A DNA stretch of 64,000 nucleotides, from NCBI RefSeq assembly GCF_010501075.1, contig NZ_QVMN01000006.1:1-64000 (forward strand), read 5' to 3'. The stretch is from Dysgonomonas sp. 25 (GTDB lineage: Bacteria; Bacteroidota; Bacteroidia; Bacteroidales; Dysgonomonadaceae). The position numbers and the translations under genes were made by a program. The notes beneath the pieces are model-generated. The model made no database searches. It had not been told where the DNA came from and saw only the letters and a list, made by a program, of their open reading frames with translations. The first letter of the stretch is position 1. Each line of letters starts with the position of its first letter. Positions 1 through 64,000 of the stretch are shown in pieces.

Positions 1-24
1 ACACACACACACACACACACACAC
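1..24. repeat. (AC)12 dinucleotide microsatellite at the window edge
   Basis: Twelve perfect AC units open the window, so the tract may extend further left. It is not inside a visible coding frame. Such tracts vary in length by slippage; no role can be assigned here. Confidence 0.85.
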
Positions 25-280
25 GTAATATAACGTTTTTCGGGCGATTATCCAAATTTTCAACTAATAAAATTCACCTCCCCCCGTCCCCCTCCAGCAG
101 AGGGGGAGTAAAAATATACACTCTTTTCCTATCTCCTCCCCTTGTGGGGGAGGTAGGGAGGGGGTGCCCGAATGCTTGTGTTAATGTCAGGGGTATTTCC
201 GGCTGCGACAGCCGTACCTACCTCCCCCCAGCCCCCTCCACAAGAGGGGGAGCGAGGGGCTATCTTTCAGTTATCAGCAG

Positions 281-308
281 GCCCCCTCAATCCCCCGAAG
301 GGGGAAGT
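281..308 (+). repeat. C-run/G-run palindromic repeat, copy closest to those in valS
   Basis: The core is GCCCCCTCAATCCCCCGAAG followed by a G run. It has the same build as the copies at 20030-20055, 21086-21121 and, inverted, 20433-20460: a C run, a short A/T-containing spacer, then CCCCC, two to three bases and GGGGG. This identifies one dispersed family found both between genes and inside valS. Confidence 0.7.
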
Positions 309-340
309 ATATCATCCTCTTCTATCAACAATAGAACCCT

Positions 341-409
341 TGTAGGGGCGCACCTGCGTGTGCGCCCGCAAACCGATATATCGGGCAGACACACAGGTCT
401 GCCCCTACA
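341..409. repeat. Compound palindrome with GGGGC/GCCCC ends
   Basis: Outer arms TGTAGGGGC (341-349) and GCCCCTACA (401-409) are perfectly complementary. Inside are two smaller self-complementary blocks, one built on GCGCACCTGCGTGTGCGC and one on GGGCAGAC...GTCTGCCC. It looks like a dispersed intergenic repeat unit. Mobility is inferred only. Confidence 0.65.
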
Positions 410-423
410 CAAAAACCGAAAGA

Positions 424-453
424 GATCCCTCGCATCCACTCGGGATGACAAAG
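424..453 (-). repeat. 30-bp dispersed repeat, inverted partner of 1928-1957
   Basis: The reverse complement of this block matches 1928-1957 with a single mismatch (GAGTGG versus GAGCGG) over the shared core, plus the last bases. The two copies bracket the leucine-rich-repeat gene in opposite orientations. Confidence 0.75.
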
Positions 454-631
454 CTAACAGCTATCAGCTAACGGCTTACAGAATTAATTTCTTAATGTGC
501 CAATGTGTTGATGAGCTAATAGAAAAGCACCTCTTCGCTATGGGGCTGTCCGGCATTATCACATTAGCATATTACCACATTATTATATCAGCACATTATC
601 TCATTATCATATTCACTAATTATTTTTTATT

Positions 632-1867
632 ATGAAAAAATTCTTGACACAGGCTATCATTATATTAGCCTTATTTATGACAATCGGCTTGCATGGGCAG
701 GTAACGATAGGAAGTAACCAACCGCCTGTTGCGGGGGCTTTACTTGACTTGAAAGAAGATGGGACTACTAAAAAAGGACTGGGATTGCCACGGGTAGAGT
801 TGCAATCCTATAAAAAACTAAAGATGGGAGCAGCCGCTGAGATAACAGGTACCCTTGCCACAGAACATGCAGGACTTATCGTGTATAACACACTTGACCA
901 ACCCGAATGCGGAACGCCCACCGGCTTGTTTGTCTGGGAAGGGGCGCAATGGATGCAACTATCAGGCGAACAAGTTGACCTTGATGAATTAGGTAGTTAC
1001 GAAGAAGATGTACAGGCATTGAAAAACCTTTACAATGCGAACCCTGGGAATACCCTCGGTTGGAATCTGGCAGCAGACCCGTCTACTTTCGAAGGGGTTA
1101 CGTGGACAAGCATTTGCGGGGAGCAACGGGTAGCAGGATTATCAGTTGAGTCAAAGAACCTCACGTCCTCCACAGGTATAGAAAAATTGTATAAGTTGGT
1201 AACTTTACTCTGTAGTGGCAATCTATTAACTAGTTTAGATGTATCGAATAATAAGGACTTGAGATTTTTAGGCTTTCATGCTAACCAACTGACAACCTTA
1301 GATGTATCACATAACAAAGTATTAATAGAATTGTCATGTAGTTCTAATCAACTGACCAGTTTGGATGTGTCGAATAATACAATATTGAGAACCTTGAATT
1401 GCCATTCTAACCAATTGGCTGGCCTGGATATATCGCATAATACTGCATTAGAGAGCCTAAGTTGTGATGCTAACTTGTTGACATCTTTGGATCTATCGAA
1501 TAACATAGCACTGGGAGGTTTATACTGTGGGGCTAACCAATTAACTAATTTAGATATCTCAAATAATGTATCATTAACACGTTTGATGTGTCAAGGGAAC
1601 CAACTTGCCAGTTTGAATGTGTCGAATAATACGCTATTAACAACTTTATGGTGTTATGGTAATCAATTAACCACACTGGATATATCAAATAACATGCTAT
1701 TGACAGATCTCGAATGCCAGAATAATTGGCTACCCCAGAGTGAAGTGAATAAATTTAAGCTACATCCGAACTATTGTCCAAACAATTGGCAACCCAAAGT
1801 CTCTTCTCAGTATTTTCCCGGGACAACAACCGTAGATGGCTCTATAACAGCACCTACCTGTCCGTAA
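632..1867 (+). CDS. Secreted leucine-rich-repeat protein
   Basis: A 411-residue protein with an N-terminal signal peptide (charged start, hydrophobic stretch to about residue 22, then GQVTIG). After about 170 residues of non-repeated sequence come eight consecutive 21-residue leucine-rich repeats (about residues 190-365). Their consensus is LTSLDVSNNxxLxxLxCxxNQ, with Asn/Cys at the ladder positions as in bacterial BspA/internalin-like LRRs. A short tail ending TAPTCP follows; no clear T9SS sorting domain is seen. LRR proteins of this kind are usually exported and mediate protein or host binding, but no ligand can be read from the sequence. The gene stands alone between repeat-rich stretches. 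The DNA-level near-identity of the repeats makes copy-number change plausible. Confidence 0.85.
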   Translation: MKKFLTQAIIILALFMTIGLHGQVTIGSNQPPVAGALLDLKEDGTTKKGLGLPRVELQSYKKLKMGAAAEITGTLATEHAGLIVYNTLDQPECGTPTGLFVWEGAQWMQLSGEQVDLDELGSYEEDVQALKNLYNANPGNTLGWNLAADPSTFEGVTWTSICGEQRVAGLSVESKNLTSSTGIEKLYKLVTLLCSGNLLTSLDVSNNKDLRFLGFHANQLTTLDVSHNKVLIELSCSSNQLTSLDVSNNTILRTLNCHSNQLAGLDISHNTALESLSCDANLLTSLDLSNNIALGGLYCGANQLTNLDISNNVSLTRLMCQGNQLASLNVSNNTLLTTLWCYGNQLTTLDISNNMLLTDLECQNNWLPQSEVNKFKLHPNYCPNNWQPKVSSQYFPGTTTVDGSITAPTCP

Positions 1868-2234
1868 TGAAATAAAACAACTTTATCTATACAGGGAGAT
1901 AGTCTTCGCGGACTGTTTCCCTGTGTTCTTTGTCATCCCGAGCGGATGCGAGGGAGCTCGTTACGCTTTGCGCTGTTCATCCTCGGGTCGGGATGCTTCG
2001 CCAAAGGCTCAGCATGACAGAACCGTTCTTTTACTTTGTGCCCTTGGTGTAGAATCTTTGAGCCCTTCGCGGTTAAATAATGAAAAAGGAACCACAACAA
2101 AAAACGCACAAAATATATATACTTTTTGTATGCCTTTTTGTTCTTATTTGCTCATAATGAACACAAACGAAACCCCACAAAGGTAACAGTAGGGTAACAA
2201 AAAGGTAACACAATTATCACCTTTTTGGGGGAGG
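1868..2234. repeat. Intergenic stretch with dispersed repeats
   Basis: Contains the inverted partner of the 424-453 repeat (1928-1957). Directly after it is a second unit, about 1982-2020, whose complement begins TGTCATGCTGAGCC. The remainder up to the crcB terminator shows no gene; the open frame at 1923-2186 consists of these repeats. Confidence 0.65.
2198..2227 (-). terminator. Hairpin at the 3' end of crcB
   Basis: Arms CAAAAAGGT (2198-2206) and ACCTTTTTG (2219-2227) are perfectly complementary with a 12-base loop. It lies just past the crcB stop on the minus strand. The stem itself is A/T-rich, so it may be a weak terminator. Confidence 0.5.
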
Positions 2235-2612
2235 TTATTCGTATATCCAGTTGACGAGCGCGTCGCCCAACCATACGGCGAGCAGCCCGACAGCAACACT
2301 GGCAAGGATATATAACCCTAAGGTGGCATAATTCCCGTTCTGCAAAAGGAACATATTCTCGGCCGAGAAAGTCGAAAAGGTGGTGTATCCACCACAAAAG
2401 CCCGTGATAAGCAACAACCGCAGGTCTTCGTTGAGGTATTTGCCCGCCATTGCCATAAGCAGGCCTATAAGGAAGCACCCGACGATGTTGACGACGAATG
2501 TCCCCATGGGAAAAGCTTGTATATACCAGCGATTGATATAGGTGGAGGTGAGGAAACGCAGAATGCTGCCCAAGCCGCCTCCCAATCCGACCAAAAGAAT
2601 TTTTATAGCCAT
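2235..2612 (-). CDS. crcB: Fluoride ion channel CrcB (Fluc)
   Basis: A small integral membrane protein that exports fluoride as a dual-topology dimer. Read from the ATG at 2612 it has 125 residues, the usual family length, starting MAIKILLVGLGGGLGSILRF. A further upstream ATG at 2645 adds eleven residues not expected in the family. Visible hallmarks are GGGLGSILRF near the N-terminus, a central segment with VNIVGCFLIG, and GFCGGYTTFSTFS, the Asn and Phe/Thr/Ser-rich signature lining the fluoride path. Four hydrophobic segments are visible. It is a single-copy gene here, not a split pair. No fluoride riboswitch core was recognised upstream. Confidence 0.92.
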   Translation of the reverse strand: MAIKILLVGLGGGLGSILRFLTSTYINRWYIQAFPMGTFVVNIVGCFLIGLLMAMAGKYLNEDLRLLLITGFCGGYTTFSTFSAENMFLLQNGNYATLGLYILASVAVGLLAVWLGDALVNWIYE

Positions 2613-2742
2613 CGTTCCTGTAATTTGGGATATAAATGTAATCATTTTTACTATCTTTAGGCTGATCTTCGAATAAGAAGTAAAAGATTAAGATATTCTA
2701 TTTTAGAATAGAAAGTTTATCATTTTCTAAATCTGATAAATC

Positions 2743-3237
2743 ATGAGAACGCTATACTTATTGTTTTTCCTATTGATATGCAGCTTGTTAAAAGCTCAGG
2801 AACCTACTGTTTTTATAAAAAATAGGGGGTATGTGGGCTATATATTTCCTAAAGAATATTTCGTACCTGAATATGAGAAAATCGAGGGAAAACGTTATAC
2901 GCCGAATATAGATGAGATTCATCTTGCAGAATCAATATTAAGAGATAGTATCGATGTAGAGATGGAAAAGTATCTATCCCATCCGTATTTGCTTAATGGA
3001 GAACCCCGTTTAACAAGAAAGATGCTGAATAAATATAAACGACAATATGCCGGTTATTTAACAGATGAAGGGGATGTTATCATTTGGATCAATTTATTGA
3101 GAAATAAAGAGATCTCCATGGAAGCATTAGGTTCAGAGATAATAGGCGTATTAGATGGCGGTTCGGATTATTGGAATATCTATATCAATATAACAAAGCG
3201 GAAATTGTTTGGTATGCATATAAATGGGATCGGTTGA
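2743..3237 (+). CDS. Small exported protein of unknown function
   Basis: 164 residues. The N-terminus MRTLYLLFFLLICSLLKAQ is a good signal peptide ending in a typical Bacteroidota A-Q cleavage site, so the mature protein is probably periplasmic. No known domain was recognised. The mature part is rich in charged and aromatic residues and ends YINITKRKLFGMHINGIG. It lies 20 bases upstream of the patatin gene on the same strand, so the two are probably co-transcribed. Function unknown. Confidence 0.65.
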   Translation: MRTLYLLFFLLICSLLKAQEPTVFIKNRGYVGYIFPKEYFVPEYEKIEGKRYTPNIDEIHLAESILRDSIDVEMEKYLSHPYLLNGEPRLTRKMLNKYKRQYAGYLTDEGDVIIWINLLRNKEISMEALGSEIIGVLDGGSDYWNIYINITKRKLFGMHINGIG

Positions 3238-3257
3238 TTTTCTCAATAAATAAAAAG

Positions 3258-4127
3258 GTGCAAAGAAATATTGAAAATACAGGATTGGTATTAGAGGGAG
3301 GAGGCATGCGCGGTGTCTTTACCTGTGGTGTCCTCGATTATTTGATGGATAACCATATCCGTTTTCCCTATGCTATCGGTGTTTCGGCAGGGGCATGCAA
3401 TGGCTTGTCGTATATGTCGAACCAGCGGGGACGGGCTAAGTTCAGCAATATAGATCTGTTGGAGAAATATCGCTACATTGGCTTCCGTCACTTTATCCGT
3501 AAGAGGAATATTATGGATTACGACTTGCTTTTCCATCGTTTCCCCGAAGAGATCCTTCCTTATGATTATGAGGCGTATGCGAATTCCGAAGGGCAGTTCG
3601 AGATGGTTACGACCAACTGCCTGACAGGCGAACCGAACTATTTCGAGGAAAAACACAATCCAAAGCGGATTATCGACATTGTGAAAGCTTCCAGCAGCCT
3701 GCCTTTTATGTGCCCCATTACCTATGTAGACGATGTGCCAATGCTGGATGGGGGTATTGTAGATTCTATCCCGCTGAGGAGGGCAATAGCCAAGGGATAT
3801 AAACGGAATCTGGTCATCCTTACGCGTAACAAGGGATATCGGAAGAATGGGAAAGATATTAAAGTCCCTTCCATTTTTTACCGGAAATATCCGGCATTGA
3901 GACAGGCGCTGTCGCAGCGAAACAGCCTCTATAATGCGCAACTCGAATTGGTAGAGAAGCTGGAAGCGGCGGGCGAAGTACTGGTTATCCGCCCCGAGAA
4001 GCCGGTAGTTGTGGACAGAATAGAAAAGGACGTATCTAAATTGCAGGAACTATACGAAGAAGGGTATGCGTGTGCCGGCAAATTCTTTGCCCGGACTATG
4101 GCGAATATGGGGAGAGAAGATTTTTGA
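3258..4127 (+). CDS. Patatin-like phospholipase
   Basis: A predicted serine lipid acyl hydrolase of the patatin family with a Ser-Asp dyad. Motifs in order: oxyanion hole GGGMRG close to the N-terminus, nucleophile elbow GVSAG, and DGGIVDSIP supplying the catalytic Asp. The frame is open back to 3171, overlapping the preceding gene. A GTG at 3258, 20 bases after the upstream stop, gives the usual short lead (VQRNIENTGLVLEGGG), so it is preferred. The protein is about 289 residues, has no signal peptide, and is likely cytoplasmic or membrane-associated. It belongs to the YjjU-like subgroup in general organisation (inference). Confidence 0.85.
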   Translation: MQRNIENTGLVLEGGGMRGVFTCGVLDYLMDNHIRFPYAIGVSAGACNGLSYMSNQRGRAKFSNIDLLEKYRYIGFRHFIRKRNIMDYDLLFHRFPEEILPYDYEAYANSEGQFEMVTTNCLTGEPNYFEEKHNPKRIIDIVKASSSLPFMCPITYVDDVPMLDGGIVDSIPLRRAIAKGYKRNLVILTRNKGYRKNGKDIKVPSIFYRKYPALRQALSQRNSLYNAQLELVEKLEAAGEVLVIRPEKPVVVDRIEKDVSKLQELYEEGYACAGKFFARTMANMGREDF

Positions 4128-4138
4128 TAGTGAGGGGT

Positions 4139-4157
4139 AGGCGTTTTCGCCTTTTTT
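4139..4157 (+). terminator. Intrinsic terminator after the patatin gene
   Basis: AGGCG-TTTT-CGCCT followed by a run of T, 11 bases past the patatin stop codon. Confidence 0.65.
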
Positions 4158-4281
4158 GCGTCTGCATGGAAAAAGATAGCCGATTCCTATCATTAATCCC
4201 TGTCATTTTGTCTATTTAGATACTGTTGCGTATATTTATGAATTGAATAATTATATTATCCTTTCAACCTTGAATGAATAT

Positions 4282-7092
4282 ATGAGAAAATATATCTTTT
4301 TGCTGATTATGATTCTGTGCAGCTTGGCTTTGCAAGCTAATAAGCCTCATATTATCAATCTGTACAGGGAGTATTACCATGCAGATAATAAGAACTGGGC
4401 TATCGGGCAGGACGAGAAAGGAATGATATATTTTGGCAATGACAGGGGATTGTTGCAGTTCGACGGTATCGAATGGCGCCTGAGCGAGTTGCCTAACTCC
4501 TCCATCCTGCGATCGCTGGCGGTACAATCGCACAATACTATTTTTACGGGAGGGTATGAGGAATTCGGACGATGGGACAGGGATATCTCGGGCGAATTGG
4601 TCTATACCTCATTGAGTAGCGACATCGACAAAACCCTTTTCGGGAACGATGATTTCTGGAAGATATGGATTGATTCGGCAGGTGTTTATTTTCAGTCGTT
4701 CAATTCCATTTATATATATGACTATGAGACGGTAAAGCGTATCCCTTTCGATAGTGGTTTCTTATTCCTGATGAAGGTGCGCGATGAGTATCTCGTGCAG
4801 AGAATGAGAGGTCCGCTATACAGGCTTTCGGGTACCGAGCTGGAAGAGATAGGAGGGAGTGATATTTTCAAGGATACCGATATCCGGGTTATTTTACCCT
4901 ACGAAGAAGATAAATATCTGATAGGCACGGCTACACAGGGATTGTATATTTACGACGGTGAGACTTTTACGGTTTGGAACAAGTCACTTTCGGCTGTTAT
5001 CAACCCTAAAGAATTGAATTGTGGTATCTATACTTCGTATGGGACATATATGCTCGGGACGATATTAGACGGGATTTACGAAGTAGATACCGAAGGAAAT
5101 ATACTCAACCATATATCGGCAGTCAATTCGTTGCAGAATAATACGATTTTGTCTTTGTTCGAGGATAACTTGCACAACATCTGGGTGGCAATGGATCGGG
5201 GAGTGGCGTATGTCCACTATATAGAGAATATGGATTGTTATACCGCCCCGCGCGGGAATACGCCCGCTATCTATGATGCTCTCATGTGGAACGAGAAGCT
5301 TTTTCTGGCCACCAATCAGGGGGTATTCTACTTGTACGAAAAAGAATTGGAGCAGCCCAATACATTGAATAATCTCCGCCTGATAGAAGGGACGCAAGGA
5401 CAGTCGTGGCAGTTGGAAATGATAGACGGCAAACTCTATTGCTGCCACAACAGAGGGTTGAAACAGATTCTCCCCAATCTGCAAATCAGAGACGAATATG
5501 CCATAAGGACGGGTGTGTATAACATTTCTAACTTAAACCTCCATAATAAAGAGCGAATTATACTATCCACATATAGTTCGGTGAGGATAGTCGATCCCAC
5601 TACGGGAGAAGTATCCACTCCGGCTAAACCCCGCGAGCCTATCATGACGGTGATAACGGATCATCTGGGCAATGTCTGGCTCGAACATTTCAACAAAGGG
5701 GTATACCGTTGCCGCCTGAATAGCGACCTGACGGATATAGAAAGTTATACCTATTACGGCGGCGATAGCAATGACGGCCTGCCTTATAAACTGAAGATCT
5801 TCAAAGTGGGAGGACGTATCGTCCTGCACGGAAACGATCAGTTCTTCACCTACGATGATATTGAGAACCGTATTATACCGAGCACCTTGCTGAATAACTG
5901 CTTCGAAAACATCAAAGGGATTAAGAATATTGTCCCTATATCGAACGATACATTCTGGGCATTGGGTAATACCTCTGTCTATAAGTTCAAATACGATGGC
6001 TATGAAGCGACAATCTTAGAAAACTATACGTTCGATATCAGCCTTCTGTTGGTAAACAATTACGAGAATGCCTCGCAACTGAATGAGTCGAACACCTTGA
6101 TTTGTCTCGACAATGGATTCCTTATCTACAAAGCTCTGGGAGTCAGCCATTACGAAAAGTCGAAGAAACTGAAGCGCCCTTACCTCGATGTGTTGCAGGC
6201 AACAAATATTGACGGCGATAAACAATGTAAAAATCTGGACGAGTTTGCGAAAATCGCATACCAGTATAATACGATAACATTTCACTTCTCGTCGCAGGAT
6301 ATCTTTTCGTCCAACGTCCTGTTCCAATATAAGTTGGATCAGGTAGATCACAATTGGTCGGAAGGAGAGAAGATAAACAAAATCTCTTATGCCCGTTTGC
6401 CTGCCGGAGAATATCGCTTCCTGTTGAGGACGGTGGACAAATTGGGTAATACCTCCGAGCCCGTCATTTATGAGTTCGAAGTCTTATCCCCGTGGTATCT
6501 CACCGGATGGGCTTATGCCTCGTATGTATTGCTCACGATGCTTATATTCTATATCGTATGGGCGCTCGTATTGCGCCGCTACCGGAATCTGCACCTGCAA
6601 AAGATCAGGGCACGCGAAACCAAGCGCTTGAAACGGTTGGCAGGTAAACTGCAGACCGAATTGGAATTGAAGAATGCCGAGCTCCTGACGCAAACATCTT
6701 TTATCATCCAGAAGAATGAATTGATAATGAAGATAAAAGATATTATCGACAATTTCCAGAAAGGCAAGAGTACAAGGAACTTAGAGCCGTTAACCCAAAA
6801 GATAGATCTGCTGCTGAACAATGTCGATACCGAAGGCGACTGGAAGACCTTCCTTATCAAGTTTGAAGAAAAGCATAAAGACTTTTTCAAGAAATTGAAG
6901 GCTATGTATCCTCAACTTACAAGCAGCGATCTTCGTTTATGTGCCTGCCTCAAGTTGAATTTAGAGTCGAAAGAGATAGCTTCCTTAATGAATTTATCAG
7001 TCCGTGCGGTCGAAAATAGCCGTTACAGACTACGCAAGAAGCTGTATTTGAAGCCTTCGCAGAACCTGAATGAATTTATTTTGGATCTCTAA
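4282..7092 (+). CDS. Membrane-spanning Reg_prop/Y_Y_Y regulator with LuxR-type HTH
   Basis: Probable sensor-activator of the polysaccharide locus that follows. The ATG at 4282 gives a clean signal peptide (MRKYIFLLIMILCSLALQAN), so it is preferred over 4243. The 936-residue protein has beta-propeller Reg_prop-like repeats (about residues 25-650), a Y_Y_Y immunoglobulin-like domain (about 655-735) and one membrane helix (about 742-765). A charged coiled coil (about 770-870) and a LuxR/GerE-like helix-turn-helix (about 875-936, with SKEIASLMNLSVRAVENSRY) follow. It has neither histidine-kinase nor receiver domains, so it differs from the hybrid two-component systems of many such loci. It resembles SusR in layout: periplasmic sensing joined directly to cytoplasmic DNA binding. 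The ligand is presumably an oligosaccharide released by the locus enzymes. Confidence 0.85.
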   Translation: MRKYIFLLIMILCSLALQANKPHIINLYREYYHADNKNWAIGQDEKGMIYFGNDRGLLQFDGIEWRLSELPNSSILRSLAVQSHNTIFTGGYEEFGRWDRDISGELVYTSLSSDIDKTLFGNDDFWKIWIDSAGVYFQSFNSIYIYDYETVKRIPFDSGFLFLMKVRDEYLVQRMRGPLYRLSGTELEEIGGSDIFKDTDIRVILPYEEDKYLIGTATQGLYIYDGETFTVWNKSLSAVINPKELNCGIYTSYGTYMLGTILDGIYEVDTEGNILNHISAVNSLQNNTILSLFEDNLHNIWVAMDRGVAYVHYIENMDCYTAPRGNTPAIYDALMWNEKLFLATNQGVFYLYEKELEQPNTLNNLRLIEGTQGQSWQLEMIDGKLYCCHNRGLKQILPNLQIRDEYAIRTGVYNISNLNLHNKERIILSTYSSVRIVDPTTGEVSTPAKPREPIMTVITDHLGNVWLEHFNKGVYRCRLNSDLTDIESYTYYGGDSNDGLPYKLKIFKVGGRIVLHGNDQFFTYDDIENRIIPSTLLNNCFENIKGIKNIVPISNDTFWALGNTSVYKFKYDGYEATILENYTFDISLLLVNNYENASQLNESNTLICLDNGFLIYKALGVSHYEKSKKLKRPYLDVLQATNIDGDKQCKNLDEFAKIAYQYNTITFHFSSQDIFSSNVLFQYKLDQVDHNWSEGEKINKISYARLPAGEYRFLLRTVDKLGNTSEPVIYEFEVLSPWYLTGWAYASYVLLTMLIFYIVWALVLRRYRNLHLQKIRARETKRLKRLAGKLQTELELKNAELLTQTSFIIQKNELIMKIKDIIDNFQKGKSTRNLEPLTQKIDLLLNNVDTEGDWKTFLIKFEEKHKDFFKKLKAMYPQLTSSDLRLCACLKLNLESKEIASLMNLSVRAVENSRYRLRKKLYLKPSQNLNEFILDL

Positions 7093-7148
7093 AGTGTATT
7101 TGTAAAAATCTAATAATCAATATTATAAAAATTGGTGAGAGGTAAAAG

Positions 7149-7180
7149 TGAGGTCGGGTTTTTGTTAAAATCCGACCTCA
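7149..7180 (+). terminator. Hairpin downstream of the regulator gene
   Basis: TGAGGTCGG (7149-7157) pairs perfectly with CCGACCTCA (7172-7180), and the stem extends inward by G-T and four T-A pairs. There is no clear T tract after it, so termination is probable but not certain. Confidence 0.5.
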
Positions 7181-7257
7181 TGTACTCAGGGTGTATCGAT
7201 TTCTTTTTCATTTTGCCTCTTCCCCCCTACTTTCGACTTTGAATCAAACTAATAAAA

Positions 7258-7301
7258 CGACCGGCTAAATAATCCCTAACCACATATTATTTGCCGGGTC
7301 G
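7258..7301 (+). promoter_or_regulatory. Long hairpin in the susC leader
   Basis: The arms 7258-7273 and 7286-7301 pair over about 15 bases with small bulges (CGACC-GGC-AAATAAT against ATTATTT-GCC-GGGTCG). T-rich sequence follows on the plus strand. It sits about 55 bases upstream of the susC start and could be a terminator/attenuator or leader structure controlling the operon. Function is inferred. Confidence 0.4.
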
Positions 7302-7354
7302 TGATTTTATTGTTCGATTTAGAAACATTATAGTTTAAATAAAAATTAATAACC

Positions 7355-10300
7355 ATGAAGATTAATCTACTAAGAAAAACATTAGAACAGAGAACAATCT
7401 CCTTGAAAAAGTTTTTACTGGTTGCATGTCTGCTCGTCGTTAGCGTGGCGGGATATGCGCAGTCTCAGACTATTACAGGTACGGTTGTGGATGAATTCAA
7501 CGAACCGCTTATCGGGGTGTCTGTTGTCGTACGTGGCACAACGAATGGCGTCAGTACCGACATCGACGGAGCCTACTCTATTTCGGCTTCCTCTTCCGAC
7601 GTCCTGGAATTTAGCTATGTCGGGATGAAGGCACAGAGTGTGACCGTTGGTTCGCAAACAGTAATCAACATCAAAATGGAAGAAAACGCAACCATGCTGA
7701 CAGAAACAGTTGTTATCGGTTACGGTACATCCAAGAAACAAGATTTGACAGGCTCGATCGGTAGCGTTAACTCCGAAGCCATTATGCGCCAACCCGCATT
7801 GAATGCAGCACAATCTGTGCAAGGAAAAATTGCCGGTGTGAACATTATCGGTTCCGATGCTCCGGGATCTTCTCCTACAGTGGTTATCCGTGGATTGGGT
7901 ACTGCACTCGGAGGACGTAATCCGCTTTATATTGTTGATGGTTTCCCTGTTGATGACATCAAGAATATCAGCCCTTCGGATATCGTTTCGATGGATGTGT
8001 TGAAAGATGCCTCTTCGGCCTCTATCTACGGTTTGCGTGCAGCGAATGGTGTAATTATCGTTACAACTAAAAAAGGAAAAGAAGGCCACAACAAAATTTC
8101 GGTGGATTCTTATGTGGGTATAAAATCGGTATTGAACCGCGTGAAAATGGCAAATGCCGAACAGTATGTGACATATTACAACGAGAACCTGACTGCTCAG
8201 GGAAGTGCTACCGGTTTTCTTGCTCCGGCATCTCAACAACCGGCAGACACCGATTGGTACGATGAATTGTTGGAAACAGGACTGTTCAACAGCAATACGG
8301 TTTCTATCTCGGGAGGAAGCAGAGCTGTCGACTATTTCGTAAGCTACAACTACTACGACGAAAAAGGTATTCTGGATGAACAGAAATACAAACGTTCTAC
8401 GATCCGCAACAACAACGTCTACAGATTATTCAATGACCGGTTGAAGATTTCGCAGAACCTGAATATTTCATTTACTAACGAAACACCTAAACCATACGGC
8501 GCATTCAACGAAGCTTATCGCCAATCTCCGATTCTTCCTACTCACTATTCCACAGGTCGCTATGCTTCTCCATTCTACGATCAGGGAACAGGTACTGTCT
8601 GGACGGGAGGCCCTTACAGTGGAGCATCGGGAGAGTTGAACAGCTATGGTAACCCATTGTTTACTATCGCCAACTCAAACGAACGCGCTAAGACATTGAC
8701 ATTGCAAGGTGGTTTCGAAGGTGAACTCAAAATCACAGACTTCTTGAAAGCGACTTCTCGCTTCGGAGCGACAAAATACTACTACAAAAACCGGGTATTC
8801 TCAGATATTAGACGGGCATATCTCAATACAGGAGACGCAGTCTCTAAAACAGAAGCTCAGTTCGACGCATTGAAAGCAGCTTCTCCGAGTGCGACCAGTT
8901 ATGCCAATAACTCTCTTGCATTAGAAGATATCGAAACTTTCCGTTGGGTGTGGGAAGGATTCCTCTCGTTCAACAAAGAGTTTGATTTGCACCATATCGA
9001 TGCGGTTGCAGGTATGTCTGCAGAACGCTATAATATCGGAAGCCGCTCGTATATGAAAGGATATGACGTGCCGGCAAAAAGCCAATACTGGAATTTGAGC
9101 GAAGCATCGAGTTTATACGAAAAGACAATCGAACATGTCAATTATACTCCGACAGCTTTAGCCTCTTTCTTTGGCCGCGTACAATATAATTATGCAGGCA
9201 AATACTATGCTACTGCAACAATCCGTCGCGACGGAAGTAGCAAGTTCAAGGAAAACAACAGAAACTGGGGTAACTTCCCTTCATTCGGTTTAGGATGGAC
9301 TATTTCCGAAGAAGAATTTATGAAAGAAAATGGTGTTTTCGACTATTTGAAACTAAGAGCGACATGGGGTAAATTAGGTAACCAGAATGTTCCGTTAAAC
9401 GTTTCTCAGATATTGTCAAAACCTACAAACTCGAACTACAACTATGTCTTCGGAGATCCGGCAGGATATTATATGGGTGCGGCATTTGGTACACCAGTGA
9501 AAGATATTTCATGGGAGATTACTCGCGAAACGAGTATCGGATTCGACTTCGCCATGTTGAACCAACGTCTGACCGGGGGATTCGACTTCTACGATAAGAT
9601 GAATACCAATACTATCCTGCGGGTAAATCCTGTTCTGAACTCAGGCTTCGATCAGGCTTTCTATGATCATGGAGCAAAAGTAAGCAACAGAGGTTTCGAA
9701 TTCAATCTGGGATGGACTGATAAAATCTTAGACGGCTTGAGATATGAAGTGAGCATGAACTATTCTTACAACAAGAATAAGGTGAAAAATGTGAAACCGG
9801 CTTACGACGGCGATACTGGTGGTAGTTTGTCGAACGGGCACCTTTCGAAACGTTTGATGATAAACAGACCAATCTACGGATGGTGGCTGTACGAAGCAGA
9901 TGGCGTATGGCAGACACAAGCCGAGATCAGCTCTAATCCGCATGTAGGAACTCCACTTCCGGGTCACCTGAAATACAAAGATCAAAATGAAGACGGCATT
10001 ATCGATGAGCGCGACAAAGTTTACGCAGGCTCATACCTTCCTATCTCTACTTATGGTATACATATCGGAGCCGAGTACAAAAACTTCGATTTCAGCATTG
10101 ACGGATATGGCGTAGCCGGAAATAAAGTTTTCAATGCATTGAAATACGGACGTATCGACGGAGGAGAAAACATCTCAAAAGATACATTCAAGGACAGATG
10201 GACAGGTGCAGGATCGACAAACAAACATCCGGGAGCAAACCGCGACAAAGAAGCGTCGACATACTATCTCGAGAGTGGTTCTTATTTCCGTATCAACAAC

Positions 10301-10513
10301 ATCACGTTGGGTTATACTTTCAACGATTTGGTGTTCAAAGGGTCGAAACTAAGATTGTATGCAACAGCTCAGAATCCGTTTATGTTTACAGACTACTCAG
10401 GATTTACTCCTGAAATTACCGGAGACGGCTCACCTAACGGTACAGCAGGTATGGAGATGTCTGCTTATCCTACAACGCGTAATTTCTTATTTGGAGTTAA
10501 CTTACAATTCTAA
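7355..10513 (+). CDS. SusC/RagA-type TonB-dependent outer membrane transporter
   Basis: Imports oligosaccharides across the outer membrane with the SusD-like lipoprotein encoded next. The 1052-residue protein has an N-terminal signal (about residues 1-37). Next is a carboxypeptidase-regulatory-like domain (about 38-110, with TVVDEFNEPLIGVSVVVRG) and the SusC signature TETVVIGYG leading into the plug domain (about 115-230, with LYIVDGFPVDDI and KDASSASIYG). A beta-barrel ends in aromatic FLFGVNLQF. The short N-terminal extension before the hydrophobic stretch is usual for SusC. It starts the operon susC-susD-GH144-GH3-GH144 and lies 29 bases from susD. Substrate choice is inferred from the enzymes. 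Confidence 0.93.
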   Translation: MKINLLRKTLEQRTISLKKFLLVACLLVVSVAGYAQSQTITGTVVDEFNEPLIGVSVVVRGTTNGVSTDIDGAYSISASSSDVLEFSYVGMKAQSVTVGSQTVINIKMEENATMLTETVVIGYGTSKKQDLTGSIGSVNSEAIMRQPALNAAQSVQGKIAGVNIIGSDAPGSSPTVVIRGLGTALGGRNPLYIVDGFPVDDIKNISPSDIVSMDVLKDASSASIYGLRAANGVIIVTTKKGKEGHNKISVDSYVGIKSVLNRVKMANAEQYVTYYNENLTAQGSATGFLAPASQQPADTDWYDELLETGLFNSNTVSISGGSRAVDYFVSYNYYDEKGILDEQKYKRSTIRNNNVYRLFNDRLKISQNLNISFTNETPKPYGAFNEAYRQSPILPTHYSTGRYASPFYDQGTGTVWTGGPYSGASGELNSYGNPLFTIANSNERAKTLTLQGGFEGELKITDFLKATSRFGATKYYYKNRVFSDIRRAYLNTGDAVSKTEAQFDALKAASPSATSYANNSLALEDIETFRWVWEGFLSFNKEFDLHHIDAVAGMSAERYNIGSRSYMKGYDVPAKSQYWNLSEASSLYEKTIEHVNYTPTALASFFGRVQYNYAGKYYATATIRRDGSSKFKENNRNWGNFPSFGLGWTISEEEFMKENGVFDYLKLRATWGKLGNQNVPLNVSQILSKPTNSNYNYVFGDPAGYYMGAAFGTPVKDISWEITRETSIGFDFAMLNQRLTGGFDFYDKMNTNTILRVNPVLNSGFDQAFYDHGAKVSNRGFEFNLGWTDKILDGLRYEVSMNYSYNKNKVKNVKPAYDGDTGGSLSNGHLSKRLMINRPIYGWWLYEADGVWQTQAEISSNPHVGTPLPGHLKYKDQNEDGIIDERDKVYAGSYLPISTYGIHIGAEYKNFDFSIDGYGVAGNKVFNALKYGRIDGGENISKDTFKDRWTGAGSTNKHPGANRDKEASTYYLESGSYFRINNITLGYTFNDLVFKGSKLRLYATAQNPFMFTDYSGFTPEITGDGSPNGTAGMEMSAYPTTRNFLFGVNLQF

Positions 10514-10542
10514 TTAAACCTTAATCAATAAAAAATAGAATC

Positions 10543-11973
10543 ATGAAGAAATTATATATAAGCATAGCTATAATTTTATCGGTGTCTCTTCTTACGACGA
10601 GCTGTAACAGCTTCCTCGATGAAGATTCGCGCGAAAAAGTAGAAGCCAAAGATCAGGAAGTTTACTCGCCGGAGGAAATATTGACCGGCGTATATGGTAT
10701 GTTCGATAGCTGGGACTACTCTTTCTCATTCCTCGGTGTAACCGAAATAATATCCGACAATGCCGATAAAGGAAGTTCGCCGAGTGATACAGGAACAGAC
10801 AAACACGAGTTGGACGGATTGACATTCACCACTACTTGCGGCTCGGTACGTGCCATGTGGAAATACTGGTATACCTCTATCGGGCGTGCTACACAATCGA
10901 TTGAATATACTCAAAACTATGGTCTTACAGATGCAAGCTACAGAGACCGTATGATTGGCGAAGCTAAGTTCCTGCGTGCGCTCAACTACTTCTACCTTGT
11001 CCGCGGATGGGGAGCAGTGCCTATTCAGGAGCAGGATCTTACACTACGCGCCGATGTTGACGTTGTATATGACTATATCGAAGCCGATCTGATAGACGCA
11101 GCTGCCACTTTGCCGCTCCGTAGCGGATATGCATCGAGAGATATGGGACGTGCAACCAAAGGTGCAGCTCAGGCTCTTTTGGCGAAAGTACATCTGTATC
11201 AGAAAGACTGGCAAAAAGCATACAACTATGCCGATACGGTAATCAATTCGAACGAATACAATTTAATGTCGAGCTATTTAGACGCATTCAAATCAGATGC
11301 AGCATATCACAACGGCAGCGAATCTATCTTCGAATTCCAGGCAAAAGATGCTACTAATGGAATAGCACACGGTATACAACAATACTCGCAAACGCAAGGT
11401 GCGCGTGGTACAACCGGTTGGGGTTGGGGTTTCAACACGCCATCTCAAAACCTACTCGATGCATTCAATGCTGCCGGAGATACACAACGTCGCGATGCGA
11501 CTATCATTTTCCGCAACTCCGTACTTTACGACGGACGTGTAGTCGGTTCTACCGAAAATGCGATGTACAACTACAAAGCATATTCAAGCTCTGACCCGGG
11601 TGGTAGCCAGAATGACAGATTCGTTCCATACCTGCGTTATGCCGAACTGCTCCTTATCAAAGCAGAAGCTGCAAACGAATTGGGACTTACAACAGATGCA
11701 CTTGCCGCATTGAACCAAGTACGCAACCGTGCCGGATTGTCAAGTCTGACAATAACAGCTCAAGCTGCTCTCCGTCAGGCTATCTGGGACGAACGCCGTC
11801 TTGAGTTGGCAATGGAGCACGACCGTTGGTTCGACCTTGTTCGCACAGGACAAGGAGCAACTGCCATGGCTGCCGATGGTAAAACATTCGTAGTAGGCAA
11901 ACATGAATATTTCCCTGTTCCGAACGAACAGTTGCTACAAACACCGGAATTAGGGCAAAATCCTAACTGGTAG
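10543..11973 (+). CDS. SusD/RagB-family glycan-binding outer membrane lipoprotein
   Basis: Surface lipoprotein that forms the hinged lid of the SusC transporter and delivers glycan to it. 476 residues; the signal ends in the lipobox LLTTSCNSF, with Cys at about residue 21. The SusD fold shows in the TPR-like helical regions (for example KFLRALNYFYLVRGWGAVPI) and in the conserved C-terminal part RLELAMEHDRWFDLVRTG followed by HEYFPVPNEQLLQTPELGQNPNW, the classic SusD tail. It is paired with the SusC gene directly upstream. Confidence 0.93.
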   Translation: MKKLYISIAIILSVSLLTTSCNSFLDEDSREKVEAKDQEVYSPEEILTGVYGMFDSWDYSFSFLGVTEIISDNADKGSSPSDTGTDKHELDGLTFTTTCGSVRAMWKYWYTSIGRATQSIEYTQNYGLTDASYRDRMIGEAKFLRALNYFYLVRGWGAVPIQEQDLTLRADVDVVYDYIEADLIDAAATLPLRSGYASRDMGRATKGAAQALLAKVHLYQKDWQKAYNYADTVINSNEYNLMSSYLDAFKSDAAYHNGSESIFEFQAKDATNGIAHGIQQYSQTQGARGTTGWGWGFNTPSQNLLDAFNAAGDTQRRDATIIFRNSVLYDGRVVGSTENAMYNYKAYSSSDPGGSQNDRFVPYLRYAELLLIKAEAANELGLTTDALAALNQVRNRAGLSSLTITAQAALRQAIWDERRLELAMEHDRWFDLVRTGQGATAMAADGKTFVVGKHEYFPVPNEQLLQTPELGQNPNW

Positions 11974-12005
11974 TTAAATAGAGGGCTTTAGGTTTGATTC
12001 ATTTT

Positions 12006-12051
12006 TTAGCCGGTTACATGATAAACAAAAATGCCAAGTGTAACCGGCTAA
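12006..12051 (+). terminator. Hairpin between susD and the first GH144 gene
   Basis: Perfect 13-bp arms, TTAGCCGGTTACA at 12006-12018 and its complement at 12039-12051, with a 20-base loop. No long T tract follows, so it may be an attenuator or RNA-stability element that sets the level of the enzymes relative to SusCD. Confidence 0.5.
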
Positions 12052-12072
12052 TTTAACCCTCAGATAATAATT

Positions 12073-13440
12073 ATGAATAAATATATACCATTCTGCCTTA
12101 TCGTAATATTGGCGATGTTCGCCTGCGGTGATTCCGACGATTCACCTACCCCTCCTCCTCCCCCCGGTGGCGGAGACGGAGACGGCGAAGTCGTTATAGA
12201 CCTGACTGATGAGGAATTGCTTGATTTCGTACAGGAATCTACTTTCCAATACTTCTGGCAGTACGCCGAATCCAATTCCGGCGCAGCCCGCGAACGCTAC
12301 GAAGTTCAATCGCCCAACAATGATGCTCATGTAGTGGCAACAGGAGGCACAGGATTCGGGCTTATGGCATTGATTGCAGGAATCGAGCGAGGTTTTATAT
12401 CGGCCGACGAAGGTACAACACGCATCGGCAGGATATTGGACTTCTTCGAGCATGCCGATCGTTTTCACGGAGCATGGTCACATTGGATCGACGGTAATAC
12501 AGGACACGTTCTCCCGTTCAGCCAGAAAGACAATGGTGGCGATTTGGTCGAAACGGCCTTTTTCGCACAAGGATTGATTGCTGTCCGCAATTACTTCAAA
12601 GACGGGAATACCGCTCAACAAGCACTATCACAACAAGCCGATCAACTTTGGCGCGGAATAGAATGGAACTGGTACACCAATGGCGATAATGTTTTATATT
12701 GGCATTGGTCGCCCGACTACAACTTCGAAATAGGACTTAGAATAGAAGGATACAACGAATGCCTGATAACATATGTTTTGGCGGCTTCCTCGCCTACACA
12801 CACTATCACAAAAGATGTATATACACAAGGATGGGCAAAATCCGGAAATATAAAGTCGACAGCAAGTAAATACGGTTACCCTTTGGTCGTAAAGCATGCA
12901 GGAAATCAAGAATATGGAGGACCTTTGTTCTTCTCGCACTATTCTTTCCTCGGACTCAACCCCAACGGATTAGCCGATGAATATGTGAACTATGGCAATG
13001 CTGCCGTAAATCATACGTTGATAAATTATAACTACTGCATCGACAATCCGAGAGGATATAGCGGATATAGCAAAAATTGTTGGGGATTGACAGCCAGCTA
13101 TTCGCCTAACGGCTATGCGGCACACTCTCCGGCTAACGATTTGGGCATAATATCGCCTACCGCAGCACTTAGTTCTTTACCATATGCACCCGAAGAATCG
13201 CTCGATGCAATGCGCTTCTTCTATTCAATCAAGCATATGACACATGGCGTAGCCGGATTCTACGATGCCTATTGCCCGCAAAACAATTGGGTGAAGAAAG
13301 GCTATCTGGCCATCGATCAGGGACCTATCGTGGTGATGATAGAAAACTATCGCAGCCAACTCTTCTGGAGGCTTTTTATGAATGATGCGGAGATGAAGGC
13401 CGGTTTGACGAAGCTCGGCTTTACAAGTCCGAATATATAA
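12073..13440 (+). CDS. GH144-like endo-beta-1,2-glucanase lipoprotein, paralogue 1
   Basis: Member of the glycoamylase-like family PF10091, which includes the GH144 endo-beta-1,2-glucanases. 455 residues; the lipobox LAMFACGDS predicts a lipoprotein, followed by a Pro/Gly-rich linker (PTPPPPPGGGDGDG). Family features include FQYFWQYAE, GGTGFGLMALIAGIERG, SHWIDGNTG, KDNGGDLVETAFFAQGL, YWHWSPDYNF and GYNECLITYVLAASSPTH, and the C-terminal AIDQGPIVVMIENYRS; together they mark the (alpha/alpha)6 barrel. It lies in the operon with SusCD, a GH3 enzyme and a second paralogue at 15850. Cleavage of beta-1,2-glucan into sophoro-oligosaccharides is inferred from family and context; not every PF10091 member has that specificity. 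Confidence 0.8.
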   Translation: MNKYIPFCLIVILAMFACGDSDDSPTPPPPPGGGDGDGEVVIDLTDEELLDFVQESTFQYFWQYAESNSGAARERYEVQSPNNDAHVVATGGTGFGLMALIAGIERGFISADEGTTRIGRILDFFEHADRFHGAWSHWIDGNTGHVLPFSQKDNGGDLVETAFFAQGLIAVRNYFKDGNTAQQALSQQADQLWRGIEWNWYTNGDNVLYWHWSPDYNFEIGLRIEGYNECLITYVLAASSPTHTITKDVYTQGWAKSGNIKSTASKYGYPLVVKHAGNQEYGGPLFFSHYSFLGLNPNGLADEYVNYGNAAVNHTLINYNYCIDNPRGYSGYSKNCWGLTASYSPNGYAAHSPANDLGIISPTAALSSLPYAPEESLDAMRFFYSIKHMTHGVAGFYDAYCPQNNWVKKGYLAIDQGPIVVMIENYRSQLFWRLFMNDAEMKAGLTKLGFTSPNI

Positions 13441-13457
13441 GATTAATTGGAAAAAAG

Positions 13458-15758
13458 ATGACAATGAAAAAATTACTGACACTTCTCTTAGTATGTTTGG
13501 TATTTGCTGCTTGCGACGACAAAAAAAGCGGGAATGCCGAGATGGATAAATTTATCGACGATTTGATGGGGCAAATGACCCTCGAAGAAAAAATAGGGCA
13601 GCTCAACTTGCCGAGTTCGGGAGACATTACGACCGGAGAGGCCAAAAGCAGCAATATTGCCGAGAAGATAAAAGCCGGACAGGTGGGTGGCCTGTTCAAC
13701 ATAAAAGGAGTAGAAAAGATAAAAGAAGTACAACGTATCGCTGTGGAAGAGAGCCGTCTGAAAATCCCGTTGATATTCGGGATGGACGTTATCCACGGCT
13801 ACGAAACCGTGTTTCCTATTCCATTGGGGATGGCAGCAACCTTCGACAGAGCCGCTATCGAGCAATCGGCGCGCATAGCCGCAACCGAAGCCAGTGCCGA
13901 CGGTATTTGCTGGACATTCAGCCCGATGGTCGATATCAGCCGCGATCCGCGCTGGGGACGTGTTTCCGAAGGTAGTGGCGAAGACCCGTATCTCGGTGGC
14001 GAAATAGCCAAAGCCATGGTTTACGGCTATCAGGGACGTGGCGACGATGCCTACAAAAGCAACAACCAGATAATGGCCTGTGTGAAACATTATGCCTTGT
14101 ATGGCGCTGCCGAAGCCGGACGCGATTATGGAACGACTGATATGAGCCGCATGCGCATGTTCAACGAATACATGTATCCTTATCAGGCAGCTGTGGATGC
14201 CGGAGTAGGTAGCGTGATGGCTTCGTTCAACGAAGTAGACGGAGTGCCGGCTACAGCCAACAAATGGCTGATGACTGACGTTCTGCGCGACCAATGGGGA
14301 TTCGACGGATTTGTCGTGACCGACTACACAGGTATCATGGAAATGATAGACCACGGCATTGGCGACATGCAGGAAGTATCAGCCCGCGCATTGGATGCCG
14401 GAGTGGATATGGATATGGTAAGCGAAGGCTTCCTATCGACACTGAAACAATCCGTGGAAGAAGGAAAAGTTACGGAAGAGCAGTTAAACCTTGCTTGCCG
14501 CCGCATCTTGGAAGCGAAATATAAATTAGGCTTGTTCGACGACCCGTATAAATATTGCGACGCAGAACGTGCTAAAAAAGAAATATATACGGACGAACAC
14601 CGTACCATAGCCCGCCAAACGGCAGCTAAGAGCTTCGTATTGCTCAAAAACGACAACAATACATTGCCGCTCGATAAAAAAGGTACTGTCGCTGTGATTG
14701 GTCCTTTAGCCAACAGCTCGTCCAATATGCCGGGCACATGGAGTGTGGCAGTCAATCTGGTAGCACCTAAGACTTTGGTCGAAGGCATCAAAGATGTTGT
14801 AGGCGACAAAGCCCGCGTGACTTACGCCAAAGGTAGCCACCTGATTAGCGATGCTGCATACGAAGAACGGGCAACCATGTTTGGACGCACATTGAACCGC
14901 GAACAGGAGAAACGCACTGATGCGCAAATGTTAGCCGAAGCCCTTTCGGTAGCGCGCAATGCCGATGTTATTGTAGCCGCTCTGGGCGAATCGTCGGAAA
15001 TGAGTGGCGAATCGAGCAGCCGCACAGACCTCGGTATTCCGGATGTGCAGAAGACATTATTGAAAGAATTGCTGAAAACGGGTAAACCTGTCGTATTGGT
15101 ATTGTTTGCCGGCCGTCCGATGACATTGACATGGGAAGACGAAAACGTTCCGGCTATCCTCAACGTTTGGTTCGGTGGAACAGAAGCCGCTCCGGCTATC
15201 GGAGACGTATTGTTCGGCGATGTGAGCCCAAGCGGAAAACTGCCGGCTACTTTCCCGCAGAACGTAGGGCAAGTGCCATTGTTCTACAATCATAAGAATA
15301 CCGGCCGTCCGTTGGCGCAGGGACAATGGTTCCAGAAATTCCGCAGCAACTATCTCGATGTTAGCAACGAACCGCTTTATCCGTTCGGATATGGTTTGAG
15401 CTATACACAATTCGACTATAGCGATGTCAGACTTTCGGCTACCGAGATAGATGGAAATGGCGAACTGACAGCTACCGTGACCGTTACCAATAAAGGAAAA
15501 TACGATAGCGACGAGGTTGTTCAGCTATATATCCGCGACTTGGTAGGAAGCGTTACCCGTCCGGTAAGAGAACTGAAAGACTTCGAACGGGTGACAATCA
15601 AAGCGGGCGAATCGAAAGACGTTTCGTTCACTATTACACCCGAAAAGCTCAAGTTTTATAATGCAGACATTCAGTTTGTAAACGAACCGGGCGATTTCGA
15701 TGTAATGATTGGAGGCAATAGCCGCGATGTAAAAACAGCAAGGTTCAAGTTAAAATAA
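13458..15758 (+). CDS. Glycoside hydrolase family 3 beta-glucosidase (BglX-like)
   Basis: Removes glucose from the non-reducing end of beta-glucosides. 766 residues with lipobox VFAACDDK, so it is probably a membrane-anchored periplasmic enzyme. The N-terminal TIM-barrel (about 35-370) has GMDVIHGYETVFPIPLG, GRVSEGSGEDPYLGG and KHYALYGAAEAGRDY. The nucleophile Asp is about residue 289 in FVVTDYTG. The alpha/beta sandwich (about 390-600, with LGESSEMSGESSSR carrying the acid/base region) and a C-terminal fibronectin III-like domain follow. It starts 17 bases after the upstream GH144 gene (an ATG two codons later is equally possible). GH3 enzymes partnered with GH144 are known beta-1,2-glucosidases in Bacteroides; that specificity is inferred here. 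Confidence 0.88.
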   Translation: MTMKKLLTLLLVCLVFAACDDKKSGNAEMDKFIDDLMGQMTLEEKIGQLNLPSSGDITTGEAKSSNIAEKIKAGQVGGLFNIKGVEKIKEVQRIAVEESRLKIPLIFGMDVIHGYETVFPIPLGMAATFDRAAIEQSARIAATEASADGICWTFSPMVDISRDPRWGRVSEGSGEDPYLGGEIAKAMVYGYQGRGDDAYKSNNQIMACVKHYALYGAAEAGRDYGTTDMSRMRMFNEYMYPYQAAVDAGVGSVMASFNEVDGVPATANKWLMTDVLRDQWGFDGFVVTDYTGIMEMIDHGIGDMQEVSARALDAGVDMDMVSEGFLSTLKQSVEEGKVTEEQLNLACRRILEAKYKLGLFDDPYKYCDAERAKKEIYTDEHRTIARQTAAKSFVLLKNDNNTLPLDKKGTVAVIGPLANSSSNMPGTWSVAVNLVAPKTLVEGIKDVVGDKARVTYAKGSHLISDAAYEERATMFGRTLNREQEKRTDAQMLAEALSVARNADVIVAALGESSEMSGESSSRTDLGIPDVQKTLLKELLKTGKPVVLVLFAGRPMTLTWEDENVPAILNVWFGGTEAAPAIGDVLFGDVSPSGKLPATFPQNVGQVPLFYNHKNTGRPLAQGQWFQKFRSNYLDVSNEPLYPFGYGLSYTQFDYSDVRLSATEIDGNGELTATVTVTNKGKYDSDEVVQLYIRDLVGSVTRPVRELKDFERVTIKAGESKDVSFTITPEKLKFYNADIQFVNEPGDFDVMIGGNSRDVKTARFKLK

Positions 15759-15786
15759 AATAGGTTTTGGTTTTTTGAGGTTAATG

Positions 15787-15827
15787 AAGGGAAGGGGTAC
15801 TGCTCTTTGTCAGATGCTCCTTCCCTT
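15787..15827 (+). terminator. Hairpin between GH3 and the second GH144 gene
   Basis: AAGGGAAGG (15787-15795) pairs perfectly with CCTTCCCTT (15819-15827). A short T-rich stretch follows. It may partly terminate transcription ahead of the last glucanase gene. Confidence 0.5.
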
Positions 15828-15849
15828 TGTTCTTAAATTCTAAATTATC

Positions 15850-17190
15850 ATGAAAAAAACATTTTTATTCCTCCTATTCGCTACTGTGGCAATAATTTTC
15901 GCTGCATGTGGCGGTAATACACAGAATACCGGTTCGACGGCGATGTCGGACGAGGCATTGCTCGATAGTGTTCAACGCAGGACTTTCCAATACTTCTGGG
16001 ATGGCGCTGAGCCTGTGAGCGGCATGGCTCGCGAACGTCTCCATGTCGATGGCGATTATGGACAATACGACAAAAATACCGTGACATCGGGCGGTAGCGG
16101 ATTCGGAATCATGGCGCTTATCGCCGGAGTAGACCGTGGCTATGTAACCCGCGAACAAGGTCTTGAGCGTTTCGAGCGTATTGTTACTTTCCTCGAAAAA
16201 GCTGATTCTTTCAAAGGCGTTTTTCCGCACTGGTGGAATGGCGAAACAGGCAAAGTAGTCGGTTTCAGCGATAAAGATAATGGTGGAGACTTGGTGGAAA
16301 CATCTTTCCTCTTCCAAGGGCTATTGACGCTTCATCAGTATTATGTGAATGGAACGGATGCCGAAAAGGCACTGGCAGCCCGCATAGATAAACTCTGGCG
16401 CAATGTGGACTGGAACTGGCACCGCAACGGAAAGCCTGTCCTCTACTGGCACTGGAGCCCTGAACATTCGTGGGAAATGAATTTTGCTATCCGTGGATAT
16501 AACGAGTGCCTGATAACATACGTTCTGGCGGCATGTTCGCCGACACATGGCATTCCGGCCGAAGCCTATACTGAAGGGTGGGGCGAAGGCGGTAAAATCG
16601 TCGGACCACACGAAGTAGAAGGTTATAAACTGAATATGCGCTATCAGAGCATCAGCGGCGCAGGACCTTTATTCTGGGCACACTATTCGTTCTTAGGATT
16701 GAACCCGAATGGGTTGAAAGACCGCTACGCGGACTACTTCGAAGAAATGAAAAACTATACGCTCCTCAATCGTGCCTATTGCATCCGCAACCCGAAAGGA
16801 TATAAAGGATATGGCGAAGATTGCTGGGGATTGACAGCCAGCTATTCGGTGAAAGGCTATGCAGCCCACGAACCATTCGAGAAACACGACCACGGAGTGA
16901 TTGCCCCTACGGCGGCACTCTCGTCTATCGTTTACACGCCGGAAGAATCGATGAAGGTTATGCGCTATCTGTATGCCAAAGGCGATACGTTGATGGGGCC
17001 TTATGGTTTCTACGATGCTTTCAGCGAAACAGAAAACTGGTATCCGCAACGTTATCTGGCTATCGATCAGGGGCCTATTGCCGCGATGATAGAGAATCAT
17101 CGTTCGGGCTTGCTGTGGAAGCTGTTTATGAGCCATCCGGATGTTCAGACGGGATTAGACAAATTAGGGTACGAATATAAACGACCTTAG
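15850..17190 (+). CDS. GH144-like endo-beta-1,2-glucanase lipoprotein, paralogue 2
   Basis: 446 residues, clearly homologous along its whole length to the protein encoded at 12073-13440. Shared blocks include FQYFWDGAEP, GGSGFGIMALIAGVDRG, SDKDNGGDLVETSFLFQGL, YWHWSPEHSW, GYNECLITYVLAACSPTHG, HYSFLGLNPNGL, DCWGLTASYS and AIDQGPIAAMIENHRSGL. Lipobox IIFAACGGN predicts membrane anchoring. The proline-rich linker of paralogue 1 is missing, so the two may act at different places: paralogue 1 held away from the outer membrane surface, this one closer or periplasmic (inference). It is the last gene of the compact enzyme cluster. Confidence 0.8.
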   Translation: MKKTFLFLLFATVAIIFAACGGNTQNTGSTAMSDEALLDSVQRRTFQYFWDGAEPVSGMARERLHVDGDYGQYDKNTVTSGGSGFGIMALIAGVDRGYVTREQGLERFERIVTFLEKADSFKGVFPHWWNGETGKVVGFSDKDNGGDLVETSFLFQGLLTLHQYYVNGTDAEKALAARIDKLWRNVDWNWHRNGKPVLYWHWSPEHSWEMNFAIRGYNECLITYVLAACSPTHGIPAEAYTEGWGEGGKIVGPHEVEGYKLNMRYQSISGAGPLFWAHYSFLGLNPNGLKDRYADYFEEMKNYTLLNRAYCIRNPKGYKGYGEDCWGLTASYSVKGYAAHEPFEKHDHGVIAPTAALSSIVYTPEESMKVMRYLYAKGDTLMGPYGFYDAFSETENWYPQRYLAIDQGPIAAMIENHRSGLLWKLFMSHPDVQTGLDKLGYEYKRP

Positions 17191-17511
17191 TTTATCTATA
17201 TTTAGTTACGAGTTACTTCGTGCTTCGCACAGTTACAAGTTACGAGAAAAAGTAATTCGATAAAGAAACTTTCGAAAATAAGTATACTTGTGTTACTTTT
17301 TGGGAGTTTTGTCATGCCGACAGTAGGAGGCATCTCGTTCCGATTGATGTGGTCTATATTTTTCACCACAGCATTTTACGGTGTTTTTCACGGAGTTCGC
17401 GAAGGAAAAGTAACTCAATAAAAAACATCGAAAATGAGTAGAGGAATGTTACTTTTTAACTAAATAATCGCTGATAAACAACGTATTAGTGTTTTAAGAA
17501 AATAAACCAAT
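17191..17511. repeat. Intergenic stretch with two related ~55-bp direct repeats
   Basis: No gene. Block A (17247-17301) and block B (17406-17457) align over most of their length. Both begin AAAAGTAA and end GTTACTTTTT, with TCGAAAAT.AGTA in the middle. Between them is a GTCATGCCGACAGTAGGAGG-type dispersed repeat (about 17310-17336) and a TTTTTCACCACAG...TTTTTCACGGAGTT segment. A GTTACGAGTTAC/GTTACAAGTTACGAG repetition precedes block A. Confidence 0.65.
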
Positions 17512-19272
17512 ATGAAAAATAGAATGAGAATACTACTAATATCTCTTTTATTGACTATTCCGATTGTTGGATTCAGTCAGCAAAAGACCTATTGCAACCC
17601 GATAAACGTGGATTACGGCTATTGCCCGATTCCCAACTTCACCACTTGGGGTAAGCATCGTACATCAGCCGACCCTGTAATAGTGAATTACAAAGGCGAT
17701 TACTACCTTTTTTCGACCAACCAGACAGGCTATTGGTGGAGTAGCGATATGTCCGACTGGCATTTCGTTTCCCGCTCATTCTTCACGGATGAGATAAAAG
17801 AAGCCATGCCTGACAATTGGGACGATTTATGCGCTCCTGCGGCTTGGGTGCAGGGCGATTCGCTGTGTGTTTTCGGTTCCACCTATTCGCGTATTTTCCC
17901 TATCTGGGTGAGTACAAACCCGAAAGGAAACGAATGGACAAAAGCTGTCGAACATTTCGACATTGGCGGATGGGATCCGGCATTCTTTGTCGATGATGAC
18001 GAAAGGCTCTATATGTACAACGGAAGCAGTAACGTATATCCAATGTATGGTATAGAGTTGGACAGAGCAACTTTTCAGCCGCAGGGCACACGCAAAGAAA
18101 TGCTGTTGCTGAATGATGACAAAATCGGCTGGCACCGCTTTGGCGAACATATGGATAATACCTTCCTCAAACCCTTTATGGAAGGGGCTTGGATGACGAA
18201 GCACAACGGCAAATATTACCTGCAATGGGGTGGCCCGGGGACGGAGTTCAGCCATTACGGAGACGGCGTAGCCGTGGGCAATAGTCCGCTGGGACATTTC
18301 GAGCATGTATCGTTACCTTTCAGCATGAAGGCGGGAGGCTTTATCCGCGGAGCGGGACATGGTGCTACATTTCAAGACAATTGGAGCAACTACTGGCACA
18401 CATCGACGATGGTAATCAACGTGAAGAATAACTTCGAGCGCCGCATCGGCATCTGGCCTGCCGGCTTCGACAAAGACGATGTGATGTATTGCAACACCGT
18501 TTTCGGCGATTATCCGCATTACCTGCCTGCCGGGAATGCCAATCACCTCGAAAGCCGTTTTGCAGGGTGGATGCTTCTCAATTATAACAAGCCTGTACAG
18601 GTGTCGTCTACCTTAGGCGCGTATTATGCTAACAACTTGGTGGATGAAGATATCAAAACCTATTGGAGCGCCAAAACCGCAAACAAAGGCGAATGGCTGA
18701 TAACCGATTTGGGCGATGTATCGACAGTGCATGCCGTACAGATTAACTATGCCGATCAAGATGCTGAGTTCAGAGGCAAACAGCAAGGGATTTACCATCA
18801 GTATGTCGTGTATTACTCGATGGACGGTAAAAAATGGAACAAACTGATAGACAAGAGTAAGAACAAAAAAGACGTTCCACACGATTATGTCGAGCTCGAC
18901 AAGCCTGTCAAAGCGCGTTACCTGAAGATGGAGAATATCCACATGCCGACAGGGAAGTTTGCTATCTCCGGATTCCGTGTTTTCGGTTTGGGTAGTGGCG
19001 AAAAGCCTTCTCCTGTAGAGAATTTCGTTGCCTTGAGGGGAAACGATACCGACCGTCGTAACGGATGGTTTAAATGGAAACCTGTGGAGAATGCCTATGC
19101 TTATAATATCTATATCGGCACGCACCCCGACAAACTGTACAATTGTGTGATGGTGCACGGTAAGAACGAATATTACTATCCGGGAATGGATAAGACATTG
19201 CCTTATTACTTCGCTATCGAAGCCATCAACGAAAACGGTACTTCGGAGTGGGTAAGGGCGAGCGTAGAATAG
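17512..19272 (+). CDS. GH43-type five-bladed propeller glycosidase with F5/8 type C and FN3-like domains
   Basis: 586 residues with a cleavable signal peptide (to about residue 23, GFSQQ). The catalytic propeller (about 25-345) has the clan GH-F pattern: a possible catalytic base Asp54 in SADPVI, pKa-modulating Asp155 in GGWDPAFF, and possible acid Glu224 in FMEGAWM. Next come a discoidin/F5-8 type C carbohydrate-binding domain (about 355-495, with DEDIKTYWSAK and GEWLITDLGDVSTVHAVQI) and a fibronectin type III-like end (about 500-586). Arabinose- or xylose-directed activities are usual for GH43, which does not match a pure beta-1,2-glucan locus, so it may be a separate unit. The 321-base gap upstream supports its own transcription. 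Confidence 0.78.
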   Translation: MKNRMRILLISLLLTIPIVGFSQQKTYCNPINVDYGYCPIPNFTTWGKHRTSADPVIVNYKGDYYLFSTNQTGYWWSSDMSDWHFVSRSFFTDEIKEAMPDNWDDLCAPAAWVQGDSLCVFGSTYSRIFPIWVSTNPKGNEWTKAVEHFDIGGWDPAFFVDDDERLYMYNGSSNVYPMYGIELDRATFQPQGTRKEMLLLNDDKIGWHRFGEHMDNTFLKPFMEGAWMTKHNGKYYLQWGGPGTEFSHYGDGVAVGNSPLGHFEHVSLPFSMKAGGFIRGAGHGATFQDNWSNYWHTSTMVINVKNNFERRIGIWPAGFDKDDVMYCNTVFGDYPHYLPAGNANHLESRFAGWMLLNYNKPVQVSSTLGAYYANNLVDEDIKTYWSAKTANKGEWLITDLGDVSTVHAVQINYADQDAEFRGKQQGIYHQYVVYYSMDGKKWNKLIDKSKNKKDVPHDYVELDKPVKARYLKMENIHMPTGKFAISGFRVFGLGSGEKPSPVENFVALRGNDTDRRNGWFKWKPVENAYAYNIYIGTHPDKLYNCVMVHGKNEYYYPGMDKTLPYYFAIEAINENGTSEWVRASVE

Positions 19273-19299
19273 GGATTTAACGAAATAGAAGATAGAGTT

Positions 19300-19323
19300 A
19301 CACGGGATCAAAAAACCCCGTGT
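19300..19323 (+). terminator. Intrinsic terminator after the GH43-type gene
   Basis: ACACGGG (19300-19306) and CCCGTGT (19317-19323) pair perfectly; TTCTTGTTT follows. Confidence 0.65.
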
Positions 19324-19417
19324 TTCTTGTTTATTGGCTATTAATAAGCTGATATTCTAAACTATTTTGTAATTTTGCCTACTCAAATTTTATTTAATTC
19401 ATAAACTACTTAAAAGC

Positions 19418-22400
19418 ATGGAATTAGCAAGTAAGTACAATCCGTCCGACATCGAGGACAAATGGTATCAGTATTGGCTGGAGCATAATATGTTCCACTC
19501 CGAACCCGACAATCGCGAGCCATATACTGTCGTCATCCCTCCGCCGAATGTTACGGGAGTGCTTCACATGGGACACATGCTTAACAATACCATACAGGAT
19601 ATTCTGGTGCGCCGTGCCCGTATGCTCGGCAAGAATGCCTGCTGGGTTCCCGGTACAGACCACGCCTCTATCGCAACCGAAGCGAAGGTAGTAGCTAAGT
19701 TGGCGGCGGAAGGTATCGGCAAGAATGATCTTAGCCGCGAGAAATTCCTCGAGCATGCTTGGGAATGGACACATCTACACGGTGGTATCATACTAAAGCA
19801 GCTTCGTAAGCTGGGAGCTTCGTGCGACTGGGATCGCACAGCTTTCACGATGGACGAAAAACGCTCGGAGAGTGTATATAAAGTATTTGTCGACCTTTAC
19901 AAAAAAGGGCTGATATATCGTGGTGTTCGCATGGTAAACTGGGATCCGAGCGCTAAAACGGCTATCTCGGATGAGGAAGTGATCCACAAAGAAGAGCATG
20001 GAAAGTTGTACTACCTCCGCTATAAGATAGCCCCCCTAACCCCCCAAGGGGGGGAATCAGAGCTTCCGAAGTATCAAACTGCAAAGAGAGAAAATTATGC
20101 CTTGCTGAAAGAGCATGCTAAAGATATGAGGAAATTCTCTACCGAAGCTGAAAGTGCCTTGTGGGAGATGCTGCGTAAGAAGCAATTAGGAGATAAGTTT
20201 AGAAAACAACATATTATTGAAAATTTCATTGTTGATTTTGTCTGTTTAGATAAAAAGCTTGTGATAGAGGTTGACGGTAAATATCATAACCAACCTGAAA
20301 TCGAAGAGGCTGATAAACAGAGGGATGAGATTCTACAAGATTTCGGCTATACGGTTTTGCGCTTTACTAATGAAGAAGTAATTGCAAACACCGAATCAGT
20401 TTTAGAAAAAATAAAAACCGAGCTGGACAATAGCTCCCCCTACGGGGGAGTTGAGGGGGCTTACTGTGTCGTAGCCACTACTCGTCCCGAAACGATATTC
20501 GGCGATGTTGCTGTATGTATCAACCCGAATGATCCGAAAACAGCCTGGCTGAAAGGCAAAAAGGTTATTGTGCCGATTGCCAATCGTGTTGTGCCTATTA
20601 TCGAGGACGATTACGTAGATATGGAGTTCGGTACAGGCTGCCTGAAAGTAACTCCTGCCCACGATGTGAACGACTACATGCTGGGTGAAAAATATAACCT
20701 CGAAGCAATCGACATCTTCAATGATGACGGTACACTGAACGAACATGGACTGATGTATCAGGGCATGGATCGTTTCGATGTGCGCAAGAAGATAGAAGGC
20801 GACCTCGAATCGGCAGGACTGATGGAGAAGGTAGAAGCCTACACCAATAAAGTCGGTTTCTCTGAAAGGACGCATGTTGCAATCGAACCGAAGTTGTCGA
20901 TGCAGTGGTTCCTCAAGATGCAGGGACTGGCTAAACCAGCATTGGAAAATGTAGAGAACGATACAATCAAATTCTATCCGGCACGCTATAAAAATACATA
21001 TCGCTACTGGATGGAAAATATCAAGGATTGGAATATCAGTCGCCAATTGTGGTGGGGACACCGTATCCCGGCGTATTATATAGACGCCCCCCTTAGTCCC
21101 CCCGAAGGGGGAAATTGGGGCTTCGTTGTTGCGGAAAATGAAGAAAAAGCACGAGAACTTGCTATTGCCAAACACCCCTCCTTGGGAGGGGCTGCGGGAG
21201 GCTTCAGTTTGCGTCAGGATGAGGATTGCCTCGATACGTGGTTCTCGTCGTGGTTGTGGCCTATCTCGGTATTCGATGGTATCAACCATCCCGATAACGA
21301 GGAGATAAACTATTACTATCCGACCAGCGATTTGGTGACCGGTCCCGATATTATATTCTTCTGGGTGGCACGTATGATAATGGCAGGTTATGAATATCGC
21401 AAAGAACCGTGTTTCCATAACGTTTACTTTACCGGAATCGTACGCGATAAGCAAGGACGCAAGATGTCGAAATCGTTGGGTAACTCACCTGATCCGATCG
21501 AGCTGATGGAGAAATACGGTGCCGATGCTGTACGTATGGGCTTGTTGCTCACCGCTCCGGCCGGAAACGATATTCCGTTCGATGAGGTGCTTTGCGAACA
21601 GGGACGTAACTTCAACAATAAAATATGGAATGCTTTCCGCCTAGTGAAAGGCTGGGAGGTGAGCGATGCTATCGAACAACCCGAATCGGCTAAGGCTGCT
21701 ATCGAGTGGTTCGAAAATATCTTAGCCAAAACGGCTGCCGAGATGGACGATTTGTTCAGCAAATACCGTTTGTCCGAAGCGTTGATGATGGTTTACAAGT
21801 TATTCTGGGACGAATTTTCGTCGTGGTATCTCGAGATGGTTAAACCCGCTTATCAGCAACCGATAGATGCCAAGACGTACGAAGCTACGTTAGGTTTCTT
21901 CGATTCGCTCCTGCGGTTGTTGCATCCGTTTATGCCGTTTATCACGGAGGAATTGTGGCAGGCACTTGCCGGGCGCAAAGCGGGCGAAAGTATCATGTTG
22001 GCACCGATGCCGGAGTTGAAGAAACCGAGTGAGGCACTACTCCAAGCCTTTGAACAGGTGAAAGAGATTATCTCCAATATCCGTACCATCCGCTTAGAGA
22101 AGAATATCCCGAACAAAGAGGAGCTTTCGCTCGAGGTGCTTGGCGGATACACTTGTACATACGATAGTGTAATCGAAAAGATGGCTAATCTGACTGAAAT
22201 AAAGCTTGTCGAAGAAAAAGATCCGATGGCGGCTTCTTTCCTCGTAGGGACGACAGAATATGCCGTTCCGTTGGGTAATAATATAGATGTTGAAGCCGAA
22301 CTGGAAAAATTGCAGGCCGAATTGACGTATCTCGAAGGATTCCTTGTTTCGGTAGAGAAAAAGCTCGGCAACGAACGCTTTGTAGCCAATGCCAAGCCCG

Positions 22401-22489
22401 AGATTGTAGAGAATGAACGCAAGAAAAAGGCAGATGCCGAAAGCAAAATTGCTACAATCAAAGAGACAATAGCTTCTTTGACAAAGTAA
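19418..22489 (+). CDS. valS: Valyl-tRNA synthetase with in-frame DUF559 insertion
   Basis: Charges tRNA-Val. The class I signature HMGH occurs in [10 protein letters not shown] and KMSKS in [10 protein letters not shown]. The editing domain carries [13 protein letters not shown] and [15 protein letters not shown], and the C-terminal coiled coil is intact. The protein is 1023 residues, whereas the family in this phylum is about 875-880. The excess is residues about 205-348, which interrupt the loop before the editing domain and encode a DUF559 (Vsr-like) endonuclease domain flanked by repeat-encoded APLTPQGG and [10 protein letters not shown] second site near residues 557-596 carries repeat-encoded PLSPPEGG and PSLGGAAGG. 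No stop or frameshift breaks the frame and all catalytic motifs are kept, so the enzyme is probably active with the insert on a surface loop. No splicing residues are seen. Confidence 0.93.
20030..20460 (+). mobile_element. DUF559 insertion element inside valS, bounded by inverted repeats
   Basis: The left end (20030-20055, GCCCCCCTAACCCCCCAAGG then a G run) and the right end (20433-20460, complement beginning GCCCCCTCAACTCCCCCGTA) are inverted copies of one repeat family. The ~375 bases between them encode a DUF559 domain: [46 protein letters not shown] with the Vsr-like catalytic Asp/Glu core, then [19 protein letters not shown]. Left repeat, domain and right repeat are all read through in the valS frame. 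No separate start codon for the domain is apparent. The boundaries are those of the repeats; the exact insertion junctions need an empty-site comparison. Confidence 0.75.
21086..21121 (+). repeat. C-run/G-run repeat inside valS, second pair, left copy
   Basis: GCCCCCCTTAGTCCCCCCGA then a G run and GAAATTGGGGC, the same family as 20030-20055, in frame and encoding [11 protein letters not shown]. Relatives carry a short LPEGG-like loop here, so part of the peptide may be ancestral. Confidence 0.6.
21175..21202 (-). repeat. C-run/G-run repeat inside valS, second pair, right copy (inverted)
   Basis: The complement reads GCCTCCCGCAGCCCCTCCCA then AGGAGGGG, an inverted relative of the copy at 21086-21121. 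It encodes [11 protein letters not shown] in the valS frame. The 53 bases between the two copies encode synthetase-like sequence. Confidence 0.55.
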
Positions 22490-22508
22490 GAAAACGCTGA
22501 AATAGGTT

Positions 22509-22553
22509 TTACCTCTCCTTTTGGACAATATATCTTTTCCGGAGGAGAGGTAA
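22509..22553 (+). terminator. Terminator of valS
   Basis: TTACCTCTCC (22509-22518) pairs perfectly with GGAGAGGTAA (22544-22553), followed by TTTATTTT. Confidence 0.7.
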
Positions 22554-22644
22554 TTTATTTTAACTCTCTCTGTTAATATATTATAGGTTCATCCAAACAC
22601 ACGATAAATAACTGACAAACACTGAATTTCTTAAGCTATAAAAT

Positions 22645-22705
22645 GCTTTCGTCTACAAATTGGCTTCTTTCATCTACTAAAAAGGGGCTTTCATCTAATA
22701 AAAAA
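22645..22705 (+). promoter_or_regulatory. Three direct repeats with exact 21-bp spacing upstream of the TonB receptor gene
   Basis: The element CTTTCRTCTA followed by an A-rich end starts at 22646, 22667 and 22688: period 21, two helical turns. A -7 box TAACTTTG lies at 22726-22733. A looser fourth copy, TTCGTCTAATAAAA, begins at 22761. The period and position just upstream of the promoter suit an activator that binds direct repeats, such as a LytTR-type response regulator. The regulator's identity is inference. Confidence 0.55.
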
Positions 22706-22725
22706 AGTTCGGGCTGTTTATAATA

Positions 22726-22733
22726 TAACTTTG
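22726..22733 (+). promoter_or_regulatory. Bacteroidota -7 promoter element
   Basis: TAACTTTG matches TAnnTTTG. There is no TTTG at the -33 spacing, consistent with an activator-dependent promoter. It would start transcription about 85 bases before the receptor gene. Confidence 0.5.
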
Positions 22734-22824
22734 TAACCAGTAAAATAAAACGATGTATTATTCGTCTAATAAAACTATAACATATATTTCGTCCTATTAC
22801 AACCGGATATAATAATTTTAACTT

Positions 22825-25143
22825 ATGACTTTAAAAAGAACAGGTCTAATCTTGCTATTACTACAAGCATTTTTATCCATTTCGGCACAGCAATACATTC
22901 TGAGAGGGACTGTGACCGATTCGCAATCGAAAGAAACATTGGTAGGGGTACCTCTTGGTATCAAGGAATTGCCACGCGTCGGATTTTCGACCGACGATGA
23001 GGGAGTATTTAATGTGAAGCTGGCACAGGGCAGATATACCTTGGTCATCAACTACGTAGGGTATGAAAATTACCAGATAACTGTACTGTTGGATGGAGAC
23101 AAGAACGTGAATGTGGCGTTGATGCCCTCTTCGATCGGTCTTGGCGAGGTCGTTATTTCTGCCGACAGGGTGGATAAGAATATCTCGAGCCCGCAAACAG
23201 GGGTAGAAAAACTGACCACCGAGCTGACTAATAAACTTCCCGTTTTGTTAGGCGAAAGAGACATTATCAAAGCTATGCAGCTGCTTCCCGGCTTCAATAC
23301 AGCAGGAGAAGGAAGTTCGGGCTTCTTCGTCAGAGGCGGAACTACCGATCAGAACCTGATATCGTTAGACGATGTGCCGCTATATAATGCATCTCACCTG
23401 ATGGGCTTCTTTTCCACATTCAACTCCGATGTTGTCAGAGATGTGACCATGTACAAAGGGTCGATGCCTGCACAGTACGGAGGACGTCTATCTTCGGTGA
23501 TGGATGTGCAGATGAAATCGGGCGATAAGTCTACCTATAAAGGTAGCGGAAGCATTGGGCTTATCTCTTCTAAGTTGAGCATAGAAGGACCAATCCAACA
23601 GAACAAATCGAGCTTTATCATCGGAGCACGCCGTACGTATGCCGATGCCATAGGACGGGCGATGGGTATAGAAGAGGTAAAGAATTCTTCTCTTTATTTC
23701 TATGACTTGAACATGAAAATGAACTTTACCTTATCGGACAAAGACTACTTGACGGTATCGGCTTTCAACGGTAAGGATAAGATGGCGATAAAGAAAGTAG
23801 TGGCTACCGATTGGAGCAACCTGTTCGGGGCAGTTAAGTGGACAAGGATTATGAATGACAAATGGATGTCGAATACCTCTTTCCAGTATAACAAATACAA
23901 CACCAATACTAAGATTAGTATGGATGTGGACGCAACAATTACCTCTAAAATAAACGATTATACATTCAAACAGGAATTCCGTTTTGCTCCGACAGAAAAT
24001 CAGGAATGGAAAGTAGGGGTGAACAGTACCTACCATAACATTATGCCCGGAAAATACAGATATGCCGAGGGCAAAGGGCAGGGACGTAAGCTGAAGAACC
24101 GCTATTCGTGGGAAAACGGCTTGTATATAATGAATACCTTCAAACCTGCAGAGCCGTTGGAAATCGTTGCCGGAGTACGCTTGTCAACCTTCTCGGCACT
24201 GGGGAAAGGAGAATTTTATACGCTGGACGATAATAAAAATGTCGTAGACTCCACATGGTATGGTTCAGGCAAATTTGTAAAGACCTATTTCAATGTCGAA
24301 CCCCGTTTGTCTATGGCATATAAACTGGACGATGTTTCTTCCATCAAGGCAGCCTACGGGCGCAATGTCCAGAATATCCACATGCTTACCAACTCGGCTT
24401 ATAACACACCTTATGACAGGTGGACATCCAGTTCGAATAACATCAAACCGCAGATAGCCGATCAGGTGACATTAGGTTATTTCCGCAACTTCTCTAATAA
24501 TATGTTCGAATTCAGTGTCGAAGGTTATTACAAGAATATGAAGAACCAGATAGACTTTAAGGATAATGCCGAACTGGATTGGAACGACGATGTAGAAACG
24601 GAATTACTCTTCGGAAAAGGACGGGCTTATGGTGTAGAATTCCTGCTTCGCAAGCAAACCGGGAGACTTACGGGATGGATTGGTTATACCCTGTCTAAAT
24701 CGGAGAAAAAGATAAACGGTATCAATAATGATAAGTGGTATAATGCCCGTCAGGACAGGACGCACGATATTTCTATAGTGCTGATGTACGAACTGAATAA
24801 AAAATGGTCGCTTTCTACCGCATGGGTTTACTACACCGGTGATGCGGTGACTTACCCGAGCGGGAAGTACCACATAGATGATAAGAATGTCCTTTATTTT
24901 ACCGAGCGGAATGGCTACCGTGCTCCGGCATACCATCGCCTCGATTTGGGAGCAACCTGTATATTGGTAAACGAAAAGAACTTCTTTTCCGAACTCTCGT
25001 TCAGCTTATATAATGCATATGGTAGAGAAAACCCTTATATGATCGATTTCAGGACGAACGATGACGACTCTTCCAAAATGTCGGTATATCAATATACCTT
25101 ATTCAGATTTATTCCTTCCATATCGTGGAACTTCAGATTTTAA
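22825..25143 (+). CDS. TonB-dependent receptor with carboxypeptidase-like N-terminal domain
   Basis: Outer membrane active transporter of 772 residues. The signal peptide runs to about residue 21 (SAQQYILRG). Next are a carboxypeptidase-regulatory-like domain (about 24-110), a plug (about 120-230, with VFLRGG-like GFFVRGGTTDQNLISLDDVP) and a barrel ending FIPSISWNFRF. It is not SusC-length and lacks the SusC motif. It overlaps or abuts a DUF4249 lipoprotein gene, a pairing usual for this receptor type in Bacteroidota. The substrate is unknown. Control by the 21-bp-spaced repeats upstream is likely. Confidence 0.87.
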   Translation: MTLKRTGLILLLLQAFLSISAQQYILRGTVTDSQSKETLVGVPLGIKELPRVGFSTDDEGVFNVKLAQGRYTLVINYVGYENYQITVLLDGDKNVNVALMPSSIGLGEVVISADRVDKNISSPQTGVEKLTTELTNKLPVLLGERDIIKAMQLLPGFNTAGEGSSGFFVRGGTTDQNLISLDDVPLYNASHLMGFFSTFNSDVVRDVTMYKGSMPAQYGGRLSSVMDVQMKSGDKSTYKGSGSIGLISSKLSIEGPIQQNKSSFIIGARRTYADAIGRAMGIEEVKNSSLYFYDLNMKMNFTLSDKDYLTVSAFNGKDKMAIKKVVATDWSNLFGAVKWTRIMNDKWMSNTSFQYNKYNTNTKISMDVDATITSKINDYTFKQEFRFAPTENQEWKVGVNSTYHNIMPGKYRYAEGKGQGRKLKNRYSWENGLYIMNTFKPAEPLEIVAGVRLSTFSALGKGEFYTLDDNKNVVDSTWYGSGKFVKTYFNVEPRLSMAYKLDDVSSIKAAYGRNVQNIHMLTNSAYNTPYDRWTSSSNNIKPQIADQVTLGYFRNFSNNMFEFSVEGYYKNMKNQIDFKDNAELDWNDDVETELLFGKGRAYGVEFLLRKQTGRLTGWIGYTLSKSEKKINGINNDKWYNARQDRTHDISIVLMYELNKKWSLSTAWVYYTGDAVTYPSGKYHIDDKNVLYFTERNGYRAPAYHRLDLGATCILVNEKNFFSELSFSLYNAYGRENPYMIDFRTNDDDSSKMSVYQYTLFRFIPSISWNFRF

Positions 25144-25166
25144 ACAACAGCAAATACTATTACATT

Positions 25167-25961
25167 ATGAAAGTTATCAATATAAAATCATTGTTTCTCT
25201 TACCCCTGATCCTTTTTCTTTTTGCCTCTTGTGAAAAAGAAATAGACCTGAAACTTCATTCCTCCGAACCTCGTATTGTTATCGAAGGATTGGTACAACT
25301 CGACACACTTGCTATTGTAAAAATAACAATGTCAAAAGATTACAATACCGATAACGAATACGATACGGTAGATAATGCCACCGTCGTAATATCCGATGAC
25401 CTCGGCCATACCGAAACGTTGGTTCAAAATGCCGATGGCGTATATGCTGCCAGCACTATACAGGGAGTAGTGGGCGTTACATACTCTCTTTCGGTGACAA
25501 TCGACGGGCAGGAATATACCTCCCGGTCGACTCTTCCTACTGCCGTACCGATCGATAGCATAACGATGTACGATATTCCCGCGGCTGAATATCCTTATCC
25601 TCAGCTACATTTCCTTGACCCGCAGGGTGAAAAGAACTACTACCGTTACCGGTGCTATGTGAATGGCAAGCGCATCTTAGTCGATTATGAAATAATAGAG
25701 ACTAACGAAGGGAAGGATGGCTTGGTGATAAGTGATGTTATCCCCGTACATGAAGCATATAACGACGATAAGCCCATCGAACAAGGAGATGAGATAACCG
25801 TGGAACTGTATTGCATGGATAAGAATGTAGGCACCTATTTCGAGCATGTATATAAGATGACGGATTCGTTGACCAATCCCGCTACTAATATCACCGGGGG
25901 ATGCTTAGGCTACTTCAGTGCCTATGCCAAAGACCGGAAAACGATATATGCCAGCTGGTAA
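25167..25961 (+). CDS. DUF4249 lipoprotein
   Basis: 264 residues from the ATG at 25167, which gives a proper lipoprotein signal (MKVINIKSLFLLPLILFLFA then SC). An earlier ATG at 25125 overlaps the receptor gene and spoils the signal. The DUF4249 pattern is seen in EKEIDLKLHSSEPRIVIEGL, the beta-rich middle and the C-terminal GGCLGYFSAYAKDR. These proteins accompany TonB receptors, probably as surface partners in uptake. No enzymatic motif is present. It is co-transcribed with the receptor, 23 bases downstream. Confidence 0.8.
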   Translation: MKVINIKSLFLLPLILFLFASCEKEIDLKLHSSEPRIVIEGLVQLDTLAIVKITMSKDYNTDNEYDTVDNATVVISDDLGHTETLVQNADGVYAASTIQGVVGVTYSLSVTIDGQEYTSRSTLPTAVPIDSITMYDIPAAEYPYPQLHFLDPQGEKNYYRYRCYVNGKRILVDYEIIETNEGKDGLVISDVIPVHEAYNDDKPIEQGDEITVELYCMDKNVGTYFEHVYKMTDSLTNPATNITGGCLGYFSAYAKDRKTIYASW

Positions 25962-26297
25962 CTTGTAAAAGAGAACATATAATAAGCTAATCAGGCTGAA
26001 ATAGCTAACCGGAAAGGGCAATCGGGAGGATAGAAATAATCCCCTGATTGTTCTTTTTGCATTTTTCTAAAATGAGGCTTTTGTACATAATAAGTAAAAG
26101 GAAAAAATAAAAAAAGCACACAATAATTATGATTCCTTGATTTTATTGCTATTTTTGTGTGATAACCAGTTGTTTCACGAATAAATTTACTATTTGTCAG
26201 GAAAAGCGGGTCGTATGGCAAACTTTCTCGCAAAAACTCTATCAATATTCTATTCTTTCTAAATTCAGATTTTATAAAATAAATTTAATTATCACTT
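25962..26297. other. Intergenic stretch before the subtilase gene
   Basis: AT-rich, no gene or strong hairpin seen. A -7 type element TATTTTTG at 26150-26157 fits TAnnTTTG and could be the promoter of the subtilase gene about 140 bases downstream. No matching -33 TTTG is found at the usual spacing. Confidence 0.4.
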
Positions 26298-29200
26298 ATG
26301 AAACATTGTTTAACAATCCTAAAGGGGACGCTTATCTTGAGCTTACTTCTTTTAGCGGCTATTGGTGTATACGCCCAAGATACGGGTGTATATAAAAATG
26401 GTGTCCGTCAGGGAGTTATAAATGTCAAATTTACCCCTGAGATGGCCGAAAAGATGCAAAAGGCCAAAATAAGCACAAAAAGTGACAAACTATCGACAGG
26501 AATTGCAACGTTCGATAAAGCAGCAAAGAGTATCAATGCCATGAAAATGAAAAGGGCATTTCCTGAAACTCCTCAGACTGCAGCGAAATTGCGTAAATAT
26601 GGTTTGCATCTATGGTATACGATAGAAATGGATCAGAATGTAGATCCGCAACAAGCCGTAGAAGCTTTCCGCAAACAAGAGGGTGTAGCCCTTGTAGAAG
26701 TAGACAGGGAAAAAGGATTGCCTCCTCACACCATCTCGCGGTACATCCCCGGAATGGTAAAGGCTGGCTCTACACAACCTTTTGACGACCCCTTGTTGAA
26801 AGATCAATGGCACTATAACAATACAGGGCAGTATGGAATGCCCGATGTATACGATGCTAACGTATACAAGGCTTGGAAACTGACTGCCGGGAAATCGAAC
26901 ATAATCGTCTCGGTACATGATGCAGGGATAGATACAAACCACGAAGACCTGAAAGACAATATGTGGGTAAATCCGGGAGAAATTAATAGCAATGGCCTGG
27001 ATGATGATATGAACGGTTACGCCGATGATATTCATGGTTGGAATTTTACTTATGACATGCCCACTATGGTACCTGCCGATCACGGAACACACGTAGCAGG
27101 AACAATTGCTGCCGTAAATAACAACGGAAAAGGTGTTTCGGGTGTTGCCGGAGGTACAGGAAACGGCGACGGTGTGAAGATAATGGCACTGCAGATGATT
27201 GGAGCGTCAACCGTCAACACAGCCAACTCTTATATATATGCCGCAAACAACGGAGCGGTAATCTCTCAGAATAGCTGGAGCTACACACGCGAAGGAGTTT
27301 TCGAACCGATGGTTCTGGATGCAATCCAATACTTCATCGGCGAAGCTGGAGACTACGACGGAAGCCCGATGAAAGGCGGAATCGTTATATTTGCATCGGG
27401 GAACAAACTTTCCGAAGCAGTAATCGGTGGCCCGTGGAATCCGCAGGGAGACTGGTATCCGGGAAACAGAGAATACGTATTCACTGTGAACTCGTTAGGT
27501 CCTGATGGGAGAATTACCGGTTATTCCAACTTTGGTACCTGGACTAATATATCTGCACCGGGTGGAAATTCATCTGCCTATGGTTCTCCCGCAAGCGTGT
27601 TGAGTACTTTGGTCGGAAATGAATACGGCTATATGGACGGAACGTCTATGGCTTGTCCGCATGTATCGGGTATTGCCGCTTTGGCATTGGCTAACAGCCC
27701 TACCAAGATGACTAATACCATGCTATGGAAAAAGCTGGAAAATGCCGGAAGAAATATAGATGCCTTGAATGCTGACACCCTTGTCGGTAAGATGGGAGCA
27801 GGTGGTATCGACGCATTACTTGCCGTACAAAACGATGAAAAAATAGCTCCTAACAGGATTCAGGATCTCGAGATTAAAATATTCGACGAATCTTCTGCTA
27901 CATTAGAGTGGACAGTTCCGGAGGATCAAGATAATCTCAAGCCGGAACAATATACTGTATACTACTCTAAAGAGCAGATTACAAGCAGCAACTACAAAAA
28001 TGCCTATAAGCTGGAATTGCTGAACACTGCCGAAGCCGGCGAAAAAATAACAGCAACAGTCGAAGGCCTGGTTGGTAACACAATATACTATTTCGCTGTT
28101 ACATCGGCAGATATCTTCGAAAATGTATCCGATCTTTCGAATATCATATCCGGCAAATCGACTATATTCGCCTCTATCGATGTGAATACAGGCGTGCCGA
28201 CCAAGGATATAACAATGGCTGCGAACGTACCCGTTTCGCCGATTGCCACCACTTCGTTCGATATCCTGAACAACTCGACAGGAACACTTTCGTGGGATTA
28301 CTCGATGCGCAATGTAAACTCGGTAATGGCGACTATGAGCATGGCTCCGTCATACAATCCTATTGTGAGCATTCAGAATGCCAGCCGCCAGTATAACGTT
28401 GGCGAATCGTCGGATCGCACTGTGATAGGTACAGCTTATCCTACCGCTATCAAGACCAAAGCAGGATTTACTCCATTCGAGCAGGTAGAGAAAAGCTATA
28501 CGTTGCCGCTGAATATAGCATTCATCGGAGATAACGATACCTCTATCCCTGTCTCTTCGGCAGTGAAATATATCGTAGACGAAGAAGAAGGATTCAACCT
28601 TACGCACGTCTATTTCAATCTGAGCTATAAAGCCGGAACAGGGAATGTAATTGTGGAAGTATATAAGGATGATCTGGATAAAAAGAATTTAGTTCATAAA
28701 CAATACTTCAACTACCACTTAGACCTTTACCGTCAGGACGTTTCCGTAGATTTCAAAGAACAATTATTCTTCGAAAAAGGAAGCACATTCTATATTGCCA
28801 TTCATGTACCGAAAGGCAACCTTTACCCGTTGAGAATAGAACAGGAAGCATCGCAGGAATATTCTACCTATTGTTACTATTCATCTTCCGAAGGCGAAGA
28901 ATGGGTATTGCTCGAACAAGTTCTCTCATCATGGAAAGGCCCTCAGGCGGCACTATTCGCATGGAACACCATAGCAGTGAGCGCAACGCCTGATACCGGC
29001 AAATACCTGACCTTAGATCCTGCTTCGGGAACAGTCGGCGGCAATTCGTCTTCTACTATTCAGGTGACGGCCGATGGTACTTACATGATCAACGGTGTGT
29101 ACAAAACAAATCTGATATTGAACTCCAACTCTTCTGTAGATAGCGAATTGAGAGTTCCTGTCACTTTCACCGTTTCGGGACATAAACCGAAAATTGTATA

Positions 29201-32200
29201 TCCTACAATCACTTCTTTCGGAAACCTGATAACTGCAACCGACACGCTGATCGATGTCGTTTTCGAAAATCATGGATATGGATTGATAAAGAACCTTACA
29301 GCCAGCATTACCGGATCTTCCGACTTCACGCTTGTCGGCACGCCTGCTGATAAGATACTGGCCCGTAACAATGCCCGTTTCAGGGTTAAATTCTCGCCAT
29401 CGGTGGCAGGAAATATCAATGGAACGTTGAAAATCACCGATGGAACAAGTACATTCAATGTATCATTGAACGGTATAGGACTGGGTGCTCCTGAGATCGA
29501 TCTCGATCCGGCAGCCCAAACCAAACCGGGATTGACTCTTGGAAGTACTGTACAAGCCGAAATTAAAGTGAAAAATATCGGAACCTATCCGTTGAAATAT
29601 TTCGTTCCGGGATTCGACGACCGCGAAATCAGCAAAGACTGGCCGGATAGCTATCATAGCTATGGCTACATAGTGAGAGGAAACAATGCGAGTGTAACCA
29701 CCGATACATCGTTGCCTAATGCGTTCTTAGATATTTCAACAACAGGAACGGATATTACAAACCAGTTTATTGGAGCAAACCTCTATGTGGCTGTACCGAT
29801 GGAATTCAAATTCCCGTATTACAACACCGAGCAGGATACTATTTATATCACAACCGGAGGATTTACAACATTCGATAATACAGTGAGGCCGGTCAATGTG
29901 CCGCAACTGAATGGTCCATCCTCGCCGCGTGGTTATATCTCCATGCTGGGATACTCCATCTACGATGCATCTTATCCTTCAGGAAAAGTCCTTTATAAGA
30001 GCGAGCCGGATCGTTTGATTATACAATACGAAAATGGTGTGCACAAAGCCAGCGGAGATATTTATACTGCTCAAATGGTGTTACACGCCAATGGAGATAT
30101 CCGTTTCTACTACCAAACAGTACCGCCAAGCGGCGTATGGGGTGGAGATCACATAATGACTTTTATAGAAGATGTAGAGAAAAAGGATGCTCTTCTTGTA
30201 AGGGATGAAGAAGATACTTTCTTTATAACCAACGGAACGGCTATCGGATTCGACTATCCGGGCAAACCGGTTATTACAAGCATCGAAAATGCTTCCGGTA
30301 GTGTAAGTCCGGGCGAATTTGTCACAATGAAAGTCAATATTGCTACAGATCAATTGGCCGAAGGCACTATCAACCAATATGTAAATATCGTCAGCAATGA
30401 CCCGCTCAACAAGCAAGTGCATGGTTTGATCGAACTGGATATTACATCCGGAGGAACTGAGAACTATAGAATGTCGAAAGACACTGTCGACTTTGGCGGA
30501 ATCTACAAGAGTATTAATTATCAGGATCTTGTGAGAGTATATAATACAGGAACAAAAGATTTATCTGTTGGTTCTGTATCTTTCGATCCGGCTAAATATA
30601 CTATAACTTATCCAGCTCTTATCAAAGCAGGACAATATGGCGATTTCGTAATTGTACCTAATACAGCAAACACCGGTTCGGTGGATGATGAGTTAGAATT
30701 CCAGCTCGGAGGAGGTACTCTCGAAACAATCCCATTGTTGGGCGATGTTTCTCTTTCTCCGATAATCACAGCAGATGCATCACTCGTAACCCGTACGATG
30801 AATCTGACTGACACGGAAGCTATACCGTTCACTATTACCAATACAGGCTATAGCGATCTCGATTATACGGTGCAAAGAGGTACGGTTGTCCGTTTCGACG
30901 ATACTACAAGTCCGATCGAGAAATATGGATACGAATATGTAGTGCATAGCAACGGAGAAGCTACCTACAACTGGATAGACATCACACAGACCGGAACCAA
31001 AATACCGGGAAATGGACTTGCTAATATCTGGCAGGATGTGCCTCTTTCATTCAACTTCAAATTCTATGATGTAGACTATAACGCTATCAAGATCAATAAC
31101 TGGGGATTAGTTGCCTTCGGTGGAACTCCACCTGCGATCAATAACAGAACAGCCAGATTGCCGATGGTAGAAAAAAGTCCTTCATATATTGCAGCCGGAC
31201 TGGCAACTTTGCAATATAATCTTTCCGAATTTGGAGATGCGGCCGGATTCTATTATCAGGATATGGGTGATTATTTTGTTGTATCGTGGGAATATTATAC
31301 TATCAGAGCTATGGGAACAAACTCTATGCAGCTTATTCTTTACAAAGACGGCTCGTTTAAGTTCCAGTATAAGATGCATACAACCTTTAGTGCGATGACT
31401 CAGTATCAGAGTATTGGTCTCCAAAGACAAGGCGAAGCCACAGCAATGACCTATCCGGTGAGACAGGCTCTTCCATTTACGAAAGATATGCCTGGCGTAG
31501 CCATGCTATTTTCATCAGCCAATGAGTATAAACTGGCTCCGGGTGCATCTGCAAGCGGTAACATACATGTTGAACCGGCTAAAGCTTATGCAGGAACAAT
31601 CACCGATACATTGATGATCAAATCGAATGATCCTACAACTCCTGTATGGAAGAAACCGTTTAACCTCACAGTGAATGGCGCACCGGGCGTGTCGGCAAGC
31701 AGTACGCTCATCGATTTCGGTACAGAAGAATTAGGTTTCGATACAGAAGGATTCTATAAGAAATATGAACTTCCATTGGACATCGTAAATACCGGAACGG
31801 CACCATTGACCATCACAAATGTGCGGATGGATCTTGATAACCAGTTCTTTACAGACGAGATCCTTTGGTATAACGGAAACCTCAATGTCTGGGATAGCAT
31901 TTCGAATATATTTACCGGAGGAAGAACGATGACCGTATTGCCTGGCGCAGGTAATAAACTCCGGACGAAAGTAAAATTCGGACCTACAACCGATGGAAAT
32001 TTCGCAGATGTAATTATCTTCTCAACCGATGCCGGAGAAGTACGCGTCGATGTGAAAGGTAAAATAGAACTACCTCAATCTCCGACATTGAATGTGAATA
32101 CTAATCCTATCGAATTCCAGCTTGATAATCATGCTGCTACTGAAATCAGAACAGTTAACTTTGATAATATCTCCGGAGATATCGATTTGGATTATACAGC

Positions 32201-34112
32201 ATCTATCAAGTACAGAAGGTATGCTTCCGAAGCACATCTCAACTCGGCAGGTGAAGCAGAAACAATAGGTACCTTAGCCGAACCGATATCTTTTTCGGAA
32301 AGCGTGCAACCGCTTTTGGCTGCTTCTACTAAAGCTGCAACTGACTATAACAGAGTTCTGGAATATACCGAAGATTTCGATGCCATCAATATAGTCATCG
32401 GATTGGGAGGATCAGAGCGTTTTACTGCTGCAACCCATTTCAATGCAGGACCTGAAGGTTTCAATGTGGCAGCTGTAGCAACCTGGTTCCGGGCTGAAGG
32501 TATTACTGAAGGAATTGTCGAAGCGGAAGTCAGAGCAGGTGGAAATAATATTATAGATGCTGTGACCGTGGCTAAAGGTACATTCTCATTTACGAATCCA
32601 AATGGTAACGATAATTATGGAGGCATAAAAGTAATAGAATTGGATAATGAAGCAACTATTTATCCAAATGAAGACTTCTATGTCATATTCAGATATCCGT
32701 TATTGCTCAGTTCTCCTCAGGGGGCGGTAGACTCGCTTGATGTAGAAACTGTTCCTTTCCGCTATATGTTTAGAAGAAACAATAGTTGGTATGATCTTCA
32801 AACAGGATTTGTGGGTACTACTCATACCGCATATATGCATATAGCGCTCGAAAAAGATGCTAAAGGCAGTGGCTGGGTGAGAATTCTTAACAATGAAGCA
32901 GGTATTGTTCCTGTAGGAGGTTCATCATCATTGCAGCTGGAAGCTAATGCGGCCAATGCTATACAAGGCGAACAGAAAGCATCCTTGATATTCAAATCGA
33001 ACGATTTGGTAAATCCGCAAATAGAAATTCCGGTAGTATTGAATCTGAATAAAGGACCTCAATTTGTCAATGCTCCACTTGCAGTAACAGTGGCAGAAAC
33101 CGAAACACGCAATTTATCGATTGCGGTCGAAGATGCCGAAAACGATGTTATAAGCAGCGTTACAGCAACGACAACGTTAGACTTTGTGACTTATACTTAC
33201 AATAGTGGAACACTGAGACTTGTCATCGCTCCGGGTTATGCTGATGCGGGAACTCATACAATGAACTTCAACGCAACAGATGAACATGGTATGATTACCG
33301 AATATGCATTGCAAATTAAGGTGACGAATACGAACCGTCTCCCTTACTACTCGGGTAGTGTGACAAGCTTCACCTACAGTGTACAGAATGATGAACAGAC
33401 TTACAATATCAATGACTTCTTCTCAGATCCTGATGATGATGATGTGCTTTCTTTCGTTGCCACATCTCAGAATCCTGCGCTTATGACCGTTTACGGATCA
33501 ACGGAAACGTTCAAAGTGAAGCCGGTAGCAGTGGGTAATACATCGCTTGATTTTGTGGTGACAGACGACCATGGAGGACAAGTCCTTCACTCTATCCCTG
33601 TTCAGATAGAAGATTGTATTGCATCGGAAGTCATTGTACAAAAATGGAATTCTGTACTATTGGTCAACAATGCTAATGGAGAATACAGAGCCGATGGCTA
33701 CCAATGGTATAAGAACGGTACTCCTATAGATGGTGCTACAAAACAATATTATACACCAACTGATGGTTCGCAAGAACTCGATTTCAGTGCAGTATACTAT
33801 GCACGTATGACTAAGCAAGACGGGCATGTCGTTTATAGCTGTAACTATACTCCGCAACGGATGGATGTTTCGTTAAGTATCTATCCTAATCCGGTGAAGA
33901 GAGGCGAACAGCTGACATTGAGAGCCGAATTGCCTGATTTGACAACTAATCCGATAACTATCCAGATTGTGAATATGTCGGGTCAAATTGTGAAAAAACA
34001 GGTAAGCAAAGATTCTACGACATCTATCGATGTACCTGCTAATATAGGATCGTATGTTCTCAAAGTATCTCAGGGCGACCTAAGTAAAACATTTAAAATC
34101 ATTGTAGAGTAA
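26298..34112 (+). CDS. Giant T9SS-secreted subtilisin-like (S8) protease
   Basis: 2604 residues. A signal peptide (to about 26) and an inhibitor-like propeptide (about 30-150) precede an S8 catalytic domain with Asp208 (VSVHDAGID), His265 (DHGTHVAG) and Ser450 (DGTSMACPHVSG). Downstream are a fibronectin III domain (about 530-620) and several repeated modules of about 300-350 residues that alternate a jelly-roll-like segment (for example VPMEFKFPYYNTEQDTIYIT) with HYDIN/ASPM-like Ig domains. Two cadherin-like domains (about 2250-2430) follow, then a C-terminal T9SS sorting domain (SIYPNPVKRGEQLTL to KTFKIIVE). The protease is thus exported by the type IX system and attached to or released from the cell surface. 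The likely role is degradation of extracellular protein or glycoprotein. The next gene is 10 bases downstream. Confidence 0.88.
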   Translation: MKHCLTILKGTLILSLLLLAAIGVYAQDTGVYKNGVRQGVINVKFTPEMAEKMQKAKISTKSDKLSTGIATFDKAAKSINAMKMKRAFPETPQTAAKLRKYGLHLWYTIEMDQNVDPQQAVEAFRKQEGVALVEVDREKGLPPHTISRYIPGMVKAGSTQPFDDPLLKDQWHYNNTGQYGMPDVYDANVYKAWKLTAGKSNIIVSVHDAGIDTNHEDLKDNMWVNPGEINSNGLDDDMNGYADDIHGWNFTYDMPTMVPADHGTHVAGTIAAVNNNGKGVSGVAGGTGNGDGVKIMALQMIGASTVNTANSYIYAANNGAVISQNSWSYTREGVFEPMVLDAIQYFIGEAGDYDGSPMKGGIVIFASGNKLSEAVIGGPWNPQGDWYPGNREYVFTVNSLGPDGRITGYSNFGTWTNISAPGGNSSAYGSPASVLSTLVGNEYGYMDGTSMACPHVSGIAALALANSPTKMTNTMLWKKLENAGRNIDALNADTLVGKMGAGGIDALLAVQNDEKIAPNRIQDLEIKIFDESSATLEWTVPEDQDNLKPEQYTVYYSKEQITSSNYKNAYKLELLNTAEAGEKITATVEGLVGNTIYYFAVTSADIFENVSDLSNIISGKSTIFASIDVNTGVPTKDITMAANVPVSPIATTSFDILNNSTGTLSWDYSMRNVNSVMATMSMAPSYNPIVSIQNASRQYNVGESSDRTVIGTAYPTAIKTKAGFTPFEQVEKSYTLPLNIAFIGDNDTSIPVSSAVKYIVDEEEGFNLTHVYFNLSYKAGTGNVIVEVYKDDLDKKNLVHKQYFNYHLDLYRQDVSVDFKEQLFFEKGSTFYIAIHVPKGNLYPLRIEQEASQEYSTYCYYSSSEGEEWVLLEQVLSSWKGPQAALFAWNTIAVSATPDTGKYLTLDPASGTVGGNSSSTIQVTADGTYMINGVYKTNLILNSNSSVDSELRVPVTFTVSGHKPKIVYPTITSFGNLITATDTLIDVVFENHGYGLIKNLTASITGSSDFTLVGTPADKILARNNARFRVKFSPSVAGNINGTLKITDGTSTFNVSLNGIGLGAPEIDLDPAAQTKPGLTLGSTVQAEIKVKNIGTYPLKYFVPGFDDREISKDWPDSYHSYGYIVRGNNASVTTDTSLPNAFLDISTTGTDITNQFIGANLYVAVPMEFKFPYYNTEQDTIYITTGGFTTFDNTVRPVNVPQLNGPSSPRGYISMLGYSIYDASYPSGKVLYKSEPDRLIIQYENGVHKASGDIYTAQMVLHANGDIRFYYQTVPPSGVWGGDHIMTFIEDVEKKDALLVRDEEDTFFITNGTAIGFDYPGKPVITSIENASGSVSPGEFVTMKVNIATDQLAEGTINQYVNIVSNDPLNKQVHGLIELDITSGGTENYRMSKDTVDFGGIYKSINYQDLVRVYNTGTKDLSVGSVSFDPAKYTITYPALIKAGQYGDFVIVPNTANTGSVDDELEFQLGGGTLETIPLLGDVSLSPIITADASLVTRTMNLTDTEAIPFTITNTGYSDLDYTVQRGTVVRFDDTTSPIEKYGYEYVVHSNGEATYNWIDITQTGTKIPGNGLANIWQDVPLSFNFKFYDVDYNAIKINNWGLVAFGGTPPAINNRTARLPMVEKSPSYIAAGLATLQYNLSEFGDAAGFYYQDMGDYFVVSWEYYTIRAMGTNSMQLILYKDGSFKFQYKMHTTFSAMTQYQSIGLQRQGEATAMTYPVRQALPFTKDMPGVAMLFSSANEYKLAPGASASGNIHVEPAKAYAGTITDTLMIKSNDPTTPVWKKPFNLTVNGAPGVSASSTLIDFGTEELGFDTEGFYKKYELPLDIVNTGTAPLTITNVRMDLDNQFFTDEILWYNGNLNVWDSISNIFTGGRTMTVLPGAGNKLRTKVKFGPTTDGNFADVIIFSTDAGEVRVDVKGKIELPQSPTLNVNTNPIEFQLDNHAATEIRTVNFDNISGDIDLDYTASIKYRRYASEAHLNSAGEAETIGTLAEPISFSESVQPLLAASTKAATDYNRVLEYTEDFDAINIVIGLGGSERFTAATHFNAGPEGFNVAAVATWFRAEGITEGIVEAEVRAGGNNIIDAVTVAKGTFSFTNPNGNDNYGGIKVIELDNEATIYPNEDFYVIFRYPLLLSSPQGAVDSLDVETVPFRYMFRRNNSWYDLQTGFVGTTHTAYMHIALEKDAKGSGWVRILNNEAGIVPVGGSSSLQLEANAANAIQGEQKASLIFKSNDLVNPQIEIPVVLNLNKGPQFVNAPLAVTVAETETRNLSIAVEDAENDVISSVTATTTLDFVTYTYNSGTLRLVIAPGYADAGTHTMNFNATDEHGMITEYALQIKVTNTNRLPYYSGSVTSFTYSVQNDEQTYNINDFFSDPDDDDVLSFVATSQNPALMTVYGSTETFKVKPVAVGNTSLDFVVTDDHGGQVLHSIPVQIEDCIASEVIVQKWNSVLLVNNANGEYRADGYQWYKNGTPIDGATKQYYTPTDGSQELDFSAVYYARMTKQDGHVVYSCNYTPQRMDVSLSIYPNPVKRGEQLTLRAELPDLTTNPITIQIVNMSGQIVKKQVSKDSTTSIDVPANIGSYVLKVSQGDLSKTFKIIVE

Positions 34113-34122
34113 AAAAAGCATC

Positions 34123-34998
34123 ATGAGAAAAATAAATAGTATACTTATACTTGTTGTGTTCTTGATCTTCCCTTTGGGGAAGATCAGTGCACAAACTCCA
34201 ACACATGAGATATCGGTTCAGGGGGGCATGGGACTTTCGGGATTGAAATTGAGTATGAATCATGGAGATTCGAAACAGAAATTCGGAGGAAGCTTCGGAG
34301 TAGGCTATACCTATTTCTTTAACGAAAACTTCGGGCTGAATACCGGGTTAGAAGTTTCTTTCCTGTCATCAGAAGCTAAGTTTGCCGGAATGAGCGATCG
34401 TTATAATACGGTGGATAGTAGTGGAGATTCTTATCAATTCAGATCCGAGATTGGCAGTTATAAAGAAACACATAATACGACTTATCTGAATGTTCCGATA
34501 ATGGCTCAATACCAAAGGCCGGTATGGAATTCTCACCAGTTGTATTGTGCGCTTGGATTCAAAATCGGACTTCCTGTTACGTCTAAGTATGAGACCAATG
34601 GAACAAGCATCAAAACATCGGGATATTATCCACAATATGGGATGATAGTGGATGATATGGCATTTTTCGGTTTTGGAAACTACCAGAGCCGGACAGTAGA
34701 TAAAACGGTGGATCTGAAAGTAGCTTTTATGTTGGCTGCCGAAGTGGGAATGAAGTGGGAGCTTACTCAATCTCTTGCTGTTTACACAGGAGCTTATTTG
34801 GATTATGGGTTGAATGATGTAAGTAAAAGCGGCAAAAAGTTTATGATTTACGATGCATTCGAGCCTACTCATTATGTCAACAACAGCATACTCGAGTCTC
34901 AATATACGAACAATGGTAATACAAGAGATATTGCAGATAAAGTGATTCCTTTAAGCATTGGATTGAGGGTGAGAGTTGCCTTTAATGCATTCCAATAA
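34123..34998 (+). CDS. Outer membrane beta-barrel protein
   Basis: 291 residues with a signal peptide ending KISAQ. Alternating beta-strands (GGSFGVGYTYFFNENFGLNTGLEVSF split over two strands) and glycine/aromatic girdles resemble the PorT/OmpA-type eight- to ten-strand barrels (PF13568-like). It lies 10 bases after the giant protease gene and probably shares its transcript, so it may help anchor or move that protein. That link is inference. Confidence 0.72.
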   Translation: MRKINSILILVVFLIFPLGKISAQTPTHEISVQGGMGLSGLKLSMNHGDSKQKFGGSFGVGYTYFFNENFGLNTGLEVSFLSSEAKFAGMSDRYNTVDSSGDSYQFRSEIGSYKETHNTTYLNVPIMAQYQRPVWNSHQLYCALGFKIGLPVTSKYETNGTSIKTSGYYPQYGMIVDDMAFFGFGNYQSRTVDKTVDLKVAFMLAAEVGMKWELTQSLAVYTGAYLDYGLNDVSKSGKKFMIYDAFEPTHYVNNSILESQYTNNGNTRDIADKVIPLSIGLRVRVAFNAFQ

Positions 34999-35032
34999 TT
35001 AGGGAAAGAAACGAAGAAAATACGTTGTAAAG

Positions 35033-35067
35033 AAGAGGCTGCTTCACTGTGAAGCAGCCTCTTTTAT
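35033..35067. terminator. Bidirectional terminator between convergent genes
   Basis: Perfect 14-bp stem, AAGAGGCTGCTTCA at 35033-35046 and its complement at 35050-35063, with a three-base loop, T run on the right and A-rich left flank. It serves the barrel gene and the convergent nucleotidyltransferase gene. Confidence 0.8.
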
Positions 35068-35087
35068 GTCGGAGTATCCGGTATTAA

Positions 35088-35993
35088 TTATGAGAACAAT
35101 TGCTTAGGATATACTTTGTTGTCTACCAATTCCTGAATCTTCATCATCACTTCGGGCTTATCTTTGGCATAAGTGACTCCGAACCACTTAGACGGTGTGT
35201 TCTTCATCATCACTTTTACTTCCCCTTTGCTGACAAGCTTGTTTATCTCGGTCGGAATCAGGAACTCGGCTTTCGGGTTATTCTGGTTCTCTTTCAGGAA
35301 TTCGACAAAAGCCTTCTCGGATAAGTCGAAATAGTCGGGAGTGAAGCCCCACATGTTCATAGAGACGAGCGTCGATGTCGATAGGTTCTTCCATTCGCCG
35401 TCATCGTCCAGGAAACGCGGAACACCATTTACCTGTTCTATTTTGGTGCGCTCAACAACCTGTGTCAGATAGTTGTCGCTGTCCACTTCGCATATCCCTC
35501 TGGCTACCGTTCCACTATCCGAGAGGGTATAGCCCAGCAGATAACCTATCATGCAATAGCGGCGTTCTGTATTGGCCATTTGCTTCAATTGTCCGGCAAG
35601 AATCTGGAAACTTTCGCGGCCATAGAAGTCGTCGGCATTGATGATGGCGAAAGGCTCTTTTATTACATCACGTCCCATGAGTAGAGCGTGGTTGGTTCCC
35701 CAAGGTTTTTCACGTTCGGGATTGAGTGTAAATCCGTCGGGCAGGTAGTCTAATTCCTGAAATACGACTTCTACCTCGGTTATTTTCTCATATTTAGAGA
35801 TAATCTTTTCTCTGAACTCTTTCTCGAAGGAATGACGAATCACGAAGACGATTTTTCCGAATCCCGACTTCAGAGCATCGTAAACGGAATAATCCATGAT
35901 TGTTTCGCCACTGGGACCGACCTCGTCTAATTGTTTCAAACCTCCGTAGCGGCTACCCATACCGGCAGCAAGGATAAATAATGTTGGTTTCAT
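35088..35993 (-). CDS. NDP-sugar-type nucleotidyltransferase
   Basis: 301 residues with the nucleotidyltransferase fold of the GlmU/RmlA group. The nucleotide-binding loop LAAGMGSRYGGLKQLDEVG is at the very N-terminus. FAIINADDFYG is the metal-binding Asp region, and MIGYLLGYTLSDSGTVARGIC contacts sugar. The usual reaction joins a nucleoside triphosphate to a sugar phosphate; the specific sugar cannot be read. It is monocistronic, without envelope-sugar genes beside it. Confidence 0.82.
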   Translation of the reverse strand: MKPTLFILAAGMGSRYGGLKQLDEVGPSGETIMDYSVYDALKSGFGKIVFVIRHSFEKEFREKIISKYEKITEVEVVFQELDYLPDGFTLNPEREKPWGTNHALLMGRDVIKEPFAIINADDFYGRESFQILAGQLKQMANTERRYCMIGYLLGYTLSDSGTVARGICEVDSDNYLTQVVERTKIEQVNGVPRFLDDDGEWKNLSTSTLVSMNMWGFTPDYFDLSEKAFVEFLKENQNNPKAEFLIPTEINKLVSKGEVKVMMKNTPSKWFGVTYAKDKPEVMMKIQELVDNKVYPKQLFS

Positions 35994-36588
35994 TTTTTAG
36001 GGTTGTTTTGGTTTTAGTCTTAATTATTTGGATACTTTATGCATGACACATTGGTGCCTGAATTGCATATCAGCCATTAAGACAAGGTTTTTTGTTAAAA
36101 GGTTAAAGTGTCGGCACAAAAATAAGGAGTATCTGTTGTTTTTCCAAATGTGGTGGAAAGGAACTATATAAAAAAGGAAAGGTTGTCATCACGACAACCA
36201 ATCTTCATTGTTAACCTTAAATCTAATACTATGAAAAACACATTACAAATATACGGTGGATTTTGACATGATGCAAATAATTAGCCTGATAAATAGGATA
36301 GTTTAAAATTGTTTAACTTTCGTGCTTTTTGAGCGACATTTTGTTAACAAAAATTCGAATAAACGTGATTAATATTAAGGGATATTTCGAAATATAAGGG
36401 GGCTAAAATAGCATAATGAAAGTCCTGTTGCCGGGGAGAATAGAAAAAAGACACCATAGGACGCTAAACAACTATTGCATGCGCAATGACTTGAAAATCA
36501 AAAAAATAAAATCAAAGTTTAACATGGTTTCTTTTGAAACTAATTTGCAAAAACATACCTTTGCCAGCTATAATCAACAGCATAATAC
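35994..36588. other. 595-base intergenic stretch with a leader-like hairpin and micro-ORF
   Basis: No full gene. It contains the hairpin and 11-codon frame at 36181-36266 described separately, then AT-rich sequence. The longer frames at 36416-36743 overlap the porin gene start and have no credible protein character. Confidence 0.55.
36181..36266 (+). promoter_or_regulatory. Hairpin followed by an 11-codon micro-ORF
   Basis: GGTTGTC (36181-36187) pairs with GACAACC (36193-36199). After 31 bases comes ATG at 36231 opening the peptide MKNTLQIYGGF, with a stop at 36264-36266. The arrangement resembles a leader peptide or the 5' part of a small RNA. No gene follows for about 320 bases, so it may be an independent transcript or a remnant. 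Confidence 0.4.
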
Positions 36589-38055
36589 ATGTCAAGAAAA
36601 ATCTACTTATCGATTCTAATCACATTCCTTTGTGTTTCAACCGCTTTTGCCGGAGGTATCTTAACCAATACGAACCAGACTGCTCGTTTTGCCCGTCTGT
36701 TGTGCCTCGATGCATCCACGTCTATCGATGCGGCTTATTCTAATCCGGCAGGGTTGGTCATGTTAAAGGATGGTTTTCATTTCTCGTTCAGTAATCAAAG
36801 TGTTTATCAGACCCGTAACATTCGTTCCGAGTTTGCCCCGTTAGCCGGGAATCCGGAAGGGAATGGATGGAAAAAATATAAAGGGGAAGCATCCGCTCCT
36901 ATTGTACCGAGTTTGCAGGCAGCCTATAAAAACGGCCCTTGGGTTATTTCGGCCAATCTGGCGGTATCAGGAGGCGGAGGTAAGGCTACTTTCAACAGAG
37001 GCTTGCCGATGTTCGAAGCGCCTATTGCCACTTTGCCTTTACTCATCACGCAGGCAGGACAGGCTTTGCCTCCGATTCCGGGAATCGGTCTTTCTGCACA
37101 GGGATATAGTGTCGATCAATTTATGGAAGGATCTTCTTTCATATATGGAGCACAATTGGGAGCATCTTATCAGATAAATGAACATTTCTCATTGTACGGC
37201 GGATTCCGCTTGAATATTGTCAACAATTCATACGAAGGTCATTTGCGTAACCTGAAGGTGGGTATTACGTCGTCAGGGCTTACAGGATTAGGATTGCCTA
37301 TCTCTGACAATGACGGCTCGTTGACAGACCCGTCGGGATTTCTGGATTATGCTATTGCTAATGCCTCATCGGAGGCGCAAAAGGCATCTTTGGGATTGTT
37401 GAAGAAAGCGACAACCGAAACGGGCGCTCGCCTCAAAAATAAGCAATCGGGATGGGGTGTTTCTCCTATCATCGGATTGAATTATAACTATGAAAAGCTG
37501 AATATTGGGGTGAAATATGAATTTCGTACCGGCTTGAATGTAGAAAACAAAACCAAGATAGATGATACCGGTATGTTTACCGATGGAGTTAATACGCCGC
37601 ATGATATTCCCGGTTTGCTGACGGTGGGTGTTTCTTACCAGATAACTCCCAAATTGATGGCAACGGTTGGGTATCACCATTTCTTCGATTCCGAAGCCGA
37701 TATGGATCGCGGCAAACAGAAATATGTCTCCGGAGGAACGGACGAATATCTTTTTGGTGCAGAATATCAAATAGACCCCATTTTTTTGATAAGTGCCGGC
37801 GGGCAGATAACCCGTTATGGAGTAAAAGATGAATTTCAGAATGATTTGAGTTTTTCGATCAATTCTTATTCTATCGGATTTGGTGGAGCGGCAAATGTTT
37901 CGAAGAATGTAAAGATTAATATCGGTTATTTCTGGACGACCTATTCTGACTGGAAAATCAATTATAGCAATTATAATAATACAGGATTGGCCGGAACGAA
38001 TATATATTCGCGTACCAATAAGGTATTTGCTGCCGGAGTCGATTTCTCTTTCTAA
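36589..38055 (+). CDS. OmpP1/FadL-family outer membrane porin
   Basis: 488 residues with signal peptide (to about residue 21, STAFAGG). It has the FadL-type start: after the signal comes a polar stretch and SIDAAYSNPAGLVML, the NPA hatch motif of FadL transporters for hydrophobic compounds. Barrel strands end AAGVDFSF. The likely role is passive uptake of lipophilic molecules or fatty acids. Single gene with its own terminator. Confidence 0.82.
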   Translation: MSRKIYLSILITFLCVSTAFAGGILTNTNQTARFARLLCLDASTSIDAAYSNPAGLVMLKDGFHFSFSNQSVYQTRNIRSEFAPLAGNPEGNGWKKYKGEASAPIVPSLQAAYKNGPWVISANLAVSGGGGKATFNRGLPMFEAPIATLPLLITQAGQALPPIPGIGLSAQGYSVDQFMEGSSFIYGAQLGASYQINEHFSLYGGFRLNIVNNSYEGHLRNLKVGITSSGLTGLGLPISDNDGSLTDPSGFLDYAIANASSEAQKASLGLLKKATTETGARLKNKQSGWGVSPIIGLNYNYEKLNIGVKYEFRTGLNVENKTKIDDTGMFTDGVNTPHDIPGLLTVGVSYQITPKLMATVGYHHFFDSEADMDRGKQKYVSGGTDEYLFGAEYQIDPIFLISAGGQITRYGVKDEFQNDLSFSINSYSIGFGGAANVSKNVKINIGYFWTTYSDWKINYSNYNNTGLAGTNIYSRTNKVFAAGVDFSF

Positions 38056-38081
38056 GAAGACATTTAATATACTATAAATAT

Positions 38082-38116
38082 AACCAGCCGGTTCTTTGCG
38101 AATCGGTTGGTTTTTG
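38082..38116 (+). terminator. Terminator of the FadL-type gene
   Basis: A 13-bp stem (38082-38094 with 38100-38112, two G-T pairs) with a five-base loop, ending in TTTTTGTT. Confidence 0.75.
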
Positions 38117-38179
38117 TTGATACGATAGAGGTATCGGAAAAATAACTACCTTTGGGTTGAACTAACAATTGACAATCTG

Positions 38180-39211
38180 ATGCAACGAACAGAGATAGCC
38201 AGCCTGGGAGAATTCGGGCTTATTGAGCATTTGACAAAGAATATAACATTAAAGAATCCGTCTTCTGTTAAAGGGGTAGGGGATGATGCTGCGATATTGG
38301 ATTATGCAGCCAAGAAAACACTTGTGACGACAGATTTGCTTCTCGAAGGCATTCATTTCGATTTGATGTATGTACCTCTGAAGCATTTAGGTTATAAGTC
38401 GGCAGTTGTCAATTTCTCCGATATTTATGCCATGAATGGGCAACCTAAGCAGATAACTGTTTCTTTGGGCATCTCCAAGCGTTTTTCGGTGGAAGATGTA
38501 GACGACTTTTATGCAGGAGTATACCTCGCTTGCGAGCATTATGGAGTAGATGTTGTCGGTGGCGATACTTCGGCTTCGTTGACCGGATTGACGATCAGCA
38601 TAACCTGTCTCGGCGAAGGAGAAGATAATAAAATCGTTTGTCGCGACGGAGCTAAAGATACAGATTTGATTTGTGTATCGGGCGATCTGGGTGCTGCTTA
38701 TATGGGATTGCAGTTGCTGGAAAGAGAGAAACTCGCTTTCACAGGGGAAAAGGATTTTCAACCTGATTTTTCGGGGCATGAATACTTGTTGGAACGCCAA
38801 TTGAAACCCGAAGCAAGAAAAGATATAATCGATTCCTTGGCAAAAGAAGGTATTATCCCTACATCGATGATAGATATTTCGGACGGTTTATCTTCAGAGA
38901 TAAAGCATATATGCCGGCAAAGCAAAGTTGGTTGCCGGGTTTATGAAGAACGTATCCCAATTGATTACCAGACAGCTGTAATGGCTGAACAGTTCAATAT
39001 GAATGTGACCACTATTGCGCTAAATGGTGGCGAGGATTATGAGTTGCTTTTTACGGTTCCCTTGCATCAGCATGATAAGGTTTCAGCGATTAAGGGCGTA
39101 AAGGTTATAGGTCATATTACGCAGGAGAAATTCGGCCAAGTACTCCAAACTCGCGATAATTCGGAGATAGAACTGAAGGCTCAGGGCTGGAATTCTTTAG
39201 ATGGGGAATAA
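38180..39211 (+). CDS. thiL: Thiamine-monophosphate kinase
   Basis: Phosphorylates thiamine monophosphate to the coenzyme thiamine diphosphate. 343 residues with the ThiL/PurM fold: GEFGLIEHL at the start and VKGVGDDAAILD at the ATP/metal site. It also has TTDLLLEGIHFDL, YKSAVVNFSDIYAMNG, VVGGDTSAS, MIDISDGLSSEIKHIC and NGGEDYELLFTVP, all classic ThiL motifs. The length is a little above the enterobacterial enzyme. The gene is followed 85 bases later by tRNA-Phe. Confidence 0.93.
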   Translation: MQRTEIASLGEFGLIEHLTKNITLKNPSSVKGVGDDAAILDYAAKKTLVTTDLLLEGIHFDLMYVPLKHLGYKSAVVNFSDIYAMNGQPKQITVSLGISKRFSVEDVDDFYAGVYLACEHYGVDVVGGDTSASLTGLTISITCLGEGEDNKIVCRDGAKDTDLICVSGDLGAAYMGLQLLEREKLAFTGEKDFQPDFSGHEYLLERQLKPEARKDIIDSLAKEGIIPTSMIDISDGLSSEIKHICRQSKVGCRVYEERIPIDYQTAVMAEQFNMNVTTIALNGGEDYELLFTVPLHQHDKVSAIKGVKVIGHITQEKFGQVLQTRDNSEIELKAQGWNSLDGE

Positions 39212-39226
39212 AATTTTCTCAATATA

Positions 39227-39257
39227 TTTGGAGTATACGAAATTTGTCCTATCTTTG
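39227..39257 (+). promoter_or_regulatory. Consensus Bacteroidota promoter of tRNA-Phe
   Basis: -33 box TTTG (39227-39230), 19 bases, then -7 box TATCTTTG (39250-39257): an exact TTTG-N19-TAnnTTTG. The start would be near 39264, about 30 bases before the tRNA. Confidence 0.75.
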
Positions 39258-39296
39258 CACTCGCCTAACGAAACTAACAAACAAAACTACAGTATT

Positions 39297-39369
39297 GGTG
39301 CCATAGCTCAGTTGGTAGAGCAAAGGACTGAAAATCCTTGTGTCCCCGGTTCGATTCCTGGTGGCACCA
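39297..39369 (+). tRNA. tRNA-Phe (GAA)
   Basis: 73 bases fold into a cloverleaf. The acceptor stem GGTGCCA/TGGCACC is perfect. The D stem is GCTC/GAGC; the anticodon stem AAGGA/TCCTT carries loop CTGAAAA with anticodon GAA. The T-loop is TTCGATT, the discriminator base A, and no CCA beyond CA-C is encoded. The T stem has one C/T mismatch. Its 3' end is the attachment site of the element that follows. Confidence 0.95.
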
Positions 39370-39370
39370 C
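39349..39370 (+). other. attL: 3' end of tRNA-Phe
   Basis: These 22 bases (GTTCGATTCCTGGTGGCACC then AC) recur exactly at 59257-59278. Insertion at a tRNA 3' end that leaves the tRNA intact is standard for tyrosine-recombinase elements. Confidence 0.9.
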
Positions 39371-39392
39371 GAATGAGAAAAGCAAAAAAGAG

Positions 39393-39430
39393 AAAATCCC
39401 TGAAAGTCAATCACTTTCAGGGATTTTTGT
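39393..39430 (+). terminator. Terminator just inside the left end of the element
   Basis: ATCCCTGAAAGT (39396-39407) pairs perfectly with ACTTTCAGGGAT (39413-39424), followed by TTTTGTTTTC. It replaces the tRNA's original terminator, which now lies beyond the right end. Confidence 0.75.
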
Positions 39431-39484
39431 TTTCTCACGAAAGTGCAAAATAGGGCGAAAAATAACGTTCTTGGTGGCGTAATC

Positions 39485-39518
39485 GGTGACTTTTTTGAGA
39501 CTATTAAAAATAGTCACC
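39485..39518 (+). repeat. Subterminal repeat near attL, likely integrase arm site
   Basis: GGTGACTTTTTTGAGACTAT begins at 39485. Its inverted partner GTCACC ends at 39518, giving a GGTGAC...GTCACC pair. The same 21-bp word with two mismatches occurs at 59186-59206 near the right end. Confidence 0.6.
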
Positions 39519-39609
39519 AATTCGATTCTAATTCGCTGGTATTCTGTGTTTTGCATAAGTTTAATTCAGGCTTATTTCCGTAATTTTGAACCATTAAAAT
39601 TGAAAGGAA

Positions 39610-40830
39610 ATGAGAAGAAATTCATTTGGAGTTTTGTTCTTCTTAAAGAAGAACCAGTTGCTTAAGAGTGGAGATGCTCCCGTAAGTATGAGAATCACTG
39701 TCAATGGACAACGTGAGGAGATTCGTACGAAAAAAAGTATTAACCCTTCGCTTTGGAATCAAGCCAAAGAATGTTCCAGAGGTCGCGATAGAAAGTCCAG
39801 AGACCTTAACGATTACATTGAATCGGCACAGATAAGACTATCACAACTCTTCAATGCTATGGAGCAGGATGGTAAAGCGATTACCGCTAAGATTCTACGA
39901 AATAAGTTCTTGGGGATGGATGAAGAAGACCGTAAAACCTTAGTCGCTTTTTTCAATGAACATAACGAACAATGCCGCAAACTAATTGGAATAGACTATG
40001 TGGATATTACAATCAGGCGGTATGAATGTTGCGCCCGCTATCTGCAAGAGCTTATTCGCGAGAAATACGGTGAAGACGACCTGTTGTTGAGGGAAATTAA
40101 TAGTGAATTTGTCCGAAGCTTTGAGTTCTTTATGAAAACGGAGAAGAGATGTGCACAGAATACGGTTATTCGTTATATGAAGTGTTTTAAAAAGGTGATT
40201 CACTTGGCAATTGCCAATGAATATATAGTTCGTAATCCGTTTGCTGGAATCAAATTTCATGAAGTTCCGGTCAATAAAGAGTTCCTGACAATGGACGAAA
40301 TCAATCGGCTTGCCGAAAAAGAATTTAAGATTCACCGATTGGAGTTGGTACGGGATGTCTTTTTATTTTGCATATACACCGGACTGGCATTCATTGATGT
40401 TTATAATCTGAGGAAAGAACATATTGTAATGGACAACAATGGTAATCCTTGGATTCGTAAAACCCGTGAAAAGACAAACAATATGTGCAACATCCCTTTG
40501 TTAAGCGTGCCTGTTAAAATTTTAGCGAAGTACGAAAATCATCCGATTTGTTTGGAAAAAGGCGTTTTACTTCCGGTAATGTGCAATCAACGCATGAATT
40601 CATACTTGAAGGAAATTGCTGATTTATGCGAAATTAAGAAGCATCTAACTACGCATACAGCACGCCACACGGCGGCTTCGGTAATTTTTTTGGCAAATAA
40701 TGTATCGCTATCCAATGTGGCAAAAATGCTCGGTCATTCCAATACTCGTATGACACAACATTATGCTAAAGTTTTGGATCAAAGTATTTTAAAAGACATG
40801 CAAGAGGTTGAGCTGAGAATAAACAGTTAA
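39610..40830 (+). CDS. int: Tyrosine recombinase (integrase) of the element
   Basis: 406 residues with three parts. An N-terminal arm-binding domain (about 1-95, with NGQREEIRTKKSINPSLWNQ) and a SAM-like core-binding domain (about 105-210) precede the catalytic domain (about 220-406). Catalytic residues visible: His349 and Arg352 in HTARH, GHS near 375, and the Tyr nucleophile near 385 in MTQHYAKV. The usual first Arg position reads CIYTGLAFIDVYNL without Arg, as in the Bacteroides IntDOT group, so this is a family trait and not damage. It sits 240 bases from attL, as expected for the enzyme that inserted this element at tRNA-Phe. A -7-like TAATTTTG lies at 39581-39588. Confidence 0.92.
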   Translation: MRRNSFGVLFFLKKNQLLKSGDAPVSMRITVNGQREEIRTKKSINPSLWNQAKECSRGRDRKSRDLNDYIESAQIRLSQLFNAMEQDGKAITAKILRNKFLGMDEEDRKTLVAFFNEHNEQCRKLIGIDYVDITIRRYECCARYLQELIREKYGEDDLLLREINSEFVRSFEFFMKTEKRCAQNTVIRYMKCFKKVIHLAIANEYIVRNPFAGIKFHEVPVNKEFLTMDEINRLAEKEFKIHRLELVRDVFLFCIYTGLAFIDVYNLRKEHIVMDNNGNPWIRKTREKTNNMCNIPLLSVPVKILAKYENHPICLEKGVLLPVMCNQRMNSYLKEIADLCEIKKHLTTHTARHTAASVIFLANNVSLSNVAKMLGHSNTRMTQHYAKVLDQSILKDMQEVELRINS

Positions 40831-40910
40831 AATGTCTAATTCCAAATTTTCCTTCTCTTTAACCGATATACAAAGATATGCTCCGACCCAAAACACAAGA
40901 CCAAGCTTCG

Positions 40911-40962
40911 TTTCCGATAAAAATCTTCCGAATCCTGTGGATTAGTGTATTTTTATCGGAAA
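40911..40962. terminator. Large nested hairpin between integrase and the HTH genes
   Basis: A perfect 14-bp inverted repeat (TTTCCGATAAAAAT at 40911-40924; complement 40949-40962) encloses a small AATCC-TGT-GGATT hairpin (40931-40943). It lies between convergent genes, so a bidirectional terminator is the simplest reading. A binding site for the recombination proteins is the alternative. Confidence 0.55.
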
Positions 40963-41021
40963 GTCTTGCTTATTTAGTTCTCCGCATAGAAGATGCATAT
41001 CGGTTGAAAAGAAGAAAAACA

Positions 41022-41321
41022 TTAACCTAAAGTTTTTTGGTACCCTTCGTCCAACATACGCTGAATATCCGACTCCCGATAGAGTATTTTCCCGCCCAGC
41101 TTACAATAGGGCAATAGACCTTCGTCTCGATAATTCTGTAAAACACGACGGCTCAACTTTAAACGTTCTGATACTTCTCTATCAGTCAGATAACGTTCTC
41201 CCTTCAGCATTGGACGATAATTTTTAGTCAGATTTTCCAAACCATCCAGCATATTTTCAAGGGATTTAAAGAACGATACGATTCGTTCGTCGCTATGCGT
41301 TATCAAATTATCATTATCCAT
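41022..41321 (-). CDS. Excisionase-like HTH DNA-binding protein
   Basis: 99 residues with a MerR/excisionase-type winged helix (HTH_17) in the C-terminal half: YLTDREVSERLKLSRRVLQN then YRDEGLLPYCKLGGKILYRE. This is the usual pattern of accessory proteins near integrases in Bacteroidota elements, where they direct excision or control transfer. It overlaps its upstream neighbour by one base (TAATG), so the two are co-translated. Confidence 0.8.
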   Translation of the reverse strand: MDNDNLITHSDERIVSFFKSLENMLDGLENLTKNYRPMLKGERYLTDREVSERLKLSRRVLQNYRDEGLLPYCKLGGKILYRESDIQRMLDEGYQKTLG

Positions 41322-41635
41322 TATTTATGCTCCTTTCTTTTATAGGTTAAGTCTTTCTGTTTTTGTATAATAAGCGGAGTAATCCGTTCTATATCATCAG
41401 GTTTGTAATACATTTTATGCCCGATTTGGGTATAAGGTAACGTACCATTATCCCGATAGTTCTGTAGCGAGCGTTTGGAGATATTCAGAATCACACAAAC
41501 GTCCTGATTGTCCAGCCATTTCTTCATGCTTTTGTCACTATTCCGATTACATATAGCTTCTACCTTTTGAGTAAATGCACCGAATCGCTCCATCATTTTC
41601 TCAAATACTGATTCTTCGATATTAATAATCTTCAT
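41321..41635 (-). CDS. Second excisionase-like HTH DNA-binding protein
   Basis: 104 residues; the middle part WLDNQDVCVILNISKRSLQN then YRDNGTLPYTQIGHKMYYKP is a winged-helix HTH clearly related to the downstream neighbour, so the pair probably arose by duplication. Such tandem pairs resemble the Xis2c/Xis2d arrangement of CTnDOT-like elements (inference). A minus-strand -7 type box (plus-strand CAAATATA, 41673-41680) lies about 38 bases upstream. Confidence 0.8.
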   Translation of the reverse strand: MKIINIEESVFEKMMERFGAFTQKVEAICNRNSDKSMKKWLDNQDVCVILNISKRSLQNYRDNGTLPYTQIGHKMYYKPDDIERITPLIIQKQKDLTYKRKEHK

Positions 41636-42022
41636 GCTATCTATATTTTAGTTTATATTCTTTTTCTCGGCTCAAATATATAATAACATTTTCGCTTAAC
41701 TATCACAAATTCAAGAGGTGGCAGCTTGTGGCGTCGGTATGTGGACAAAAAGAAGTCTTATCAATGAAAAATACTGCATATCACTGCATAAAAATCGGCA
41801 ACTATCTGGTAGTCAATTACTATTTGTTTCTTTGCTTCAAAACTGAATTCAAAACAGAAGTAAATACTATGTTCTGATTGGAAGTCCTAATATAACTCAG
41901 AATTGACATAGAAAATAGAATCTGTTATTAATTCAACAAAAAGGTAATTAATGATGCCGATATAAGCTTCAATAAGAAACTCTATTTCGACATAAATATC
42001 TAACACTAAAATAGAATAAGAA
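41636..42022. other. 387-base divergent intergenic stretch
   Basis: AT-rich region between the leftward HTH pair and the rightward mobilisation remnant. Apart from the minus-strand -7 box at 41673-41680, no gene, RNA or strong hairpin was seen. Confidence 0.5.
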
Positions 42023-42400
42023 ATGAAAGCAGGAAGAAAGAAAAAACAGATTTCAAAAGAGGATTACATTAAGGCGTATTGTCAAGAAAAACGGATAAGA
42101 GGACGATTTGCTATATATATCAGCCCGGAAACACATGACAATTTAAAACGTATTGTGAGCTTATTCAAGTGGAAACATTACACTACAACATCTTCATTGG
42201 CGGATTCAATAATCTCCGACCATATCGAAGTCCATAAAGAGCTATTAAACAGTCTTCACAAAGAAGAAAAAATCCGGTTCAAAGTAGATTTCGACGAAGA
42301 TATAAGGCGTAATAGAGAGAAAATGAGAAAACTCTTGGGTGATGATTATATTGATGATGCAGAATCGGAATCATCTCAACACAATGATTCCGACCAATAG
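42023..42400 (+). CDS. DUF3408-like mobilisation-region protein
   Basis: 125 residues, strongly basic at the N-terminus (MKAGRKKKQISKEDY). The central segment GRFAIYISPETHDNLKRIVS suits a ribbon-helix-helix-like DNA-binding fold seen in DUF3408 proteins of Bacteroides mobile elements. The C-terminus is acidic. It sits directly before an oriT-like palindrome region, which fits a role in relaxosome or partition control. The assignment rests on motif resemblance and context. Confidence 0.6.
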   Translation: MKAGRKKKQISKEDYIKAYCQEKRIRGRFAIYISPETHDNLKRIVSLFKWKHYTTTSSLADSIISDHIEVHKELLNSLHKEEKIRFKVDFDEDIRRNREKMRKLLGDDYIDDAESESSQHNDSDQ

Positions 42401-42453
42401 AAATTGCCTTTTTACATTGAACGGCTAAATGATGTCCGCCAGCAGACAGATTT

Positions 42454-42600
42454 GAGAGCAAGAAACATTTATGTTTCGGCTCTCAGCAAGGTGTGTTTTG
42501 AGTTACTCATTTCATTTCACGTAACTCAAAACCTCCTTGCCCGCAAGGGGGGAAACGCACCTCCGAAGTCGGCGCTTTTAATGAAACCCATTGCATGGGT
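42454..42600 (+). other. oriT-like region with stacked hairpins
   Basis: A hairpin at 42454-42484 (GAGAGC...GAAACAT/ATGTTTC...GCTCTC) is followed by a larger one. In the larger hairpin, GTTTTGAGTTAC (42495-42506) pairs perfectly with 42521-42532, extended by GCAAGG/CCTTGC at 42486-42491 and 42535-42540. After it comes CCGCAAGGGGGGAAACGCAC and a small ACCCAT/ATGGGT palindrome (42586-42600). Location directly before a MobA-like gene is typical for a transfer origin of Bacteroides mobilisable elements. The nick site is not proven. Confidence 0.55.
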
Positions 42601-43098
42601 AATGATATAGAAACAGGAAATTATTTATCGGTGGAGACATGCAGGCTCCACACATTTGATGATTTTATGAAAGAAGAAACAAATTCACGCTCAAAATGGA
42701 GCAAAGGAGGACGTCCAATAAAAAATGATCCAGCCAAGAACTGCGTAATGGTTCGCTTTTCGGATCAAGAATATGCAAAGTTCTTATCCATGTATGAAGA
42801 ATCCGGTGTTTATGCGAAGTCGATTTTTGTCAAAGCACGAGTATTTAATGAGAATTTTCGGGTGATAAAAACCGACGAAGGAACACTAAAATATGTGGCA
42901 AAACTAACTCAACTTCATGCACAATTTCGAGCAGTTGGAGTCAATTATAATCAAGTTGTCAAACAACTTAAAAGTAATTTTTCGGAGCAGAAAGCACTCG
43001 CATTGCTTTATAAATTAGAAAAAATAACGCTTGAATTAGTCACCACTCAGCAGAAAATCATTGCGCTTTGTGAAGAGTTTAAGCAACGATTCTTTTAG
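42595..43098 (+). CDS. MobA-like relaxosome accessory protein
   Basis: 167 residues. The part after residue 30 (SKGGRPIKNDPAKNCVMVRF, then SDQEYAKFLSMYEESG) has the ribbon-helix-helix look of MobA/MobC-type proteins that bind oriT in Bacteroidota elements. A C-terminal helical segment follows (AKLTQLHAQFRAVGVNYNQV). Either the ATG at 42595 or that at 42667 (MKEETN) could be the start. Normally a relaxase gene (MobB type) follows; here the next gene is the XRE regulator of the restriction operon, so the module is incomplete. Confidence 0.65.
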   Translation: MGNDIETGNYLSVETCRLHTFDDFMKEETNSRSKWSKGGRPIKNDPAKNCVMVRFSDQEYAKFLSMYEESGVYAKSIFVKARVFNENFRVIKTDEGTLKYVAKLTQLHAQFRAVGVNYNQVVKQLKSNFSEQKALALLYKLEKITLELVTTQQKIIALCEEFKQRFF

Positions 43099-43146
43099 GA
43101 TTATTTAAAATGCGAAGATTTTATCAATGTATCCCTTGAAATTTCC

Positions 43147-43154
43147 TATCTTTG
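43147..43154 (+). promoter_or_regulatory. -7 promoter element of the defence operon
   Basis: TATCTTTG matches TAnnTTTG exactly. Transcription would begin near 43161. That rules out the in-frame TTG at 43152 as start of the XRE gene and favours the ATG at 43179. Confidence 0.55.
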
Positions 43155-43178
43155 GAGACGAAACAAATAAGTAATTCG

Positions 43179-43382
43179 ATGAAAATGAATCGTATTAAGG
43201 AGGCTTTGCAAGAGAAAGGATTAACGCAGGTATGGCTGGCTGGAGAGCTTGATAAGAGTTTTAAGATGGTCAATGCTTATGCTTGTAACCGGAAGCAGCC
43301 AAGCCTTGAAACGCTTTTTCGGATTGCGGAGTTGTTACAGGTTGGTGTAAAAGACTTGATTGTGGATAACAAAGAAGATTAA
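43179..43382 (+). CDS. XRE-family HTH regulator heading the defence operon
   Basis: 67 residues, essentially one Cro/C1-type helix-turn-helix: IKEALQEKGLTQVWLAGELD, KSFKMVNAYACNRKQPSLET, LFRIAELLQVGVKDLIVD. It lies 7 bases before hsdM, in the position of a controller protein that delays restriction after the element enters a new cell (inference from family). It is probably autoregulatory. Confidence 0.8.
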   Translation: MKMNRIKEALQEKGLTQVWLAGELDKSFKMVNAYACNRKQPSLETLFRIAELLQVGVKDLIVDNKED

Positions 43383-43389
43383 TAGATAC

Positions 43390-45831
43390 ATGGCAATTAA
43401 AAAATCAGAATTATATAGTACTCTTTGGCGTAGTTGTGATGAACTGCGTGGAGGGATGGACGCTAGTCAATATAAAAATTATGTATTGACTTTGCTATTT
43501 GTTAAGTACGTTTCAGACAAAGCAAAATATAATGTAGAATCGTTGATTGAAGTTCCTGAAGGTTGCTCCTTTGATGATATGGTCAACCTAAAGGGAAAAA
43601 CGAACATTGGCGAACAAATGAACATTAAACTTGCTGCATGGGAAGAAGCCAATGATTTAGACGGAATGTTTAAAGAGGCAGACTTCAGCGATGAGAGCAA
43701 GTTAGGCAAAGGGAAAGATTTAGTTCAGACAGTAAGCAACTTAATTGGCATATTTCAATCCTCAGGATTGAACTTTGGAAAAAATCAAGCAAGTGATGAC
43801 GATTTAATGGGCGATGCCTATGAATATCTGATGAAGCACTTTGCCACTGAAAGCGGAAAGAGTAAAGGACAGTTCTATACTCCGGCAGAAGTAAGCCGAG
43901 TAATGGCAAAAGTGATCGGATTAAATAAGGAAACACGCCCCAATGTGTCCATATATGACCCGACATGCGGATCGGCATCGCTATTGTTGCGAGCCCTATC
44001 AGAAGCCCCTAATGGAGCAGCTTTATATGGACAGGAGTATGATATTACTACTGTGGGATTAGCTAAAATGAATATGATACTACATGGGTATGAGACTTAT
44101 GATATTCGTTCCGGTGATACGCTTAACAATCCCCAATTTGTAAAAGATGATAATTTGACAACGTTCTCCTATGCCGTGGCAAATCCTCCATTCTCACAGA
44201 AATCATGGCTTAAGAGTGCAAAGACAAATGATAAATATGAACGATGGAATGAACATACGATAGGAGTGCCTCCCGAAAAAAATGGCGACTATGCTTTTCT
44301 GTTACATATCATTCGTTCGTTGAAAGATAAAGGAAAAGGAGCATGTATTCTTCCGCATGGTGTTTTATTTAGAGGTAATGCTGAGGCTGATATCAGAAAA
44401 TATCTTATAAAAAGAGGCTATATAAAAGGAATTATTGGATTGCCTTCAAATCTCTTTTATGGAACAGGAATTCCTGCCTGCATTATAATTATTGACAAAG
44501 AAGATGCAGCAAGCCGTAAAGGCATATTTATGATAGATGCCAAAAATGGATTTGTCAAAGATGGCAATAAAAACCGTTTACGGGAACAGGATATTCGGCG
44601 CATTGTTGATACATGGGATGCTTTTGATGATGTGCTTCATTATGCCCGATTTGTAAAAAACGAAGAGATAAAGAAAAATGAATATAATTTGAACCTGCCT
44701 CGCTATATTGATGCAGAGGACGATGAAGTAATCCATAACATTGAGGCTCATCTAAAAGGAGGTATTCCGGAACACGATGTAGAACAGTTTTATCGCTATT
44801 GGGAAGCATGTCCTTCTTTACAACAAGTCCTATTTAAGAAGGGCAACAGAAAAGGATTTTTCCAATTTATCCCTGATAAACAAAATATAAAAGAAACAAT
44901 AAACAATCACCCTGATTTTGATAACCAACATAGAGAGTTGTTCCAAAGCTATGCGGAATGGAGCCAAATCTGGATGCCTCAATTTGAGGATCTCCGACCA
45001 AACTCTTTCAACCCCAAGCAAATGATTGAAGATATGGGGGATTCTGTATTGGAGAAATTTGCCAATTCTAAGTTGGTTGATAAGTATGATGTGTACGACC
45101 AATTGATGAATTATTGTGCGGAAACACTTCAGGACGACCTTTATTTAATTGAATCAGACGGTTGGAAAGCAAATTGGCGTACTATCCAACCTGCTGAAAA
45201 GAAGAAGAAAAACGATGAGAGCGAGGATGAGAAGCCTAAGAAAAAGAAAGAAGCCAAAACTATAAAAGATATTGAGTGTGACCTACTTCCTGTTGATTGT
45301 GTTGTAGATGAATATTTTTCGACCGAAAAAGAGAATATCTCATTTTTAGAAGAAAAGCTATTAAGCGCAGAAACTAACATGAATGAATTGGTCGAAGAAT
45401 ATTCCGACTCTTATTTAGATGCAAGTAATTATGCAGATAATAAACTGAATAAAGGGAATATACAGAAAAGGCTGAAAATAGCAGAAGGCGAAGAAGCTAA
45501 AATATTACAAGAATATATCAATCGTTCCAATATTATTGCCAGTTATAAAAAGCAGTTGAAGGATGATAACTCCGACTTGTTGGAACAAGTGTTGCAGAAA
45601 TACACCTCTCTCTCTGAAGAAGAAATAAAGAAATTAGTAACAAACAAATGGTTAGTCGCTTTTGGGAATAGATTAGTTTCTGAAATCCAACAAGTAAGTC
45701 AATCATTAAACAGCCAATTGCAAAGTTTGGAAGAACGTTATGAACAAACTCTACCTGAAATAAACAAGGAGGTAGAATTGTTAGAAGCGAAAGTAATGCA
45801 ACATTTGGAAAAGATGGGATTCCAGTTATGA
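43390..45831 (+). CDS. hsdM: Type I restriction-modification methyltransferase subunit HsdM
   Basis: N6-adenine methyltransferase subunit. From the ATG at 43390 (MAIKKSELYSTLWRSCDELR) it has 813 residues, longer than the usual 500-550. The N-terminal HsdM helical domain is followed by the methylase core with the SAM motif DPTCGSASLL (about residue 190) and catalytic NPPF (about 265). After about residue 520 come a lysine/glutamate-rich linker (EKKKKNDESEDEKPKKKKEA) and long coiled-coil sequence that account for the added length, presumably for contact with HsdS. The stop overlaps the hsdS start (ATGA). Confidence 0.92.
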   Translation: MAIKKSELYSTLWRSCDELRGGMDASQYKNYVLTLLFVKYVSDKAKYNVESLIEVPEGCSFDDMVNLKGKTNIGEQMNIKLAAWEEANDLDGMFKEADFSDESKLGKGKDLVQTVSNLIGIFQSSGLNFGKNQASDDDLMGDAYEYLMKHFATESGKSKGQFYTPAEVSRVMAKVIGLNKETRPNVSIYDPTCGSASLLLRALSEAPNGAALYGQEYDITTVGLAKMNMILHGYETYDIRSGDTLNNPQFVKDDNLTTFSYAVANPPFSQKSWLKSAKTNDKYERWNEHTIGVPPEKNGDYAFLLHIIRSLKDKGKGACILPHGVLFRGNAEADIRKYLIKRGYIKGIIGLPSNLFYGTGIPACIIIIDKEDAASRKGIFMIDAKNGFVKDGNKNRLREQDIRRIVDTWDAFDDVLHYARFVKNEEIKKNEYNLNLPRYIDAEDDEVIHNIEAHLKGGIPEHDVEQFYRYWEACPSLQQVLFKKGNRKGFFQFIPDKQNIKETINNHPDFDNQHRELFQSYAEWSQIWMPQFEDLRPNSFNPKQMIEDMGDSVLEKFANSKLVDKYDVYDQLMNYCAETLQDDLYLIESDGWKANWRTIQPAEKKKKNDESEDEKPKKKKEAKTIKDIECDLLPVDCVVDEYFSTEKENISFLEEKLLSAETNMNELVEEYSDSYLDASNYADNKLNKGNIQKRLKIAEGEEAKILQEYINRSNIIASYKKQLKDDNSDLLEQVLQKYTSLSEEEIKKLVTNKWLVAFGNRLVSEIQQVSQSLNSQLQSLEERYEQTLPEINKEVELLEAKVMQHLEKMGFQL

Positions 45832-47651
45832 AAAAGCTCAAAAAAGGATATAAGGATACTGAAATAGGAATTATTCCAGAAGATTGGATGATAGATGTTG
45901 TTGAAAATTTGGCATCTGTAACAACTGGAAATAAAAATACTCAAGATAATAAACCTCTTGGGAAATATCCCTTTTTTGTAAGATCTCAAGAAATAGAAAA
46001 AATTGATACTTACTCATACGATGGAGAAGCTGTTTTAACTGCAGGAGATGGAGTTGGTACAGGTAAAGTATTTCATTATGTAAAAGGGAAATTCGATTTT
46101 CATCAACGAGTATATAAAATAAGTGATTTTAGGAATAATATGAACGGATATTATTTCTACTTATATTTCAGTAATTATTTTTATGGACAGGTAATGCAAA
46201 TGACTGCAAAATCTTCCGTAGATTCTGTACGCAGAGAAATGATTACTAAAATGACAATACTCCTTCCTCCAATTCAAGAGCAACAAGCCATAGCAGAAGC
46301 TCTGTCCGATATTGATGCTTTGATAAATGCTTTAAATAAACAGGTTGAAAAGAAAAAGAATATCAAACAAGGTGCAATGCAGGAGTTGCTTACAGGCAAG
46401 AAAAGATTGCAAGGATTTACAGAGAAATGGGAAGAAATTACACTTGGTTGTTTATGTAATATATATGGAAGAATAGGTTTTAGAGGATATACTAGAAATG
46501 ATATTGTCGGAAAAGGACAAGGAGCTATTTCATTTAGCCCTGCGGACATACATTCTTTTAAAATCAACTATAATAATTGTACTTACATTTCGGATTTTAA
46601 ATATGATGAGTCTCCTGAAATTAAGGTCTATAATGGAGACATTATCTTTGTAAAAACAGCTTCTATTGGTAAATGTGCATACATTGAAGGTCTTCATGGA
46701 AAAGCAACTATTAATCCCCAGTTAGTAGTTATGAAGAAGTTTAGATGTAATAGCAAATTTCTATTTTATAAGATAATAGACAATGATTTTCAACAAAAAG
46801 TTTTGACAATAACAGGAGGGAGTACAATCCCGACAATGTCTCAAGAAAAACTTTCCGAAATGTTGTTATTATTTCCTCCCACAAAAGAAGAACAAACGGC
46901 TATTGCCCAAATTCTAACTGCTATGGACAATGAAATTGATCAGTTAGAGAAGAAGCGAGATAAATATCTGAATATAAAATCAGGAATGATGCAGCAATTA
47001 TTAACTGGACAAATACGGTTGATAAATACTATCTCCTGTTCAGAAGCACAAGAGGCGGAAATTAAGAATTATTCGCCTGATAATAAGAAAAAACATAGCA
47101 AGCAATTTGACGAGGCTGTAATAATTAGTTTTTTGGTCGATAAATTTGGATCAACAGCAGAACCGTTATCCCGCTTTATGTATACAAAACTATCGTATCT
47201 TATTCATAGAAAACATGATTGCATAGTTGTCGACTACAAAAAGTTTGCCGCCGGACCTTATAACCCAAAGTCAAGATATGGAGGTCCTGAAAAAATAGGA
47301 AAAGAAAATGGATACTTCGATTTGGTAAAAGATGCTAAGGGTTATGATGCGTTTGTTCCTCAAAAAAATATTCAAGAAGCCGTTGATTATTTTACTCAAT
47401 GGTATGGAACAGATATTCAGAACTGGATTGAACAGTTTCGACAATACAAACCGTGGGATTTGGAAACATTAGCAACTGTAGATATGGCAATAAACGATTT
47501 GGAAGAAAAAGGAGTAAAAGCGACTGTAAGTACAGTGAAAACATATCTTTCTTCCATACCTAAATGGAAAGCAAAATTAGATAAACCGCATTTTTCAGAT
47601 GTACACATTCAAAGAGCAATCAATGAGAGTATAAGACTATTTAAAATATAA
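45828..47651 (+). CDS. hsdS: Type I specificity subunit HsdS fused to a C-terminal Panacea-like domain
   Basis: Sets the DNA target. 607 residues where about 400 are usual. Two target-recognition domains (about 10-185 and 205-395) are each followed by a conserved helix (PPIQEQQAIAEALSDIDALI; PPTKEEQTAIAQILTAMDNEI) and LLTGKKRL/LLTGQIRL, as in normal HsdS. Residues about 415-607 are extra. The segment YTKLSYLIHRKHDCIVVDYK then KFAAGPYNPKSRYGGPEK resembles the DUF4065/Panacea fold and similar tails in some long HsdS proteins. What the tail does is unknown; linking to a toxin-antitoxin-like partner is one possibility. Confidence 0.85.
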   Translation: MKKLKKGYKDTEIGIIPEDWMIDVVENLASVTTGNKNTQDNKPLGKYPFFVRSQEIEKIDTYSYDGEAVLTAGDGVGTGKVFHYVKGKFDFHQRVYKISDFRNNMNGYYFYLYFSNYFYGQVMQMTAKSSVDSVRREMITKMTILLPPIQEQQAIAEALSDIDALINALNKQVEKKKNIKQGAMQELLTGKKRLQGFTEKWEEITLGCLCNIYGRIGFRGYTRNDIVGKGQGAISFSPADIHSFKINYNNCTYISDFKYDESPEIKVYNGDIIFVKTASIGKCAYIEGLHGKATINPQLVVMKKFRCNSKFLFYKIIDNDFQQKVLTITGGSTIPTMSQEKLSEMLLLFPPTKEEQTAIAQILTAMDNEIDQLEKKRDKYLNIKSGMMQQLLTGQIRLINTISCSEAQEAEIKNYSPDNKKKHSKQFDEAVIISFLVDKFGSTAEPLSRFMYTKLSYLIHRKHDCIVVDYKKFAAGPYNPKSRYGGPEKIGKENGYFDLVKDAKGYDAFVPQKNIQEAVDYFTQWYGTDIQNWIEQFRQYKPWDLETLATVDMAINDLEEKGVKATVSTVKTYLSSIPKWKAKLDKPHFSDVHIQRAINESIRLFKI

Positions 47652-47656
47652 GACCT

Positions 47657-50600
47657 ATGGATTCTCACATTGGCGAAAAAGAAATTCGGACACAAAAACG
47701 TTTAATCGGACTATTCGAGAAACGTTTAGGATATACTGTTCTGGGCGATTGGAAAGATCGTGAAAATAGTAATATCGAAGAAAAACAGTTGAAGAAATAT
47801 CTAAAAAAGAAAGGATATTCCGATTCCGAAATTACTAAAGCAATCACAATTTTTAAACGTGATGCGAATGATTTGAGCGACAGCTTGTATCAAGCCAATT
47901 TGAGAGTTTATAATCTTTTACGTTATGGAGTTAATATCTTGTCGGAGGTGGGCGAGCAAAAGAAATACGTTCACTTGATAGATTGGAATAATCCGCACGA
48001 AAACGATTTCTACATAGCAGAAGAAGTAACCATAAAAGGAAGAGAGAAAGCAACGAAACGTCCGGATTTGGTTATTTATGTCAATGGTATTGCTTTAGGA
48101 GTTATTGAGTTAAAACGTTGTACGAGCTCTGTCCATAATGGTATCCGTCAAAATCTGGACAATCAGAAAGATGCTTTTATTCCTCACTTTTTCACTACCA
48201 TGCAATTTCTTTTTGCAGGTAATGATACCGAAGGATTATATTATGGAGTAATTGATACACCCGAGAAATTCTGGCTTCGTTGGAAAGAGAGTAATCCCGA
48301 AGAAAAAAAAGAATTGGACAGAAGTATTCTTCAGGTTTTCGATAAAGACCGCTTCTTAGAGCTAATCCATGATTTCATTATTTTCGATGGAGGACGAAAA
48401 AAGGCATGTCGCCCAAATCAATATTTTGGAGTAAAAGCAGCACAACCTCGTGCTAGAAATAAAGAAAGCGGTATACTCTGGCATTCACAGGGTTCCGGCA
48501 AAAGCTTGACAATGGTATGGCTTGCACGTTGGATTCATGAAAATATAGATGACGCACGTGTAGTAATTATAACCGACCGCGATGAATTAGACAAACAAAT
48601 CGAAAATGCATTCAAAAATGCAGGAGAAGAAGTAAAAAGAGCTAAAAGTGGTTATCAATTAATTGGCATGCTGAATAATGCCAATCCTTGGCTTATTTGC
48701 ACACTTATTCACAAATTTGGAAAGGGTTCAGCCGATGAAGAACAAGACTTATATGGTAGAAAACGCCGAAAGCCATTAGATAAGTACTTAGAAGAAGTTG
48801 CAGATTCACTACCTACCGATTTTAAGGCTAAAGGCAATTTATATGTGTTTGTAGATGAGTGCCACAGAACTCAGGGTGGTTACATGCACGAAGCCATGAA
48901 AAAAATCATGGGTGATGATGTAATGCTAGTCGGTTTTACAGGAACTCCATTGTTGAAAACAGAGAAAAAGACTTCGTTAGAAACCTTTGGTAGCTATATC
49001 CACACCTACAAATTTAATGAAGCGGTAGAAGATAAAGTTGTTTTGGACTTACGTTATGAAGCCCGAAATGTGGAGCAATATCTTGGTAATAAAAACAAAA
49101 TAGATGAATGGTTTGAAAAACGGACATTAGGTCTTTCTAATGTTGCCTCTGCTATATTAAAACAACGTTGGGCACGTATGGAGAAACTATTTAGCAGTAA
49201 AGAACGAGTACAACGTATTGTCGCTGATATTTGTCAAGATATGGATACTAAGCGAGCATTGGCAGGAGGTTATGGTAATGCCATGCTTGTTGCCGACAGC
49301 ATTTATCAAGCTTGTCGTTATTGGGAAGTATTTCAGGAAACAACATTAAAAGGATATTGTGCGGTTGTTACAAGCTATGGTGCAGAACTGAGCGACATAA
49401 AAGGAGAATGTGTAGGTGAAGGAAAAACCGAAGAAGAATTCAAGTTTGATATCTACAAAAAAATGTTGGATGGTAAAACACCGGAACAATATGAAGAATG
49501 GGCTAAAAAAGAATTCATAGAAAATCCGGCTTCAATGAAGCTCCTTATTGTAGTTGATAAGTTATTGACCGGATTTGATGCACCTTCGGCAACATATTTA
49601 TATATTGATAAAAATATGGTAAATCATAATCTGTTTCAAGCTATTTGCCGTGTAAATAGAGTGAATGGAGAAGAAAAAGATTATGGTTATATTATAGATT
49701 ATCAGGATTTATTCAACTCAATAGCCTCTTCTATTAAAGATTATACGACCGAAGCATTTGAAGAATACGACCAAGAAGACATACAGGGATTACTTACCGA
49801 TCGCCTTCAAGAAGGTCGAAAAGCACTGGAAGATGCATTACAGGCAGTTGTTACATTGTGCGAAGTTGTTTATCCGCAAACTCGTGAAAAGTTTTTTGAA
49901 TACTTCGTTTACAGCGAATCAACTCCTTATGAGCTACAACCACAAGAGAGAGAGGACAACGCAGAAAAACGTGATAAACTATATAAGTTGGTGAGTAATC
50001 TGGTCAGAAAATATATCGACATAGCCAATGATATCGATGCTGCCGGATATACTCAGGAAGAAGCATCTAGAATAAAAGAGCAGGTTGATTTTTATAATGA
50101 CCTAAAAGACGAGATTAAACTTAAAAGTGCCGATGCTATAGACCTTAAGATGTACGACCCTGCCATGCGTCAGCTAATCGATGCTTATGTCAGAGCCGAT
50201 GATAGTGAGGAATTATTGATGTTTAATGATACTTCATTTCTTGATTTAGTCGCAATAGCAGGAGAGAATGCATTTGGAAAACTTCCTAAAGGAATTCGGA
50301 ATAATTTGAAATCCATTGCAGAAACTTTGCAGGCAAACATGCGGAAGGTTTTCATTTATGAAAGACCAAATAATCCTGCATATTATGATAAGTTGTCGGA
50401 TATTTTGCAAAAGTTGATAGATGAAGTCAAACAGGGAAAGACGGATTATAAAGAACATATCAAAAAGCTGATTGAACTTGTTCAGAACAATAAAAATAAA
50501 ACTCAATTCACATATCCGGAAAAGATAAAGACCGATGCACAAAAAGCTTTATATGATAACTTAGATAAAGATGAAAAATTAGCATTAGTTGTCCACAACA

Positions 50601-50758
50601 GTATTCTTACAAATGCAATGGATGGATGGAAAGATGGGATTCCGCCGACAAAAACAAAAAAAGTAAGACGGGCTATTGCTAAAGCTATGGAGTTGCAAGA
50701 AAATGATGAACGAGTTACTGATGTTTTAAACATAGCGAAAGGGCAAGGAGAATATTAA
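47657..50758 (+). CDS. hsdR: Type I restriction endonuclease subunit HsdR
   Basis: Translocating nuclease subunit, 1033 residues, of usual length. The N-terminal PD-(D/E)xK nuclease domain includes RPDLVIYVNG and GVIELKR (about residues 134-154). The helicase domains carry Walker A QGSGKS (about 278-283), a DEAH-type box DECH (about 400), VGFTGTPLL, and in domain 2 VVDKLLTGFDAP and FQAICRVNR. The helical C-terminal part binds HsdM/S. It is five bases after hsdS and its stop overlaps the next start (TAATG). Confidence 0.93.
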   Translation: MDSHIGEKEIRTQKRLIGLFEKRLGYTVLGDWKDRENSNIEEKQLKKYLKKKGYSDSEITKAITIFKRDANDLSDSLYQANLRVYNLLRYGVNILSEVGEQKKYVHLIDWNNPHENDFYIAEEVTIKGREKATKRPDLVIYVNGIALGVIELKRCTSSVHNGIRQNLDNQKDAFIPHFFTTMQFLFAGNDTEGLYYGVIDTPEKFWLRWKESNPEEKKELDRSILQVFDKDRFLELIHDFIIFDGGRKKACRPNQYFGVKAAQPRARNKESGILWHSQGSGKSLTMVWLARWIHENIDDARVVIITDRDELDKQIENAFKNAGEEVKRAKSGYQLIGMLNNANPWLICTLIHKFGKGSADEEQDLYGRKRRKPLDKYLEEVADSLPTDFKAKGNLYVFVDECHRTQGGYMHEAMKKIMGDDVMLVGFTGTPLLKTEKKTSLETFGSYIHTYKFNEAVEDKVVLDLRYEARNVEQYLGNKNKIDEWFEKRTLGLSNVASAILKQRWARMEKLFSSKERVQRIVADICQDMDTKRALAGGYGNAMLVADSIYQACRYWEVFQETTLKGYCAVVTSYGAELSDIKGECVGEGKTEEEFKFDIYKKMLDGKTPEQYEEWAKKEFIENPASMKLLIVVDKLLTGFDAPSATYLYIDKNMVNHNLFQAICRVNRVNGEEKDYGYIIDYQDLFNSIASSIKDYTTEAFEEYDQEDIQGLLTDRLQEGRKALEDALQAVVTLCEVVYPQTREKFFEYFVYSESTPYELQPQEREDNAEKRDKLYKLVSNLVRKYIDIANDIDAAGYTQEEASRIKEQVDFYNDLKDEIKLKSADAIDLKMYDPAMRQLIDAYVRADDSEELLMFNDTSFLDLVAIAGENAFGKLPKGIRNNLKSIAETLQANMRKVFIYERPNNPAYYDKLSDILQKLIDEVKQGKTDYKEHIKKLIELVQNNKNKTQFTYPEKIKTDAQKALYDNLDKDEKLALVVHNSILTNAMDGWKDGIPPTKTKKVRRAIAKAMELQENDERVTDVLNIAKGQGEY

Positions 50759-51453
50759 TGGAGCGAATAGTTGTAAATAACATTCCAATTGAAGTCGAAT
50801 ATAAAAAGATTAAAAATATTCACTTGTCTGTTTATCCTCCTAATGGAAGGGTTCATATTTCTGCACCGGAAACGATGAAACCTGATTCTGTGCGATTATA
50901 TGCCATATCAAAACTAAGTTGGATAAGTAAACAGAAAGAAAAAGTCCTTCAACAAGAAAGACAAACTCCTAGAGAATATGTTTCAGGTGAAAACCATTAC
51001 TTCAAAGGACAACGCTATCGCTTAAAAGTCATATATCACAAAGACGTTCCTAAAGTTGGATTAGGTGGAAAAAAATTCATCAACCTTTATGTGAGAGAAG
51101 ATTCAACGGTTGTTAAGCGAGCAGAAGTTCTAAAAGAATGGTATCGAAAAGAGCTAAGGGAAACTATATCGCCTTTGGTTGAGAAATGGACGCAAATACT
51201 ACAAGTATCTCCTAAACATTGGGAGATAAAACAAATGAAAACAAGATGGGGAAGTTGTAACACACGAACAAAAAGACTGCTTTTCAATCTTGAACTGGCA
51301 AAGAAACCAACTCATTGTATTGAATATATTGTCGTCCATGAACTTGCTCACCTAATTGAGCGACAACATAATGAACGATATATTTCAATTTTGAATACTC
51401 ACTTGCCTCAATGGGAAGTATATAGAGATGAATTAAATGAATTTATAGTATAA
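50758..51453 (+). CDS. YgjP-like zinc metallopeptidase (M48-type)
   Basis: 231 residues. The metal site is HELAHLIERQHNERY (HExxH with a downstream His), preceded by TRWGSCNTRTKRLLFNLELA, the WGS signature of YgjP/DUF45 proteins. Such genes often sit in type I restriction operons, beside hsdR; their job there is not settled, and proteolytic control of HsdR is one proposal. It overlaps hsdR by one base and is 11 bases from rdrA, so it bridges the restriction and RADAR modules. Confidence 0.85.
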   Translation: MERIVVNNIPIEVEYKKIKNIHLSVYPPNGRVHISAPETMKPDSVRLYAISKLSWISKQKEKVLQQERQTPREYVSGENHYFKGQRYRLKVIYHKDVPKVGLGGKKFINLYVREDSTVVKRAEVLKEWYRKELRETISPLVEKWTQILQVSPKHWEIKQMKTRWGSCNTRTKRLLFNLELAKKPTHCIEYIVVHELAHLIERQHNERYISILNTHLPQWEVYRDELNEFIV

Positions 51454-51464
51454 ATAATAATATC

Positions 51465-54245
51465 ATGACACAAGTAGTTATAAAGCTTTCCGAGAGCACG
51501 AATGCGAAAAGATTCGCTGATAGCAATTTAATTCATTCAGATGAATTAAAAAAGGCAAAAGGCTGGATAAATGACAGAATAGAGAAAATAAAAAAGAAAG
51601 AAATAGATGAAAAAGAACGTCTTCATGATACAATCACTATCTTAGGAAGCCGAGGAAGTGGAAAAACATCATTTTTATTAAGTCTGTTAAATACATATAC
51701 AAGTAGCGAAGATATTGAAGTTATTGATATTATTGACCCTACATTAATAGAAGAAAAAGGGCATATTTTCCTCACCATTATATCGCAAATTGCAGATGTG
51801 GTAGAGAAAAAATTGTCAAAAAGCGATTGTAATCCTGAAAGCAAAGCTTATCTAACTAAAAATCAGTGGAAGGAGAAGCTAAAATCATTGGCAGCCGGAA
51901 TTCCCTCGATAGATGGTATCGGTGGCAACTATGATAGTTGGCAAGATCCGGAATTTATAATGGATAAAGGACTAAAAAATGTACGCGCTGCAAAAAAACT
52001 TGAGTCTGATTTTCATGAATTACTCAAATTAGGATTAAAAATATTAGGTAAAAAAGTTTTCATCATTGCCTTGGATGATATTGATATCGATTTTAGAAAG
52101 GGGTGGCCGGTACTTGAAACCATCCGAAAATATTTAACCTCACCATATCTCATCACATTATTAAGTGGCGATCTGAAACTGTTCTCCAAAGCCATCCGCA
52201 AACAACAATGGAAAAATTTCGGGAAAGCATTGCTAAAAAATGAGGGTGAGCAACTTCATAAAATGGATGATTATGAAGATTTGGTTACCGAAATGGAGGG
52301 ACAGTATTTGCAGAAAGTAATGCAACCCCAAAGAAGAATTCATTTAACGACTATACAGGAAAAAATAAATATTAAGGGTAAAGAAAATATTGGAATTTAT
52401 ATCAATAAAGAAGATGATGAGAACAGAATTGATTTATTCTATGACAGTAAGTTAAGTAAATTTGGAATAAATAATCCATATCAAGCCGAAGCTTATCGTT
52501 CATTTTTATTGAGTTTACCAATTAGGACACAAATTCAATTTTTGTCGGAATTTGAAAATATCAACTCTATAAAAGAGGTAAACTTTATAGATGCATTCTT
52601 AAGTGATCTCTATGAAAAAAGGGTAGATATTGAAATTGCCAAATCAAGTAGTAAGTATTTAGATTCGGTTATATTGAAACTTTTGATACATGACAGAGTA
52701 TTGGATGAGGCTTATCAACTTCAACCCACAACCACAGATATCAGCTTGAACAGCAGTTTGACCGCATTAAGTTTTCTTTTCAGTCAGAAAACGATGGATA
52801 ACCCATATTTAATTTTTGATTATTTCATTAAGGTTGGTTATCTCAGAAATCTATTAAGTGTTTTGGGTTATCAAGAAAAAAATGAAGATAAAAAAGCTAT
52901 TTCTATGAAAACTCCTTCTATCGAAGGTTTATGCTGTCATTCAGCAATTTATAAAGATGGTGTATTAAGGGATATTGCGTGCTATATGACTGCTTATTTG
53001 CAAGCAATTTTAGAAAATAATAGGAAAGGAAATAGTTCATGGGGAATGATTAAATTACCTGCACTAGGATTAAAGCAGAATGAAAAGAAAGAAGATATCC
53101 CATGGCGGATGGATGATGTATTTCGTAATGCTACTAAATATCAAAGAACAATTGCTTTTTTTCCTTTAAGCATATCTCAACATAATCATAGAAATGAAGG
53201 ATTTCCTGTATATTCTATTTATGTATTATTGGCAACAATTGGAGAATTAATAAAAAAAGTAGATGAAAATGATGTTACAAAAGGGATACTTGAACTTTCT
53301 CAAATAAGATCATATCCTATGCCTAATTTCAATGTCACAGGATCAACGGAAACATATGATATTGAAATGCCAGATTATGAGGGAGATAGCAATGATGAGA
53401 GATTAAATGATGAGATTAGAAATTGGGTCAATCGCTATCCTAAAGGAAAATCAGTATCACCTCATCTATTAGGAAAAATAAGTACTCGTTTTTTCTATTC
53501 TCTTAGTAATATAGAAGGAAAAAGCGGAGCAGAAAATTTAGCAGAAAGCATACATGCTAGAATTATAATTCTAATGAATTCTATTTTGGTAGAAGATGCT
53601 AAAGAAAATTTGAAAAATGTTAATGGTCTAAATATTAACAATCCTAATTATAAAAGCACAATATTTATCAATAATCTTAAAGCTATAAAAGCAATTATCG
53701 ATAAAAACAACACTGACAAAACAAAAGTTTCTATTGATTTAACATTCTCAAAATGGATATTATCATGCCCATTATTTTTATTATATCTGAATCCGAATGA
53801 TAAAGACCAAAATGATAAGTTAACAGATATCTTAGTTCCATTTATTTCAACTAAAAAATTTAATGCTAATGAAGTAATGAAATATTCTGTTTTTAATAAG
53901 CTTTCGCAGGTAAAACATTCTAATCCGAATGAAAAAAAAGCAGAGGAAAATAAGTCACAAATAAGAATTGTTGGGAAAATAGATTTCAATTCCTTATCGC
54001 TTCCTATGTTTAGGAGTCAAAAAGAATCAGAAAGAAAAAGAGTTAAAGAAACACTTAAAACAAATAAAATCCCTCGTGAATGGTTTGATAATAAAGTCGA
54101 TAAAAAGGAACAAGAGTCTTTAAATAAGCTTATACGAGAAAATACTAGTCATTTATTTAAAGAAGGAGAAGAAAAGAAAAGGCTAGAATCAGATTGGATT
54201 AGACAGTTTAGAAACTATTTAGCCGAAAATGACATATCATGGTAA
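51465..54245 (+). CDS. rdrA: RADAR ATPase RdrA
   Basis: 926-residue P-loop ATPase of the RADAR anti-phage system. Walker A GSRGSGKT is at residues 61-68 and Walker B FIIALDDID with Asp204-205. The size, a central KAP/AAA-like region with long helical tails, and above all the overlap with an 807-residue adenosine-deaminase-like gene identify RdrA. In characterised systems RdrA forms a heptameric ring that binds the RdrB cage and is thought to sense infection. It overlaps rdrB by seven bases, implying linked translation. Function is inferred from family and context. Confidence 0.88.
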   Translation: MTQVVIKLSESTNAKRFADSNLIHSDELKKAKGWINDRIEKIKKKEIDEKERLHDTITILGSRGSGKTSFLLSLLNTYTSSEDIEVIDIIDPTLIEEKGHIFLTIISQIADVVEKKLSKSDCNPESKAYLTKNQWKEKLKSLAAGIPSIDGIGGNYDSWQDPEFIMDKGLKNVRAAKKLESDFHELLKLGLKILGKKVFIIALDDIDIDFRKGWPVLETIRKYLTSPYLITLLSGDLKLFSKAIRKQQWKNFGKALLKNEGEQLHKMDDYEDLVTEMEGQYLQKVMQPQRRIHLTTIQEKINIKGKENIGIYINKEDDENRIDLFYDSKLSKFGINNPYQAEAYRSFLLSLPIRTQIQFLSEFENINSIKEVNFIDAFLSDLYEKRVDIEIAKSSSKYLDSVILKLLIHDRVLDEAYQLQPTTTDISLNSSLTALSFLFSQKTMDNPYLIFDYFIKVGYLRNLLSVLGYQEKNEDKKAISMKTPSIEGLCCHSAIYKDGVLRDIACYMTAYLQAILENNRKGNSSWGMIKLPALGLKQNEKKEDIPWRMDDVFRNATKYQRTIAFFPLSISQHNHRNEGFPVYSIYVLLATIGELIKKVDENDVTKGILELSQIRSYPMPNFNVTGSTETYDIEMPDYEGDSNDERLNDEIRNWVNRYPKGKSVSPHLLGKISTRFFYSLSNIEGKSGAENLAESIHARIIILMNSILVEDAKENLKNVNGLNINNPNYKSTIFINNLKAIKAIIDKNNTDKTKVSIDLTFSKWILSCPLFLLYLNPNDKDQNDKLTDILVPFISTKKFNANEVMKYSVFNKLSQVKHSNPNEKKAEENKSQIRIVGKIDFNSLSLPMFRSQKESERKRVKETLKTNKIPREWFDNKVDKKEQESLNKLIRENTSHLFKEGEEKKRLESDWIRQFRNYLAENDISW

Positions 54246-56662
54246 CCTCTTCCATCATAAAACATCTGTTGTCCGACAAAGATTCTTTGTCGGATTATGT
54301 CAATGGTAACATTCCTACATTTGATGATATTAAGCGTAGGCTATTTTTATTAGAGAGAGAACAGAACAGACATATACCCGATCACTACTACCGGTTGAAT
54401 CAGAAAAAAAGTTTAAAGGGAATAGAATCATTAGGAGAATTAATCAGAATAGGACTTTTTCGTTTAGCTGATGAACACTTAGAATTAAGAGAGAATAGAA
54501 TATATATAAAACAACTCAAACAGAATAAGTGGCAGGAACTTATAACGTATATCCCTCCTTTACTCCTACAAATGGCTTTTTTACATATAAAGAAACCATT
54601 AGTTTATGATAATTCGGTTGAGCTGATAGAATATTGTAATAAATATATTATACCTAATACCAAATATACGGCATTACCCTATCCATATATACCACAAATT
54701 AAAGAATATATAAAAGAAAAAAGAGGCTTGCACGATCTGCACATGCACCTAAATGGCTCTACTGAAATAGATATCGCATGGCAAGACTTTTTAATGGAAC
54801 CCGATAAGATATATAATGACCTACAAAAAGGAATGAAATCACCTTTGGTCAAGGAACAATTTGAACAAGAAGCATATTTACCTTCTCCGTTATCCTTTCG
54901 AAATTTATTATTGTGCGCCAGAAGTATGAGAATATATTTACATAAAATATTGTTTCATACTTCAACTTCTGAAATAAATTGGGATAATATTAAATCGACT
55001 AATTATATTCTAGGCTACATTCTGGACTCTTGTGAATTAATTCCTGGTTCGGAGAATCCCTTTATTAATAATTCAGCCGACCATCCTTTTGCCGGAATAG
55101 TATGCAACAACGGTGAAAAGCCTAAATATCCAATGGCAATTGAAGGCTTAATGTATATGCTTGTTTTTAATTATATTGCTCAGGAACAAAGGGAGTCAAC
55201 CGCATCCATCTTTCATTTTTATTTGCTGATACTTGGATTATCCAACCGACTTTTAGTACAACAAGTTCATCAATTCGGATTCGAACAATTTCAAAAACTG
55301 ACAGTAAATGAATTGCGGGAAAACAGTGAAAAGGCATACCGGAATAGATTTTTTCAGTTACATGGAAATGATAAGCATAATATTTATTTTTTAGAAGGTC
55401 GGTTTTCTCCAAAGCCTACAGATGTGGGAAACAAAGCACTCATAAACGCTATAAATAAGGGATGGGAGGCTTTACTAGAACACATACAAGTAGAGTTACA
55501 GCTTCCGGAAGGAAATGTTCCGAAGCTAAAGCTTATAGCTCATTTTATAAAGAAAAAAGATGATGAAGAATCAGAAGATATAAGACATAAAAATCTTCGT
55601 TACGAAATTTGGTCAAAGGCAAAAGTCTTGGCTCTTATGAAAGCTAATGATCCTGCAATCATGAAAGATGTTGTCGGTATTGACGCAGCATCCAGCGAAT
55701 TCGATGCACCTCCCGAAGTATTTGCTCCATCATTCCGTTATTTGAGACGTAAGGGCTTCAAACATTTCACCTACCACGCAGGAGAAGATTTTTTTCATAT
55801 TATCAGTGGATTGAGAGCTATGTACGAAGCCGTAACATTTAATGAATTAGGTTGTGGTGACCGTATTGGACATGCTACTGCTGCGGGAATATCCCCCAAA
55901 CAATGGATTAAGAATGTAGGAGAAACTATTTTTGTCCGGCAAGGTGAATATATGGATGATTTATTGTTTACATACCACCTTATTTTATTCAAAAACGATG
56001 AAAATTTAAAACAGAACATTCCTTTATTAATCAATAAAATTCATGAACTCTCCTATCTAATTTACAAAAAATCGTATTCATTGAAAACACTTGAGGATGC
56101 TTGGAAAATGAGACGGTTTTGCCCGGCTCTTCTATTTTCCGGCTCCAGAGACAACGCTTTAGCAAATGAGGTGTTTGACGATAAGGAATGGAGCGATATT
56201 GAAAATGAACTGATTGATTTGAAACAAGACGAAAGAGTTGAAATATTAAGAAAATACCATAGCAAAAAGGTTAGAGAAGAATATGATAATATCATTGAAA
56301 TTAAAACAGAAGAGTTTTATTCTTTATCAGATTTAGAACTTCTTCAGCTTTTAGTTCTAGAAATACTGCATGAAAAAGAAATCGTGATTGAAACATTACC
56401 CACCAGTAATGTAAGGATCGGACATCATTTTAATTTTGATACATATCATCTTTGGAATTGGCTCAAATGGGAGAAAGAAGGCAAAACAATACCGCCGATT
56501 GTTGTTGGCACAGATGACACAGGTATATTTGCTACAAACATTTACAATGAATATGCAAATATTTATTGTAATTTGATTACATCCAATAAAGTAAGCCATA
56601 ATGAAGCGATGAGAATTATTGAGAATTTGGATAAAAATGGAAGAATATATAAATTTGGGTGA
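54239..56662 (+). CDS. rdrB: RADAR adenosine deaminase RdrB
   Basis: 807-residue deaminase subunit with the metal-site residues of the ADA superfamily. These are HMH at residues 168-170 (LHDLHMHLNGS), HAGED at 513-517, RIGHA with His545, TSN near 721 and the Asp759-Asp760 pair in VVGTDDTGIF. Large insertions separate these motifs, as in RdrB and unlike the 350-residue household enzyme. Characterised RdrB forms a dodecameric shell and converts adenosine (in RNA in the first report, later free ATP/dATP) to inosine during infection, stopping phage growth. The active site looks complete, so the system is probably functional. Confidence 0.9.
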   Translation: MVTSSIIKHLLSDKDSLSDYVNGNIPTFDDIKRRLFLLEREQNRHIPDHYYRLNQKKSLKGIESLGELIRIGLFRLADEHLELRENRIYIKQLKQNKWQELITYIPPLLLQMAFLHIKKPLVYDNSVELIEYCNKYIIPNTKYTALPYPYIPQIKEYIKEKRGLHDLHMHLNGSTEIDIAWQDFLMEPDKIYNDLQKGMKSPLVKEQFEQEAYLPSPLSFRNLLLCARSMRIYLHKILFHTSTSEINWDNIKSTNYILGYILDSCELIPGSENPFINNSADHPFAGIVCNNGEKPKYPMAIEGLMYMLVFNYIAQEQRESTASIFHFYLLILGLSNRLLVQQVHQFGFEQFQKLTVNELRENSEKAYRNRFFQLHGNDKHNIYFLEGRFSPKPTDVGNKALINAINKGWEALLEHIQVELQLPEGNVPKLKLIAHFIKKKDDEESEDIRHKNLRYEIWSKAKVLALMKANDPAIMKDVVGIDAASSEFDAPPEVFAPSFRYLRRKGFKHFTYHAGEDFFHIISGLRAMYEAVTFNELGCGDRIGHATAAGISPKQWIKNVGETIFVRQGEYMDDLLFTYHLILFKNDENLKQNIPLLINKIHELSYLIYKKSYSLKTLEDAWKMRRFCPALLFSGSRDNALANEVFDDKEWSDIENELIDLKQDERVEILRKYHSKKVREEYDNIIEIKTEEFYSLSDLELLQLLVLEILHEKEIVIETLPTSNVRIGHHFNFDTYHLWNWLKWEKEGKTIPPIVVGTDDTGIFATNIYNEYANIYCNLITSNKVSHNEAMRIIENLDKNGRIYKFG

Positions 56663-56740
56663 TGGTGTGTTGAAAAAATGTTTAAACAAGCTTAAACAGC
56701 GAGCAATAACTATAGGTACTATTAAAACAATAAGAATCAT

Positions 56741-57649
56741 ATGAGAATTTTTCAACATAATAAAAGCACATTAAACAGCTTAAAAGAAAAACCTTTTAAA
56801 CTCGAAAAAGATATTCAAAAAGTAGTCGAAGGTAACTTAAGTCAAATTTCAGGTTATCGGTTTGTCAAGTCTGAGTTTGTTATCAAAAACAGTCGTATTG
56901 ACACCTTGGCTTTTGATGAAGAAAATCATTCGTTTGTTATTATCGAGTACAAGCGAGACAGGAATTACAGTGTAGTTGATCAGGGCGTTTCCTATCTGAA
57001 TTTAATGTTAGAATATAAAGCTGATTTTATCGTAGAATATAACGAATCGCAAAAACAAAACCTAAAACGTTCTGATGTGGACTGGTCACAAAGTAAGGTT
57101 GTTTTTGTTGCTCCTTCTTTTACTGATTTTCAGCGCCAGTCCTCTAACTTCAAAGATTTGCCTATTGAACTTTGGGAAATCAAGAGGTTTGATAATGATA
57201 TTATTGTTATCAATCCAATTAAGAAATCTCAATCCGCACCGAGTATTAAGCAAGTACAAAATAAAGAAGAATCAAACATAGGGAAAGTCGTAGAAGAAAT
57301 AAAAGTTTATACAGAAGAAGACCACTTGGTTGGAAAATCAGAAGAGATAATAGAATTGTATGAAACATATAAAAATGCTATCTTGAATTTAACTTCTGAT
57401 ATAGATGTGTATCCAAAGAAACTGTACATTGCATTTAAGAAGGATAAAAATCTTGCAGACATTCATATTCAACATAAAGGGTTGAAAATATGGATTAACA
57501 TGCATAAAGGAGATTTGGATGACCCAAAAAAAATAGCCAATGATGTATCTCGCAAAGGACATTGGGGTAATGGCGATTATGAAATCACCGTAAATGACAC
57601 TAAAGATTTGGAATATATCATGAGTTTAATTAAACAAGTAATAAACTGA
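56741..57649 (+). CDS. DUF5655 protein with N-terminal PD-(D/E)xK-like nuclease domain
   Basis: 302 residues. The N-terminal part (about 10-110) resembles DUF91/NucS-type nucleases: LEKDIQKVVEGNL, SRIDTLAFDEE and VIIEYKRD supply the E...D...ExK pattern. The C-terminal part (about 200-302, with YPKKLYIAFKKDKNLADIHI and GHWGNGDYEITVND) is a DUF5655 domain. It starts 78 bases after rdrB and ends 8 bases before the AlbA_2 gene, in the same direction. It may be an added nuclease defence gene or part of a two-gene unit with the next gene. No link to RADAR is known to me. Confidence 0.75.
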   Translation: MRIFQHNKSTLNSLKEKPFKLEKDIQKVVEGNLSQISGYRFVKSEFVIKNSRIDTLAFDEENHSFVIIEYKRDRNYSVVDQGVSYLNLMLEYKADFIVEYNESQKQNLKRSDVDWSQSKVVFVAPSFTDFQRQSSNFKDLPIELWEIKRFDNDIIVINPIKKSQSAPSIKQVQNKEESNIGKVVEEIKVYTEEDHLVGKSEEIIELYETYKNAILNLTSDIDVYPKKLYIAFKKDKNLADIHIQHKGLKIWINMHKGDLDDPKKIANDVSRKGHWGNGDYEITVNDTKDLEYIMSLIKQVIN

Positions 57650-57657
57650 ATTAGAAT

Positions 57658-59121
57658 ATGATCACTCAAGAAGAACTACTCCAACTACTCCACGATACTG
57701 AAAGCTATCGAGTAGAGCGAACGACATCCAAGACAAATGCGGATAAATTCTGTCAGGCAATATGTGCGTTTGCTAATGATATTTCAGGCAATGGGAAGAA
57801 TGGTTACCTGATGATTGGCGCGCATGACAACGGAGAGTTGAGTGGTTTAAAAGTAGATGATGAACTTTTGTTGACTATCTCCAATATCCGCACAGATGGG
57901 AATGTCCTTCCCCAACCGGTAATGACTGTTGAGAAATTCAGTTTTGAAAAGGGCGATTTGCTTGTTGCAGAGGTGCAGCCATCTGAATTTCCTCCGGTTC
58001 GATACCGTGGGCGTATTTGGGTGCGGGTTGGTCCGCGAAAGAGTTTTGCGACAGAAGCAGAGGAGAAAATTTTAATGGAGAGGCGCTTATCCAATATCCA
58101 TACATTTGACGAGATGCCTTGCATGGGGACAACGATGAATGACCTTGATATTGATGTGATAAAAAGGGAGTTTTTGCCTCAGGCAGTAGCGGAAGATATA
58201 TTGGCAGAAGACAAACGCCATGTTGAGGAACAACTTGCCTCATTGGGATATTATGATTTGCGGTATAATTGTCCAACCAACGGAGCGATTGTTCTTTTCG
58301 GTAAGAACCCGGAACGTTATCTGCACGGTTCGTATGTGCAATATGTGCGTTTCAAAGGCAAAGACCGAGCGGGAGATATTATCAACGAACAGGTTTTTAA
58401 TGGAAATCTTTGTAGGGAGTTAGCAAGAATAGACACTTTCATTGAAACAAGTATTGCGCAGAAAAGACCGATTCCGGTCAGTGTGTTACGAGAGGAAACG
58501 GTTTCTAAATATCCCTACTGGGCAACACGCGAGCTTTTGATGAATGCCATCATGCATCGTGATTATCAGACGAATGCACCGGTGCTATTCTACGAATACG
58601 ACGATCGTATTGAGGTACAAAATCCGGGTGGGCTGTATGGCAAAGTGAGTGAGGAAAATTTTCCGAATGTAAGCGACTATCGTAACCCATTCATTGCAAA
58701 AGCCATGAAGATATTGGGATATGTCAATCGTTTCAGTCGTGGTATCTATCGAGTACAAAAAGAACTGGTTGAGAATGGAAACGGCGAAGCGATATTTGAT
58801 TTTGACCTGATAACCGCATTCCGAGCAACCGAGAATGTTTCACAACGGTATTTTGAGGAAGGTTTTGGGGCTGACACCCAAGAAAATGGGCAAGAAACGC
58901 CCAAGAAGCACCCAAGAAGCACCCAAGAAACGCCCAAGAATATTCAAGATGAAATAATAGAAGCAATAAAGAACAACTCTTCTATTACTCGTAAGGAATT
59001 GGAAGCCTTATTAGACCGTACACCTGATAGCATAAAATACCATTTGGCACAATTGACCAAGAAAGGAATAATAAAGCATATAGGTTCAACTAAAGCAGGC
59101 AAATGGGTTGTAATAGAATAA
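57658..59121 (+). CDS. AlbA_2/Schlafen-type DNA-binding protein with GHKL ATPase-like domain
   Basis: 487 residues. The N-terminal AlbA_2 (Slfn) domain (about 10-140) has TSKTNADKFCQAICAFANDI and GYLMIGAHDNGELSGL. The middle GHKL ATPase-like (HATPase_c_4) part has ELLMNAIMHRDY and DRIEVQNPGGLYG. A Gln/Thr/Lys-rich linker (about 408-430) and a C-terminal winged helix (ITRKELEALLDRTPDSIKYH) end the protein. This build is used by transcription regulators and by defence proteins, and both are possible here. The linker is encoded by 11-bp tandem repeats whose copy number can shift the frame. It is the last gene before attR. Confidence 0.82.
   Translation: MITQEELLQLLHDTESYRVERTTSKTNADKFCQAICAFANDISGNGKNGYLMIGAHDNGELSGLKVDDELLLTISNIRTDGNVLPQPVMTVEKFSFEKGDLLVAEVQPSEFPPVRYRGRIWVRVGPRKSFATEAEEKILMERRLSNIHTFDEMPCMGTTMNDLDIDVIKREFLPQAVAEDILAEDKRHVEEQLASLGYYDLRYNCPTNGAIVLFGKNPERYLHGSYVQYVRFKGKDRAGDIINEQVFNGNLCRELARIDTFIETSIAQKRPIPVSVLREETVSKYPYWATRELLMNAIMHRDYQTNAPVLFYEYDDRIEVQNPGGLYGKVSEENFPNVSDYRNPFIAKAMKILGYVNRFSRGIYRVQKELVENGNGEAIFDFDLITAFRATENVSQRYFEEGFGADTQENGQETPKKHPRSTQETPKNIQDEIIEAIKNNSSITRKELEALLDRTPDSIKYHLAQLTKKGIIKHIGSTKAGKWVVIE
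58889..58943 (+). repeat. 11-bp tandem repeat inside the AlbA_2 gene
   Basis: Five consecutive 11-base units: GGCAAGAAACG, CCCAAGAAGCA twice, CCCAAGAAACG, CCCAAGAATAT. A 12-base relative, CCCAAGAAAATG, lies just before. The unit length is not a multiple of three, so gain or loss of one unit breaks the frame and removes the winged helix. Confidence 0.8.
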
Positions 59122-59185
59122 AATTTCGTATGTTTGTATTGGAAATAGCCTAAAAGCAAATATGTGCAGAACGCTGCAAGTTTTT

Positions 59186-59206
59186 GGTGACTTTTTAGAG
59201 ATTATT
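59186..59206 (+). repeat. Subterminal repeat near attR
   Basis: Matches 39485-39505 in 19 of 21 positions, same orientation, 50 bases inside the right end. Probably a recombinase or accessory-factor binding site. Confidence 0.6.
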
Positions 59207-59223
59207 CCTTTTTTTGAAAAATA

Positions 59224-59240
59224 TATCAATCAGATTGATA
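59224..59240. promoter_or_regulatory. Perfect 17-bp palindrome next to attR
   Basis: TATCAATC, one base, GATTGATA. It lies 16 bases inside the right end; a site for an excisionase-like protein is the likeliest reading. Confidence 0.4.
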
Positions 59241-59256
59241 GCCACTTAATCGAATA

Positions 59257-59278
59257 GTTCGATTCCTGGTGGCACCAC
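59257..59278 (+). other. attR: duplicated tRNA-Phe 3' end
   Basis: Exact copy of 39349-39370, beginning GTTCGATTCC and ending GCACCAC. There is no tRNA body before it, so it is the right attachment site left by integration. Confidence 0.9.
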
Positions 59279-59287
59279 TTTAAAAAG

Positions 59288-59320
59288 AAGCTAAATATCT
59301 GAAATAAAGATATTTAGCTT
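59288..59320 (+). terminator. Original tRNA-Phe terminator displaced by the element
   Basis: Perfect 12-bp stem AAGCTAAATATC (59288-59299) with 59309-59320, followed by TGTTGTTTTG. It begins ten bases after attR, the expected place in the uninterrupted tRNA locus. Confidence 0.7.
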
Positions 59321-59542
59321 TGTTGTTTTGTGTAAAATGTACCCGAGTTTGTACCCATAAATTACATGATAGTGATTTTAGGGTTATATTATATCAGCAA
59401 ATTGCGATCTATTATATTATTTATATTCAACCCTCTTCTATCTCTCATCAATAAACGAAACTTCAAAAAATAGACTATCAAAGTTTATTTAATCTCAGAT
59501 TTATTCTTTTTCTTTATCTGAATAGTAAAAAAGCCCTTGCAA

Positions 59543-59965
59543 TCAGCCTCCGACCATTGCAAGCGAATCGGCATAGTCCCTCCAATGGACAATTTTTCTG
59601 TCTTTCAGATATACGATAGAACAAAACTTGTTATCGTATCCTTTAGCATGTACCGCGTATTCCAGTACAATTACTTCGGGGTCGAGGCCTTTGCTTACTA
59701 TCAGATTGTCTGCCGATTGCAGGGAAATCGGATATCCACCAAACCATTCCATATACGCATCCCGCCCCACTATTTTGGAGGTAAAACCCGGAATGTGATA
59801 CATGAACTCAAAAACAGCATTTTCAGCCACTGCATCCCAAAAATGTTCTCCATCGACATAGCCTTTCAATCCTTCCATAACGATGCTGAAAAAGGGTTCT
59901 GCATTTTTGTTAAATCCCGGATGATTTCTGTCTACAACCTTTGTTTTACTTGAACTGTCTGTCAT
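59543..59965 (-). CDS. SnoaL/NTF2-like protein
   Basis: 140 residues with a cone-shaped NTF2-like fold: GDAYMEWFGGYPISLQSADN-like central part (VGRDAYMEWFGGYPISL), the beta-strands VIVLEYAVHAKGYDNKFCSI and the closing IVYLKDRKIVHWRDYADS. This family includes isomerases, hydrolases and ligand-binding proteins of unknown role; no catalytic assignment is possible. It is divergent from an HxlR regulator gene 105 bases away, the usual sign that the regulator controls it. Confidence 0.75.
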   Translation of the reverse strand: MTDSSSKTKVVDRNHPGFNKNAEPFFSIVMEGLKGYVDGEHFWDAVAENAVFEFMYHIPGFTSKIVGRDAYMEWFGGYPISLQSADNLIVSKGLDPEVIVLEYAVHAKGYDNKFCSIVYLKDRKIVHWRDYADSLAMVGG

Positions 59966-59998
59966 ATACCTAATTATTAATTATACCGCAAAAATACC

Positions 59999-60006
59999 TA
60001 TATTTG
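59999..60006 (+). promoter_or_regulatory. -7 promoter element of the hxlR-type gene
   Basis: TATATTTG matches TAnnTTTG. The start would be near 60013, just before the operator at 60021-60060, which suits autorepression. Confidence 0.45.
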
Positions 60007-60020
60007 CTTTCCAATTGATA

Positions 60021-60060
60021 TTACTTTCCCTTGGGAAAGCGCTATCGAAAAGGAAAGTAA
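60021..60060. promoter_or_regulatory. Inverted-repeat operator in the divergent promoter region
   Basis: TTACTTTCC (60021-60029) pairs with GGAAAGTAA (60052-60060). Overlapping the first arm is the tight palindrome CTTTCCC-TT-GGGAAAG (60024-60039). Probable HxlR binding site. Confidence 0.55.
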
Positions 60061-60070
60061 CAGGTAAAGT

Positions 60071-60469
60071 ATGGATGAGAATAAAATTAAAAGAAAAACA
60101 ACCTGCCAATCCATGAGTGAGGTTGATCGTCAACGAGAAATACTTTTGGTTCTTGATACGATGGCGGTTTTATCTGGGAAATGGAAAATTCCTATTATCA
60201 CGACACTGTGGCTCGGCAGTAAACGTTTCAAAGAAATAATACGGGCTATTCCGGGACTGACAGATAAGAGTTTATCCAAAGAATTAAAGGAAATGGCGGA
60301 AGACCAACTTATTGAGCGTATAGTATATGATACTTATCCTCCCAAAGTTGAATACACACTGACAGAGCATGCCGAATCTTTAATTGAAATTATTGCGACA
60401 TTGCGCGACTGGGGAGTGTTGCACCGGGAGAAAGTATTGGGAACGAAAATATCCACACATTGTAAATAA
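60071..60469 (+). CDS. HxlR-family winged-helix regulator
   Basis: 132 residues. The HxlR pattern is clear: VLDTMAVLSGKWKIPIITTL, WLGSKRFKEIIRAIPGLTDK, SLSKELKEMAEDQLIERIVY, PPKVEYTLTEHAESLIEII. Two Cys (Thr-Cys-Gln near residue 13 and the last but one residue) could be redox or electrophile sensors, as in some family members, but this is not demonstrated. It is divergent from the SnoaL-like gene with an operator between them. Confidence 0.87.
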   Translation: MDENKIKRKTTCQSMSEVDRQREILLVLDTMAVLSGKWKIPIITTLWLGSKRFKEIIRAIPGLTDKSLSKELKEMAEDQLIERIVYDTYPPKVEYTLTEHAESLIEIIATLRDWGVLHREKVLGTKISTHCK

Positions 60470-60495
60470 GATTTATGACAAACAGAGTAGCAGGA

Positions 60496-60861
60496 CTACA
60501 ACGAATAATTCTCCAGATATTCCGCTTGTGTCTTTTTAGGTAGTTTTTTCAACACTTCCTTTACTGAGTGACGAATCCAGTATTGAACGGTATCGTCGTT
60601 CATATCTCCGTTAAGAGTAATACTATTCCAGAATTTCTTGTTGAAATGCCAAGCTGCTTCCACGCTGGCGTAGCTTTCCCGTAAGTCAACCGCCTGCGTA
60701 GGATCGCATTTTACTGTTATTTTCAAGACAGGATCATCTAAGCGTATGACCGCAAACCATTTGTCGAATATCCTGAAAATAAGGTATTCGTCCTTAAAAG
60801 GCATATATTCTGTTGCTTCCTTTATAGAGAGGCAATATTCCCGTAATTCTTCGATGTTCAT
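60496..60861 (-). CDS. MmcQ/YjbR-family protein
   Basis: 121 residues, typical length. Family pattern: MNIEELREYCLSIKEATEYM then PFKDEYLIFRIFDKWFAVI, LKITVKCDPTQAVDLRESYA, HFNKKFWNSITLNGDMNDD and the end WIRHSVKEVLKKLPKK. The fold is a double-wing DNA-binding-like domain of unknown function. Convergent with the HxlR gene. Confidence 0.85.
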   Translation of the reverse strand: MNIEELREYCLSIKEATEYMPFKDEYLIFRIFDKWFAVIRLDDPVLKITVKCDPTQAVDLRESYASVEAAWHFNKKFWNSITLNGDMNDDTVQYWIRHSVKEVLKKLPKKTQAEYLENYSL

Positions 60862-61004
60862 TTTTCTTGTTCCAGTCTTATTTTCATATCATTTATCGCC
60901 TGTAAAGGTACGCTTTTAGTCCATATTATAGCGGATCACATTTATCTATGTTACAACAGGTAACCACTCATGAATTAAGCACATTCAATTCATAGGCGTA
61001 AGTA

Positions 61005-61784
61005 TTAATCCCACCACAGATAGATACCATTCATACGCTCCATTTCTTTAATAAGTTCGGTTTTGTTACGATAAATTTGTGTTATTGAATCGGGGCAGAA
61101 TTGAATCACTTCATCGGCAAATTTCTTGAACTTCGGCGTGCGTTCGTTCCACAATTTGTGTTTCTTGTGATATTTTTCGTTAGTCGCACCCAACTGAAAA
61201 TCATATTTGGGTTGTTCGTGAATGAAAAATATATGCAACCAATCCCTGCCACAACCCCAAAGGACTAAATCATACTGTTGTTGCCATTCTTCGATTTTGG
61301 CGATCACATCCGAATTATCAAGACCGTGATTTATTCCATTGGTTTGTTGCCACCTCAAAATATCGCTTGTAGTTTTATTTTTTGCTAAAGCCATGTAATA
61401 TTCTCCATATTGCTTGCCGTCAAAATAGAATAGGGTATACCCTTTGTCCAAATATTTTTGTTTATTTCGGTAGATTATACGGTGAATTTCTTCCATTGAC
61501 TCATCGTCCTTACGAACATAAAAGGCACAAATACCATCTAACCCAGACTTTTCAAAATCCAGATTTCGGTAGTCTAAAATAGAGGGTAATATCTTAATTT
61601 CGGAAACGTTATGCGATTTTATGATTTTTGCTAAACGCGGGTCTATACCAACTGATTGACACAATTGCTTTTCTTTTTCGGTCAGCTTGATGTTTCGGCG
61701 AGACAAATTATAGAAAAAATCCCTTATTTTCTCTATCGTTTCATCCGAGAATCCTAAAACCTTATTTACTTTATACCAATCCAT
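61005..61784 (-). CDS. DUF4253-domain protein
   Basis: 259 residues. The C-terminal half matches DUF4253 in its landmarks: VIAKIEEWQQQYDLVLWGCG, RDWLHIFFI, FADEVIQFCPDSITQIYRNK and the terminal LWWD. The first ~140 residues (FSDETIEKIRDFFYNLSRRN and IHRIIYRNKQKYLDKGYTLF) are not recognised. No catalytic motif is known for the family. Stand-alone gene. Confidence 0.7.
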   Translation of the reverse strand: MDWYKVNKVLGFSDETIEKIRDFFYNLSRRNIKLTEKEKQLCQSVGIDPRLAKIIKSHNVSEIKILPSILDYRNLDFEKSGLDGICAFYVRKDDESMEEIHRIIYRNKQKYLDKGYTLFYFDGKQYGEYYMALAKNKTTSDILRWQQTNGINHGLDNSDVIAKIEEWQQQYDLVLWGCGRDWLHIFFIHEQPKYDFQLGATNEKYHKKHKLWNERTPKFKKFADEVIQFCPDSITQIYRNKTELIKEMERMNGIYLWWD

Positions 61785-62137
61785 GCCATAGACTACTTAT
61801 ATGTTTCTTTATCAATGACAAAATTAGCAAATAACTTGCGATCAGTCGTTATTTTCACCTTCTTAAATAATTAAGCTCCCGCTCATTATATCCATAAACT
61901 TATCCAGTCGGTTCGTCCCATAGATTGTTCAAACCATTTCTGTATCCAATCTTTATATTATCATCTTCCATATTCACAACCGATTGATTTTCTATAAAAA
62001 AAAGTGTTTTCAGTCAAATTATTGCTGGAATTGATTCTGAACTATTTGTGGTTACAGACTTTTAGCAGGAAAGTTCTGATAAATAAGATATAATGTATTC
62101 GGTAGTTCCCGTATTGGATTTGTTTTTTCAGAAGATC
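61785..62137. other. 353-base intergenic stretch
   Basis: AT-rich, no gene, RNA or strong repeat seen. It must contain the promoter of the leftward DUF4253 gene at its left end and the 3' end of the esterase transcript at its right end. Confidence 0.45.
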
Positions 62138-63547
62138 CTACATATTTTTTATCTCTTCTGTTCGGAAAGCTACAACTGGAATCCCTTCAGTAGAAAACAA
62201 ATTCCCGATACTATCATCATCAAAACAATAGCTGATATCCACTTTTGAGGTGGACTGCAATCCACTTGTCGATATAACTAATTTACTCCCTTCTATTTTA
62301 CCGGAAACTTCTTTCCATATTCCGTCGTCCCCCGATATTCTCAATCCTTTTATTTTATTACCTTTAATAACTAAGCCTTTCTTTAGGCCGTCGAATGTAA
62401 TAAATATCTTATTTCCTTTCCGGTAAGCTTCTTTGAACACAGGACTTTCGTAATCCCCGACAAACTTGCCGTATGTATCGTCCAAAGCCAGATAAGAGAG
62501 CCGTAAACCTGCTCCTCTTTTATCTCGTGGGTGTATATCCTGTACGTTATCTACCATATCGGATACGGTTATCATTTTAACTTTATTCATCATTTGGGGA
62601 AGCATTGCCTGCTGTTCGCGCAGCCGTGCCGGACCGTTATCTGTGGATTGGTATGTGAATGGAGCTATCTGAACAAGGTAAAATGGAATCTCTTTATTAA
62701 AACCTGTACGCCACGAACCAATCAATCGTTGCATCAAACGGGCATAAGTATTGGCATACGGATGGTTGGCCTCTCCCTGATACCAAATGCATCCGGCTAT
62801 TTCGTATGGCATAACCGGGCGAATCATGCTGTTGTATAACGCACCTGGCTCCGCAGGCCACCACTGAGAAGCACCATAGAAATAATCAGACACTACAGGG
62901 TCTGACATCACATTCTCGCGCGGTGTCCACACCTCGGCGGGAGTCCCACCCCAAGCGGCGACAATAATTCCGACAGGCACATTCAGTTCTTCACTGATAT
63001 TTCGCCCGAAAAAATAGCCGATAGCGCTTGTTTGGCGCATGGTTTCGGATGTGCAGAGCTTCCACTGCGAAAAGCAATTTTCCTGAGGTGTAGAGGCTCC
63101 TATCTGCGGGAGGTGAAAGATGCGGAGATTGGAAAAGTTAGCGTTCTGCGCCTCTTCATCACCGTTATTTATACCGTGGTTCACACTCCATTCCATATTG
63201 GACTGACCGCTGCATAGCCAGACTTCGCCGAGCATCACATCCGACAGTGTGACTTGCGAAGAACCGTTGATATGAATTTTGTATGGACCGCCCGCTTCTC
63301 CTGTCCGGATGCGTGCCGACCATCTACCCATATTGGTCACTCGCGTATTTATCGTATCTCCGTTTAGCCATTCGGGTACAATGCTGATGTGTTCGCTTGG
63401 AGTGCCCCATCCCCAGATGGTAACTTCGGAGTTTCGTTGCAATACCATGTGGTCTGTGAAGACAGCAGGTAGGCGGATTTCGGCTTGTAGAGCCGACAGG
63501 CAAAGTATCTGGATAAGAAGGAAACAAAATATGCTGTTTTTTTTCAT
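62138..63547 (-). CDS. Sialate O-acetylesterase-like SGNH hydrolase
   Basis: 469 residues with signal peptide (to about residue 22, LSALQAE). Family landmarks: IRLPAVFTDHMVLQRNSEVT, GWGTP, LGEVWLCSGQSNMEWSV with the nucleophile Ser in GQSNM, GYFFGRNISEELNVPVGII, AWGGTPAEVWTP, GCIWYQGEANHPYANTYA, and RDKRGAGLRLSYLALDD holding the downstream catalytic region. It removes acetyl groups from sialic acid or plant polysaccharides; the exact ester is not determined. The alpha/beta hydrolase gene ending 21 bases upstream suggests a small esterase operon for acetylated glycans. Confidence 0.85.
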   Translation of the reverse strand: MKKNSIFCFLLIQILCLSALQAEIRLPAVFTDHMVLQRNSEVTIWGWGTPSEHISIVPEWLNGDTINTRVTNMGRWSARIRTGEAGGPYKIHINGSSQVTLSDVMLGEVWLCSGQSNMEWSVNHGINNGDEEAQNANFSNLRIFHLPQIGASTPQENCFSQWKLCTSETMRQTSAIGYFFGRNISEELNVPVGIIVAAWGGTPAEVWTPRENVMSDPVVSDYFYGASQWWPAEPGALYNSMIRPVMPYEIAGCIWYQGEANHPYANTYARLMQRLIGSWRTGFNKEIPFYLVQIAPFTYQSTDNGPARLREQQAMLPQMMNKVKMITVSDMVDNVQDIHPRDKRGAGLRLSYLALDDTYGKFVGDYESPVFKEAYRKGNKIFITFDGLKKGLVIKGNKIKGLRISGDDGIWKEVSGKIEGSKLVISTSGLQSTSKVDISYCFDDDSIGNLFSTEGIPVVAFRTEEIKNM

Positions 63548-63568
63548 AAGTTCTTTTCTGTTTATATA

Positions 63569-64000
63569 TTAGTTAATTTCTTCTCTGAGCCATTTTTCCA
63601 GTTCTTCTGTCCACTGGCGTTTGTAGATGAAGCCGTCTCCATATCCCCAGCCATGACCGCCTATAGGATAGGTATGTAACGAAGCTGATACTTTGTTGCG
63701 TACTAAAGCCATGTAGTAATTCACCCCATTAGCTGCCGGAACTGCATCATCGTCGGAGGAGAGGAAAATAAAGGCTTTGGGCGTATCTGCCGTAACCTGC
63801 AATTCATTTGAATATTTTTCAACCAGTTCTTTCGACGGGTTTTCTCCCAACAAATTCACTCTCGAACCGCCATGCGTGTAACTATTATCCATCGTGATTA
63901 CCGGATAGAAAAGTATCTGAAAGTCCGGGCGTGTTTCCTTGCTACTGTAGTGAGTGGCAAGGGTAGATGCCAAATGCCCTCCTGCCGAAGCTCCCATGAT
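63569..64000 (-). CDS. Alpha/beta hydrolase (partial, 5' end beyond window)
   Basis: Only the C-terminal 143 or so residues are in the window. The nucleophile elbow MGASAGGHLAST (GxSxG) is at the edge. Asp in SSDDDAVPAANG and the final His in GGHGWGYGDG complete a typical catalytic triad of the acetyl-xylan/BD-FAE-like esterase group. It lies upstream of the sialate O-acetylesterase-like gene on the same strand and probably shares its transcript. Native substrate unknown. Confidence 0.8.
   Translation of the reverse strand: MMGASAGGHLASTLATHYSSKETRPDFQILFYPVITMDNSYTHGGSRVNLLGENPSKELVEKYSNELQVTADTPKAFIFLSSDDDAVPAANGVNYYMALVRNKVSASLHTYPIGGHGWGYGDGFIYKRQWTEELEKWLREEIN

Follow-up and report, generated by a model that had tools for sequence, protein, structure and literature searches.

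A DUF559 nuclease carried in frame between inverted palindromes in Dysgonomonas valyl-tRNA synthetase and in other genes of related bacteria: a possible unspliced, homing-like unit

Homing nucleases are thought to survive in conserved genes thanks to the self-removal of introns and inteins. The valS gene of Dysgonomonas sp. 25, located in the 64,000-nucleotide stretch of DNA analyzed here (the window; contig NZ_QVMN01000006.1, positions 1 to 64,000), raises the question of whether a nuclease can also persist in such a gene as a lasting part of the protein. An earlier note, made from the sequence of the window, had described a DUF559 nuclease domain inserted in frame in valyl-tRNA synthetase (ValRS) between inverted palindromes, and had proposed a mobile unit, like a homing element without splicing, that keeps the host frame and sits in a surface loop. 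The features of the locus are listed in Table 1.

Table 1. Features of the valS locus and related palindromes, in window coordinates
Feature	Position	Strand	Remark
valS, valyl-tRNA synthetase, 1023 aa with the insert	19418..22489	+	ORF without stop; NCBIfam valine--tRNA ligase
Left palindrome: outer arm AGCCCCCCTAAC plus hairpin	20029..20054	+	In-frame reading APLTPQGG
Left linker with YQTA motif	20055..20107	+	Y.T-like motif recurs in in-gene units
DUF559 nuclease domain	20108..20425	+	Invariant E245, D273, E284-x-D286-G287, H290 (ValRS numbering)
Right palindrome: hairpin plus outer arm GTTGAGGGGGCT	20432..20461	+	Translated in the host frame
TTRPET, T-rich motif directly downstream of the nuclease unit	20477..20494	+	
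Two more in-frame palindromes in valS, without nuclease	21089..21191	+	
Cluster of four C-run/G-run palindromes outside valS, including 282-304	88..304		

The in-frame insertion was confirmed. The reading frame was open throughout and Pfam placed DUF559 (PF04480) at ValRS residues 231-336 (E 6.5e-35), within the class I synthetase domains (tRNA-synt_1), with a score of 119.8 bits against a curated cut-off of 20.6. The WDP and T-rich motifs were separated by 191 residues in the filled valS and by 52 in the usual empty orthologue, so that the insert amounts to about 139 extra codons, not the figure of about 144 given earlier. The two outer arms were inverted copies at 10 of 12 positions, with two mismatches, as read by eye. 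The default repeat finder detected no inverted pair, indicating that the flanking repeats are imperfect.

No intein splicing domain was found in ValRS by Pfam or NCBIfam at E 1e-3, and an Rfam search of positions 19000-22800 returned only two sub-threshold, unrelated matches and no group I or group II intron. A match to the whalefall-1 RNA was rejected; it fell below threshold and sits on a palindrome. The nuclease is a domain of the host protein, read in the host frame, and is not encoded in an intron, an intein or a frame of its own. When ValRS was aligned with the T. thermophilus enzyme (1gax), the alignment fell into two pieces, query residues 1-204 on chain residues 1-204 and query residues 347-1017 on chain residues 207-857. 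The unit therefore stands in place of a short loop immediately upstream of the T-rich motif TTRPET, which we take to be part of the ValRS editing (CP1) domain. The loop predicted by the earlier note was thus located, between residues 204 and 207 of the T. thermophilus enzyme, and is probably exposed at the surface. A model of the full-length ValRS was set aside (mean pLDDT 46.7 with a 5-row alignment), and the loop position is that given by the sequence alignment to 1gax. A search of the genome with the whole ValRS gave seven matches, the best two being valS itself and a protein of 28% identity; since the remaining matches score lower than the latter, a second intact valS, which might have made this copy dispensable, is not apparent.

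The nuclease core was intact, as had been claimed, with the E, D, ExDG and H residues all present. In an alignment of 50 in-gene domains, out of a set of 98 that was found by profile and so favours intact copies, and with one row in two displayed, the residues T, E, W, I, D, F, E, D, G, H, D and a distal I were invariant. Within the genus, pN/pS was 0.15 for the ValRS nuclease and 0.21 for the LeuRS nuclease described below, compared with 0.10-0.12 for the host parts, with synonymous sites near saturation. These substitution patterns indicate that the DUF559 nuclease is under purifying selection.

By profile the domain matched 3hrl (E 1.9e-30) and 3r3p, a mobile intron protein (E 2.5e-8). A model of the unit (mean pLDDT 85) gave the same order in Foldseek, 3hrl at E 1.1e-6 followed by I-Bth0305I (3r3p) at E 6.7e-5, with further matches to mitoribosomal proteins of Toxoplasma and Tetrahymena (from 1.1e-2), AbaSI/PvuRts1I and Vsr (1vsr, E 0.11, probability 0.97). 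The best-ranked structure, 3hrl, is a DUF559-like protein of unknown function, so that among solved structures with a known function the homing endonuclease I-Bth0305I comes closest, second by both fold and profile. I-Bth0305I is a Vsr-like EDxHD nuclease of a mobile intron and shares with the valS unit a related catalytic fold and sequence and a catalytic domain of about 100 residues. The 3r3p matches, together with the invariant E, D, ExDG and H, assign the domain to the EDxHD enzymes by fold and profile. The best PADLOC match, a weak one, was to a homing endonuclease model (8e-6), and the PHROGs matches were to unknown families and an HNH endonuclease family (best 7.9e-8). A Caulobacter DUF559 protein is described as Vsr-like in an excerpt of PMC12907096. 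The likeness to a homing element lacking any splicing device, suggested by the earlier note, is borne out to the extent that the nuclease is related to a homing endonuclease and no splicing element was found.

The state of the ValRS site in relatives was determined from 30 valS loci, 23 of the same genus (25 genomes less G001 and G009, which had no usable valS) and seven of other genera of the family. Five of the 23 Dysgonomonas loci were filled (G000, G007, G015, G016 and G021), three had a palindrome alone (G008, G013 and G024) and 15 had neither; the possibility that all relatives carry the insertion is contradicted by these counts, and the empty sites sought in close relatives were found along with palindrome-only ones. 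Among the other genera, one locus (G032) had a different palindrome in the same loop and six of the seven had none. A whole-protein search gave matches in 60 of 61 genomes, five of which had the full-length insert. In G008 the whole palindrome is there, a single hairpin framed by its two outer arms. The filled allele resembles this arrangement, with the hairpin doubled and the nuclease placed in between. Three of the genomes handled in this work are Dysgonomonas sp. PF1-14 (G016), Dysgonomonas sp. 521 (G018) and Prevotella sp. isolate Gx485_bin205 (G020).

Palindromes are prone to misassembly and the source genome is a draft of 58 contigs, so an assembly or annotation artefact, or ordinary variation in loop length, had to be considered. 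That explanation is hardly credible. The insert occurred at the same place in five genomes, named isolates and single-contig genomes, G590 among them, also had DUF559 domains in long frames, and the frame was open with the nuclease under apparent purifying selection. The artefact explanation is refuted by the independent genomes.

On a ValRS tree built with the insert removed, the filled genomes fell in five separate host lineages and a single clade was rejected (p-AU 4.6e-56); the filled state required at least five changes, compared with about 4.8 for random labels, with G032 counted as empty despite its other palindrome. A filled locus (G015) was compared with an empty one (G017); valS and its surroundings were mostly 90-99% identical per 150-nt window, with two windows near 80% and one end of the locus, from position 4351, at about 50%. 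The native loop was replaced from GTGG onward, and about 25 nt to the right of the unit also differed at several positions. This difference may reflect either a gain in G015 or a replacement in G017. The target duplication that the earlier note proposed to look for was not seen at valS, in the comparison of relatives' sites or of G015 with G017, because about 14 native nucleotides had been replaced.

The divergence of the nuclease was compared with that of its host at codon positions 1 and 2. For valS (five copies, 10 pairs) the ratio of means was 1.60 with r = -0.30, for LeuRS 1.82 with r = 0.50 (36 pairs) and for methionine synthase (MetH) 1.10 with r = 0.81 (28 pairs). The tracking of the host by the MetH nuclease fits old residence and vertical inheritance. 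Trees of the valS nucleases were weakly supported; the DNA tree joined G007 and G016, as did the host tree, and the protein tree did not. The valS nucleases have thus diverged to about the same extent as their hosts, or further. Nothing in this points to recent spread between the species sampled, and the valS copies look old. The proposal of a mobile in-frame unit is supported as regards a discrete unit, with empty and palindrome-only sites and occurrences in other genes, and lacks support as regards recent spread among these species.

A second host of the unit was leucyl-tRNA synthetase. At 30 LeuRS loci the site was filled in seven, decayed in one (G031), palindrome-only in one (G014), empty in 20, including the genome of the window, and unreadable in one. 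In G007 and G016 both valS and leuS were filled. The decayed copy in G031 leuS was retained without its catalytic residues. The LeuRS unit lies directly upstream of TTR(A/P)DT and that in the isoleucyl-tRNA synthetase (IleRS) of G025 directly upstream of TTTPWT; by these motifs, the ValRS, LeuRS and G025 IleRS units hold the equivalent CP1 position in three paralogous enzymes. Second insertion sites occurred both in LeuRS (L188, L192 and L196) and in IleRS (L101, L103, L154 and L157).

The recurrence at an equivalent position is one of several observations that would suit an old functional fusion, in which the nuclease serves the host enzyme or the cell, for example by coupling synthetases, methylases and helicases to a nuclease that acts in defence or is triggered by stress: 1) the same CP1 position is used in ValRS, LeuRS and one IleRS, 2) the nuclease shows the marks of purifying selection, 3) the MetH nuclease tracks its host, and 4) there are weak profile matches of the nuclease to the defence proteins DpdF and ProA. 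A fusion of this kind is nevertheless improbable, because the hosts are unrelated and include HemF, HisF-type, MetH, DegT and M23 peptidase proteins, the domain is patchy among close species that have empty orthologues, a decayed nuclease is kept in the G031 LeuRS and the units are bordered by palindromes.

PF04480 was found in 12 of 25 genomes of the genus at E 1e-3, in 19 of 101 genomes of the family at 1e-12, and, at 1e-15, in 129 of 393 genomes of the order and 162 of 395 of the phylum. In the survey of the order, 33 of the best 150 PF04480 rows lay in open frames longer than 300 aa. Of 142 distinct DUF559 sequences, 44 were in short frames and the remainder in LeuRS (31), ValRS (eight), IleRS (five) and other long frames (54); the long-frame loci were sampled on purpose (60 regions around matches), so these proportions of in-gene to free domains are not prevalences. 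"In-gene" denotes an open stop-to-stop frame, in which one locus (L083) ends at a contig edge and another (L182) looks like a chance frame. Twelve of the 98 in-gene domains lay at the end of the frame, eight N-terminal, including all four in HemF, and four C-terminal, and are therefore fusions and not insertions.

Pfam named the hosts of 19 representatives as methionine synthase, RecG, coproporphyrinogen oxidase, HsdR, HsdM, type ISP and Eco57I-type enzymes, N6/N4 methylases, a UvrD-type helicase, methylmalonyl-CoA mutase, HisF-type, RNase H, glutamine amidotransferase (GATase_5), DegT aminotransferase, M23 peptidase, an epimerase/polysaccharide protein and IleRS. The identification of two hosts (L108 and L173) as DnaG was rejected, as Pfam identified both as DNA methylases. 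In named genomes, the best 80 loci, seven of them identical to loci already in the sample, gave 79 open frames: LeuRS 15, IleRS 12, RecG 9, MetH 6, ValRS 5, DegT 1 (weak, 27% identity), FdtA 1, other long frames 10 and short frames 20.

Two control families were surveyed in 198 genomes of the order. The small-ORF family 23S_rRNA_IVP reached 282 aa in the longest frame among the matches listed, none of those listed exceeding 300 aa, while GIY-YIG had at least eight frames over 300 aa, of which four were looked at in detail. An ATG upstream of the nuclease was present in 55 of 91 in-gene and 40 of 44 free units and did not discriminate between them.

The borders of the unit were analyzed across the sampled loci. 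GC-rich hairpins flanked both sides of 76 of 140 DUF559 units but only five of 669 control placements in the same loci (ValRS 5/7, IleRS 4/5, LeuRS 14/31, other genes 35/55, short frames 18/42). This hairpin test was added because the repeats are imperfect, which weakens a test for exact words; even so, an exact inverted word of at least 12 nt was shared by the flanks of 34 of 140 units, against four of 700 control placements and one of 140 swapped partners.

The clearest delimitation came from two hosts unrelated by Pfam, a type ISP enzyme (L170, G351) and an N6/N4 methylase (L173, G147). Their units were 77% identical over 410 nt plus a 43-nt piece, the left ends were identical at 38 of 40 positions and the right ends at 36 of 38, and DNA homology started and stopped at the end palindromes. 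The two ends are inverted copies of each other, so that inverted ends of the transposon type are present in this pair, where they are shared, as well as in the window. G147 carries related units in two genes, L173 and an HsdR gene (L168), 75% identical over 538 nt. It is well supported that the insert is a discrete unit, repeatedly gained or lost.

The palindrome also has an existence apart from the nuclease. The earlier note had reported a similar palindrome outside valS near 281-308, and one was present as part of the upstream cluster in Table 1. A 22-nt palindrome pattern allowing up to two mismatches had 72 matches in the genome, some places being counted in two registers, compared with one for the reversed pattern, a difference not attributable to chance. 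The genome had one DUF559 match, and with this single copy it shows no family of copies; beyond valS, the pairing of palindromes with DUF559 frames was seen in genes of related bacteria. Within the genus, the CCCC..GGGG palindrome flanked both sides of all 10 in-gene DUF559 loci scanned and one side of a short-frame locus (L075). Two of the three frames tested for the idealised Dysgonomonas palindrome were open, as were four of six for each LeuRS-type end; with palindromes open in most frames, landing in frame would be likelier.

These observations raise the alternative that the palindrome is the mobile part, REP-like or similar to the Rickettsia palindromes, with DUF559 a passenger moved in and out by recombination between palindromes. 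In its favor, palindrome-only insertions were found in the valS loop (G008, G013 and G024) and in leuS (G014), with another palindrome family in G032, palindromes without the nuclease occur elsewhere in valS and in the genome, and GIY-YIG, discussed below, appears as an alternative cargo with another palindrome family. We nonetheless consider a passenger nuclease rather unlikely, since the catalytic residues are invariant in the 50 aligned, profile-found in-gene units and pN/pS is low, there is one long-lived in-gene DUF559 lineage, and the common small-ORF family 23S_rRNA_IVP did not turn up in long frames among the matches listed.

REP/RAYT systems combine a gene that has a palindrome on either side, in inverted orientation, with single copies of that palindrome dispersed elsewhere. 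The DUF559 unit has that architecture and differs in having DUF559 in place of the Y1 transposase and in its location inside genes. The genome had no match to Y1_Tnp, the RAYT-type transposase, at E 1e-6. Nine of 25 genomes of the genus had one, and the palindrome type was present at three of 25 Y1 loci, on both sides in one; a Y1 transposase between or near palindromes is thus not what characterizes these units. Rickettsia palindromic elements (RPEs) insert in frame into coding genes, and we know of none that carries a nuclease. As in RPEs, palindromes have become parts of proteins; the DUF559 units differ in carrying a nuclease and a whole palindrome at each end, and the RPE-like state, a palindrome alone and in frame in a gene, was found for the palindrome and not for the nuclease unit. 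Proteins of many families with RPE domains are listed in an excerpt of PMC2635572.

The history of the nuclease was followed on a tree of 98 in-gene and 102 short-frame rows, 200 in all; 60 of the short-frame loci had been taken in list order. A single clade of 70 rows (SH-aLRT 99) brought together 67 in-gene rows, carrying 13 different host labels, and three short-frame ones. The 31 remaining in-gene rows lay among short-frame ones and comprised all those in HsdR and HemF, most in methylases and nine single cases. The in-gene or free label required 15 changes. On a 141-row tree, host genes clustered, requiring 36 changes compared with 90 for shuffled labels, with many forks left open by the short domain (111 columns). 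The pattern implies that the unit of the main lineage stays in a given gene for long periods, sometimes switches gene and is seldom in a frame of its own. Host-gene-specific clades would also fit long residence. Free-standing DUF559 proteins (PRK09767) have the same domain, with the valS unit falling below the PRK09767 cut-off, and 18 of 42 are palindrome-flanked; they differ in having their own frame, and the main in-gene lineage excludes 99 of the 102 short-frame rows.

The reading that we prefer, and judge somewhat likelier to be right than wrong, is a palindrome-bounded, homing-like nuclease element that lives as an unspliced domain of host proteins. The unit consists of palindrome, linker, DUF559 nuclease, linker and inverted palindrome, open in the host frame, and the nuclease would be made as a domain of the host protein, held on a surface loop by Gly/Pro-rich linkers. 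It would cut at or near alleles that are empty or hold the palindrome alone; a filled copy would then serve as the template for repair, the palindromic ends supplying both homology and in-frame joints. Loss would leave a lone palindrome, or exchange with an empty allele would restore the native loop. We infer that the nuclease drives the spread of the unit, which would persist through the tolerance of the host protein in place of splicing. Several points speak against this homing-like reading: the valS nuclease differs between species as much as its host or more and does not track it, the MetH nuclease tracks its host as expected of vertical inheritance, the valS nuclease trees are weakly supported, 31 of the 98 in-gene rows fall outside the main lineage, the clades specific to host genes suit long residence too, the catalytic domain is alone in the unit and there is no target duplication.

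Inteins and group I and II introns with homing endonucleases likewise have conserved hosts, patchy sites and a nuclease cargo, whereas the valS unit has no splicing domain or intron match and stays in an open frame. EDxHD homing endonucleases are described, in the portion of PMC3943268 consulted, as having extra DNA-binding regions and as associated with introns, while the valS unit has the catalytic domain only and is unspliced, between palindromes. No description of a palindrome-bounded in-gene DUF559 unit was found in the literature searched, which included few subscription papers and was represented in part by excerpts. If the homing-like reading is true, essential genes could harbour nucleases in a third manner, by retention in the finished protein of aminoacyl-tRNA synthetases, methionine synthase or RecG, and lineage-specific insertion domains of housekeeping enzymes would have a possible origin. 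The question of what spreads intragenic palindromes becomes testable, and the findings suggest that some annotated "fusion" proteins of Bacteroidota are invaded genes.

GIY-YIG may offer a parallel. Type I restriction R subunits of G268 and G168 (by Pfam) and of G290 (by sequence likeness) carried GIY-YIG domains in frame within their sequence. That of G268 was flanked by inverted GGTTCGACAGGCTCACCCACC and GGTTGGTGAGCTTGCCGAACC, alike at 18 of 21 positions by eye, and the G290 flanks were similar. The same lifestyle may therefore have arisen with another homing-type nuclease and palindrome family. A broader proposal, which we advance tentatively and rate at somewhat less than an even chance, is a category of selfish element in which palindrome-bounded nucleases, DUF559/EDxHD and in parallel GIY-YIG, are permanent domains of essential proteins; needing neither splicing nor a promoter, they would spread by cutting empty or palindrome-only alleles and stay in frame by means of stop-poor palindromic ends. 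One HsdR (L178) contained GIY-YIG and DUF559 domains together, and the fourth long GIY-YIG frame (L409) was an N-terminal fusion.

Besides the palindromes that bound the DUF559 nuclease unit, the valS gene of the window carried further palindromes (see table). At that place, two same-genus genomes with a filled valS, G015 and G016, had YLPEGG, and sequence similar to this region was also present in two others, G007 and G021. The whalefall-1 RNA match on a palindrome here scored 24.9 bits, below the cut-off of 37, and is probably a chance match.

Palindromic features of the window and of contig C5 of the same genome
Location	Feature
window 88-304	four consecutive G/C-run palindromes, near the window start
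window 21089-21191	two additional in-frame palindromes in valS
window 21172-21226	sub-threshold whalefall-1 RNA match, on palindrome
C5:50892-51445	four palindromes, spacing 177 nt

Palindromes similar to those near the window start were located near the start of four other contigs of this genome (C4, C7, C55 and C57).

The filled valS of G015 (L036) and the empty valS of G017 were otherwise near-identical but diverged strongly, amino acid changes included, in a patch of about 120 nt lying approximately 130-255 nt upstream of the insert in the G015 gene. A divergent ValRS type, WDPKA(K/Q)TT(L/V)SDEEVIYKEEH, was found in three genomes (L041 in G018, L046 in G020 and L057 in G019), and G020 had a second valS match on a different contig. 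In the LeuRS of G031 (L280), the DUF559 domain in the editing domain was decayed, having FIAPF instead of FIVDF and DIES instead of EVDG, and a palindrome was not evident at the locus.

The R subunits of type I restriction enzymes from three genomes (L404, L417 and L416) contained a second, in-frame nuclease domain, GIY-YIG. In L404 and L417 it was flanked by inverted repeats of a family different from the DUF559-unit palindromes. One HsdR protein, L178, carried both GIY-YIG and DUF559 in frame. In the small-ORF control family, a single frame of 282 residues (L419, G211) contained translated tandem repeats followed by the 23S_rRNA_IVP domain.
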